This document shows, piece after piece, positions 1 to 34,589 of a stretch of 34,589 nucleotides of DNA (position 1 is its first letter; the number at the start of each line of letters is the position of its first letter). This DNA comes from Candidatus Moraniibacteriota bacterium (GTDB lineage: Bacteria > Patescibacteriota > Minisyncoccia > Moranbacterales > UBA1568). The notes under the pieces are model-generated. The model had not been told where the DNA came from and made no database searches. It saw nothing but the letters and a program-made list of their open reading frames with translations. The translations under genes and the position numbers were made by a program. Location: contig SSEF01000027.1 in NCBI GenBank assembly GCA_008012175.1, positions 1 through 34,589 of the forward strand. The letters run 5' to 3'.

Positions 1-21
1 ACATCGCTGGAAACCAGCTGT

Positions 22-405
22 CTACGAGAAAAAAACATGGTCCAGATGCCGGATTTCCGGCTCCTTACCAGGACGAAAGGTCACCGCCACAACATCGAAT
101 GAGTAGTCACGATCTTCGATTTTCCGCTCTTTGAGATAGGCGCCCGCCGCCTTCTCCATTTTTCGGAGCTTGGACCGATTGACCTGCCACTCCGGAAGAC
201 GGCTTTCTTTTCCAGAATCGAGAAAGACCGCTTTCACCTCGACAAAGACGATTTCTCCCTTTCTTTCCGCTACGATATCAATCTCTCCGAGGCGAATCCC
301 TCGGATATTAGCATAGTTGCGCTCCCGGATTCGATATCCATGAGCAGTAAGATGCTTGGCTGCAGCATCCTCCCCAGCTCTCCCAATATCCGCACTGTTC
401 CACAT
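22..405 (-). CDS. yraN: YraN/UPF0102 family endonuclease-like protein
   Basis: Protein has GRAGEDAAAKHLTAHGYRIRERNYANIRGIRLGEIDIVAERKGEIVFVEVKA, typical of the UPF0102 (YraN) nuclease fold. Confidence 0.9.
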   Translation of the reverse strand: MWNSADIGRAGEDAAAKHLTAHGYRIRERNYANIRGIRLGEIDIVAERKGEIVFVEVKAVFLDSGKESRLPEWQVNRSKLRKMEKAAGAYLKERKIEDRDYSFDVVAVTFRPGKEPEIRHLDHVFFS

Positions 406-505
406 AGCAAATTTCCCCTATCTAAGATTTCTCAAGAATATACTTGCAAAAACCGTTTTTAGCAACAAAAAAAGGCCTGTTTGGCCATTCCATTTATCTT
501 CTTTG

Positions 506-717
506 CCCGGAACCACGAGGTGTTGGTGCCGGGCGCTTGACGACGCCCAATATTTTAAAAAAATTGGCTGTGCAAGCGCCCAGCGTGCGTGTGCCCAACA
601 TATCTCTGGAGAAGTCTAGCCCGGGTGAGAGGCAGTTTCGCTTCCACACGAGAGGTATGTGGTTTGATGCTCACGCTATTGGTAGGATATTTCTGGCAGA
701 TCCTTGATCTCTCACCG
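506..717 (+). ncRNA. Putative structured non-coding RNA (nested rod-like stems); family and strand uncertain
   Basis: Nested complementary segments CCCGG(506-510)/CCGGG(621-625), TGTTGG(521-526)/CCAACA(595-600), GGGCGCTTG(531-539)/CAAGCGCCC(573-581), CCAAT(547-551)/ATTGG(563-567); second domain GGTGAGAG(624-631)/CTCTCACC(709-716) followed by GTTTTTT; no convincing ORF. Confidence 0.35.
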
Positions 718-897
718 TTTTTTGGCTATGCCTAACAATTTTTGAAGGTGCTAATTTTTGAAGCTTTTTTGCTTTTTGTTTTTGTGTAAAGGCCGAGCGA
801 TATATTATATTTCTCGACATTTGTGTTTTTGTTTTGGCGGCACGCTCCAGACCAGAATAGGAGCTGTTGGTGGCGATGCACCGAACGGTTAAACAGT

Positions 898-943
898 GGA
901 GACCTTCTCATACCCATCGCAAGATGCGGAGGAGAGGGTCTCC
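898..943. other. Strong hairpin with GNRA-type apical loop
   Basis: GGAGACCTTCTC / GAGAGGGTCTCC long stem, with inner CATC-GCAA-GATG. Confidence 0.5.
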
Positions 944-1137
944 CGTGTTCGAGATCATGTTTTCAAGTAACTTTCTCACTACGACAATCCAATTATAGCA
1001 GAAAAAAATGCTCGAGTCAATTTTGGATGCAAAATATCTTTTATTCTCAGGATTATTTCATGTCTTGAAGATAGGAACGACACATCCCGCAAATCAAACG
1101 CTCAAGAAATAAGTGCGTGACTTTAAAAGTATCGCTT

Positions 1138-2355
1138 CTACAAGCCATTCTTATCCAGAACTGAGCGGAGCGAGTCCTTGCTCGTACCGAGTACCCATTG
1201 TTGGTCTCGGACAGCATAATCAACCGAGAGCCCAAGCGCTGGATCGATATTTGCAAATCGTACCGGCCGTCCGAGATAGGAACCGTCACGAAACGTCAGA
1301 TTTGTCTTCGGAGCAGTTGTCACATCAAGAAAAAGTGGCGCGACAGCCAAAGCCAAGTCTTTTTCGTTTTTCTTCAGGCCCGCTTCAAATGCCGGAATAT
1401 CCTTGATAGAGGCCACAAGCACTATGCGGGGTCGGCCGCTGTCCATGAAGATGTAGAGCGAGAACGATTCATCCAATGTACTCAGAAGATCGGCAGACAC
1501 ATTTAGCTTGGCGAGATAGGCAAAACGCGAAAGGGCCAAGGGATTCAATTTTTGATCCCGAACGAGAAACTCTATGGGGCCTGACAAGCTATCTTTACGG
1601 ATCAGATCTCCTGCCTGAAGCAGGGCGCTCTGTATCTGCTCAGCAGTCACTGTTTCAGTGTCAAAAGAGAGAATATTCGGCTGATCCGAGAAGTACCGCG
1701 TCTGAGAGGCTAATTCTGGCTGGATAGCAGGTTGCGGCAGGCTTGGGGACTCGACTCGAACCTCCGGCTTGACCATGCTGATGTTTGATTGCCACCAGAA
1801 ATATGTCCCAAAAGCCAAAATGATGAGAAGTAGAGTGACTGCTATGGATATCACGAGAAGTATCTTACGGTCTCGGAAAATAGGCTTAAGGGCTTGAAGA
1901 AAGGCGCTCAGTGAAGACAATGATGCACGAAATGATGGACCAGCCGCTGGAAGGGTCGAGGTACGGAATGCTACTGGAGACGATTCCTGACTCGCCACTT
2001 CCGATGGACCCGGCCTCTCTGATGAGGGCACGGCTGCGGGCCGAGCAAGCGGAGGATCGAAGACTGGCAATTCAACAGGAGGGACAGCCGTATTCCCTAT
2101 AGACTCGCGGAGAAACGGGCTTCCGGATCGATCATTCGATTCTGCATCAACCTCAGTGACTCCAGGTGCTGTGAAAAAAGGCGCTCCCCCAGTGGTATTT
2201 GGATGAAAACTAACCGATGAATCAGCTGCCCGAGCGGCATCAGCCGAAATTCCCCTTCCCGAAAGGTCATCTTCCATGGTTCGAATGAGATTCTGGAGCG
2301 GGTCGGCTGGACGCGAGGGAATCGTAGAGGCTTTTTTTTGTTTGAACCAATCCAT
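1138..2355 (-). CDS. Hypothetical protein with one predicted transmembrane segment
   Basis: 405-aa ORF; low-complexity N-terminus, TM segment ILLVISIAVTLLLIILAFGTYFWW, then a soluble C-terminal domain. Confidence 0.75.
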   Translation of the reverse strand: MDWFKQKKASTIPSRPADPLQNLIRTMEDDLSGRGISADAARAADSSVSFHPNTTGGAPFFTAPGVTEVDAESNDRSGSPFLRESIGNTAVPPVELPVFDPPLARPAAVPSSERPGPSEVASQESSPVAFRTSTLPAAGPSFRASLSSLSAFLQALKPIFRDRKILLVISIAVTLLLIILAFGTYFWWQSNISMVKPEVRVESPSLPQPAIQPELASQTRYFSDQPNILSFDTETVTAEQIQSALLQAGDLIRKDSLSGPIEFLVRDQKLNPLALSRFAYLAKLNVSADLLSTLDESFSLYIFMDSGRPRIVLVASIKDIPAFEAGLKKNEKDLALAVAPLFLDVTTAPKTNLTFRDGSYLGRPVRFANIDPALGLSVDYAVRDQQWVLGTSKDSLRSVLDKNGL

Positions 2356-2414
2356 ACAAATACAAAAGAGAGGCTAATCCTCTCTCAAGTATACTATACT
2401 CCCTTTTACAAATG

Positions 2415-4553
2415 CTATTCGCGTTCTTCGCCGAGCTCCTGGCGCACCATCTTGGCCTTTGCCATCTTGTGCGAGAGGTTGATGCGTCCCTGGGAATCGA
2501 TTTCCTTCACGATTACTGCCACGACATCACCGACTTTGACTATATCTTCAACCTTCTCTACCCGGTGATCAGCGAGCTCAGAGATATGGATAAGCCCCTC
2601 CTGATTCGGGAGCACCTCAGCAAAGGCGCCGAAGTTCATGATCCGAGTCACGCGCCCCTGAAACATCTCTCCTACCACTACCTCGCGGGTGATATTCCTG
2701 ACCCATTCGACCGCCTCCTTAGCGCTTGTCTCATCAACCGAGGTGATGAAGACTGATCCGTCGTCCTCAATGTCGATCGAGACGCCGGTCTCATCAATGA
2801 TCTGATTGATCATCTTGCCGCCAGGACCGATAACATCGCGGATCTTCTCAGGATTGATATGCAGCGTGATAATGCGCGGAGCATACGGGGACATCGTCTT
2901 CTTCGGCTCTGGGATAGCAGCGAGCATAACCTCCATGATCTCAAGCCGTGCTGCCAACGCTTGCTTGATGGCGATTCCAAGCATATCCGGGGTGAGGCCG
3001 TCGATCTTCACGTCCATCTGCATGGCCGTAATGCCGTCCCGAGTCCCGGCCACCTTGAAATCCATGTCACCGTAATGATCTTCGAGTCCCTGGATATCGG
3101 TCAGCACCTTGAATCGGCCATCTTTCCCCGTAATGACGCCCATCGCAATGCCAGAAACTGGTTTCTTGATTGGCACGCCAGCATCCATAAGAGAGAGTGT
3201 TGATCCACAAGTCGAAGCCATCGAGGAGGAGCCGTTCGAGGAAAGGACCTCTGAAACGAGATGGATCGTATATGGAAAGTCTTCCTTGGATGGCAGCACT
3301 GGGAGAAGCGCCTTTTCAGCAAGCGCCCCATGACCGACTTCCCGTCGACCAGGACCGCGCATCGGCTTGATCTCACCAACCGAGTAGGCGGGAAAATTGT
3401 AGAAGTGCATGTAGCGCTTCTTCTCATCGGTCTCCATCGTATCGACAACCATCTCGTCACCTGGAGCTCCGAGTGTCGTCACGGTCAAGACCTGGGTCTC
3501 GCCACGCGTGAAGAGGCCCGTGCCATGGGTACGCGGCAAAATACCCACCTGGGAAGCGAGCGGGCGGATCTCGGTCAATGCACGGCCATCCGGGCGAGCG
3601 TCGTGCTCGAGGATATTGGTATGCAGCGCCTCATCCGAGAGTTCTTCGGCGATAAGAGAGAGGACTTCCGCCTGATGCGGCTCGTCGGGAAAGTTGGCAG
3701 CAGCGTACTCTGCAGCCTTTGACTCAATTTCAGCAACCTTTTCCGCCATTGCAGCCTTCGGGCGGAGATAGAGCGCCTCGGCGAGACCAAGTGAGCTCAC
3801 ATATGCTCTCATCTTCATTTCAAACTCATCGCTTCCGACAAGCCGTGCAGCAACACGCTTCTCACGTCCGGCCTCTTTCCTGACGCTCTCGATGAAATCG
3901 GTAATTTTCTGGATCGCCTCGTGGCCGAAACGGAACGCTTCCGTCATCTTTTCTTCCGGAATCTCGTTCGCCCCGCACTCAATCATATTGATCTTGTCGT
4001 GAGTACCCGAGAGAAGCAGATCGAGCACGCTTCCGTTTCGTTCCTCACTCGACGGATTGAGCACAAATCCACCGTCTCCAAGAATACCGACGCGCACTGC
4101 GCCGATCGGGCCAGCCCACGGGATATCGGAAAGCGTCAACGCGGCCGAAGCGGCGATCATCGCGACCAGGTCCGGATCATTCTCGCCATCGTACGAGAGC
4201 ACGGTCGTGACAACCTGGACTTCGTTCCGCATCCGGCTGTCGAAAAGCGGACGGATAGTCCGATCGACCGCGCGACCTGAGAGGATCGCATCGTCCGATG
4301 GACGCCCCTCGCGCTTGATGAAACGCGAACCCTTGATCTTCCCGGCAGCATAGTACCGCTCCTCGAAATCCACCATGAGTGGAAAATAGCCCGTAATTCG
4401 GGACATCTCTTTGCTCATGACCGCGGTAGCGAGGACGACTGTGTCCCCGTACTGGACGGTCACCGCACCATTCGCCTGACCGGCGAGAAGGCCGGTTGAA
4501 ATGCTTAATTCACGCCCACCGAGCTGGAGAGACCATTTTCTGGCTCCTTGCAT
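2415..4553 (-). CDS. pnp: Polyribonucleotide nucleotidyltransferase (PNPase)
   Basis: 712 aa; RNase PH domains (RGETQVL, GSSSMASTCGSTLSLMDAGVPIKKPVSGIAMG), KH domain (INPEKIRDVIGPGGKMINQIIDETGVSIDIEDDG) and S1 domain. Confidence 0.98.
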   Translation of the reverse strand: MQGARKWSLQLGGRELSISTGLLAGQANGAVTVQYGDTVVLATAVMSKEMSRITGYFPLMVDFEERYYAAGKIKGSRFIKREGRPSDDAILSGRAVDRTIRPLFDSRMRNEVQVVTTVLSYDGENDPDLVAMIAASAALTLSDIPWAGPIGAVRVGILGDGGFVLNPSSEERNGSVLDLLLSGTHDKINMIECGANEIPEEKMTEAFRFGHEAIQKITDFIESVRKEAGREKRVAARLVGSDEFEMKMRAYVSSLGLAEALYLRPKAAMAEKVAEIESKAAEYAAANFPDEPHQAEVLSLIAEELSDEALHTNILEHDARPDGRALTEIRPLASQVGILPRTHGTGLFTRGETQVLTVTTLGAPGDEMVVDTMETDEKKRYMHFYNFPAYSVGEIKPMRGPGRREVGHGALAEKALLPVLPSKEDFPYTIHLVSEVLSSNGSSSMASTCGSTLSLMDAGVPIKKPVSGIAMGVITGKDGRFKVLTDIQGLEDHYGDMDFKVAGTRDGITAMQMDVKIDGLTPDMLGIAIKQALAARLEIMEVMLAAIPEPKKTMSPYAPRIITLHINPEKIRDVIGPGGKMINQIIDETGVSIDIEDDGSVFITSVDETSAKEAVEWVRNITREVVVGEMFQGRVTRIMNFGAFAEVLPNQEGLIHISELADHRVEKVEDIVKVGDVVAVIVKEIDSQGRINLSHKMAKAKMVRQELGEERE

Positions 4554-4700
4554 AGTTTTGAAACGCCCTCCAGGCTCATAAACACGCGGTTTTCCCCGAT
4601 ATTTCGGGAAGATCCGTGTAGCTATAAACCTGAAAAAGGCTTCTATTAAGATTGATTGCCCCTAGATTAGCGTCATTTTCTCCCTTTTGTCAAAGAAAAA

Positions 4701-4726
4701 CCGGCAACAGGGAATTCTGTTGCCGG
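4701..4726 (-). terminator. Intrinsic terminator downstream of pyrC
   Basis: CCGGCAACAG-ggaatt-CTGTTGCCGG perfect stem; T-run on the minus strand. Confidence 0.8.
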
Positions 4727-4744
4727 CATGGGCCGAAACGCTGT

Positions 4745-5809
4745 TCAGCTGGGATACTCGAGGCCTTTCACTCGCCAGGCAACCGTCTTGCCGGCCCGAA
4801 ATGGTATGACCTCGCTCTCGCCGAACGGGTAGCTCGCTGGCACTGTCCACGGCTTCCTCACCAGGGTGATCCGGTCAGTATTCCGCGGCAAGCCATAGAA
4901 GTCCGCCCCGAAATGACTGGCGAACCCTTCGAGCCGATTGAGCGCGCCGAGGCTATCAAACGCCTCGGCGTAGAGCTCGATGGCTGCATGAGCCGTGAAG
5001 CAGCCCGCGCAGCCACAGCCGCATTCCTTCGTCCCCTTCGCATGCGGCGCCGAATCGGTACCGAGGAAGAACTTCGGACTACCGGAAGTTGCTGCGAGCA
5101 AGAGCGCTTCGCGGGCGCACTCCCGCTTCATGATCGGCAGACAGTAGTGGTGCGGATTGACGCCGCCGCGGAAGATCGCGTTGCGATTCTCGAGAAGATG
5201 GTGTGCCGTCATGGTCGCGGCGATATTCGGGAAGCTTTCCACGAACTGTACCGCCTCGGCCGTCGTCGCATGCTCGAGCACGATCCGAAGCTTCGGATAG
5301 CTGTCGACGATCTCAAGCAGCACATCTTCGAGGAAACGCTTCTCGCGGTCGAAGATATCGACTTCGCCGGCATCATCACAGAGAAGCTCTCCATGGACGC
5401 AGAGCACGAGACCGAGTTCTTCAATCGCAGCGAGCACGCCTTCGATCTTATCGATGTCCGAGACGCCGTCGGCCGAGTTGGTCGTGGCATTGGCCGGATA
5501 GAGCTTGAAAGCTTTCACCAGCCCGGACTTCGCCGCTTCTTCGACGTCCTTCGGCATCGTATTGTCGGTAAGGTAGAGCGTCATGATCGGTTCGAACAGT
5601 GCTTTGAATGGTGGTTCATGAAGCGGTTCGATGATCCGTGCATAGTAACGCAAAGCCTCTCCTGCCGTAGTGACTGGCGGCTTCAAGTTGGGCATGATGA
5701 GCGCCCCGCCGAAGACGCGCGCGCTATGCTGGAGCGCACTCACCATCGCTGCACCATCGCGCAAGTGCAGATGCCAGTCATCCGGCCGAGTGATCGTGAT
5801 TCGATCCAT
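4745..5809 (-). CDS. pyrC: Dihydroorotase
   Basis: MDRITITRPDDWHLHLRDGAAMVSALQHSARVFGGALIMPNLKPP; start set at ATG 5809, preceded by a GGAG-type RBS; the longer track ORF overlaps pyrD. Confidence 0.96.
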   Translation of the reverse strand: MDRITITRPDDWHLHLRDGAAMVSALQHSARVFGGALIMPNLKPPVTTAGEALRYYARIIEPLHEPPFKALFEPIMTLYLTDNTMPKDVEEAAKSGLVKAFKLYPANATTNSADGVSDIDKIEGVLAAIEELGLVLCVHGELLCDDAGEVDIFDREKRFLEDVLLEIVDSYPKLRIVLEHATTAEAVQFVESFPNIAATMTAHHLLENRNAIFRGGVNPHHYCLPIMKRECAREALLLAATSGSPKFFLGTDSAPHAKGTKECGCGCAGCFTAHAAIELYAEAFDSLGALNRLEGFASHFGADFYGLPRNTDRITLVRKPWTVPASYPFGESEVIPFRAGKTVAWRVKGLEYPS

Positions 5810-5822
5810 CGTGATTCTCCTT

Positions 5823-6704
5823 TCAGTTGTCAGTGAAACCGATGTACTGCATGGCGATATCGCCGAACACCTTGGCGCCGCCAACGAAATAGGCGGTGCC
5901 AATTTGCACAACCGAAGCGCCGGCCCAGAGCATCCTCTCGACATCTTCACCGCTCTGTACGCCGCCCACGCCCCAGACAGCGATCCCTTCCGGCAGCACC
6001 TTGCGCCATTGCTGTACCTGGCCAAGCGCCTGCTGGAAGATCTGCTTGCCGGAACCGCCGGCATAGCCGAGCTTGTCCGGCGTCTGGATGACCGGCGTGC
6101 CGTCGGAATTGAAATCGAGGCAGTTCGGCACGGTGTTCTGCGTGACGACAGCATCGACCGGAAACTCCGCGATGACCGAGGCAATCTCTTCGATCCGGTC
6201 CGGATCCATCGGCGAGACTTTCACCGAAATAAACCAACCCCCGGTGTAATTGAACACCGCCGAAAGCGAATCTTCAACCAGCTGCTTCCGGTACGAGATA
6301 ATCGGCTTCCTTTTGCCGCCATCGGCGACATTCGGACAGCCGAGATTGACCTCGACGCCGTCAAAGCCGATCCGCTGCACCCGAGCCGCTAACTCACCGA
6401 ACTCTTCAGCAAAGAAACCCGCGATGCTCACGATGATCGGCTTGCCGGCTTCATGCGCGATACGCACCATCTCCGGACCGATCTCTTCGAGCTTCTCGAT
6501 GCCGGGATTCGGCAGGCCGAGCGAATTGAGCGTAAAGACCGGATCGCCATTGAACGTATTGCCGGGATTGCCATCGCGCTGGTTCATAGTGATTGAACCG
6601 ACGATGATGAAGCCAGCCGCGGATTTTGCCAAAGCTTCCACTTCAGCGACGGATTTGCACCAGCCGGCAGCATTGCCGACCGGAAAATCAGGATTGATCT
6701 TCAT
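5823..6704 (-). CDS. pyrD: Dihydroorotate dehydrogenase family protein
   Basis: GFDGVEVNLGCPNVADGGKR, FISVKVSPMDPDRIEEIA, GVGGVQSGEDVERMLWAGASVVQIGTAYFVGG; start chosen at MKINPDFPVGNAAG behind a GGAGAGG RBS. Confidence 0.88.
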   Translation of the reverse strand: MKINPDFPVGNAAGWCKSVAEVEALAKSAAGFIIVGSITMNQRDGNPGNTFNGDPVFTLNSLGLPNPGIEKLEEIGPEMVRIAHEAGKPIIVSIAGFFAEEFGELAARVQRIGFDGVEVNLGCPNVADGGKRKPIISYRKQLVEDSLSAVFNYTGGWFISVKVSPMDPDRIEEIASVIAEFPVDAVVTQNTVPNCLDFNSDGTPVIQTPDKLGYAGGSGKQIFQQALGQVQQWRKVLPEGIAVWGVGGVQSGEDVERMLWAGASVVQIGTAYFVGGAKVFGDIAMQYIGFTDN

Positions 6705-6803
6705 GTTTCCCTCTCCTTTCCAGTTGTTCAGGTACGGAAAAGGAACCCGAAACGGTTCCTCCTTGGGCCGAAGCGTACCGAAAACCACTTTTTTTGTCAA
6801 AGA

Positions 6804-6827
6804 GAAAACGGGCGCCGGCCCGTTTTC
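6804..6827. terminator. Intrinsic terminator hairpin
   Basis: GAAAACGGG-cgccgg-CCCGTTTTC flanked by T-rich/A-rich tracts. Confidence 0.7.
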
Positions 6828-6851
6828 GTTTTTCCGCCCAACCCTTGCTAT

Positions 6852-7349
6852 TCAGATGAGGAAGCGGCGCTTATTCTCGGAAAGATTGAGAAAATCATCT
6901 GCCTTCTCTATGAGTTTCGCCGAGGATGATTCAGCAAATGCGATCACCTCGACACGGACGCCATAAGTGTTCTGGAGATACTCCACGAGATGGACATAGT
7001 CGCCATCGCCTGAGACGAGCACGATGACGTCGAGCTTCGCCGCCATCTTGATCGCATCGATCGCGATGCCTACGTCCCAGTCGCCTTTGCGTGATCCATC
7101 AGGGAATATCTGGAGATCTTTGGTCATCACGTCGTAACCGCTCTTCGTCAGGGCTTCGAAGAATTTCTCCTCCATCCCTTCCGTCGTCTTGATACCGTAC
7201 GCGAGCGCCCGGATGAGCTTGCGCTCATTCACGCCAGCCTCAAGAACGGCCTTGAAATTCACCTTCTTGCCGTAGAGAACGCGGGCGCTGTAGTAGAGAT
7301 TCTGTATATCCACGAGCACGCCGACCCGCTGGTCACTGAATTTTGCCAT
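6852..7349 (-). CDS. NYN domain (LabA/DUF88-like) protein
   Basis: VGVLVDIQNLYYSARVLYGKKVNFKAVLE ... VGIAIDAIKMAAKLDVIVLVSGDGDYVHLVEYLQ, NYN/PIN-like signature. Confidence 0.92.
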   Translation of the reverse strand: MAKFSDQRVGVLVDIQNLYYSARVLYGKKVNFKAVLEAGVNERKLIRALAYGIKTTEGMEEKFFEALTKSGYDVMTKDLQIFPDGSRKGDWDVGIAIDAIKMAAKLDVIVLVSGDGDYVHLVEYLQNTYGVRVEVIAFAESSSAKLIEKADDFLNLSENKRRFLI

Positions 7350-7389
7350 AAAAATATTTCACCGGTTTAAAAAGCCGCCTCAACAGAAA

Positions 7390-7407
7390 CCGCCACTCGC
7401 GTGGCGG
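7390..7407 (-). terminator. Putative terminator hairpin after rpsO
   Basis: CCGCCAC-tcgc-GTGGCGG. Confidence 0.55.
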
Positions 7408-7416
7408 CAACCATTG

Positions 7417-7680
7417 TTACAGTCCGAGCTTCTTGACGAGCGCCTTCTGAGCTTTCTCATTCGTCTTCTCGAGGTAGGCGAGGAGCTTCTTGCGCTTGGC
7501 TACCATCTTGAGGAGGCCGCGGCGCGAATGAAAGTCCTTCTTGTTCTTCTTCAGGTGTGTTGTAAGCCTCTTGATCTGCTCCGTGAAGAGGGCGATCTGG
7601 TATTCCGGAGAACCGGTATCCGAATCGTGCCGCTTCACCTCGCTGGTCACCTTTTCCTTCTGCTTGTGCGAGAGCGCCAT
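7417..7680 (-). CDS. rpsO: 30S ribosomal protein S15
   Basis: 87 aa; HDSDTGSPEYQIALFTEQIKRLTTHLKKNKKDFHSRRGLLKMVAKRKKLLAYL. Confidence 0.98.
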   Translation of the reverse strand: MALSHKQKEKVTSEVKRHDSDTGSPEYQIALFTEQIKRLTTHLKKNKKDFHSRRGLLKMVAKRKKLLAYLEKTNEKAQKALVKKLGL

Positions 7681-8045
7681 AGCGTCTTCATGTCAGCGAT
7701 AGACTCGTTGGAGGTCGGACTTCACAACCAATCTACGCTCGATGTATAAAAATTACCTCATGAGAATAGCACGGTTTTCTCTTTCTGGCAAGACACAACG
7801 CGGAATGACCCTATTCACGCATGCCTGCACGATTCATTTCACACCCATAGAATATAATTGGATATCCCCTTAAATTTTAGGCCTTGTCAAGAGAATAGCC
7901 TCAAGGCTTTACTGGTGAGCATCAGGCTGGATCAGTTTTGACACGCTGGCTTGAAACTGGTTAAATAAGACGTCCAAGATTTCTTGGATGTCTAGATAGT
8001 GTTTTTTCCCATTCCAATCACTTCCATTCTTTCTAGGAGATCGCC

Positions 8046-8327
8046 ATGACCGATATGTCCGGCGTTCGGACCGAACTCAATACTGGACACTTCAGGCTTA
8101 TTACGGGCCTGGAAGAAGTTGCTCGAGCCTACTATGATGATGACGCAGAAATCCGTGTCTACTACAAGACCGATGATGAGGAACAGGACTGCTTAGCAGT
8201 CTTTCGCTTCCTCGCCGCAACCCCTTTTGATGGCTATCGCGGCCGGACGACGACCCCAGAAGGTTTCCTCGTATACTGCTACAAAAAACCTGACGGTTCG
8301 GAATGGATAGAAATCAGCCTCCGCTAG
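8046..8327 (+). CDS. Small acidic hypothetical protein (93 aa)
   Basis: ORF with AGGAG-type RBS (tctaggagatcgccATG) and a strong intrinsic terminator downstream. Confidence 0.7.
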   Translation: MTDMSGVRTELNTGHFRLITGLEEVARAYYDDDAEIRVYYKTDDEEQDCLAVFRFLAATPFDGYRGRTTTPEGFLVYCYKKPDGSEWIEISLR

Positions 8328-8340
8328 CAGCGGACAAACA

Positions 8341-8377
8341 AAAGGTCCCCGCACAAGCCTGTGCCGGGACCTTTTTT
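8341..8377 (+). terminator. Intrinsic terminator
   Basis: AAAGGTCCCcGCACA-agcc-TGTGCcGGGACCTTTTTT. Confidence 0.9.
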
Positions 8378-8412
8378 CTTTGTCATTGGATTTTCCGATT
8401 CGTTGCCTAGGT

Positions 8413-10863
8413 TCAGATCAGAGTGAAAGCGCCGACATGATCCCCGACCTGCGGCCGCATGACGCGCACCCCTTGGGTTACGCGAGAGAGGAGTGGTACC
8501 GACTGAAATGGCACACGGATGATGATGCCTTTTTCCGATGTTACAAGCATGTCAGCTTCTCCATCTTCCTCGCTCGTGATATGCGCTCCGACGAGTTTCC
8601 CGGTCTTCGCGGTGACATTCATCGTCTTGATGCCGGAACCGCCGCGCTTCTGGATCTTGTAATGTTTGAGATCGCTCCGTTTGCCGTATCCATTCTCAGA
8701 GAGAATAAGGAGCTCGCGGTCCTTGCCGCCCCTCTCGACGACATCCATCGCGACCACATGGTCCCCTGTCCGTAGCTTGATACCACGGACGCCAGCCGCT
8801 CCCCGGCCCATCGGGCGGACGTCGCCCTCCCCGAATCGGATCGCTTGGCCAGACCCGGTCGTAATGACGACTTCATCAGTGCCAGTTGTCGGAGCGACCC
8901 AATTGAGCGTGTCCCCTTTCTCGAGATTGATGGCAATGAGTCCGGAGCGGCGGACATTGGAAAACTCTTCGATCTTCGATTTCTTTACCGTCCCATCAGT
9001 CGTCGTCATGAAGAGGAACTTCGACGCGTCATCCTTGCCAAGCGCGATGAGAGCCGTGATCTTCTCCTCGTTCGAAAGTTGGAGAAAATTTACGATCGCC
9101 TGTCCTTTGGCCGTCCGTGTCGACTCAGGGATCTCATATGCCTTAGTCTGAAAGACTTTGCCCGTGTCAGTGAAGAACATGAGGCTATCGTGCGTCTCGA
9201 TGGTAAGGACCTTCGCGATCTTGTCCTCCTCTTTTGTCGTCGCGCCGATCACGCCTTTTCCGCCGCGCTTCTGCACACGGTAGACGCTCGGATTCATGCG
9301 CTTGATATAGCCGTCATCAGTGAGGGTGATGATCGCCTCCTCGTTCGGGATGAGGTCTTCTTGCTTGAATTCTCCGATCCCGCCCTTCACCACTTTTGTC
9401 CGTCGGTCATCGCCGAACTTCTCTTTCACCTCGGTAAGTTCGGTTTTCACGAGCGCCAGGATTTTCTTCTTGTGCTTGAGCAGGTCTTCAAGATACGCGA
9501 TGAGCTTGAGCTTTTCAGCAAGCTCGTCCTCAATCTTCTTGCGCTCGAGACCGGCGAGCGTCTGGAGCCGCATCTCGAGAATGGCTGCTGCCTGCTTGTC
9601 GGACAGCTTGAATTTCTTCATGAGGTTGGCGTGCGCCTCTTCCTTGGTCGGCGACTGCTTGATCGTCTTGATGATCTCGTCGATATGATCGAGCGCCTTC
9701 TTGAGGCCTTCGAGGATATGGGCACGATCCTTGGCCTTCTGTAGTTCGTATTCGCTCCGCCGCGTGACGACACGCTCACGATGGACGATGTAGTGCTCGA
9801 GGATCGACTTCAGGTTGAGGATCTGGGGATCGACGCCATCGACGAGCGCCAACATGTTCACGTTGAAGTTCTTCTGGAGATCGGTGAGTGTATAGAGCTT
9901 GTTCAGGACCTTCTGCGGAAATGCGTCCTTCTTCAAGTCGATCACGATGCGGACACCGTCTTTGTCAGACTCATCGCGAAGGTCCCGAATCCCCTGGATT
10001 TTGTCTTCCTTCACGAGCTCAGCGATCTTCTCGATGAGAGCCGCCTTATTCGTCGCATACGTCATCTCGGACACGATGATCTGAAATGCGCCCGCTTTTG
10101 TCTCGATAATCTCAGCCACTGCACGCGTAACAATCGGCCCGCGACCCGTTGCATAGGTCTCACGGATATCTCGGGTATTGTAGATGATACCGCCCGTCGG
10201 AAAGTCCGGTCCCTTAATGAACTGCATCAGATCATCCACGTCACATTCCGGATTGTCGATCTGGAAAGAGATCGCATCGACGAGCTCCCCAAGATTGTGC
10301 GGCGCAATGTTCGATGCCATGCCGACCGCGATACCGACCGTGCCGTTCAGAAGAAGCTGTGGCAGTTTTGCCGGGAGCACGACTGGCTCTTCATGCACGC
10401 CATCGAAGTTCGGAATAAAGTCTACAGTATCCTTCTCGATGTCGATGAGCATCTCTTCGGCGATCGCCTTGAGCTTCGCCTCGGTATACCGGTAGGCTGC
10501 CGCCCGATCGCCATCCATCGAGCCAAAGTTTCCCTGCCCCCAGATGAGCGGGTAGCGAAGCGAGAAGTCCTGTGCCATGCGGACCATGGTATCGTAGACC
10601 GCTGTGTCACCGTGCGGATGGTACTTTCCGAGCACTTCACCGACAACCGTCGCGGACTTTCGAAATTTCGCACCCGAACGAAGCCCTGTCGACCACATCG
10701 AGTAAAGGATGCGGCGATGAACCGGTTTTAGACCGTCACGGACATCCGGCAGGGCACGGCCCACGATGACAGACATCGCGTAGTCGAGGTATGACTGTTT
10801 TACTTCCTCCGTGATATTGCGACCCTCGATACGGCCGGCATGGAATTCATTCTTTTCTGACAT
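8413..10863 (-). CDS. gyrA: DNA gyrase subunit A
   Basis: [61 protein letters not shown]-terminal beta-pinwheel repeats. Confidence 0.98.
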
Positions 10864-10875
10864 AGGTAATTTTGA

Positions 10876-11256
10876 CTAACGTGCAAGTGCCCCCTCTGAA
10901 CTCTGCGCTTCTTTTGGAACAATGCCTTGTTCGCCCGGATCGAGGCGAGCACGATTCTCTACTTGTTCGCGAAGAAACTCCTCGCCAGACTTCGGTGTCC
11001 CAGCTTCCATAGCCTTCTCTCCCGAAAGTATATCGTCCAAAGAAAAATCTGACGGCTTCGGTAGAATTCCATTGCCTGCCACTGCGCCATCTGCCGATTC
11101 AGTCTTTGTTCGCTTGAGATTTTCAGACACCGTAAGTGACCAGATGATAAGCACAAAGAACATGGAGGCAAGCGCGCAGCCAATGACATAGCGCTGACGG
11201 ACCGATTCTGGCTTCATTTTTACCCTTTCAATCCAACCTTCAAGACTCCAGCGCAT
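10876..11256 (-). CDS. Hypothetical single-pass membrane protein
   Basis: 126 aa with TM YVIGCALASMFFVLIIWSLTVS, directly upstream of gyrA on the same strand. Confidence 0.6.
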   Translation of the reverse strand: MRWSLEGWIERVKMKPESVRQRYVIGCALASMFFVLIIWSLTVSENLKRTKTESADGAVAGNGILPKPSDFSLDDILSGEKAMEAGTPKSGEEFLREQVENRARLDPGEQGIVPKEAQSSEGALAR

Positions 11257-11268
11257 AAAAAACGACCA

Positions 11269-11928
11269 TTAATTCTTTGCAAGGAGCACAATTTCCATAT
11301 TCTTTCCTTCGAGATCCTTCTTTTTAACATTCCATTTTGCAATGGTTTCCCTTGGGCAATTCCCCATAACCTTACAAAATGACTTCTCGTCCGGCAAAGC
11401 TGTCGTCATGCCGGCAATTTTATAATGCATCGGGATAACCGTTTTTGGCTCGATTTTCCGGACAAGCTCATCAATCACATCGATGGGGAGAGTGTCTCCA
11501 CCACCCACCGGGATAAACAACACATCCACTCCCGTAAGTCGTTCGATTACGTCCGCTGCCGGCTCGCCCGCAAGACCTCCAAGAAAACAGAGTCTCATTT
11601 CCTCGGTCTCAAACAAGAAAATTGTATTTTTGGCGGCTTTAGGAGACATGCTCTCCTTACTAACGCTTGGAAAGCCAAGAATGGATATTCCCCGAGCCGA
11701 ATATTCGCCAGGCGAAAAAATTTTTACCGGACTTCCCTTGATCACCTCCAGCCCAACCGCGTCCGGGGACTGATGCGAGAGGAGGAGGATGCCTGCCTCG
11801 CCTTGTGGTGCACGAAGTCCCAGGCCTTTATCTGGCACATCAGTGACAATCACAACGTCTTCCGTTGCCCGGCCGTTTGGCTTAGTTGTGATCTTGAAGC
11901 AATAGTCTCCGTAATACTGGATATTCAT
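11269..11928 (-). CDS. Metallo-beta-lactamase-fold (UPF0173-like) protein
   Basis: MNIQYYGDYCFKITTKPNG..., LLLSHQSPDAV, FLGGLAGEPAADVIERLTGVDVLFIPVGGGDTLPI, VIPMHYKI; start shortened to ATG 11928. Confidence 0.8.
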   Translation of the reverse strand: MNIQYYGDYCFKITTKPNGRATEDVVIVTDVPDKGLGLRAPQGEAGILLLSHQSPDAVGLEVIKGSPVKIFSPGEYSARGISILGFPSVSKESMSPKAAKNTIFLFETEEMRLCFLGGLAGEPAADVIERLTGVDVLFIPVGGGDTLPIDVIDELVRKIEPKTVIPMHYKIAGMTTALPDEKSFCKVMGNCPRETIAKWNVKKKDLEGKNMEIVLLAKN

Positions 11929-12120
11929 ACGAAAGCATCCTCTTATGCACAAAGAATACGCTTATCCTAGCAGGATTTCCCTCTCAGAGCAAGATACTGA
12001 GACTACTGCTATGGCTCAGCCAATCAACCTCCATATCTATTTTTAATATTGACTTTTTTACTTATAAATGTCTTATTAAATATGATATTTTATCAACAGG
12101 GGCGATAGGGTATAGTCGTT

Positions 12121-12196
12121 TCTTTATTAGTTCAATGGAAGAGCATCGGGTTTAGATTCTAAATACTCCTCTCTTCAAATTTGTAATCCCGGATAG
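12121..12196 (+). pseudogene. tRNA-like relic (degenerate)
   Basis: D-arm-like TTAGTTCAATGGAAGAGCA, anticodon-loop-like TTTAGAT, T-loop-like TTCAAAT in roughly correct spacing; acceptor and T stems do not pair. Confidence 0.3.
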
Positions 12197-12369
12197 ACTT
12201 GATTTTTTCTCTCGCTGCTGATAGAATGTTCGCACGTGTTTCTGGTATTTTCTAAGCCTTGAGACAACTGAATACGGGATGCTTGAATCCCGATTGAGAA
12301 GCCGCCTGTCCGTTTCCCTTCTCTTTTGAGACCTTCTTGCACCCCAAATTCCGGGGTTTTAATTTTTTA

Positions 12370-12388
12370 CGGAGCTTCCCCGGCTCCG
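12370..12388 (+). promoter_or_regulatory. Leader hairpin just upstream of the rpsA-like start
   Basis: CGGAGC-ttccccg-GCTCCG, preceded by ACCCC-aaattcc-GGGGTTTTAATTTTTT (12341-12368). Confidence 0.35.
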
Positions 12389-12405
12389 CACCCGTTACAA
12401 CGCCT

Positions 12406-13539
12406 ATGTCCATGTCCAACAACATGACCGATCTGAAGCTGAAAAGTAATATGACCGAGCTCGAACAGCTCTACGAAGCCCATTCTGCGGCGATACCGGA
12501 AGTAGGCGATGTCGTTCCGGGCACCGTCATCTATGTCGGATCGAGCTCAGCACTGGTCGACCTCGGTCCCCTCGGCACCGGCATCGTCCTCGGCAAAGAG
12601 ATGAAAGACGGTCTCGGCGGCGGCGTAAAGCTCCGTGTTGGTGACCAGGTTCAGGCGACCCTCATGAGCTTCGAGAATGAGGACGGCATGATCGAGCTTT
12701 CGATCCGTGAAGCTTCCTATGACAAGAGCTGGGAAGATATCGAGAATAAGCTCCGGGGCAAGGAAGTTGTGGAGACAAAGGTAAGTGATGCTAACAAAGG
12801 AGGTCTCATGATAGAGGTAAATGGTATTCCGGGCTTCCTCCCGGTTTCCCAACTCGCAAGCGAACATTATCCGCGCGTTGAAGACGGCGATAAGAACAAG
12901 ATCCTCGATCTCCTGAAGAAACTTGTCGGTGAGACGCTCTCCGTCCGCATCCTCGATGCTGACCGCGAGAGCGAGAAGCTTATTGTTTCTGAAAAGGCTG
13001 CTCAGAGCGAGAAGGAAAAGGAATTTCTCAACCTGCTCCATGTCGGCGATACGATCGAAGGTACTGTCTCCGGCGTGGTCGACTTTGGCGCTTTCGTAAA
13101 ATTCGCCCTCCCCGGCGAACACGCGGACAAGCGACTCGAAGGACTCGTTCACATCTCCGAACTCGCCTGGCAGCTGATCGATGATCCGCGCGAGATCGTC
13201 AAAACCGGCGATACCGTTTCGGCCAAGATCATCGGCATCGACGACAATCGCATTTCACTCTCCATGAAGGCCCTGAAAGCCGACCCGTGGGAGCATGTCG
13301 GCGAGCGCTACAAGGTCGGCGACGAAGTCCCAGGCACGGTCGACAAGATGAACCCCTTTGGCGCGTTCGTCTATCTCGACAAGGACATCCACGGGCTCGC
13401 GCACGTTTCGGAATTCTCCGACATCTATCCGGGCCGCAAGATGGAAGAAGTCTTCGAGGTCGGCAAGCCGTACACCTGGAAGATCCTCTCGATCGAGCCC
13501 CGGACGCACCGTCTCGGACTTCTCCCGGTCAAGAAGTAA
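12406..13539 (+). CDS. rpsA: 30S ribosomal protein S1-like, multiple S1 domains
   Basis: Repeated S1 motifs: GDVVPGTVIYVGSSSALVDLG, GDTIEGTVSGVVDFGAFVKF...LEGLVHISELAW, GDEVPGTVDKMNPFGAFVYLDKDIHGLAHVSE. Confidence 0.92.
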   Translation: MSMSNNMTDLKLKSNMTELEQLYEAHSAAIPEVGDVVPGTVIYVGSSSALVDLGPLGTGIVLGKEMKDGLGGGVKLRVGDQVQATLMSFENEDGMIELSIREASYDKSWEDIENKLRGKEVVETKVSDANKGGLMIEVNGIPGFLPVSQLASEHYPRVEDGDKNKILDLLKKLVGETLSVRILDADRESEKLIVSEKAAQSEKEKEFLNLLHVGDTIEGTVSGVVDFGAFVKFALPGEHADKRLEGLVHISELAWQLIDDPREIVKTGDTVSAKIIGIDDNRISLSMKALKADPWEHVGERYKVGDEVPGTVDKMNPFGAFVYLDKDIHGLAHVSEFSDIYPGRKMEEVFEVGKPYTWKILSIEPRTHRLGLLPVKK

Positions 13540-13548
13540 TGTGCCATC

Positions 13549-13570
13549 GCGCCCCTCTCTGGAGGGGCGC
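13549..13570 (+). terminator. Intrinsic terminator or hairpin after rpsA
   Basis: GCGCCCCTC-tctg-GAGGGGCGC-TTT. Confidence 0.7.
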
Positions 13571-13599
13571 TTTCGTAAGTAGCCGATATCCGAACTAAC

Positions 13600-14163
13600 A
13601 TGAAAAACGTTTTCATCGTCTCCGGTGCTGCCGGATCAGGAAAGGACTCTATCATCGACGCGCTCCAATCAACCCTTCCAATTGAACGCATCATCACAAC
13701 CACGACGCGGGCAAAAAGACCAGGGGAATCTGAGGGAAACCCTTACTACTTCCTCTCCCCCGAAGAATTTGAACACCGCGTTGAAAACGGAGAATTTGCC
13801 GAACACTCTATAAACGAGAACGGTGGACGCTATGGCGTAACACATTCCGAACTCGAACGAATTACTGAAAAAGGCGGAATCGCCATCTGGCGAGTCGACT
13901 GGAAGGGCGTTATATCGATAAAGAAACTCTTTCCGGAAATTCCCGCCATCTATATATCGGCACCCATCGAGCTACTTGAAGCGCGCCTCCGCAAACGTGA
14001 TCAAGAGAAACCGGAGTCTTACTTCCAAGAGCGCATGGCCTATACCGTGGAATGGCTCAATCATCTCGATATCTATGACTACAGGGTTGAAAATGAAGAG
14101 GGCAAACTCGATGACGCGGTCAAGCAAGTCAAGACGATCATCGAATCCCGCCTCAAAGACTAG
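13600..14163 (+). CDS. gmk: Guanylate kinase family protein
   Basis: FIVSGAAGSGKDSIIDAL P-loop, TTTTRAKRPGESEGNPYYFLSPEEFE, RLRKRDQE. Confidence 0.92.
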   Translation: MKNVFIVSGAAGSGKDSIIDALQSTLPIERIITTTTRAKRPGESEGNPYYFLSPEEFEHRVENGEFAEHSINENGGRYGVTHSELERITEKGGIAIWRVDWKGVISIKKLFPEIPAIYISAPIELLEARLRKRDQEKPESYFQERMAYTVEWLNHLDIYDYRVENEEGKLDDAVKQVKTIIESRLKD

Positions 14164-14177
14164 CGGCCTCGCCAGGA

Positions 14178-14893
14178 CTCATGGCGGGCTTGTATTCATC
14201 CGCCGTTTTCAGAATGCGCTGGCAAAACACGAGTTCCTTCCGCGCGGTTCGAAGGTCATCGTCGCTGTCTCAGGTGGGCCGGATAGCGTCGCACTCCTGA
14301 CAGTCCTGGTACGACTTCGGGAAAAGCACGGATTTACCCTCCGCGCCGCCCATGTGAACTACCAGCTTCGCGGGTGCGATTCCGAACAAGATGAAGCACT
14401 TGTGCGAAAGCACTGCAAATCGTTATCTGTTCCGCTTTCGGTGCTTCATCCGAAAGAGCGCCCGGATAGTAATATCGAGGAGCGATTGCGTCATATCCGA
14501 TACCATTTTTTCGAGCGCCTTAGAAAAAAATATGATTTTGATGTGATCGTGACTGCGCATACGATGAATGACGTCGCTGAAACCCTGCTCCTCAACCTCA
14601 TTCGCGGAGCTGGAGAGAAGGGCCTCTCGCCTTTTCAGAGGCCGGTTTCTTCATTATCGCGCCCATTCGTCCATTTACAGAAGTCTGAGATTCTCGACTT
14701 TCTCCAGGATGAGAAAATCCCCTTCCGCATTGACCGAAGCAACGCCTCGCGGCGGTTTACCCGAAATCGTGTCCGCCACGAGCTCCTACCACTCCTCGAG
14801 ACATTTAATCCTTCGATCGTCGAAGCTTTAGCGAGAGCCGCGACAGCCATTGGCCGGGAAGGAAGAAAAAACCCGCCTTCCCGCGAGGCTTGA
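14178..14893 (+). CDS. tilS: tRNA(Ile)-lysidine synthase (minimal, catalytic domain only)
   Basis: VIVAVSGGPDSVALLTVLVRLREKHGFTLRAAHVNYQLRG PP-loop and HTMNDVAETLLLNLIRGAG; start uncertain, with no ATG near the conserved N-terminus in this frame. Confidence 0.88.
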
Positions 14894-14965
14894 AATACCC
14901 CTATTCTCGTGGTATGGTAGGGAATGCTTCGGAGTAATTCGTACGTTTTCCCAACCTAAAAATCT

Positions 14966-16804
14966 ATGGATAAGTTGATGAAGAATATCGGGCTCGTCGT
15001 ATTTCTCTTCCTGATGCTATCCGGCATCATGATTCTCTACTCTTCCCCTGAGAAACGCTCGCTCGATGTCTCGCTTTCAGAGCTTGTCACGGAAATCAAC
15101 AATGGCGAAGTGAAGGAAATTGTCGTCACCGGCAATGTTCTCGAGATCGTCAAGCAGGACGATACGAAGCAGAAGGCGAGTAAAGAGCCCGAGAGCTCGC
15201 TCACCGAGACGCTCGCCAACTACGGAATTGACAAGGAGCGATTCAAGGCGGTTTCGGTCACGGTAAAGGAAGACACTGGCTTCGGTTACTGGACCCTCAC
15301 GCTTCTCCCCTTCATTCTCCCCTTCATTCTTATCTCAGCCTTCATCTGGTTCATGATGCGGCAGGCGCAGCGTGGCAATGCACAGGCACTCAATTTCGGC
15401 ATGAGCCGCGCACGCGTTCTCGACCCCAAGGATAAGAAGAAGCGCATCACTTTCAAAGATGTCGCTGGCGCGACCGAAGCTAAGCAGGAACTTATGGAAG
15501 TGGTCGAATTCCTCCGTCAGCCGAAGAAATTCCTCGCGATGGGTGCCAAGATTCCGAAGGGCGTTCTCCTCCTCGGCCCTCCCGGCACCGGCAAGACACT
15601 CATGGCCAAAGCGGTTGCTGGTGAAGCTGGCGTCCCCTTCTTCAATATCAGTGGTAGTGAATTCGTCGAAATGTTTGTGGGTGTCGGCGCTAGCCGCGTC
15701 CGTGATCTCTTTAAACAGGCAAAGAAGAATGCTCCGGCTATTGTCTTCATAGATGAAATCGATGCTGTCGGACGGCATCGGGGTGCTGGGCTCGGCGGCG
15801 GGCACGACGAGCGTGAACAGACGCTCAATCAGATCCTTGTTGAAATGGATGGCTTTGAAACCGACCAGAGCGTCATCGTGATCGCTTCGACCAATCGCCC
15901 AGATGTTCTCGACCCAGCCCTCCTCCGTCCGGGACGCTTCGACCGCCGCGTAACCATGGATCTCCCTGATATCAACGAACGTGAAGCAATCCTGAAAATC
16001 CATACCAAGAACAAGCCCCTTGCTGGCGATGTGAATGTGCGACGCCTCGCAGAACGAACGCCTGGATTCTCAGGCGCTGATCTCGCTAACCTCGTGAACG
16101 AGGGTGCGATTCTCGCTACTCGCCGAAACATGAAGGAAATTGGCATGCAGGAACTCGCCGAATCGATTGAAAAGGTCATCCTTGGTCCAGAACGTCGGAG
16201 CCGTGCTATCAATGAGAAAGAGAAGAAAGTGGTTGCCTATCATGAGGGTGGGCATGCGCTCGTCGGTGCCAGCCTCGCAAATGCCGATCCAGTTCACAAA
16301 GTCTCGATCATCTCACGCGGGCATGCCGGCGGCTATACGCTCGCGGTACCGGCCGAGGACAAGACTCTTCACACCGACCGTTACTTCATTGATGAGCTTG
16401 CTGTTCTCCTCGGTGGTTATGCGAGCGAAAAGCTTGTTTTTGGCGATGTCACGACCGGTCCTTCGAATGATCTCGAACGCGCTACCCAAATGGCCCGCAA
16501 TATGGTTACGCGCTACGGCATGAGCCGACTCGGGGCCCGGACCTTCGGCAAAAAGGAAGAGCTCATCTTCCTTGGTCGCGAGATGCATGAAGAACGGAAC
16601 TACTCCGAAGAAACCGCCCGCTCTATCGATGCTGAAGTTTCGCGACTCATTTCCGAAGCTTTCAATCAAGCGACGGAAATTCTCTCCGGTAAACGTGTTC
16701 TGCTCGACCGTATTGCCACGACGCTTCTCGAGAAAGAGACGATTGAGAAGGATGAATTTGATGCACTCGTCAAAGCCGAAGTAGCCCCGGCGCCTGCACC
16801 ATAA
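14966..16804 (+). CDS. ftsH: ATP-dependent zinc metalloprotease FtsH
   Basis: [60 protein letters not shown] zinc-binding motif. Confidence 0.98.
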
Positions 16805-16842
16805 GGAACAACGAAGCCTCTTACCCCTAGATCAATGGCACC

Positions 16843-17739
16843 ATGCCCGAAATGGTATCGCTAGTAGTGATTACCCGGAATTCTCTCCGGGATTTCTGGA
16901 AGCACAAATCCCTTTGGTGGTTTGCTGTGCCTGTTGGAACTTTGGTTGGTTTCAACACAGTGGTGTCGCAAGCCATCCAAAACCATATACCAAAAAACCC
17001 TGAGCTTTCTCCGTTATCAGTACTCCTCTCCGACTATAGACTTGTCCTTATTTTCAGCGGATCTCTTCTTGTTATTCTCTGTCAATCCGCAATTCGTGGA
17101 GCGCTCATTACAACCTTTGTTCACCAAGGGAGAAAATTTAACGGCTCTAGTCCTGCTACGGTAGATAAGAATTCTTTCTGGCACGACATGATTCGCGCTA
17201 GCTGGATCTCTGTTAGTCTTGAAGGCATCTACTGGCTGTTGCTTCTAGGTATTGGAGCTGCCGTAATCATGCCCGTCTTTCTCGCCCAATATTTCAACCC
17301 GTCTGTTACAGCAGTCATTTTTGAGCTTGGATCCTTACTTCTTTTAATCATCGGGGTCTACTTTTATCTGATCAAGGAGCTCTCTTGTTTCTACGCAATT
17401 CTCGGAAAGACAGGTTTTCGGAGTGCTAGTGATCTTGGTTTCCGACTTTTCCGAAAGAATACCTTTAGTACGCTGCTCTTTTTTTTGTATGCTGCACTGC
17501 TATCTCTTATTTTCAGCCTTTTCATTGAAAATCTTTTTGGATTGAGCAGCTTACCAATAGAACAATACCCCTCTTTTCCGTCTCTGCTTTCAGGTATTTT
17601 GTTTGGACTTTATTATATTTTTGACCAAATACTCAAAACCTCCTTTTTCCGATCTATCGCGAATACCAAAAAAAAATACGCCGTGGAGGAAGCGTTTCTC
17701 GAAGCGTCAAAAACACCATCAGGCATTTCTCCAAACTAG
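16843..17739 (+). CDS. Hypothetical polytopic membrane protein
   Basis: 298 aa with several hydrophobic segments. Confidence 0.8.
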   Translation: MPEMVSLVVITRNSLRDFWKHKSLWWFAVPVGTLVGFNTVVSQAIQNHIPKNPELSPLSVLLSDYRLVLIFSGSLLVILCQSAIRGALITTFVHQGRKFNGSSPATVDKNSFWHDMIRASWISVSLEGIYWLLLLGIGAAVIMPVFLAQYFNPSVTAVIFELGSLLLLIIGVYFYLIKELSCFYAILGKTGFRSASDLGFRLFRKNTFSTLLFFLYAALLSLIFSLFIENLFGLSSLPIEQYPSFPSLLSGILFGLYYIFDQILKTSFFRSIANTKKKYAVEEAFLEASKTPSGISPN

Positions 17740-17814
17740 ATTTTGAGGATTTGCCAGAGATAGAATTTATGCTACAGTACCCTCTGTGTTTCATTTCGAC
17801 CACATGTAGAATAA

Positions 17815-17888
17815 GGACAATTAGCTCAGTTGGTTAGAGCGTCACATTGACATTGTGAAGGTCACTGGTTCGAATCCAGTATTGTCCA
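17815..17888 (+). tRNA. tRNA-Val(GAC)
   Basis: Cloverleaf GGACAAT TAGCTCAGTTGGTTAGAGC..TCACA TTGACAT TGTGA..GGTTCGAATCC..ATTGTCCA. Confidence 0.95.
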
Positions 17889-18151
17889 CACTAAACGAAA
17901 CTTTACAAGTTCTTCCATGAGGAACAGGGCTAAGACGTTTGTCATAGCCTTTCTTTTAGAAATGCACACGTACATGCCGCCAATTTATAGAGGGAAATTT
18001 CCTGAGTTTTTAGGAAAGAAATTTACAAAGTTTTCTGTTTTTTATTTCTCATATCACACTTGACATAATAGTCATATTATTCTAAATTGATCGGAAACCA
18101 GGCTACGATGGCTGGTTGGTCGCAGTACATTGACATCAAAAGGAGAAGCAG

Positions 18152-18730
18152 ATGAGTCTAATCATTGCAACAATAGGCACCCGATCTGAAAAAGTCGTAG
18201 ATGGGCGGCGCCAGCAAGTCATTCCGTTCGTCGGAGCAGATCGTGAGGGCGAGTTCGCACAAATTGGGATTGGCTTCATCCTGCCCGACGAGAAGAAAGG
18301 GGGGATCTGGGGCACTGCGTTTCCCAATGCGCTCATCCAATCCTGGCGGGGCATGAAGATCCTCGAACAAATCGATTGCATCGGCAACGCTACGCTTTGT
18401 GCGTGTTGGACCATCGCGCAACGCACTATCCATGTCAGCGACGAGCGTCATTTCAACAAACTCGCCGAGCAGGTCGGCGGTGCTGACAAGTTACAAACGC
18501 TTCGCACTGAAATCCTCGGGTCCGCGCCAAGCGCCGATGAACTTGACGCCATGATCACGAACCTTCGTTTGAAGCATGTGGATGTAAGCGACCAGGAACT
18601 CAGAGAAGAAGTACGATCTGGACGGATCTCCACAAGCATCCTTATCGAGGCGATTGTGCGTGAGACAGAAGAGCACAGACATGCACGCAACCGCGAGAAA
18701 GGAGAAACAGGCACGCTCTCTCCCATGTAA
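18152..18730 (+). CDS. Hypothetical protein (192 aa)
   Basis: ORF with AGGAGAAG RBS just before ATG and a strong downstream terminator; no family recognised. Confidence 0.7.
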   Translation: MSLIIATIGTRSEKVVDGRRQQVIPFVGADREGEFAQIGIGFILPDEKKGGIWGTAFPNALIQSWRGMKILEQIDCIGNATLCACWTIAQRTIHVSDERHFNKLAEQVGGADKLQTLRTEILGSAPSADELDAMITNLRLKHVDVSDQELREEVRSGRISTSILIEAIVRETEEHRHARNREKGETGTLSPM

Positions 18731-18884
18731 GGAAAGTCTCAGCACGTTCTTCGAAAATCTCGACATTGCCGACTCCATCGGTAGCGGGCTCCATGATATG
18801 ATCGGACTGCTGCTGCCGAAACCAATCGCGCAGCGGAGCTTCCTCAGTAATGTTTCTTTCTTTTTTTCGAGGCGAAAGTGTCAG

Positions 18885-18922
18885 CCCCTGGAAAAGTCCT
18901 TCGGATGGGACTTTTTCAGGGG
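18885..18922 (+). terminator. Intrinsic terminator
   Basis: CCCCTGGAAAAGTCC-ttcggat-GGGACTTTTTCAGGGG-TTTT. Confidence 0.9.
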
Positions 18923-19061
18923 TTTTATTTATAGAAGTAAGCCATTTTTTAATTCTCCCTATTTTCCTTCTTTTAATTCTTCAATACGCTCGTATATTTC
19001 TGAAGGTTAGAAATTGCTTCTCTTTAAAATAAGACGTATTTCACTCAATATTTTCTATAAA

Positions 19062-19084
19062 AAACCACCTCAGTATGGTGGTTT
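19062..19084 (-). terminator. Intrinsic terminator (possibly bidirectional)
   Basis: AAACCACC-tcagtat-GGTGGTTT with flanking A/T runs. Confidence 0.75.
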
Positions 19085-19149
19085 CAAAAAAAAACAGACC
19101 CTCCCTTCACAGGAAAGGCTGCATTAAACAATTGTATCGGAGGCAGAGC

Positions 19150-20241
19150 CTACGGATCGGTAACGATACTTGGTGTTGAGTTAAAATTTACAACTGATTG
19201 CTGAACACCCGTGTACTTCCCCGTGCTCGAAGCGCTGCCACTCCATCCTCCGAGCTGCTGGTTTGCATTCCGCATGAATTGCGAACCTGGGCCGAGTTGT
19301 TGCTGTAGATCATTTCGAGCTCCGCGAATTTCTGAATCCACCTTTCCAAGCTCACGACTAATATTTTGGGACACCATTTCAAATCCTTTTTGATAGAGGT
19401 TAGTAATTGCTTGATTTGCAAATGCACCTGCTGCTGCTGCAATAAGCTCTCCCCAGTTTCCTGCTGCAGGAATAAGCTCCAGAGCAAGCGTCTGTGTTTG
19501 GGCTGTAACATCGGCTATAACTGATCCCGGAGAAACGGTTTTCCCGTTTATTTCAACACCCGTAAATCCCTGTCCGGCAATCGCCTTTGTTTTGGAAATT
19601 TCCTGTTGTTGATTAATTCTCCTTTGCGTCTCCTCCTTTATTTTAAGACTCAGCGCAAGCGGACTATTGCAATCAGAGGAAACCACGGCATTCAGTATGC
19701 GCCAATCGCCCTCTCCAAGAGAGAGCATTACATTTGAGGTGTACTGATCGAGATTATACTTGCACCTATCTGCAGCAAAGGCGGCATTCACCTCAGCATT
19801 GAGATAATTCATGTAGTTCATCCCGAGCTGCTGGAGACTCCCGCCCGCAACAACATAATTGAGTGCCGAACTCTTCCCATCCGTCACAGCCGTGAGGAGG
19901 TCATTCATATAAATCATCCCTTCATCCAGGGCTGCTCCATATATGTATTCCTTGTAGTCCGTGATAAAAGCTGCTTTCTTAGACGACCCCCCCGCAATAA
20001 GTCTGTTTGCGGCATCGCGTGCCATTTCAACTGCAACACGTTTCGCAACACCCAAAAGCATAGCCTGGATCTGTTCCCAAATTGTTTCAAGAGCCTGCTT
20101 CAAGAGCGAACTTGCTATACTTTCCCCCCAAACGCCTGCCCGAACTGGAAGCGGAACTGATGTTGAAAAAAATATACTACACAACAAAAAAACAGCGATT
20201 GATTTTCTAAAACGGTTTGGGTATATTGCCAGCCTATGCAT
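19150..20241 (-). CDS. Secreted hypothetical protein
   Basis: 363 aa with signal peptide FRKSIAVFLLCSIFFSTSVPLPVRAG. Confidence 0.8.
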   Translation of the reverse strand: MHRLAIYPNRFRKSIAVFLLCSIFFSTSVPLPVRAGVWGESIASSLLKQALETIWEQIQAMLLGVAKRVAVEMARDAANRLIAGGSSKKAAFITDYKEYIYGAALDEGMIYMNDLLTAVTDGKSSALNYVVAGGSLQQLGMNYMNYLNAEVNAAFAADRCKYNLDQYTSNVMLSLGEGDWRILNAVVSSDCNSPLALSLKIKEETQRRINQQQEISKTKAIAGQGFTGVEINGKTVSPGSVIADVTAQTQTLALELIPAAGNWGELIAAAAGAFANQAITNLYQKGFEMVSQNISRELGKVDSEIRGARNDLQQQLGPGSQFMRNANQQLGGWSGSASSTGKYTGVQQSVVNFNSTPSIVTDP

Positions 20242-20251
20242 AGCTTACTGC

Positions 20252-21250
20252 CTAGATATCAAGTGGTATATTCTCAACCCCAATATCAACGAGTTTATTT
20301 TGTGTCTCACTTGTAAAAGTATCAAAGGCCATAAGAAAACCCTGTATTTTCGAAAACATAAGCATTTGGCCAAGCGGATCGTCCGTGGGGATTGTTATCT
20401 TCAGCGACTGTTTAAGATTTGAGGCAAATGCCAGCATTTTTACTGCCTTTACGTGCGTATCAAGCATATTTTCTGGGACTTCTACATCATTCACTTCATC
20501 AAGTGCCTTCTTGCTTCGCTCTTCAAGATCATCAAGATAGGAATAATCTCCTGTTGCCAGGCCCATGACCACCTGTTTCCCAGCATCAAGCATGAATGCT
20601 TTCAGCGCCTGAGAATCACGAATCTGGATTGGTGCATTTGAAATCAGTATATAACTTACCAGGGTCAAATACTCAACGGTATCCTGTCGTTTTCTCTCAA
20701 GTAGATCTTCCTCAGAAAGTCCAGATTCGAGCTGCTTAATTTTTATTAAAGAAGTATCAACCTCAGGTAAAACTATTTCTTCCTGATTATCCAAAGAGAG
20801 CTTTGTAATAACAGCATTTAGATCTTCGCTTGTGATCTCAGCATCTGTTCCTTTTTCTGAAATAACACCAATCAACTCTTCAGTGGCTTGGTCGGTCAGG
20901 TTCATGACCTGGGTATCAATATCAGTATTAACTTCCTGAACTTCTTCTACAACAACCCGATCACCGGGCGCTGACTTAAGCGGATCAAATCCTCCTTCAA
21001 TTTCGATTCCGTCACTATAGCCATCACCATCCGTATCCGCGACATCTGGATCCGTTCCATAAATTTTCTCCTCTTCGTTTGAAAGACCGTCCGTATCGAT
21101 GTCGTCAAACGCAACACGCCCACTCAATGAAGCCTCATCGGCAATGGCATACATCCACGAACTTGCGGAGCAAAGGAAAATAAACAACAGAAAACCCCAG
21201 CGTAAGTTGCTTTTTGTTTGTGATAAACCCATATGGCTTGAGTATATCAC
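20252..21250 (-). CDS. Secreted hypothetical protein with thrombospondin type-3-like Ca2+-binding repeats
   Basis: DDIDTDGLSNEEEKIYGTDPDVADTDGDGYSDGIEIEGGFDPL after an N-terminal hydrophobic segment. Confidence 0.82.
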   Translation of the reverse strand: MIYSSHMGLSQTKSNLRWGFLLFIFLCSASSWMYAIADEASLSGRVAFDDIDTDGLSNEEEKIYGTDPDVADTDGDGYSDGIEIEGGFDPLKSAPGDRVVVEEVQEVNTDIDTQVMNLTDQATEELIGVISEKGTDAEITSEDLNAVITKLSLDNQEEIVLPEVDTSLIKIKQLESGLSEEDLLERKRQDTVEYLTLVSYILISNAPIQIRDSQALKAFMLDAGKQVVMGLATGDYSYLDDLEERSKKALDEVNDVEVPENMLDTHVKAVKMLAFASNLKQSLKITIPTDDPLGQMLMFSKIQGFLMAFDTFTSETQNKLVDIGVENIPLDI

Positions 21251-21432
21251 AATAAGTTATTTTCAAAAGACTCATCCTTTTTTAGGAGATCAATGATCAA
21301 ATGAATAACTATATATACCCCGCACTTCATTTTCTTTAAAATTTTATTCAGTATTTTCTTTTTTAAAGAAATACATTACTACCACCACTTCTCTTATTTA
21401 GATCGGTCTTCTGTGCTCTATAAATAAAAATA

Positions 21433-22749
21433 CTAATAAATATTATACAGTGTATTAGTATTTTTGTCAATATATAGAGCGAGTGTAGAAATTAAAATAA
21501 CTGCTGTCCCCTGATAAATATCCCAAGCAAAATGATCTACAGAAATAATAGTTAAAGCAAATATCAAGAAAATTGCTAGATGATCTATATTTCCACGTGG
21601 AACATTATTAATAGTGTTTAAAAAAATAATTAAAAATATGATCGATATAAAAATTCCTGTTTCTTTTAAAAAAATAGCCGGAACGAAATGAATAGGTTCA
21701 TAATTCCACCAATCCGATGATAGTTTATCGTAGGATACTCTATATGTTCCTATTCCCGATCCAACTAAAAACTCTTTTTTTGTAAAGCTTGACTGAAGAA
21801 TAGCCTGATCAATTCTTGTTACTAAAGATTGCTTAGAATCATCATTTATCAAAATTAGAAAAGAAACTGCGGAAACCATAAAAAGAAGCAATGCATATAC
21901 TAAATGTTTCACGTGGAACAAGTGAATTTTTTCATTTATAAAATTTAAAATTATAATAAAAAATAGGATTATAGATATTTTTGATTGTGAAATAAGGATA
22001 GTAAAGAATGATATAAATAAAAAATATAAAATAAATGAACGTTTCACGTGGAACAAATGATATTTTATTGCATATATTAAAAATACCAATGCCGAAAGAG
22101 CATAGGCTGCTAAAATATTTGGATGAAGAAAAGTTCCATAGGCTCTTATATAAGTATTTGAAAATAGATGAAATTTAGCAACATTTTCTTTATCTATTGA
22201 AATAATTGATTCATTCAGTACATTTAAACCTACAGAAGATTGATTTATGATCTGAGCAAAAGATATTAGAAACTGGAAAGATAAACTTATCAGCAGAATA
22301 AGAAATACTGAATATAAGAATTTTGTTCCACGTGAAACATATAGTTTGAAAATAAGATACAAAAAAATAATAAAAGAAAGATAGTGTAGTATTGAAATTA
22401 GAGAGAGAATCTTATCAATCGAAAGAAGAACATTAACAATTATGCAGGCTGTTAATATAAGCACTAGTAGCTTATTCTGTTTCACGTGGAACATTTCAAA
22501 AATTTTTGAAAAAAAATCTAAGATAGTTGACTTATTTACTATTTTATATTCTAATATATGTATAATGAGTGCAGAAAACACAAAAATCTCGCCTAAGTAA
22601 ATAGATATATCCATGTATTCATTGAATGATTCGCTCCATTCACTTCGATTCGGATCAAAAATTATCCGCCAAGAAAATGGTATTTGCCATATATAAACAT
22701 AGAGGAATACTTCCTCAATTGATTTCAGGTGATTACTGATGGATTTCAT
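21433..22749 (-). CDS. O-antigen ligase/polymerase-like polytopic membrane protein
   Basis: 438 aa, many TM segments, Wzy/WaaL-like layout; strongly AT-rich. Confidence 0.75.
   Translation of the reverse strand: MKSISNHLKSIEEVFLYVYIWQIPFSWRIIFDPNRSEWSESFNEYMDISIYLGEIFVFSALIIHILEYKIVNKSTILDFFSKIFEMFHVKQNKLLVLILTACIIVNVLLSIDKILSLISILHYLSFIIFLYLIFKLYVSRGTKFLYSVFLILLISLSFQFLISFAQIINQSSVGLNVLNESIISIDKENVAKFHLFSNTYIRAYGTFLHPNILAAYALSALVFLIYAIKYHLFHVKRSFILYFLFISFFTILISQSKISIILFFIIILNFINEKIHLFHVKHLVYALLLFMVSAVSFLILINDDSKQSLVTRIDQAILQSSFTKKEFLVGSGIGTYRVSYDKLSSDWWNYEPIHFVPAIFLKETGIFISIIFLIIFLNTINNVPRGNIDHLAIFLIFALTIISVDHFAWDIYQGTAVILISTLALYIDKNTNTLYNIY
21589..21604. promoter_or_regulatory. parS: parS-like site 1
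   Basis: ATTTCCACGTGGAACA; CACGTG core with one perfect half site. Confidence 0.65.
21905..21920. promoter_or_regulatory. parS: parS-like site 2
   Basis: TGTTTCACGTGGAACA; matches the TGTTNCACGTGAAACA-type consensus apart from the wobble position. Confidence 0.88.
22040..22055. promoter_or_regulatory. parS: parS-like site 3
   Basis: CGTTTCACGTGGAACA. Confidence 0.82.
22324..22339. promoter_or_regulatory. parS: parS-like site 4
   Basis: TGTTCCACGTGAAACA, exact consensus-type parS. Confidence 0.9.
22478..22493. promoter_or_regulatory. parS: parS-like site 5
   Basis: TGTTTCACGTGGAACA. Confidence 0.88.
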
Positions 22750-22848
22750 ATGGCCCTCTAGTATAGCGCATACTAGAAATGGCGTAATTATTGACGAATC
22801 AGCGAATTTCAGTATGATTGTAAGGAGTCATCATAACCTTATATACTT

Positions 22849-22924
22849 GGGCCATTAGCTCATTTGGTAGAGCACTTCCATGGCATGGAAGGGGTGACCG
22901 GTTCGAATCCGGTATGGTCCACCA
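22849..22924 (+). tRNA. tRNA-Ala(GGC)
   Basis: GGGCCAT TAGCTCATTTGGTAGAGCA CTTCC ATGGCAT GGAAG ... GGTTCGAATCC ... ATGGTCC ACCA (encoded CCA). Confidence 0.95.
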
Positions 22925-23037
22925 ATAGGCCAAAATAGGGCCTTTTTTACTTATATAGAGCACACGTATTCGCCGCCCTCTCTGGTACAATACACTTGTC
23001 TTGCCAGCACCGTGTTTTTCCAGTACAGTACCGAGTT

Positions 23038-23109
23038 GCCCCTATAGCTCAATGGATAGAGCTATCCCGTCCTAAGGGAGAGATCTGGGTTCGATTCCTG
23101 GTGGGGGCA
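23038..23109 (+). tRNA. tRNA-Arg(CCT)
   Basis: GCCCCTA TAGCTCAATGGATAGAGC ... TCCC GTCCTAA GGGA ... GGTTCGATTCC ... TGGGGGC. Confidence 0.93.
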
Positions 23110-23111
23110 CT

Positions 23112-23456
23112 ATGATGCACAATAGGATTATCCAATTAAACGATCTTATCCGCGACCTCCTTGGGGAGATTCTGACGCGTGAAATTTCTTTTAAGGAGGG
23201 CGTCATTGTCACTCTCACAAAGGTTGATACTGCCCGAAACCTGCGAGTAACACATGTTTTCTTGAGTGTTTTTCCAGCAAAAGATCGCGACTATGCCATG
23301 AAGACCATTGAACATGAGCGGCGAAATATTCAACACCTCTTTCATGAACGGCTAGCGACTCGGCCACTGCCGACAATCATCTTTGAGCTCGATACAACCG
23401 AAGAAAAGGCCGACGAAGTAGAGCACTTGCTCCAGGAGATACGGAAGGGCCGATGA
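23112..23456 (+). CDS. rbfA: Ribosome-binding factor A
   Basis: LNDLIRDLLGEILTREISFKEGVIVTLTKVDTARNLRVTHVFLSVFP ... RPLPTIIFELDTTEEKADEVEHLL. Confidence 0.9.
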   Translation: MMHNRIIQLNDLIRDLLGEILTREISFKEGVIVTLTKVDTARNLRVTHVFLSVFPAKDRDYAMKTIEHERRNIQHLFHERLATRPLPTIIFELDTTEEKADEVEHLLQEIRKGR

Positions 23457-23471
23457 TAGACGTACTGCGTT

Positions 23472-24431
23472 ATGCGATATTTTGGAAAAGAATTTAAAAC
23501 ACTCCACTTTGTCATCGAACAAGCAGGATCGATTCTCCTCGTGGCGCACAAGCGACCCGATCCTGATACCGTTGGTGCAAATCTCGCACTCAAGTACTAT
23601 CTCGAGTCTCTTGGAAAGCGTGTTGAAATTGCTTGTTACGATCCGTTTCCTGAAAACCTAAGCTCACTTTTTCATACGGATTTTCTTCATCCTGACCAAA
23701 TTAACCTCGCCTCTTTTGAGGCCATCATCGCAGCCGACTCGGTCGACCGAGGATTCCACTTGTTCCGAAACCGACTTCAAGAACGGCAAGTTGTCGCTCT
23801 TATCGATCACCATCCTGATATTGATCTAGTTGGTGACATCGTCATGATCGATCCAAAATACTCATCGTCGAGCGAGATCGTGTATCTCTTTTTTGTACAG
23901 ACGAAAGTCCATATCACCAAAGATATGGCAACAGCACTCCTCGCTGGCATCCTTTTTGATACAGGAAACTTTCAGCACTCGAGCGTGTCACCCCAAGTTA
24001 TGGATATTGCTTCGCACCTCATGAAACTCGGAGCGCCACTCACAAAGGTTTCAAACACGATCTTCGCCAACAAAAATATTTCGGCAATGAAGCTCTGGGG
24101 GAAGGCTCTTGAAAAAGCAAGGTTCATCCGAGAATCAGGGCTGCTCGTTACAGCTGTAACGCGATCGGATATCAGTGAGTGCGAGGCAACCCCAGACGAT
24201 ATCTATCAAGTCGCATCAATTCTTTCCACTGTTCCAGAGGCAAAGTTCGCACTTGTCCTATCAGAACGCGATGAAGAAACCGTGCGGGGAAGTCTACGCG
24301 CCTCAGAGCATCATGGCGTTGATGTCTCCCTGATCGCTCACAAGCTCGGAGGAGGTGGGCATAAGCTTGCAAGCGGATTTGAGGTAAAAGGAAAAATCAT
24401 GGAGTCAGCCGAGGGTTGGCATATTACTTAA
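23472..24431 (+). CDS. DHH/DHHA1 family phosphoesterase (NrnA-like)
   Basis: ILLVAHKRPDPDTVGANLAL, IAADSVDR, VALIDHHPDI, GGGGHKLASGFEV. Confidence 0.93.
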   Translation: MRYFGKEFKTLHFVIEQAGSILLVAHKRPDPDTVGANLALKYYLESLGKRVEIACYDPFPENLSSLFHTDFLHPDQINLASFEAIIAADSVDRGFHLFRNRLQERQVVALIDHHPDIDLVGDIVMIDPKYSSSSEIVYLFFVQTKVHITKDMATALLAGILFDTGNFQHSSVSPQVMDIASHLMKLGAPLTKVSNTIFANKNISAMKLWGKALEKARFIRESGLLVTAVTRSDISECEATPDDIYQVASILSTVPEAKFALVLSERDEETVRGSLRASEHHGVDVSLIAHKLGGGGHKLASGFEVKGKIMESAEGWHIT

Positions 24432-24442
24432 GTCATCGTTCT

Positions 24443-25036
24443 ATGGCTGATACCTCCAAGATCGACCAATTAAAAGTCCTGAATGCCCGGATGATACTGG
24501 AGTGCCCCTGTACACTCCGAGATACTGCTACTCAGGCGGTTCCGGGAGATGGCAATGCGGACGCTGATATTCTCTTCATTGGTGAAGCACCCGGAAAAAA
24601 TGAGGATGAGCAGGGGATCCCATTTGTCGGCGCGGCAGGAAAATTCCTCTCCGAGATGCTGGACGGTATCGGTCTCAGGCGCGAGGATATCTATATCACC
24701 AATGTGGTGAAGTATCGCCCACCCAATAATCGAGATCCTTTGCCGGAAGAGATCGCTGCCTGCATGCCCTGGCTTCATGAACAGATCAAAATCATCGAAC
24801 CGAAAATGATCGTGACGCTCGGCCGGCACGCGATGGAGCACTTCATTCCTGGAAAGAAAATTTCCGAGGTGCATGGACAAGCCTTCCGCCGGATGTTTCC
24901 TGATATCGGTCCGCAGGTTTTCTTCGCCCTCTATCATCCAGCGGCAGCGCTCTACAATGGTGGAATGCGTGGGACGCTCATGGAGGACTTCGGGAAGATA
25001 CCGCTTGTACTTAAGAAGCTCGAATCGGAAACATAA
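24443..25036 (+). CDS. Uracil-DNA glycosylase, type 4-like family
   Basis: DILFIGEAPGKNEDEQGIPFVGAAGKFLSEMLDGIGL, ITNVVKYRPPNNRDPLPEEIAACMPWL, FALYHPAAAL. Confidence 0.95.
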   Translation: MADTSKIDQLKVLNARMILECPCTLRDTATQAVPGDGNADADILFIGEAPGKNEDEQGIPFVGAAGKFLSEMLDGIGLRREDIYITNVVKYRPPNNRDPLPEEIAACMPWLHEQIKIIEPKMIVTLGRHAMEHFIPGKKISEVHGQAFRRMFPDIGPQVFFALYHPAAALYNGGMRGTLMEDFGKIPLVLKKLESET

Positions 25037-25059
25037 AATCCCGATAGAGTCGGGATTTT
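25035..25059. terminator. Intrinsic terminator (bidirectional form)
   Basis: AAAATCCCGA-tagag-TCGGGATTTT. Confidence 0.8.
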
Positions 25060-25079
25060 ATGTTTGGGCGATCTGACAA

Positions 25080-26186
25080 TCACTGCTTCCGCTCGAGCGT
25101 AAAAAAGACCACTTCCTGGGCAGTACCGAAGCGCTGCGGGGGACCCCAGCTTCCCGCGCCGCTTGTCGTATAAACAAATGCATCGCCATATGACTTCAAA
25201 CCAAAATCAAATCCTTTGTATACAAACCAAGTAATGAGACTGAATGGCCACATCTGCCCCTCATGGGTATGGCCATGGAGCGTCAGGTCGGCGCCGCCGC
25301 CAACAAGCTCTCCGATGTTCCGAGGGACATGCTTCAGCGCTATGGTCGGCATATCATCTTTCAGCATGAGATGCATCATGACCATTTCAGTCGCTTCGGG
25401 CGTCCGAGTCGTGACAAAATCGAGACCGACGATCTGAAGGCCTTCGAGCTCGACACGCCTGTCATTGATCACCCGGAACCCGGCTGCTTCAAGCGAGCGA
25501 AGGAATCCAATCGTATCGCCGTACTCCTCGTGATTTCCTGAAACAAAATACGAAGGGATGCGAGAAGTGATTGACCTAAAAGGAGCCGTGACAAGATCGG
25601 CATCGATGGGTGGACCGTCGAAGTAATCCCCCCCCATGAGGATGAGAGACGGATCCTCGTTGGAGATGAGTCCGGCAATATCCCGCGCCGTCCGTTCACG
25701 ATGAATATTTCCAAAATGCGAGTCGGCAAAGAACGCAATTTTTTTTCCAACCCAGTAATCAGGCAGGTTCGGCAATAGAACTGTGAGATGCTTCGGATGG
25801 ACCTGGAAGCCACTCCAGAGCGCAAAGCCATTCAATCCAAGTGCTGTCATGAAACACACGAGGGCTACCCAGGAAGAAACGGTTCCTCCGAAAGAATCGA
25901 AAATAATCGAAATGAGAGAGAGTACCACAGCCGCAAGGAACAGGAGGTGCACCGTACCAAGCCACATAGCAGCATAAAAATATGCAGTCCTGGTCACATC
26001 TCCCGGAAAGAGACGGGTAAGGATATTTGAGACGAGAAAAGAGAAGGAGAGTGCGATGACTATCGAAAAAAAGACTGTGCGAGAATGTCCGACGAGCGGC
26101 CAGTAGTTGTCGAGAACGCGCCAAACCACCCAATGGACAAAGGTGATGATCGATTGGATGACGATGAGAAAAGCGGCGATACCCAT
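25080..26186 (-). CDS. Membrane-anchored metallophosphoesterase
   Basis: KIAFFADSHFGNIHRER, LMGGDYFDG, FVSGNHEEYGD, TLHGHTHEGQMWP; start moved to MGIAAFLIV because the longer ORF overlaps tRNA-Leu. Confidence 0.9.
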   Translation of the reverse strand: MGIAAFLIVIQSIITFVHWVVWRVLDNYWPLVGHSRTVFFSIVIALSFSFLVSNILTRLFPGDVTRTAYFYAAMWLGTVHLLFLAAVVLSLISIIFDSFGGTVSSWVALVCFMTALGLNGFALWSGFQVHPKHLTVLLPNLPDYWVGKKIAFFADSHFGNIHRERTARDIAGLISNEDPSLILMGGDYFDGPPIDADLVTAPFRSITSRIPSYFVSGNHEEYGDTIGFLRSLEAAGFRVINDRRVELEGLQIVGLDFVTTRTPEATEMVMMHLMLKDDMPTIALKHVPRNIGELVGGGADLTLHGHTHEGQMWPFSLITWFVYKGFDFGLKSYGDAFVYTTSGAGSWGPPQRFGTAQEVVFFTLERKQ

Positions 26187-26204
26187 ATTTTGTATTTCAA
26201 GCTG

Positions 26205-26288
26205 TGCCGCGGGAGAGACTCGAACTCTCATGGCTTTTAAGGCCCGCGGATTTTAAGTCCGCTGCGTATACCATTCCGCCACCGCGGC
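26205..26288 (-). tRNA. tRNA-Leu(TAA), intronless
   Basis: Reverse complement GCCGCGG TGGCGGAATGGTATACGC AGCGGACTTAAAATCCGC ... AGAGTTCGAGTCTCT CCCGCGGCA. Confidence 0.93.
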
Positions 26289-26347
26289 AATTTTTCCCTG
26301 CGGCTTCTCTATTATATCCCAGGGAGGAGAAGCGAGGAGGTCGAATG

Positions 26348-26418
26348 AGGTCCGAAGCGGAGTTGAACCGCTGTACAGGGTTTTGCAGACCCTTGCCTAA
26401 CCGCTCGGCCATCGGACC
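26348..26418 (-). tRNA. tRNA-Cys(GCA)
   Basis: Reverse complement GGTCCGA TGGCCGAGCGGTTAGGC AAGGGTCTGCAAAACCCT GTACAGCGGTTCAACTCCGCTTCGGACC. Confidence 0.92.
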
Positions 26419-26470
26419 CGAACAGAACACTCTGAGCCTAGCAAAGCCGAAAGAGGGAGTCAATCGGATA

Positions 26471-26498
26471 AAAAGAGGGGCTTGTCAGCCCCTCTTTT
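26471..26498 (-). terminator. Intrinsic terminator
   Basis: AAAAGAGGGGC-ttgtca-GCCCCTCTTTT. Confidence 0.8.
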
Positions 26499-26500
26499 AA

Positions 26501-27040
26501 TTAATCTACAATTTCAGCTTCAAGGTGCTGGCGGCCGAAAGCAAACGCCTCACCCTTGGTCTCCATATAAATATCAATCTTATTTCCCTTGATAGCACCA
26601 CCACGGTCCTCGCAGCGATACACGCCCATGCCGTCGATAGCAATCTTGGCGCCGAAGGGAAAGTTTGGAGGACAAGCAAGTGTGCGATTTTCGGTTACCT
26701 TGAGACCGGAAGCCGTGATGCCATCGTCTTTGCCGCATTCATCAGCTGCCGCCGTATAGGCCGAAGCATTGATCGTAAAGCGCTTACCGACCTCGAGCTG
26801 GCCCCAAAGATGGGCCTGTTTTTCCTTCCAGCGAGCGAGCTTCTTCTCGTCAGCCGTCATTTCGCCCGTTGCTTTCACAACTGGCTTGCGCTTTTCCGTC
26901 CCGAAAGTCCAGATGAGAAGGAGCGGATCGGAGGCAATATCATAGCGAGAAGAGGAAACCTCGGGAAACGCCGCTTCAGCTGGCTGTGAAAAAATCACAG
27001 CCAACGTTATAAGAAGCAGGGGGAAATAAATAAAGCGCAT
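26501..27040 (-). CDS. Secreted 3D-domain (double-psi beta-barrel-like) protein
   Basis: Signal peptide, then INASAYTAAADECGKDDGITASGLKV ... FPFGAKIAIDGMGVYRCEDRGGAIKGNKIDIYMETKGEAFAFGRQ. Confidence 0.88.
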   Translation of the reverse strand: MRFIYFPLLLITLAVIFSQPAEAAFPEVSSSRYDIASDPLLLIWTFGTEKRKPVVKATGEMTADEKKLARWKEKQAHLWGQLEVGKRFTINASAYTAAADECGKDDGITASGLKVTENRTLACPPNFPFGAKIAIDGMGVYRCEDRGGAIKGNKIDIYMETKGEAFAFGRQHLEAEIVD

Positions 27041-27308
27041 AGAAAGCCCTTACACATAATCTGAGCGGTGAAGTATGGTAGAAACCGAATACTTACCGAT
27101 CAAGCCAGCCTTTTAAGCGTGACTTCATACATTAGCATATTTTTATATTTGTGTCAATACTAAAATGTTCTACTTCCAGATCACGTACTATTCTAAATAT
27201 GGATTTCAGCGCCTATATAAGCCATTTATTGAATTCTAAAAAGTATCTTTCCAAAATATCGAAAAAAAAAGACGCACTATTGTGCGCCTAACCTAACAAT
27301 TTTTGTTA

Positions 27309-27725
27309 CTATCGGATAACTTCCCGAAGTATTTTCACCACTTTTTGCGGCGTTGTCAATGCTTTTACGAGATAAAAGTGTGTTTCAAATTTTCCAGCTT
27401 TTTTGAAGGATTCCTGATCATCCGCATTGGAAAGAATGACGATCGGGATGCCGCGCAGCTTCACATCTCTCGAAATTTCATCGAGCACCTCGAAACCGTT
27501 CTTTTTCGGCATCTGGAGATCCAGAATGATAGCGTCTGGCCTGTGCTGACGAATCATTGCAAGACCCTCCTCACCATCACCAGCCAGAACTGCATCAAAG
27601 TTCTCACGACTCAGATTGAGAAGATAGATCTCCCGAAGATCCGCATCATCATCTATAACACAGATCTTTGGCCGTACAAATGGATGTTCGCTCATAGTGC
27701 CCACAGTATACCATATCCTGGGCAA
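27309..27725 (-). CDS. CheY-like response regulator receiver protein
   Basis: [64 protein letters not shown] ... [10 protein letters not shown]. Confidence 0.9.
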
Positions 27726-27751
27726 TATTTTCAGAGTATACTGGATGCCGT

Positions 27752-28141
27752 ATGGCTTGGAACACCCTTGATGATAAAGTGCGCATCGTTGTCGAAGGAG
27801 GGACCGAGGCGCCGTTTTCCGGCGAGTACGATTCGCTCTTCGCGCCGGGCACCTATCTCTGCCGGCGCTGCAATGCGCCGCTCTATGATGCGCGGACGAA
27901 ATTCGATGCTGGTTGCGGTTGGCCCGCGTTCGACGACGACTTTCCTGGGGCTGTGAAGCGTCTCGTCGACGCCGACGGTCGTCGGACCGAGATCCGCTGT
28001 TCGCACTGCGACGCCCATCTCGGACATGTGTTCGAAGGGGAGCACCTCACATCCAAAGATACCCGACACTGCGTGAATTCACTATCGCTCCGCTTCGTCC
28101 CCGAAGGGAAGACGTTGCCGCCCATCCTGAATGAAGAATGA
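27752..28141 (+). CDS. msrB: Peptide methionine sulfoxide reductase B
   Basis: [46 protein letters not shown] ... [18 protein letters not shown] ... [13 protein letters not shown]. Confidence 0.97.
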
Positions 28142-28691
28142 TCCTATGATGCAAAGAGTGGTTTTTGCTGGCGGCTGTTTCTGGTGCACCGAAGCGATCT
28201 ACAAGCGCCTCCGTGGAGTCGTCTCAGTTACGCCAGGGTATGCCGGAGGCGAGACGGAAAATCCTACCTACGAGGAAGTCTCGAGTGGAACAACTGGCCA
28301 TGCCGAAGCGATCCAGATCGAGTACGATTCAAATGTCATTGCGTACGAAAAGCTCCTCGCTATCTTTTTTCATACGCATGATCCGACGACCTTGAATCAG
28401 CAGGGGGCCGATGTCGGGACGCAGTATCGCTCGGCAATCTTCTATGCCGATGCAAACGAACAAGAAATCGCTGAACGAGTCGTGCAGGAAATAACCGATG
28501 AAAAAATCTATCCGGACAAAATCGTCACCGAAATCATACCCTTCACCAAGTTCTACCCTGCCGAGGATTACCATCGCGACTATTATGATCGCAATCGGTC
28601 CCAAGGTTTCTGCAGCATCGTCATCGGTCCGAAAATCGCCAAGCTCATGAAAGAGTACGCTGCGGACGTGAAGGACGAATTCAGGAAATAG
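28131..28691 (+). CDS. msrA: Peptide methionine sulfoxide reductase A
   Basis: [57 protein letters not shown]. Confidence 0.97.
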
Positions 28692-28761
28692 TGTATACTA
28701 TTGGAAAGAAAAAGACGACTCCAAAAGATAGGCCGTCTTTTTTATTTCTCCAGCGCGCTCT

Positions 28762-29400
28762 TCAGGTACCCGGGTCAGTCTTCCGCCACTCGGGGAGCGA
28801 TCCAGTTTTCTTCTCGATTGCGGAAACTGTGCGAAGGAGGCGTTCATTCGCGGGCGGGACGATCCGGTAGTGCCGTGACAGGTCGAGCGCCTCAGCGATA
28901 TCGATGAGACTCTCTTCGCTCGTCACCCAATCGGTCCCGAAACGTTTCAGATTGAACGGTCGCGAGTATTCGCGCAAAGTCTTCCGACCCGTTGTCGTCA
29001 GGTAGTACTCGTGAAAATAGGAGAGGGCGAGCTCGCGGACCGTGCGATAGATCGGATCGCGGTATCGGAGCACGCCGTGATTCGTCTTCGACAGGGCGCC
29101 CCAGTAGCCGTTTCGTTTGAACAAGGTCACCACGTGATCAAAGTCATACCGGAGCGATCGCAGGTCGAGGATGAGCGGCTCCTCGCCGTGATACCAGAGT
29201 GCTGTCGCAGCGAGACAGGCCGCCTCGATGCAGTGAGCCTTGCCTTCGCGCAGGATGACGCGCGGGGAATAGAATGTCAGTCCCGACTTCTCGAAGTTGA
29301 AGGGGAGCGTATCGAGATAATCCTGAATCTTCTCCGGCGTCGAGAGCTTCCGAAAGAACAAGCGCTCTTTTTGATTCAAACCAAACATATTCCTAGCCAT
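28762..29400 (-). CDS. Transglutaminase-like fold hypothetical protein
   Basis: Candidate Cys-His-Asp layout GKAHCIEAACLAATALWYHGEEPLILDLRS ... DFDHVVTLFKRNGYWGALSKTNH. Confidence 0.7.
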   Translation of the reverse strand: MARNMFGLNQKERLFFRKLSTPEKIQDYLDTLPFNFEKSGLTFYSPRVILREGKAHCIEAACLAATALWYHGEEPLILDLRSLRYDFDHVVTLFKRNGYWGALSKTNHGVLRYRDPIYRTVRELALSYFHEYYLTTTGRKTLREYSRPFNLKRFGTDWVTSEESLIDIAEALDLSRHYRIVPPANERLLRTVSAIEKKTGSLPEWRKTDPGT

Positions 29401-29418
29401 ATCAGATGCGGAGAAACT

Positions 29419-29889
29419 TTATGTCAGTAGATCATTCGCTCTGCGTTCGAGCATCGCTGCCGTAGCAAAGACTACGAGCGAGCCAAGGATGACGATGAGT
29501 CCCATGAAAACCCCGCCTGCCCGATCATCGCTCTCCATCTGAAAAATGAATACTTCTCCTATAATGGCAAAGCCGATCATGACCAACGCACAGTATCGTA
29601 TCACGCGGAGAGCCGTTATGATTTCTCGAGAAAACATCTGACTCTGGCGAATGTATCCAAAAATTTTGAATGCCTGATAGAGTGCTATGAAAAACGGAGT
29701 GGACGCGATATACGCATAGGCGAGAAACGGATCCTTGAAGTAGATCTCGAAGAACGTCGCCTCTGCGTTCCGCCCTTCGATATGCGGCTCCCATAGCAAA
29801 AACGCGAACGCACCAATAGCGACGAACATGAAGACTCCCTGGATAAATATCGCCGAGTTTTTTTGCATACCACCATTGTAGCCCATCAC
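29419..29889 (-). CDS. DUF2975-like membrane protein
   Basis: Four hydrophobic segments; YIASTPFFIALYQAFKIFGYIRQSQMFSREIITALRVIRYCALVMIGF. Confidence 0.75.
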   Translation of the reverse strand: MMGYNGGMQKNSAIFIQGVFMFVAIGAFAFLLWEPHIEGRNAEATFFEIYFKDPFLAYAYIASTPFFIALYQAFKIFGYIRQSQMFSREIITALRVIRYCALVMIGFAIIGEVFIFQMESDDRAGGVFMGLIVILGSLVVFATAAMLERRANDLLT

Positions 29890-29963
29890 CGACTATTCCC
29901 CTTGACTTTTCCCACTATCAATCCAAAAACAAAACCGCCCCAGGACGGGACGATCTGCTACTT

Positions 29964-30095
29964 GGAGCGGGTAACGGGAGAATCTCACTCGTCTTCGGCT
30001 CTTTGAGAACCCCTCGGTTCTCAACGCTCGAGAGACTCGCTGCTCTCCGCCACAGGAAAACTCCCGTTTTCCCGACCCCTTTCCCGTTCTCCTCC
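29964..30095 (-). repeat. Element A: ~130-nt structured repeat ending in a tRNA-Gly 3'-end-like sequence
   Basis: Minus strand GGAGGAGAACGGGAAAGGGGTCGGGAAAACGGGAGTTTTCC ... GTGAGATTCTCCCGTTACCCGCTCC; homologous to 32212-32340. Confidence 0.75.
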
Positions 30096-30110
30096 CGCGC
30101 TACTCCCACA

Positions 30111-30149
30111 AAACTAAAAATCACCCCGATATGGAGTGATTTTTAGTTT
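30111..30149. terminator. Terminator-like hairpin adjacent to element A
   Basis: AAACTAAAAATCAC-cccgatatgga-GTGATTTTTAGTTT. Confidence 0.65.
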
Positions 30150-30153
30150 CCTG

Positions 30154-30180
30154 AGTGGGTGCGTCCGAGATGTTCGAACT
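30154..30180 (-). pseudogene. tRNA 3'-end-like fragment
   Basis: Plus strand agtgggtgcgtccgagatgttcgaact; the minus strand reads AGTTCGAAC...CGGACGCACCCACT, a T-loop plus acceptor-like end with no 5' half. Confidence 0.35.
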
Positions 30181-30241
30181 GAAGTGTGCTTTGGGTAAGC
30201 CTTTGGGATTTGGCTTACTGAAGTAAGCCCTTACAAGACGG

Positions 30242-30892
30242 TTATCCCTTGAGATACCTTTTTAAGAAATCCTCTCGTGAGATATAAGCTCTACGATTGA
30301 GACTGCTCTCTGTCGATTCTTTATCAACCGTAAAACCAAAGCGTTCAATCACCCGAGGGCGTCTCGCTATCATAAGGGAATTCCCTTCAATAAGACTTAT
30401 TTCTGGATGATTTTGGACAACTTGTGCGAGTTTTTGCATGGCCTCTTTGAATTTCGTCAGAATGTTTTCATTTCGTTGTTCAGGCACTTCATTTAGATAA
30501 ATATGAATAAATATTGTGCTTTCTGAAATCTCATACGAAACGACCTTATTTATTTCGATATAGTCCGGCCTCTTCTCGCCTTCTGCAAGAAATGACTCAG
30601 GATCCTCGAACTTCTTATCGATAATAGGTTTAAAAAGCTCAAAGAGGGCGTCAACAAATTGATCCTTTTCTTCTATATCAGCGCACTCATCAAGCCTTGA
30701 GAGAAAAGCTTCTTTATTCTCAATCAAAGGCATAATTCCCTCGAGCGTTGATTTTATGTATTCAACTCTTTCCTTGCTCGTCTTGTATGTCTCAGCAATA
30801 CCTGCTTTTGAGACACGATAAAACTCCAATCGCTTCTTCTCGTCTTCAGAGAGAGCAGGTTTTTCAGGGGATGATAATGGAAATTTTTCCAT
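30242..30892 (-). CDS. Hypothetical protein
   Basis: 216-aa ORF, ordinary composition, no recognised family. Confidence 0.75.
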   Translation of the reverse strand: MEKFPLSSPEKPALSEDEKKRLEFYRVSKAGIAETYKTSKERVEYIKSTLEGIMPLIENKEAFLSRLDECADIEEKDQFVDALFELFKPIIDKKFEDPESFLAEGEKRPDYIEINKVVSYEISESTIFIHIYLNEVPEQRNENILTKFKEAMQKLAQVVQNHPEISLIEGNSLMIARRPRVIERFGFTVDKESTESSLNRRAYISREDFLKRYLKG

Positions 30893-30930
30893 ACGTTCAT
30901 TCTACCTCAGTTCGACCGTACATTCCCGGT

Positions 30931-30972
30931 ATAAAAAACAAGGCTCTCTAGAGCCTCATTTTTAACTGAGCT
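30931..30972. repeat. Terminator-like repeat, copy 1
   Basis: ATAAAAAACAAGGCTCtctaGAGCCTcATTTTTaACTGAGC; near-identical to 32175-32216. Confidence 0.7.
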
Positions 30973-31078
30973 GGCTGGTAGATACGGTTAGAACTTTTTA
31001 CATATAAAAAGAAAAAGGCCACGTTTCCGTTATGGATTCGTGGCCTCATGCCTTACGCGGCGTTGCCGCTGAAGTAGG

Positions 31079-31792
31079 TCACTTCTTCTCGTCGGCCTTC
31101 GGCTGCGGAGCCGTCAGGGTGATGCGGGCGGCGCCAGCCTTCGCGATCGCGAGCTTCTGGCCGAACTCTGCCAGGCCGCGCGATTCGTAGACCTTGTACG
31201 CCGTCAGCATGTCGATGGCGAGACGGGTCTGTTCCTCGGGGATCGGCACGAAGGACAGGAAGTTGAGCTTCACGCCCTTGGACTTCAGCACTTCGTTCAC
31301 CGCCGCGAGGAGCTTGTCCTCGAACTCGGCCTGGGAGAAGTCGACGATGTCCTCCTTGAGGAGCATGTCGGCCGCGATGTCGCGGATGCGCTTGTCGATG
31401 ACCGCGTTCTCGGCGGCCTCGTAGAGGCCGGAGGCGTTCGACTTGTCGGTCGCGTCGGTGTTGGCCTTGCCGATGTACTTGGCTTCGCCGACGAAGACGA
31501 TCGCATCGAAGATGCTGTAGTCGTAGGCGACCTCGACCTCGGCCAGCACGCGGCCTTTGAACATGGTCTTGAAGCGCGTGTCGCCCTGCAGCGGGTAGTC
31601 CGGCACGGTGACGTGGTACTCGCACTTGAACTGCTTGTACGGGATCGGCTCGCCGACCTTGATGAGCTGCCAGTTGACGCCGCAGTCCTTCGTGTAGAGG
31701 GTCTGGACGTTCGAGAACGCCCGGTCGGCACAGCCGGTCAGGAATGCAGCGATGGCAGCGAGCGCGAGCGCGATGATGCGGATGGACTTCAT
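31079..31792 (-). CDS. Lipoprotein with SPFH/band-7-like domain
   Basis: Lipobox LALAAIAAFLTGC; FKGRVLAEVEVAYDYSIFDAIVFVGEAKYIGKANTDATDKSNASGLYEAAENAVIDKRIRDIAADMLLKEDI; markedly GC-rich. Confidence 0.75.
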   Translation of the reverse strand: MKSIRIIALALAAIAAFLTGCADRAFSNVQTLYTKDCGVNWQLIKVGEPIPYKQFKCEYHVTVPDYPLQGDTRFKTMFKGRVLAEVEVAYDYSIFDAIVFVGEAKYIGKANTDATDKSNASGLYEAAENAVIDKRIRDIAADMLLKEDIVDFSQAEFEDKLLAAVNEVLKSKGVKLNFLSFVPIPEEQTRLAIDMLTAYKVYESRGLAEFGQKLAIAKAGAARITLTAPQPKADEKK

Positions 31793-31822
31793 GGATAGAC
31801 TCCTTGGTCGTTGTGGTTGGGT

Positions 31823-32038
31823 TCAGGAGAAGTCGAACTTCGCCTTGGCGATACGCCAGATGGCCCAGCCAGCCGCCGCGATGATCGCGATCGGCAGGAG
31901 GACGTAGAAGAACGACTGGTAGAACGGCGCCGTCTCGTACTGGCGGCCGAGCACGAAGACCCGGAACCAGAACTCGAGCGGGATCGTGACGATCCACACC
32001 ACGAACAGGATGAGCGCCAGCTTCGAGAGAGTTTTCAT
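31823..32038 (-). CDS. Small membrane protein (two TM segments)
   Basis: 71 aa; LALILFVVWIVTIPLEFWF and FFYVLLPIAIIAAAGWAIWRI; same GC-rich module as 31079-31792. Confidence 0.65.
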   Translation of the reverse strand: MKTLSKLALILFVVWIVTIPLEFWFRVFVLGRQYETAPFYQSFFYVLLPIAIIAAAGWAIWRIAKAKFDFS

Positions 32039-32174
32039 GTGACCTCTTCGGTTGTCAAAGAAATTCCCTACATGCCGGGAATAACGGGCAATCTCAAGAG
32101 ACTATCTTGAAACAAAATAGGATAGCATATTTTTATACTTTTGTCCACCCCAAGTTCGACTCCGTTTAGGGGAA

Positions 32175-32216
32175 ATAAAAAACAAGGCTCTGGTGAGCCT
32201 TATTTTTGACTGAGCG
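32175..32216. repeat. Terminator-like repeat, copy 2
   Basis: ATAAAAAACAAGGCTCtggtGAGCCTtATTTTTgACTGAGC. Confidence 0.7.
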
Positions 32217-32340
32217 GGTAAGGGGAGAATCTCACTACTCGCTTCGCTGCGTTCTATAGGGCTTCCGCCCTCTAGCCCTCGAAGACTCGGTCACCCCAAA
32301 CGGGAAACTTCCGTTTCCCGACCCCTTCCCGTTCTCCTCC
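32212..32340 (-). repeat. Element B: ~130-nt structured repeat, second copy
   Basis: Minus strand GGAGGAGAACGGGAAGGGGTCGGGAAACGGAAGTTTCCCG ... GTGAGATTCTCCCCTTACCCGCTC. Confidence 0.75.
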
Positions 32341-32352
32341 ATTACCTCGAAA

Positions 32353-32388
32353 GCAATCAAAAACTCCCACAAGGGGAGTCTTGATTGC
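32353..32388 (-). terminator. Intrinsic terminator after tRNA-Gly
   Basis: GCAATCAAaaACTCCC-acaa-GGGGAGTcTTGATTGC. Confidence 0.65.
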
Positions 32389-32393
32389 CTTAG

Positions 32394-32465
32394 AGCGGGT
32401 AACGGGAGTCGAACCCGTATCTTGACCTTGGCAAGGTCACATAATAGCCGCTATACGATACCCGC
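32394..32465 (-). tRNA. tRNA-Gly(GCC)
   Basis: Reverse complement GCGGGTA TCGTATAGCGGCTATTATG TGACCTTGCCAAGGTCA AGATACGGGTTCGACTCCCGT TACCCGCT. Confidence 0.95.
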
Positions 32466-32558
32466 TGATTTTCTCCATCAAAAACAATATGGCCCGAAAC
32501 TGGAAACTGATCAACACGTGGGACTGGATGGATTCGAACCATCGACCAACAGGTTATG

Positions 32559-33173
32559 CTTCTCACTATTGCTTTCGCAACTCTTTCGATTTGTGAGCTG
32601 GACTATCCCTTCACCCCACGAGAGGGGGGCCTGCCGTCTAGTCTCTACACCTTCCTCGAACATTCGAGGCTTGGCTCGGGATTGTCCTGCGATTGAAGGA
32701 TTCAACCGTTTAGATTTCCCCGAATTTGACAAGTTATCATTCAAGAATTGCTCCTTGAACAGCCCTGCTTGTCCATATAAATCATGTTATCATTCGGTTA
32801 TGAATAAATCCATAACCTGCGTCGTGTGTGCACGCCTGCTATCCGGAAAACAAAGTCTGTACTGTTCGGTTTTTTGTAAAAACCAAGTCCATCAATCCTA
32901 CGCTGCGCAACAAGAACGCGGCTGGGCAAGAAAGAAGGAACTCGTGGAACGAATGGGCGGTGAATGTTCAGCATGCGGTTACAAAAAGAATTTGTCCGCA
33001 CTCGCGTTTCACCACGCTGATCCAGAACAGAAAAACTTTCAATTGGATATCCGATCTCTCTCCAATCGGAGGTCGTCTCAGATCGAGAGAGAAATTCGGA
33101 AGTGCACCCTGCTCTGCAACAACTGCCATGCAGAGCTCCACAATCCAAAACACAACTTATGAAAGGACACTTG
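32559..33173 (-). mobile_element. Group I self-splicing intron in the tRNA anticodon loop
   Basis: 5' exon ends in U and intron ends in G. Core motifs on the minus strand: P TCAAATTCGGGGAAATCTAA, Q GACAATCCCGAGCCAAGCC, R GGTGTAGAGACTAGACGG, S AAGGGATAGTCC; P7 pairing GACTA/TAGTC. Confidence 0.9.
32800..33162 (+). CDS. HNH endonuclease encoded antisense within the group I intron
   Basis: CVVCARLLSGKQSLYCSVFCKN zinc-ribbon-like part, then ECSACGYKKNLSALAFHHADPEQKNF ... EREIRKCTLLCNNCHAELHNP canonical HNH. Confidence 0.9.
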   Translation: MNKSITCVVCARLLSGKQSLYCSVFCKNQVHQSYAAQQERGWARKKELVERMGGECSACGYKKNLSALAFHHADPEQKNFQLDIRSLSNRRSSQIEREIRKCTLLCNNCHAELHNPKHNL

Positions 33174-33231
33174 AGCCCGCTGCTCTAACCGCTGAGCTAC
33201 AGTCCCTGTAGCCACATAGGGAATGACCCTG

Positions 33232-33303
33232 TGCCGGGGGGCAGAATTGAACTGCCGACGCAAGGATTTTCAGTCCTTCGCTCTACCACTGAGCTACCCC
33301 GGC
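33232..33303 (-). tRNA. tRNA-Phe(GAA)
   Basis: Reverse complement GCCGGGG TAGCTCAGTGGTAGAGC GAAGGACTGAAAATCCTT ... GGCAGTTCAATTCTGCC CCCCGGCA. Confidence 0.94.
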
Positions 33304-33364
33304 GAAACATACCTATTATCCCTGAACGACCGAAAAAAGCAATTCTCCGCTGACTTTCCGGTTG

Positions 33365-33438
33365 TGGGCAGTAGAGGACTCGAACCTCTGACCCCCTCGG
33401 TGTAAACGAGGTGCTCTAACCAACTGAGCTAACTGCCC
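33365..33438 (-). tRNA. tRNA-Val(TAC)
   Basis: Reverse complement GGGCAGT TAGCTCAGTTGGTTAGAGC ACCTCGTTTACACCGAGG ... AGAGGTTCGAGTCCTCT ACTGCCCA. Confidence 0.94.
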
Positions 33439-33492
33439 ATACACCCAGTCTACCAAAATAAAAAGGGCTTTTGAGGGCCCTCTTCATTTTTG

Positions 33493-33576
33493 TGCCCAAG
33501 AGAGGACTCGAACCTCCAATCCCTTGCGGGAACTAGCACCTCAAGCTAGCGCGTATACCAATTCCGCCACCTGGGC
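33493..33576 (-). tRNA. tRNA-Leu(GAG)
   Basis: Reverse complement GCCCAGG TGGCGGAATTGGTATACGC GCTAGCTTGAGGTGCTAG ... GGAGGTTCGAGTCCTC TCTTGGGCA. Confidence 0.94.
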
Positions 33577-33599
33577 TTGTTGGCGCGATAATCGCACCG

Positions 33600-34067
33600 T
33601 TACTCTGCCTTCGCCTCCTCCGCTTTGACCTCGGTGGTCTCGGCTTTGGTAGCCGCCTGCACTTCCTTCACGATGTCCTGTACTTCCTTACCAGCGTGAC
33701 CGATCTCGAACGGAACCTCCTTCAGCTTCTTGCCGATGGTCTTGGCTGATTTCGTTCGAACAAAGTACAGTTTACCACGCCGTGCCTTAGTCCGCTTCAC
33801 AAGCTCGATTGAATCAATCTGAGACGAAAGGAGGGGAAGGATAATTTCAACCCCGATACCAGATGAGACTTTACGGATCGTCACCATGGGCGAGGAGCTC
33901 TGGCCGCCCTTTATGGCAATAACCATGCCCTGGAACATCTGGATACGAGTCTTTTCACCTTCCTTGATCTTGCGGCGCACCTTCACAACATCACCAGCCT
34001 GAAGGAGAGGAAGGTCAGTCCGCGCAGTACGGAGATTCTTATTGAATTCGACGAGTTTCTGGTGCAT
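33600..34067 (-). CDS. rplS: 50S ribosomal protein L19
   Basis: DLPLLQAGDVVKVRRKIKEGEKTRIQMFQGMVIAIKGGQSSSPMVTIRKVSSGIGVEIILPLLSSQIDSIELVKRTKARRGKLYFVR; start chosen at MHQKLVEFNK. Confidence 0.95.
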   Translation of the reverse strand: MHQKLVEFNKNLRTARTDLPLLQAGDVVKVRRKIKEGEKTRIQMFQGMVIAIKGGQSSSPMVTIRKVSSGIGVEIILPLLSSQIDSIELVKRTKARRGKLYFVRTKSAKTIGKKLKEVPFEIGHAGKEVQDIVKEVQAATKAETTEVKAEEAKAE

Positions 34068-34147
34068 ATACGGTTGTAGAATCGCCCGGACAAGACACGG
34101 GCTACTGATAAAAAAGAAGCCTTCTACGGAGGAACAGGAAGGCTTAC

Positions 34148-34589
34148 TCAAGCGCTCCAATCATAGCCCCTTCCCGCTTCGGCGTCAAGCATTTTTAGGG
34201 TATCGGAAAAATAGCGGGGGAGCGGGGCTTCGTAACGGTATTTTTGCTTGCCCAACTGGAAACGAAGCTCGCCGGCATGGAGGAGGTGAAAGGGCGGCTT
34301 GAGAGGATCGCGGCGGTGTTCCTTGAAGCGATACAGTCGATCACCGACGATTGGGTGGCCGATCGCGGACAAGTGGACCCGGATCTGATGCGTTCGACCA
34401 GTTTTTGGCTTAACAGAAAGAAAATCATACCCTGTATAACGTGTGTGTAACGCGTATTCCGTACTAGCCTCACGGAGTTCCCCAGCGAATTCACGCTTTC
34501 CAGCCGGGACAGCCCGTTTTTCACCGCCTTTTACCCGACCGATAGGAGAATCGATTTCTCCGCTTGCTTCAGGCATATTTCCGTATACT
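34148..34589 (-). CDS. RluA-family pseudouridine synthase, C-terminal part (runs off the window)
   Basis: YDFLSVKPKTGRTHQIRVHLSAIGHPIVGDRLYRF; frame stays open to the window edge. Confidence 0.9.
   Translation of the reverse strand, partial: VYGNMPEASGEIDSPIGRVKGGEKRAVPAGKREFAGELREASTEYALHTRYTGYDFLSVKPKTGRTHQIRVHLSAIGHPIVGDRLYRFKEHRRDPLKPPFHLLHAGELRFQLGKQKYRYEAPLPRYFSDTLKMLDAEAGRGYDWSA

Follow-up and report, generated by a model that had tools for sequence, protein, structure and literature searches.

Elements A and B, two structured sequences on the minus strand of a 34,589-nucleotide contig of a Candidatus Moraniibacteriota bacterium (the whole of this stretch is referred to below as the window), belong to a previously undescribed family of gene-less DNA insertions of about 0.15-0.25 kb, located at the termini of tRNA genes and of other essential genes in ultra-small Patescibacteria. 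At least 180 copies of the family were collected, and the named hosts are all CPR/Patescibacteria or related candidate divisions. The typical architecture of a copy is one in which the intact end of a gene (t) is followed by a spacer, the reverse complement of t (named t'), a structured core and a second copy of the gene end (named D). A block of identity between the two copies runs to the gene end, the arm t' is specific for the target, the core shows covariation, lineage-specific cores are found at many targets, and an empty site was found at one locus. The target-specific arms and the pairing counts point to integrated DNA with a folded attachment site, and we consider it rather probable that A and B represent gene-less mini-integrative DNA elements in their integrated state, with a folded attachment site that is matched to the target.

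Elements A and B in the window

An earlier note on this DNA had described A and B as two diverged copies of a structured element with compensatory changes in its hairpins and no evident homologous ORF. Its positions and sequences were correct (A, 30095-29965; B, 32340-32212; minus strand), and the two hairpins that it gave for each copy were found again. Identity between the copies is 73% (BLAST E 2.4e-10), and the 1.02-Mb genome has no others. According to the window ORF list, no ORF of at least 80 aa spans either of them. Among the checks that the note had proposed, BLAST searches detected copies in 18 (query A) and 19 (query B) of 54 relatives, and the Rfam covariance models gave no match at A or B at gathering or permissive thresholds. 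The features of the two elements are as follows.

29965-30095, minus strand: element A (main core type, one additional hairpin); covariance-model match at 30000-30084, E 5.1e-14
30086-30095, minus strand: arm t' of A, GGAGGAGAAC (from the sequence)
30053-30074, minus strand: hairpin P2 of A, CGGGAAAAC-GGGA-GTTTTCCTG (sequence and covariation)
30003-30024, minus strand: hairpin P3 of A, TTGAGAACC-GAGG-GGTTCTCAA (sequence and covariation)
29965-29988, minus strand: D copy of A, GTGAGATT + CTCCCGTTACCCGCTC; the last 15 nt are identical to the tRNA-Gly end
32212-32340, minus strand: element B (core type B); covariance-model match at 32270-32330, E 5.5e-7
32331-32346, minus strand: arm t' of B, GGTAATGGAGGAGAAC, a degenerate reverse complement of the tRNA-Gly T-arm
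32301-32320, minus strand: hairpin P2 of B, CGGGAAAC-GGAA-GTTTCCCG (sequence; P2 is conserved in the family)
32254-32275, minus strand: hairpin P3 of B, CTA.AGGGC-GGAA-GCCCT.TAG (stem also present in L005 and L031)
32212-32235, minus strand: D copy of B, GTGAGATT + CTCCCCTTACCCGCTC, displaced tRNA-Gly 3' end (from the sequence)

The note had paired the outer arms of A as AACGGGA/TCCCGTT; the outer stem consistent with the family is GGAGAA/TTCTCC, formed by t' with D. The outer arms are no arbitrary closing stem of an RNA: one arm copies the 3' end of the adjacent tRNA, the other is its reverse complement, and they differ from locus to locus. In both elements the arms are degenerate with respect to the tRNA and pair better with D (GGAGAA/TTCTCC), which suggests that these copies are probably old. 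Folding of A and B is better than that of nearly all dinucleotide shuffles on both strands (z-scores of -2.5 and -2.2 for the minus strand, -3.4 and -3.6 for the plus strand), and thus folding alone is no proof that the minus strand acts as RNA.

The surroundings of the two elements contain the following features.

32393-32465, minus strand: tRNA-Gly(gcc), target gene of B, whose 3' end is the intact copy (named U) (ARAGORN; Rfam tRNA)
32341-32392, minus strand: spacer d between tRNA-Gly and B, with a terminator-like hairpin (GACTCCCCTTGTGGGAGTTTTTGATT) (sequence; layout repeated in relatives)
32175-32218, minus strand: 44-bp repeat, copy 1 (end of D plus terminator), flanking the putative foreign gene (alignment)
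30931-30974, minus strand: 44-bp repeat, copy 2 (alignment)
31079-31792, minus strand: 237-aa lipoprotein-like ORF with weak SPFH/Band 7 similarity (ORF list; profile similarity; GC)
30242-30892, minus strand: 216-aa ORF without Pfam match, between the 44-bp repeat and A (ORF list; Pfam)

The two 44-bp repeats align with a score of 58 against a shuffled maximum of 24. The SPFH-like ORF that lies inside them, between B and A, has a GC content of about 63%, compared to about 50% for its surroundings and the genome, and by its composition would be a foreign cargo gene. The tRNA-Gly gene matched by the D copy of A sits 2308 nt upstream of core A, and the stretch from B to A may have grown by accretion into an array that carries cargo. 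No second case was met: when other cargo-bearing copies were sought, only the window's A was found to stand kilobases from its tRNA, and L169/L212, the same locus, has a spacer of 0.15 kb. The same B core type is present at the same tRNA-Gly in the relatives G023, G020 and G018, and in G018 t' tracks the tRNA-Gly allele (L031 vs L005). Next to this locus, a Group I intron (Rfam, 55.7 bits; window 32577-32790, minus strand) apparently splits a tRNA that lies between tRNA-Gly and tRNA-Phe. The opposite strand has an ORF (32422-33162) with a weak HNH match at its end, which at 18.9 bits is below the cut-off; this ORF perhaps encodes the homing endonuclease of the intron.

Extent of the family and structure of the core

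The motif AAGGGGTCGGGRAAACRNNNGTTTNCC was scanned over 84,980 species genomes and matched at least 113 stretches; among the 80 titles listed, every group named is Patescibacteria/CPR or a related candidate division. With a covariance model of the core, copies were detected in 36 of 379 genomes of the phylum, with up to 8 copies per genome. No copy was found in the plasmid and phage collections searched and no convincing one in viral contigs, where two pattern matches lacked P3 and the arms. Searches of the open-licence literature on CPR tRNA repeats, structured RNAs and integrons gave no description of the family.

The conserved core consists of two to three hairpins with strong compensatory change. 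P2 has 9 bp and P3 has 8 bp. Of their cells in 45 aligned cores, which were chosen for a clean P3, 97.1% are paired, and the double changes number 56 compared to 14.4 in shuffles, P2 being partly fixed by the search motif and P3 lying outside it. The compensatory changes seen earlier between A and B are thus borne out in their relatives. Pairing of the same 45 cores falls to 57-68% when it is shifted by one column. The loops are often GNRA, and GGTA also occurs. The cores group by genome and not by tRNA target, with mean alignment scores of 39.9 within genomes, 19.2 between genomes and 18.0 for cores of different genomes at the same tRNA, which indicates that core and target are inherited separately.

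Other inserts were observed at similar places. A second core type, unrelated to the first and likewise arranged as t'-core-t (GGGCGCGAGT.GAAT..GAGCGAGCGAG..ATTCTGTGTGTAG.GCCC), is located downstream of tRNA-Gly (L018, L005) and tRNA-Glu (L008), and a similar layout with unrelated core types occurs in G013 and G009. A third insert type (GGACGAGAAGCAAGGTCCGCCAAAGTGATATC...), followed by a tRNA 3' end copy and without obvious t', was found at tRNA-Ala(tgc) and tRNA-Leu(aag) of G127 (L276, L283). Many tRNAs of G141 (L295-L308) carry another repeat family (GTCTTCGCTACC...GCGAAGACTGCCCTGCGTAG...) directly after the CCA, and tRNA ends there thus are general hot spots for small repeats.

Targets and target-matched arms

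A tRNA or tmRNA gene lies just upstream and on the same strand in 135 of the 186 copies with enough flank, with a median distance of 60 nt from the tRNA end to the core, and the occupied targets include all 20 amino-acid tRNA types and tmRNA. In the set selected by the covariance model, 54 of 67 copies are behind a tRNA or tmRNA. Protein genes, identified by Pfam, are also occupied, either at their 3' ends (rpsI, rpoD, gyrB and an aminoacyl-tRNA synthetase) or at their starts (fusA, typA, lepA, rplK, dnaX and dinB), and in several of these loci (e.g. L072, L095, L104, L109 and L127) the repeats end at or near the start or stop codon. At L009, for example, the tRNA ends in ...GTTCGAATCCTGCCGCCGGAGC and the element reads GGCAGGATTCGAAC-core-GTGAGTGTTCCTGCCGCCGGAGC. 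The spacer often contains a terminator.

In 59% of 183 copies the arm t' scored at least 12 when compared with the gene upstream of it, whereas permuted flanks gave 3.7%; exact matches are up to 20 nt long, and this fit was found again in the covariance-model-selected set. It matches the intact gene better than D in 159 copies and D better in 11. This preference indicates that the hairpin t'-core-t is part of the element. The arm t' resembles the intact copy because the element contains both of them, and in a circle they would form, with the core, one hairpin whose stem repeats the target.

The displaced gene end and the empty site

D is present in 113 of 133 tRNA-linked copies, the other 20 being without a clear D. 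It extends back 14-27 nt (mostly 15-20) from the tRNA end, into the T-loop, and the identity between U and D stops at a median of 1 nt past the tRNA (within 3 nt in 73 of 113). Phages and islands that integrate into tRNA genes restore the gene that they enter, and the geometry of such site-specific events is well established; a D copy from the T-loop to the tRNA end is the signature of tRNA-targeted site-specific integration. Against an integrative element count the 20 copies without a clear D, the 22 of 113 copies in which the identity runs for at least 9 nt past the tRNA end, and the loci L065, L157 and L128, where the D side also holds t'. The long identities and the t' on the D side call for a same-strain donor or for some other mechanism.

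The comparison of empty and filled sites comes from one locus, the tRNA-Thr(ggt)-rpmG interval. Within the family to which the window's genome belongs, G021 has no insert in this interval, whereas G008, G009 and G020 have one. The DNA beyond D can be aligned with the empty flank of G021 (scores of 27, 56 and 98); the flank of the intact tRNA copy does not align with the empty site (scores of 12 and 16). The gene end that was there originally is therefore D, and the inserted DNA comprises t, spacer, t' and core. An earlier model had the D side arise as a new duplication and t' by fold-back synthesis; it was given up since the empty Thr site puts D on the original flank. The pair G127/G141 was also tried as a source of empty sites and gave no clean one, as the flanks differ. 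The occupied tRNAs differ between two species of one genus. Taken with the empty and filled sites and the identical cores at different targets, this patchy occupancy suggests that the elements are mobile.

Pairing of the hairpins

The earlier note had suggested selection on RNA structure, and an RNA was the reading first considered. The conserved structure with compensatory change stands; its attribution to RNA was weakened by the ratio of G-U to A-C pairs, which is 56:29 in the hairpins of the elements, about a twofold G-U excess, whereas at the same loci the acceptor stems of the tRNAs give 138:4 and the terminator hairpins that follow tRNAs give 57:9. In the covariance-model set the ratio is 24:12. 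Watson-Crick pairing is almost strictly kept, as expected for folded DNA, with a modest G-U excess left chiefly in P2 (21 G-U vs 5 A-C over all cores), and these statistics look like those of DNA and not of RNA.

Multi-copy genomes and possible recombination machinery

Among the multi-copy genomes are G301 (8 copies), G096 (7) and G142 (5). G096 has identical or near-identical cores at several tRNAs and also tandem arrays (L262, L261) of near-identical units with periods of 163 and 193 nt, of which the Arg array ends in a stub consisting of t' + CAGAGGGGGTC. Truncated copies of this kind, with t' and 11-15 nt of core, are present at tRNA-Arg of G127 and at the end of the G096 array. The arm in G096 is only 5-7 nt long with additional imperfect matches, which counts against an integrative element.

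No integrase is encoded in the element, which has no ORF, or linked to it, and no free circle or excised form was seen. Reverse transcriptase was not found in the multi-copy genomes G301, G142, G096, G138 and G325, nor Y1_Tnp in G142, G138, G285, G127, G325 and G096, nor the TnpB C-terminal domain in 36 genomes. G096, G301 and G142 have one Phage_integrase match each, of Xer type, which scores best as XerD/XerA and far below the integron cut-offs; an integron integrase is absent from the three genomes. Xer is also present in element-free genomes. By elimination only, an Xer-type recombinase would be the candidate.

Proposed mechanism and alternative explanations

According to the integrative model, an element would carry a replacement gene end t (from the T-loop to the end of the tRNA), a spacer, t' and the structured core. 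It would enter a tRNA gene in the T-loop, or another conserved gene at a corresponding position close to the gene end; the element's own t would restore the gene and the original gene end would be moved to the far side of the core as D. The free form would probably be a single-stranded circle, in which t' would pair with t across the core, so that the base of the hairpin would reproduce the target site in double-stranded form. This folded site might then be recombined with the gene by a host-encoded tyrosine recombinase, for which several multi-copy genomes offer no candidate other than the Xer type. Such a use as folded DNA may be likened to integron attC sites and to the CTX phage attachment site. 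The model does not account for one core with arms for more than 25 targets, and the remaining twofold or so G-U excess also counts against it. A further step, that this is gene-less mobile DNA whose insertion specificity is set by base pairing, the hairpin stem being a copy of the target site and the conserved core being used by a generic host recombinase and retargeted to any conserved gene end by a mere change of arms, is put forward only tentatively.

A structured noncoding RNA or cis-regulator of the upstream tRNA, with t' pairing to the T-arm or D and switching processing or termination, would agree with the covariation, the many GNRA loops, the G-U excess of P2, the complementarity of t' to the intact tRNA, and the B-type element kept behind the same tRNA-Gly in four genomes with a t' that follows the tRNA allele. 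We consider it unlikely, as the targets include antisense starts of fusA, typA, lepA and rplK, so that the sense of the RNA relative to the gene would be inconstant, the overall G-U:A-C ratio is far from that of tRNAs or terminators, tRNA occupancy differs between two species of one genus, and the empty site reveals an insertion. The same empty site bears on template switching during replication, in which the nascent strand would fold back on the T-arm, copy t', jump via T-loop homology to a distant core and return, the gene end being duplicated without any enzyme. T-loop sequences are short, repeated and partly palindromic, stubs of t' with 11-15 nt of core occur in G127 and G096, some loci have long duplications, L061 and L109 have microhomology, and no dedicated enzyme was found. 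However, template switching predicts an original spacer and a new D flank, the opposite of what the Thr locus shows, and leaves identity blocks that stop at the tRNA end unexplained; its probability appears rather low.

The geometry of the identity blocks is that seen with tRNA-integrating phages, and the GC-rich foreign-looking gene between B and A, inside the 44-bp repeats, would also suit the view that ordinary phages or islands once integrated at tRNA genes and left remnants, the hairpins being decayed arms of att sites. Yet tens of target sequences that are unrelated to one another have the same conserved core beside them, the arms and not the core are target-specific, and the plasmid, phage and viral searches gave no convincing match, which makes such remnants improbable. 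A non-autonomous SINE-like retroelement, mobilized by a reverse transcriptase through target-primed reverse transcription, would have a structured core, target duplication and multi-copy spread as observed, but the five multi-copy genomes searched lack a reverse transcriptase and the pairing is DNA-like, so that this explanation is very improbable.

Relation to known systems and significance

The family resembles integrative elements and prophages that enter tRNA genes by tyrosine integrases with crossover in the T-loop, in that the tRNA 3' end is restored, a displaced copy lies at the far end, the identity block runs from the T-loop to the tRNA end and the empty site agrees. It differs from them by its size of about 0.15-0.25 kb, the absence of any gene, the inverted target copy beside the core, and the range of targets of a single core family, which comprises 20 tRNA types, tmRNA and the ends of protein genes. 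With integron cassettes and their attC sites, including integrase-less CALIN arrays, it shares a site of ~60-140 nt whose structure is conserved and whose arm sequence is little conserved, as well as tandem accumulation at one site (here G096, tRNA-Gly locus). Unlike attC, however, it has several hairpins instead of one, and its arms match the target gene and not a fixed RYYYAAC/GTTRRRY box. Such RYYYAAC...GTTRRRY boxes are absent: the inner arms are GAAC/GTTC, with C as the fourth base, or at protein genes the target's own sequence. With CTX phage and other integrative elements that exploit Xer (IMEX), the family is proposed to share a folded single-stranded attachment site and a host Xer recombinase; it targets tRNA T-arms and gene ends and not dif, and Xer is only a putative partner. 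REP/REPIN sequences with their RAYT (Y1) transposases are likewise short, gene-less hairpin elements scattered in the chromosome, whereas the family described here is site-specific at gene ends, has target-matched arms and shows no link to a Y1 transposase. The rtT repeats that follow tyrT in E. coli are similar in that they include the tRNA 3' end as a copy, but they are confined to one locus and one tRNA, without a target-adapted core family.

CPR genomes supply both filled and empty sites, and the mechanism can be tested by sequence alone. If it is true, a gene-less mobile element of 0.15-0.25 kb would be added to some of the smallest bacterial genomes known, and would account for repeated sequence beside the tRNA genes of Patescibacteria. 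It would also represent a natural recombination system in which the choice of target appears to reside in the arms of a hairpin and not in a protein.

Follow-up and report, generated by a model that had tools for sequence, protein, structure and literature searches.

The window analyzed here is a stretch of 34,589 nt from a Candidatus Moraniibacteriota bacterium, which carries on its minus strand a tRNA(CAU) gene interrupted between U33 and C34 by an intron of 615 nt (32559–33173). The 5′ exon, corresponding to tRNA nucleotides 1–33, lies at 33174–33206 and the 3′ exon, starting at C34 (CATAACC...), at 32518–32558. These boundaries follow from the two exon halves, which, once joined, give a tRNA whose anticodon CAU stands in the loop CU-CAU-AA, and from relatives that possess uninterrupted copies of the same tRNA(CAU). 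The last nucleotide of the intron is a G, and its ribozyme region (32577–32790, minus strand) matches the full Rfam model Intron_gpI (RF00028, positions 1–253) with 55.7 bits for a gathering score of 50, the scores reaching 88 bits in relatives. Based on these sequence features, the interruption is a group I intron, presumed to be self-splicing at U33/C34. Insertion after the anticodon (the Azoarcus position) was ruled out for the window, because U33/C34 is the only junction at which the exons fit together, and the internal guide sequence agrees with that site. The labels Leu, Gln and Thr that Aragorn gave to intron-bearing tRNAs resulted from misplaced introns and were overridden by exon rejoining. 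The source genome (1.02 Mb, 95% complete) possesses separate and intact initiator and elongator tRNA-Met(CAU) genes elsewhere, which rules out both as hosts of the intron and, by elimination, designates the split gene as tRNA-Ile2(CAU).

Inside the intron, a gene encoding a 120-amino-acid HNH endonuclease (32800–33162, plus strand) runs antisense to the tRNA and the ribozyme. A previous sequence-only reading had placed the HNH frame on the plus strand, opposite the tRNA and the intron core, with its stop about 11 nt from the 5′ splice site; the minus-strand Rfam match and the intron 5′ end at 33173, exactly 11 nt from the end of the stop codon, agree with both statements. The ORF is intact and the protein retains every HNH and zinc residue, an N-terminal zinc motif (C7, C10, C22, C26) being followed by the HNH nuclease domain. 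By profile it belongs to the same family as the HNH endonucleases of PHROG 2255 (E-value 7.5e-20), which are phage proteins without known intron context, whereas the window protein sits in an intron; taken alone, it stays under the cut-off of Pfam PF01844 (15.3 versus 21.4 bits). The protein was modeled by AlphaFold with a mean pLDDT of 92.6; a fold search returned no significant PDB match, and the sequence profile weakly matches the nicking endonuclease 9qgx (E-value 0.001). As many as 27 residues, including the key Cys, His and Asn, are invariant among 43 HNH sequences, free-standing forms included. Across 29 intact copies, the antisense frame has a mean pN/pS of 0.35 (synonymous sites being near saturation) and entropies of 0.86, 0.66 and 1.46 at the three codon positions, and it is the sole frame of six that is open in 29/29. 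No sense-strand frame stays open across these homologues, which rules out a hidden sense-strand gene. These values point to selection on the plus-strand frame, for which the earlier reading had named dN/dS as a check, and indicate that the antisense HNH frame is a real gene under purifying selection. At two other loci (L050, 1501–1914; L053, 1501–1902), the HNH frames extend across the intron boundary, and the strand opposite the tRNA 5′ exon there encodes C-terminal peptides like EPTALTAEL.

The family sample combines the hits of a scan over GTDB and viral contigs with seven homologues, close and full-length, from relatives. We found 33 distinct loci, related to each other and hence not to be counted as independent events, with an HNH gene inside and antisense to an intron of 594–696 nt between U33 and C34 of tRNA(CAU). 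Their hosts are Moranbacteria, Peregrinibacteria, Gracilibacteria, Saccharibacteria, Anaerolineae and other Chloroflexota, and Acidobacteriota, together with two phage contigs (L079 and L086). The arrangement that the earlier reading had described from the window, and had proposed to look for in the tRNA(CAU) introns of related genomes, is thus found in all 33, with no sense HNH gene at the U33/C34 site among them, unlike the usual layout of intron ORFs on the sense strand. That reading had also considered what would speak against it, namely a conserved frame on the sense strand or many frameshifted copies; the close homologues proved to be antisense, and most frames are intact, the broken ones being confined to L045, L072 and L076. 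In a second set, referred to as group B, 11 gammaproteobacterial loci carry an ORF-less intron of ~235–270 nt after U36 of tRNA(CAU), that is, at the Azoarcus-type post-anticodon position and unlike the window, and their HNH gene is free-standing, antisense and 54–240 nt upstream of the intron-bearing tRNA(CAU). The only reversal among close relatives comes from Flaviaesturariibacter flavus (Bacteroidota; L068, 1403–2187), where the HNH gene is sense inside a post-U36 type tRNA(CAU) intron. The relatives in phages lie free-standing within tRNA arrays, most of them in antisense orientation to the tRNAs; in L082 and L084 the gene stands beside an intronless tRNA(CAU). These configurations cluster strongly in the protein tree (8 label changes versus 31.6 when shuffled), which has few well-supported deep forks. 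A second, more distant HNH family occurs in tRNA introns (probably tRNA-Asn) of related Patescibacteria and is always sense, in 17 loci; the sense HNH loci L010, L011, L013–L022 and L024–L028 form a natural contrast to the antisense family.

The internal guide sequence (GGGCTGT, 32759–32765, minus strand) forms P1 with the end of the 5′ exon, including a U33·G pair, and lies ~400 nt downstream of the 5′ splice site, which places the HNH gene inside the P1 loop. The earlier suggestion that the ORF fills the P1–P2 region can be refined: the gene occupies the P1 loop, with the 5′ splice site on one side and the guide sequence on the other. P1 of the window has only 4 pairs. Over the family, the U33·G and C32–G pairs are present in 33/33 introns, and the guide sequence covaries with tRNA position 31 (G31–C in 27, A31–U in 6), GGGC always occurring with G31 and GGGU always with A31. 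Above P1, an extension made of two helices around a CUAAG/UAUG internal loop closes off the HNH gene. In the window, the 5′ strand of the extension helix (GUCC, 33165–33168, minus strand) lies below a degenerate tetraloop-receptor-like loop and its 3′ strand (GGAC, 32771–32774, minus strand) within the antisense promoter region. The 11-nt tetraloop receptor (CCUAAG/UAUGG), degenerate in the window, is clear and canonical in the acidobacterial and phage members, and a terminal hairpin (GUUGC-GAAA-GCAAU, 32568–32581, minus strand) conserved in alignment A2 is a possible partner that may dock into it. The extension helices covary, own arms giving 11.2 of 13 pairs versus 8.8 for swapped arms, with 0 of 2000 permutations as good; pairs were counted on anchored segments with a control that re-optimized the register, the MAFFT alignment A3 having misplaced some P1-arm helices. 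Three ORF-less introns at the same site (L203, L179 and L183) retain the extension, closed by a short loop. The covariation shows a conserved P1 extension that loops the HNH gene out of the ribozyme.

The sequence-only reading had implied a promoter of its own for the antisense gene, and a −10 box (TATCAT, 32788–32793, plus strand), preceded by TGT as in an extended −10, is indeed present 6 nt before the ATG. It is conserved in all 25 core loci, defined as group A (HNH inside the intron) minus the acidobacterial and phage members and L046: each has a TATAAT-like hexamer (at least 4 of 6 matches, for a background of 6%) at exactly this spacing, with 5 matches in 13 loci and 6 in 8. The acidobacterial and phage members and the chloroflexotal L046 have no clear −10 box at the 6-nt spacing. 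Good −35 boxes exist in part of the family (TTGACA, 6/6, in L045, L047 and L055); that of the window is poor and a promoter tool returned no full sigma70 site there, so that the claim for the window relies on the conserved −10 of its relatives and on its own extended −10. A −10 box 6 nt away should place the transcription start on the A of the ATG itself and yield a leaderless mRNA. The spacer of this promoter is at the same time the 3′ strand of the P1 extension. Taken together, these features suggest that the HNH gene probably has a private antisense promoter folded into the ribozyme sequence and a leaderless mRNA. Downstream, the antisense transcript would run across the tRNA 5′ half, and perhaps across tRNA-Phe and tRNA-Val too; a terminator-like site at 33464–33481 (plus strand) is within chance expectation.

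Overlapping the start codon is an inverted repeat, TTATGA-N6-CCATAA (32798–32815, plus strand), a putative operator mimicking the homing site. In 13/13 Moranbacteria/Peregrinibacteria-type loci, the motif TTATGA-N6-TCATAA (at least 11 of 12 matches) overlaps the start codon at one and the same position; in 6 of the 10 scorable group B loci it lies in noncoding DNA upstream of the HNH gene (at least 10 of 12), and phage L082 has it (11/12) upstream of its free-standing HNH gene. The background is 0.25% of windows, and a gap of 6 is the best among gaps of 0–14. Its TCATAA half-site corresponds exactly to U33–A38, the anticodon loop of the target tRNA, and the next base tends to follow the local target: 21 C and 3 T where the target has C39, 4 C and 11 T where it has T39 (Fisher p=0.0003, relatedness being ignored). 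At L057 the repeat matches its own target over 11 nt. The motif is absent from the acidobacterial and most chloroflexotal members, from L086 and from the three ORF-less introns. In I-TevI autorepression, the operator at the promoter resembles the homing site (PMC2988022), and the same resemblance is seen here in the Moranbacteria/Peregrinibacteria-type loci, most of group B and L082; I-TevI differs in being a sense GIY-YIG gene, the putative operator described here being a palindrome of two anticodon-loop half-sites that overlaps the start codon. The analogy suggests an I-TevI-like autorepression of the HNH gene, which we put forward as a working hypothesis, since the discovery of the motif and its scoring drew on overlapping data.

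The distribution of the intron is that of a mobile element. Antisense HNH genes occur sporadically, in 8 of 187 relatives, and relatives with a conserved Leu(gag)-Val(tac)-Phe(gaa)-CAU-Gly(gcc) cluster have an uninterrupted tRNA(CAU), that is, an empty orthologous site. Among the ORF-less introns, L183 still contains sequence similar to the 3′ end of the HNH gene and has the appearance of a product of deletion. Introns with an intact HNH gene, a broken one or a deleted one, together with the empty sites, fit the stages of a homing cycle. Both intron positions, U33/C34 and after U36, split TCATAA, and a carrier would be immune for this reason. The initiator tRNA gene of the same genome (L104, contig C26) contains the 11-nt core GGCTCATAACC, identical to that of the insertion site; the specificity of the enzyme must therefore extend further, as otherwise the initiator gene would be cut. 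We thus propose the following scheme. RNA polymerase would start at or beside the ATG and produce a leaderless antisense mRNA independently of tRNA transcription; the HNH protein would nick or cut intronless tRNA(CAU) genes near the TCATAA of the anticodon loop; recombination would then copy the intron with its HNH gene into the cut tRNA gene; and excess protein would turn the gene off by binding the inverted repeat of TCATAA located at its promoter and start codon. The arrangement probably originated from a free-standing HNH gene that already lay backwards beside its tRNA target and was later captured in the P1 loop. As a whole, we consider it quite likely that the locus is a mobile tRNA-Ile2(CAU) group I intron with an antisense HNH gene in its P1 loop acting as homing endonuclease, and the intron probably spreads with the help of this gene. 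A wider proposal, plausible though we would give it a little under an even chance, is that bacteria and phages share a family of antisense homing genes specialized on tRNA(CAU), with a promoter spacer serving as P1-extension strand, a leaderless start, self-repression through the palindrome and free-standing source forms.

Three other explanations were weighed. Chance antisense ORFs are common, and the frame could be one that happens to be open opposite a structured intron; the 50–64% protein identity, the pN/pS value, the invariant HNH and zinc residues, the stops in the other frames, the free-standing phage homologues and the confident structural model contradict this reading and make it extremely improbable. 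The free-standing relatives in phage tRNA arrays and beside intron-bearing tRNAs, like the ORF-less introns at the same site, would also suit a passive hitch-hiker, a selfish gene lodged in the P1 loop that moves by itself, plays no role in intron mobility and may cut elsewhere. However, this HNH clade is strictly paired with tRNA(CAU) across phyla, the TCATAA motif is split by both intron sites and, as every group A HNH gene lies inside the intron, any homing of the gene would take the intron along, so that we regard a mere passenger as rather improbable.

The remaining alternative accepts an antisense homing gene and concerns the repeat, which would be a hairpin of the P1-loop sense RNA or a by-product of the Ile-Thr-Cys codons and the start context. 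Its outer pairs compensate within group A, the three deviations reading as G·U on the sense RNA, part of it pairs with the HNP codons in cofolding, and the ITC residues are invariant in alignment A1; part of the repeat could thus be kept by sense-RNA pairing or by these residues. Against this, Gammaproteobacteria and phage L082 have the repeat, again with a gap of 6 nt, upstream of their free-standing HNH genes, in DNA that is noncoding and not part of any intron; moreover, its flank tracks the local homing site, and it is missing from the three ORF-less introns. We consider this alternative unlikely, albeit the most serious of the three, and retain the operator as the preferred reading.

Homing genes antisense to group I introns have been reported from eukaryotic nuclear rDNA (PMC3679873, PMC9548176), as the sequence-only reading had stated. 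Apart from the family described here, the open-access literature records them solely from nuclear rRNA introns of fungi and protists. Didymium Dir.S956-2 and Dsq.L2066 (His-Cys, nuclear rDNA; PMC9548176, PMC3679873) are comparable: the homing gene lies antisense to its group I ribozyme within a peripheral loop and is presumed to have a promoter of its own. The Didymium genes combine nuclear rRNA, His-Cys enzymes, spliceosomal introns and polyadenylation, whereas the present family involves bacterial and phage tRNA genes, HNH enzymes and a predicted leaderless sigma70-like promoter; an HNH protein in a bacterial tRNA gene thus falls outside the His-Cys box/nuclear rRNA class. The word "antisense" does not appear in a 2014 review of bacterial group I introns (PMC3984707), and our search of the open-access literature on CPR tRNA introns found nothing relevant. 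According to that review, the phage introns known by 2014 were all in protein genes, with which the tRNA introns of L079 and L086 contrast. The phage contig L086 (IMGVR_UViG_3300035037_000204) carries group I introns in three tRNA genes (373–643, 1037–1808 and 1822–2233), labeled Arg, Met(CAT) and Leu. Collaborative homing by free-standing endonucleases, as for F-CphI of the cyanophage psbA, is discussed in PMC3984707 and PMC6083498. The 11 group B loci resemble it in having a free-standing nuclease gene adjoining an intron-bearing target, and differ in their target tRNA(CAU), their zinc-HNH family and their antisense orientation.

I-Ssp6803I is likewise an endonuclease encoded in an intron, that of a cyanobacterial tRNA-fMet gene, and directed at the CAU anticodon region, but it is a PD-(D/E)XK enzyme in a different tRNA, not an HNH protein. 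It was reportedly described by Bonocora and Shub in 2001, a work cited in PMC3984707. We take it to be encoded on the sense strand. The Azoarcus-type tRNA-Ile(CAU) introns interrupt the same tRNA as the window intron. We take the Azoarcus intron to be inserted after U36, as in gammaproteobacterial group B, and presumably ORF-less, unlike the window-type intron at U33/C34 with its antisense HNH gene.

Antisense expression in eukaryotic rDNA is explained by separate polymerases in separate compartments. The layout described here concerns a tRNA gene and is conserved in several phyla of bacteria, which rely on a single polymerase, as well as in phages; it forms a compact system with a ribozyme helix on one DNA strand and a predicted promoter and gene on the other. 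A series of states is visible, from free-standing nuclease, adjacent intron and merged element to decayed ORF, deleted ORF and empty site, which bears on how mobile introns are assembled and lost. Introns in tRNA-Phe are common in the order of the source genome, and one or more matches to group I introns occur in 57 of 115 relatives; in genome G033, the neighboring tRNA-Phe also carries a group I intron (L006/L037, 1923–2237).
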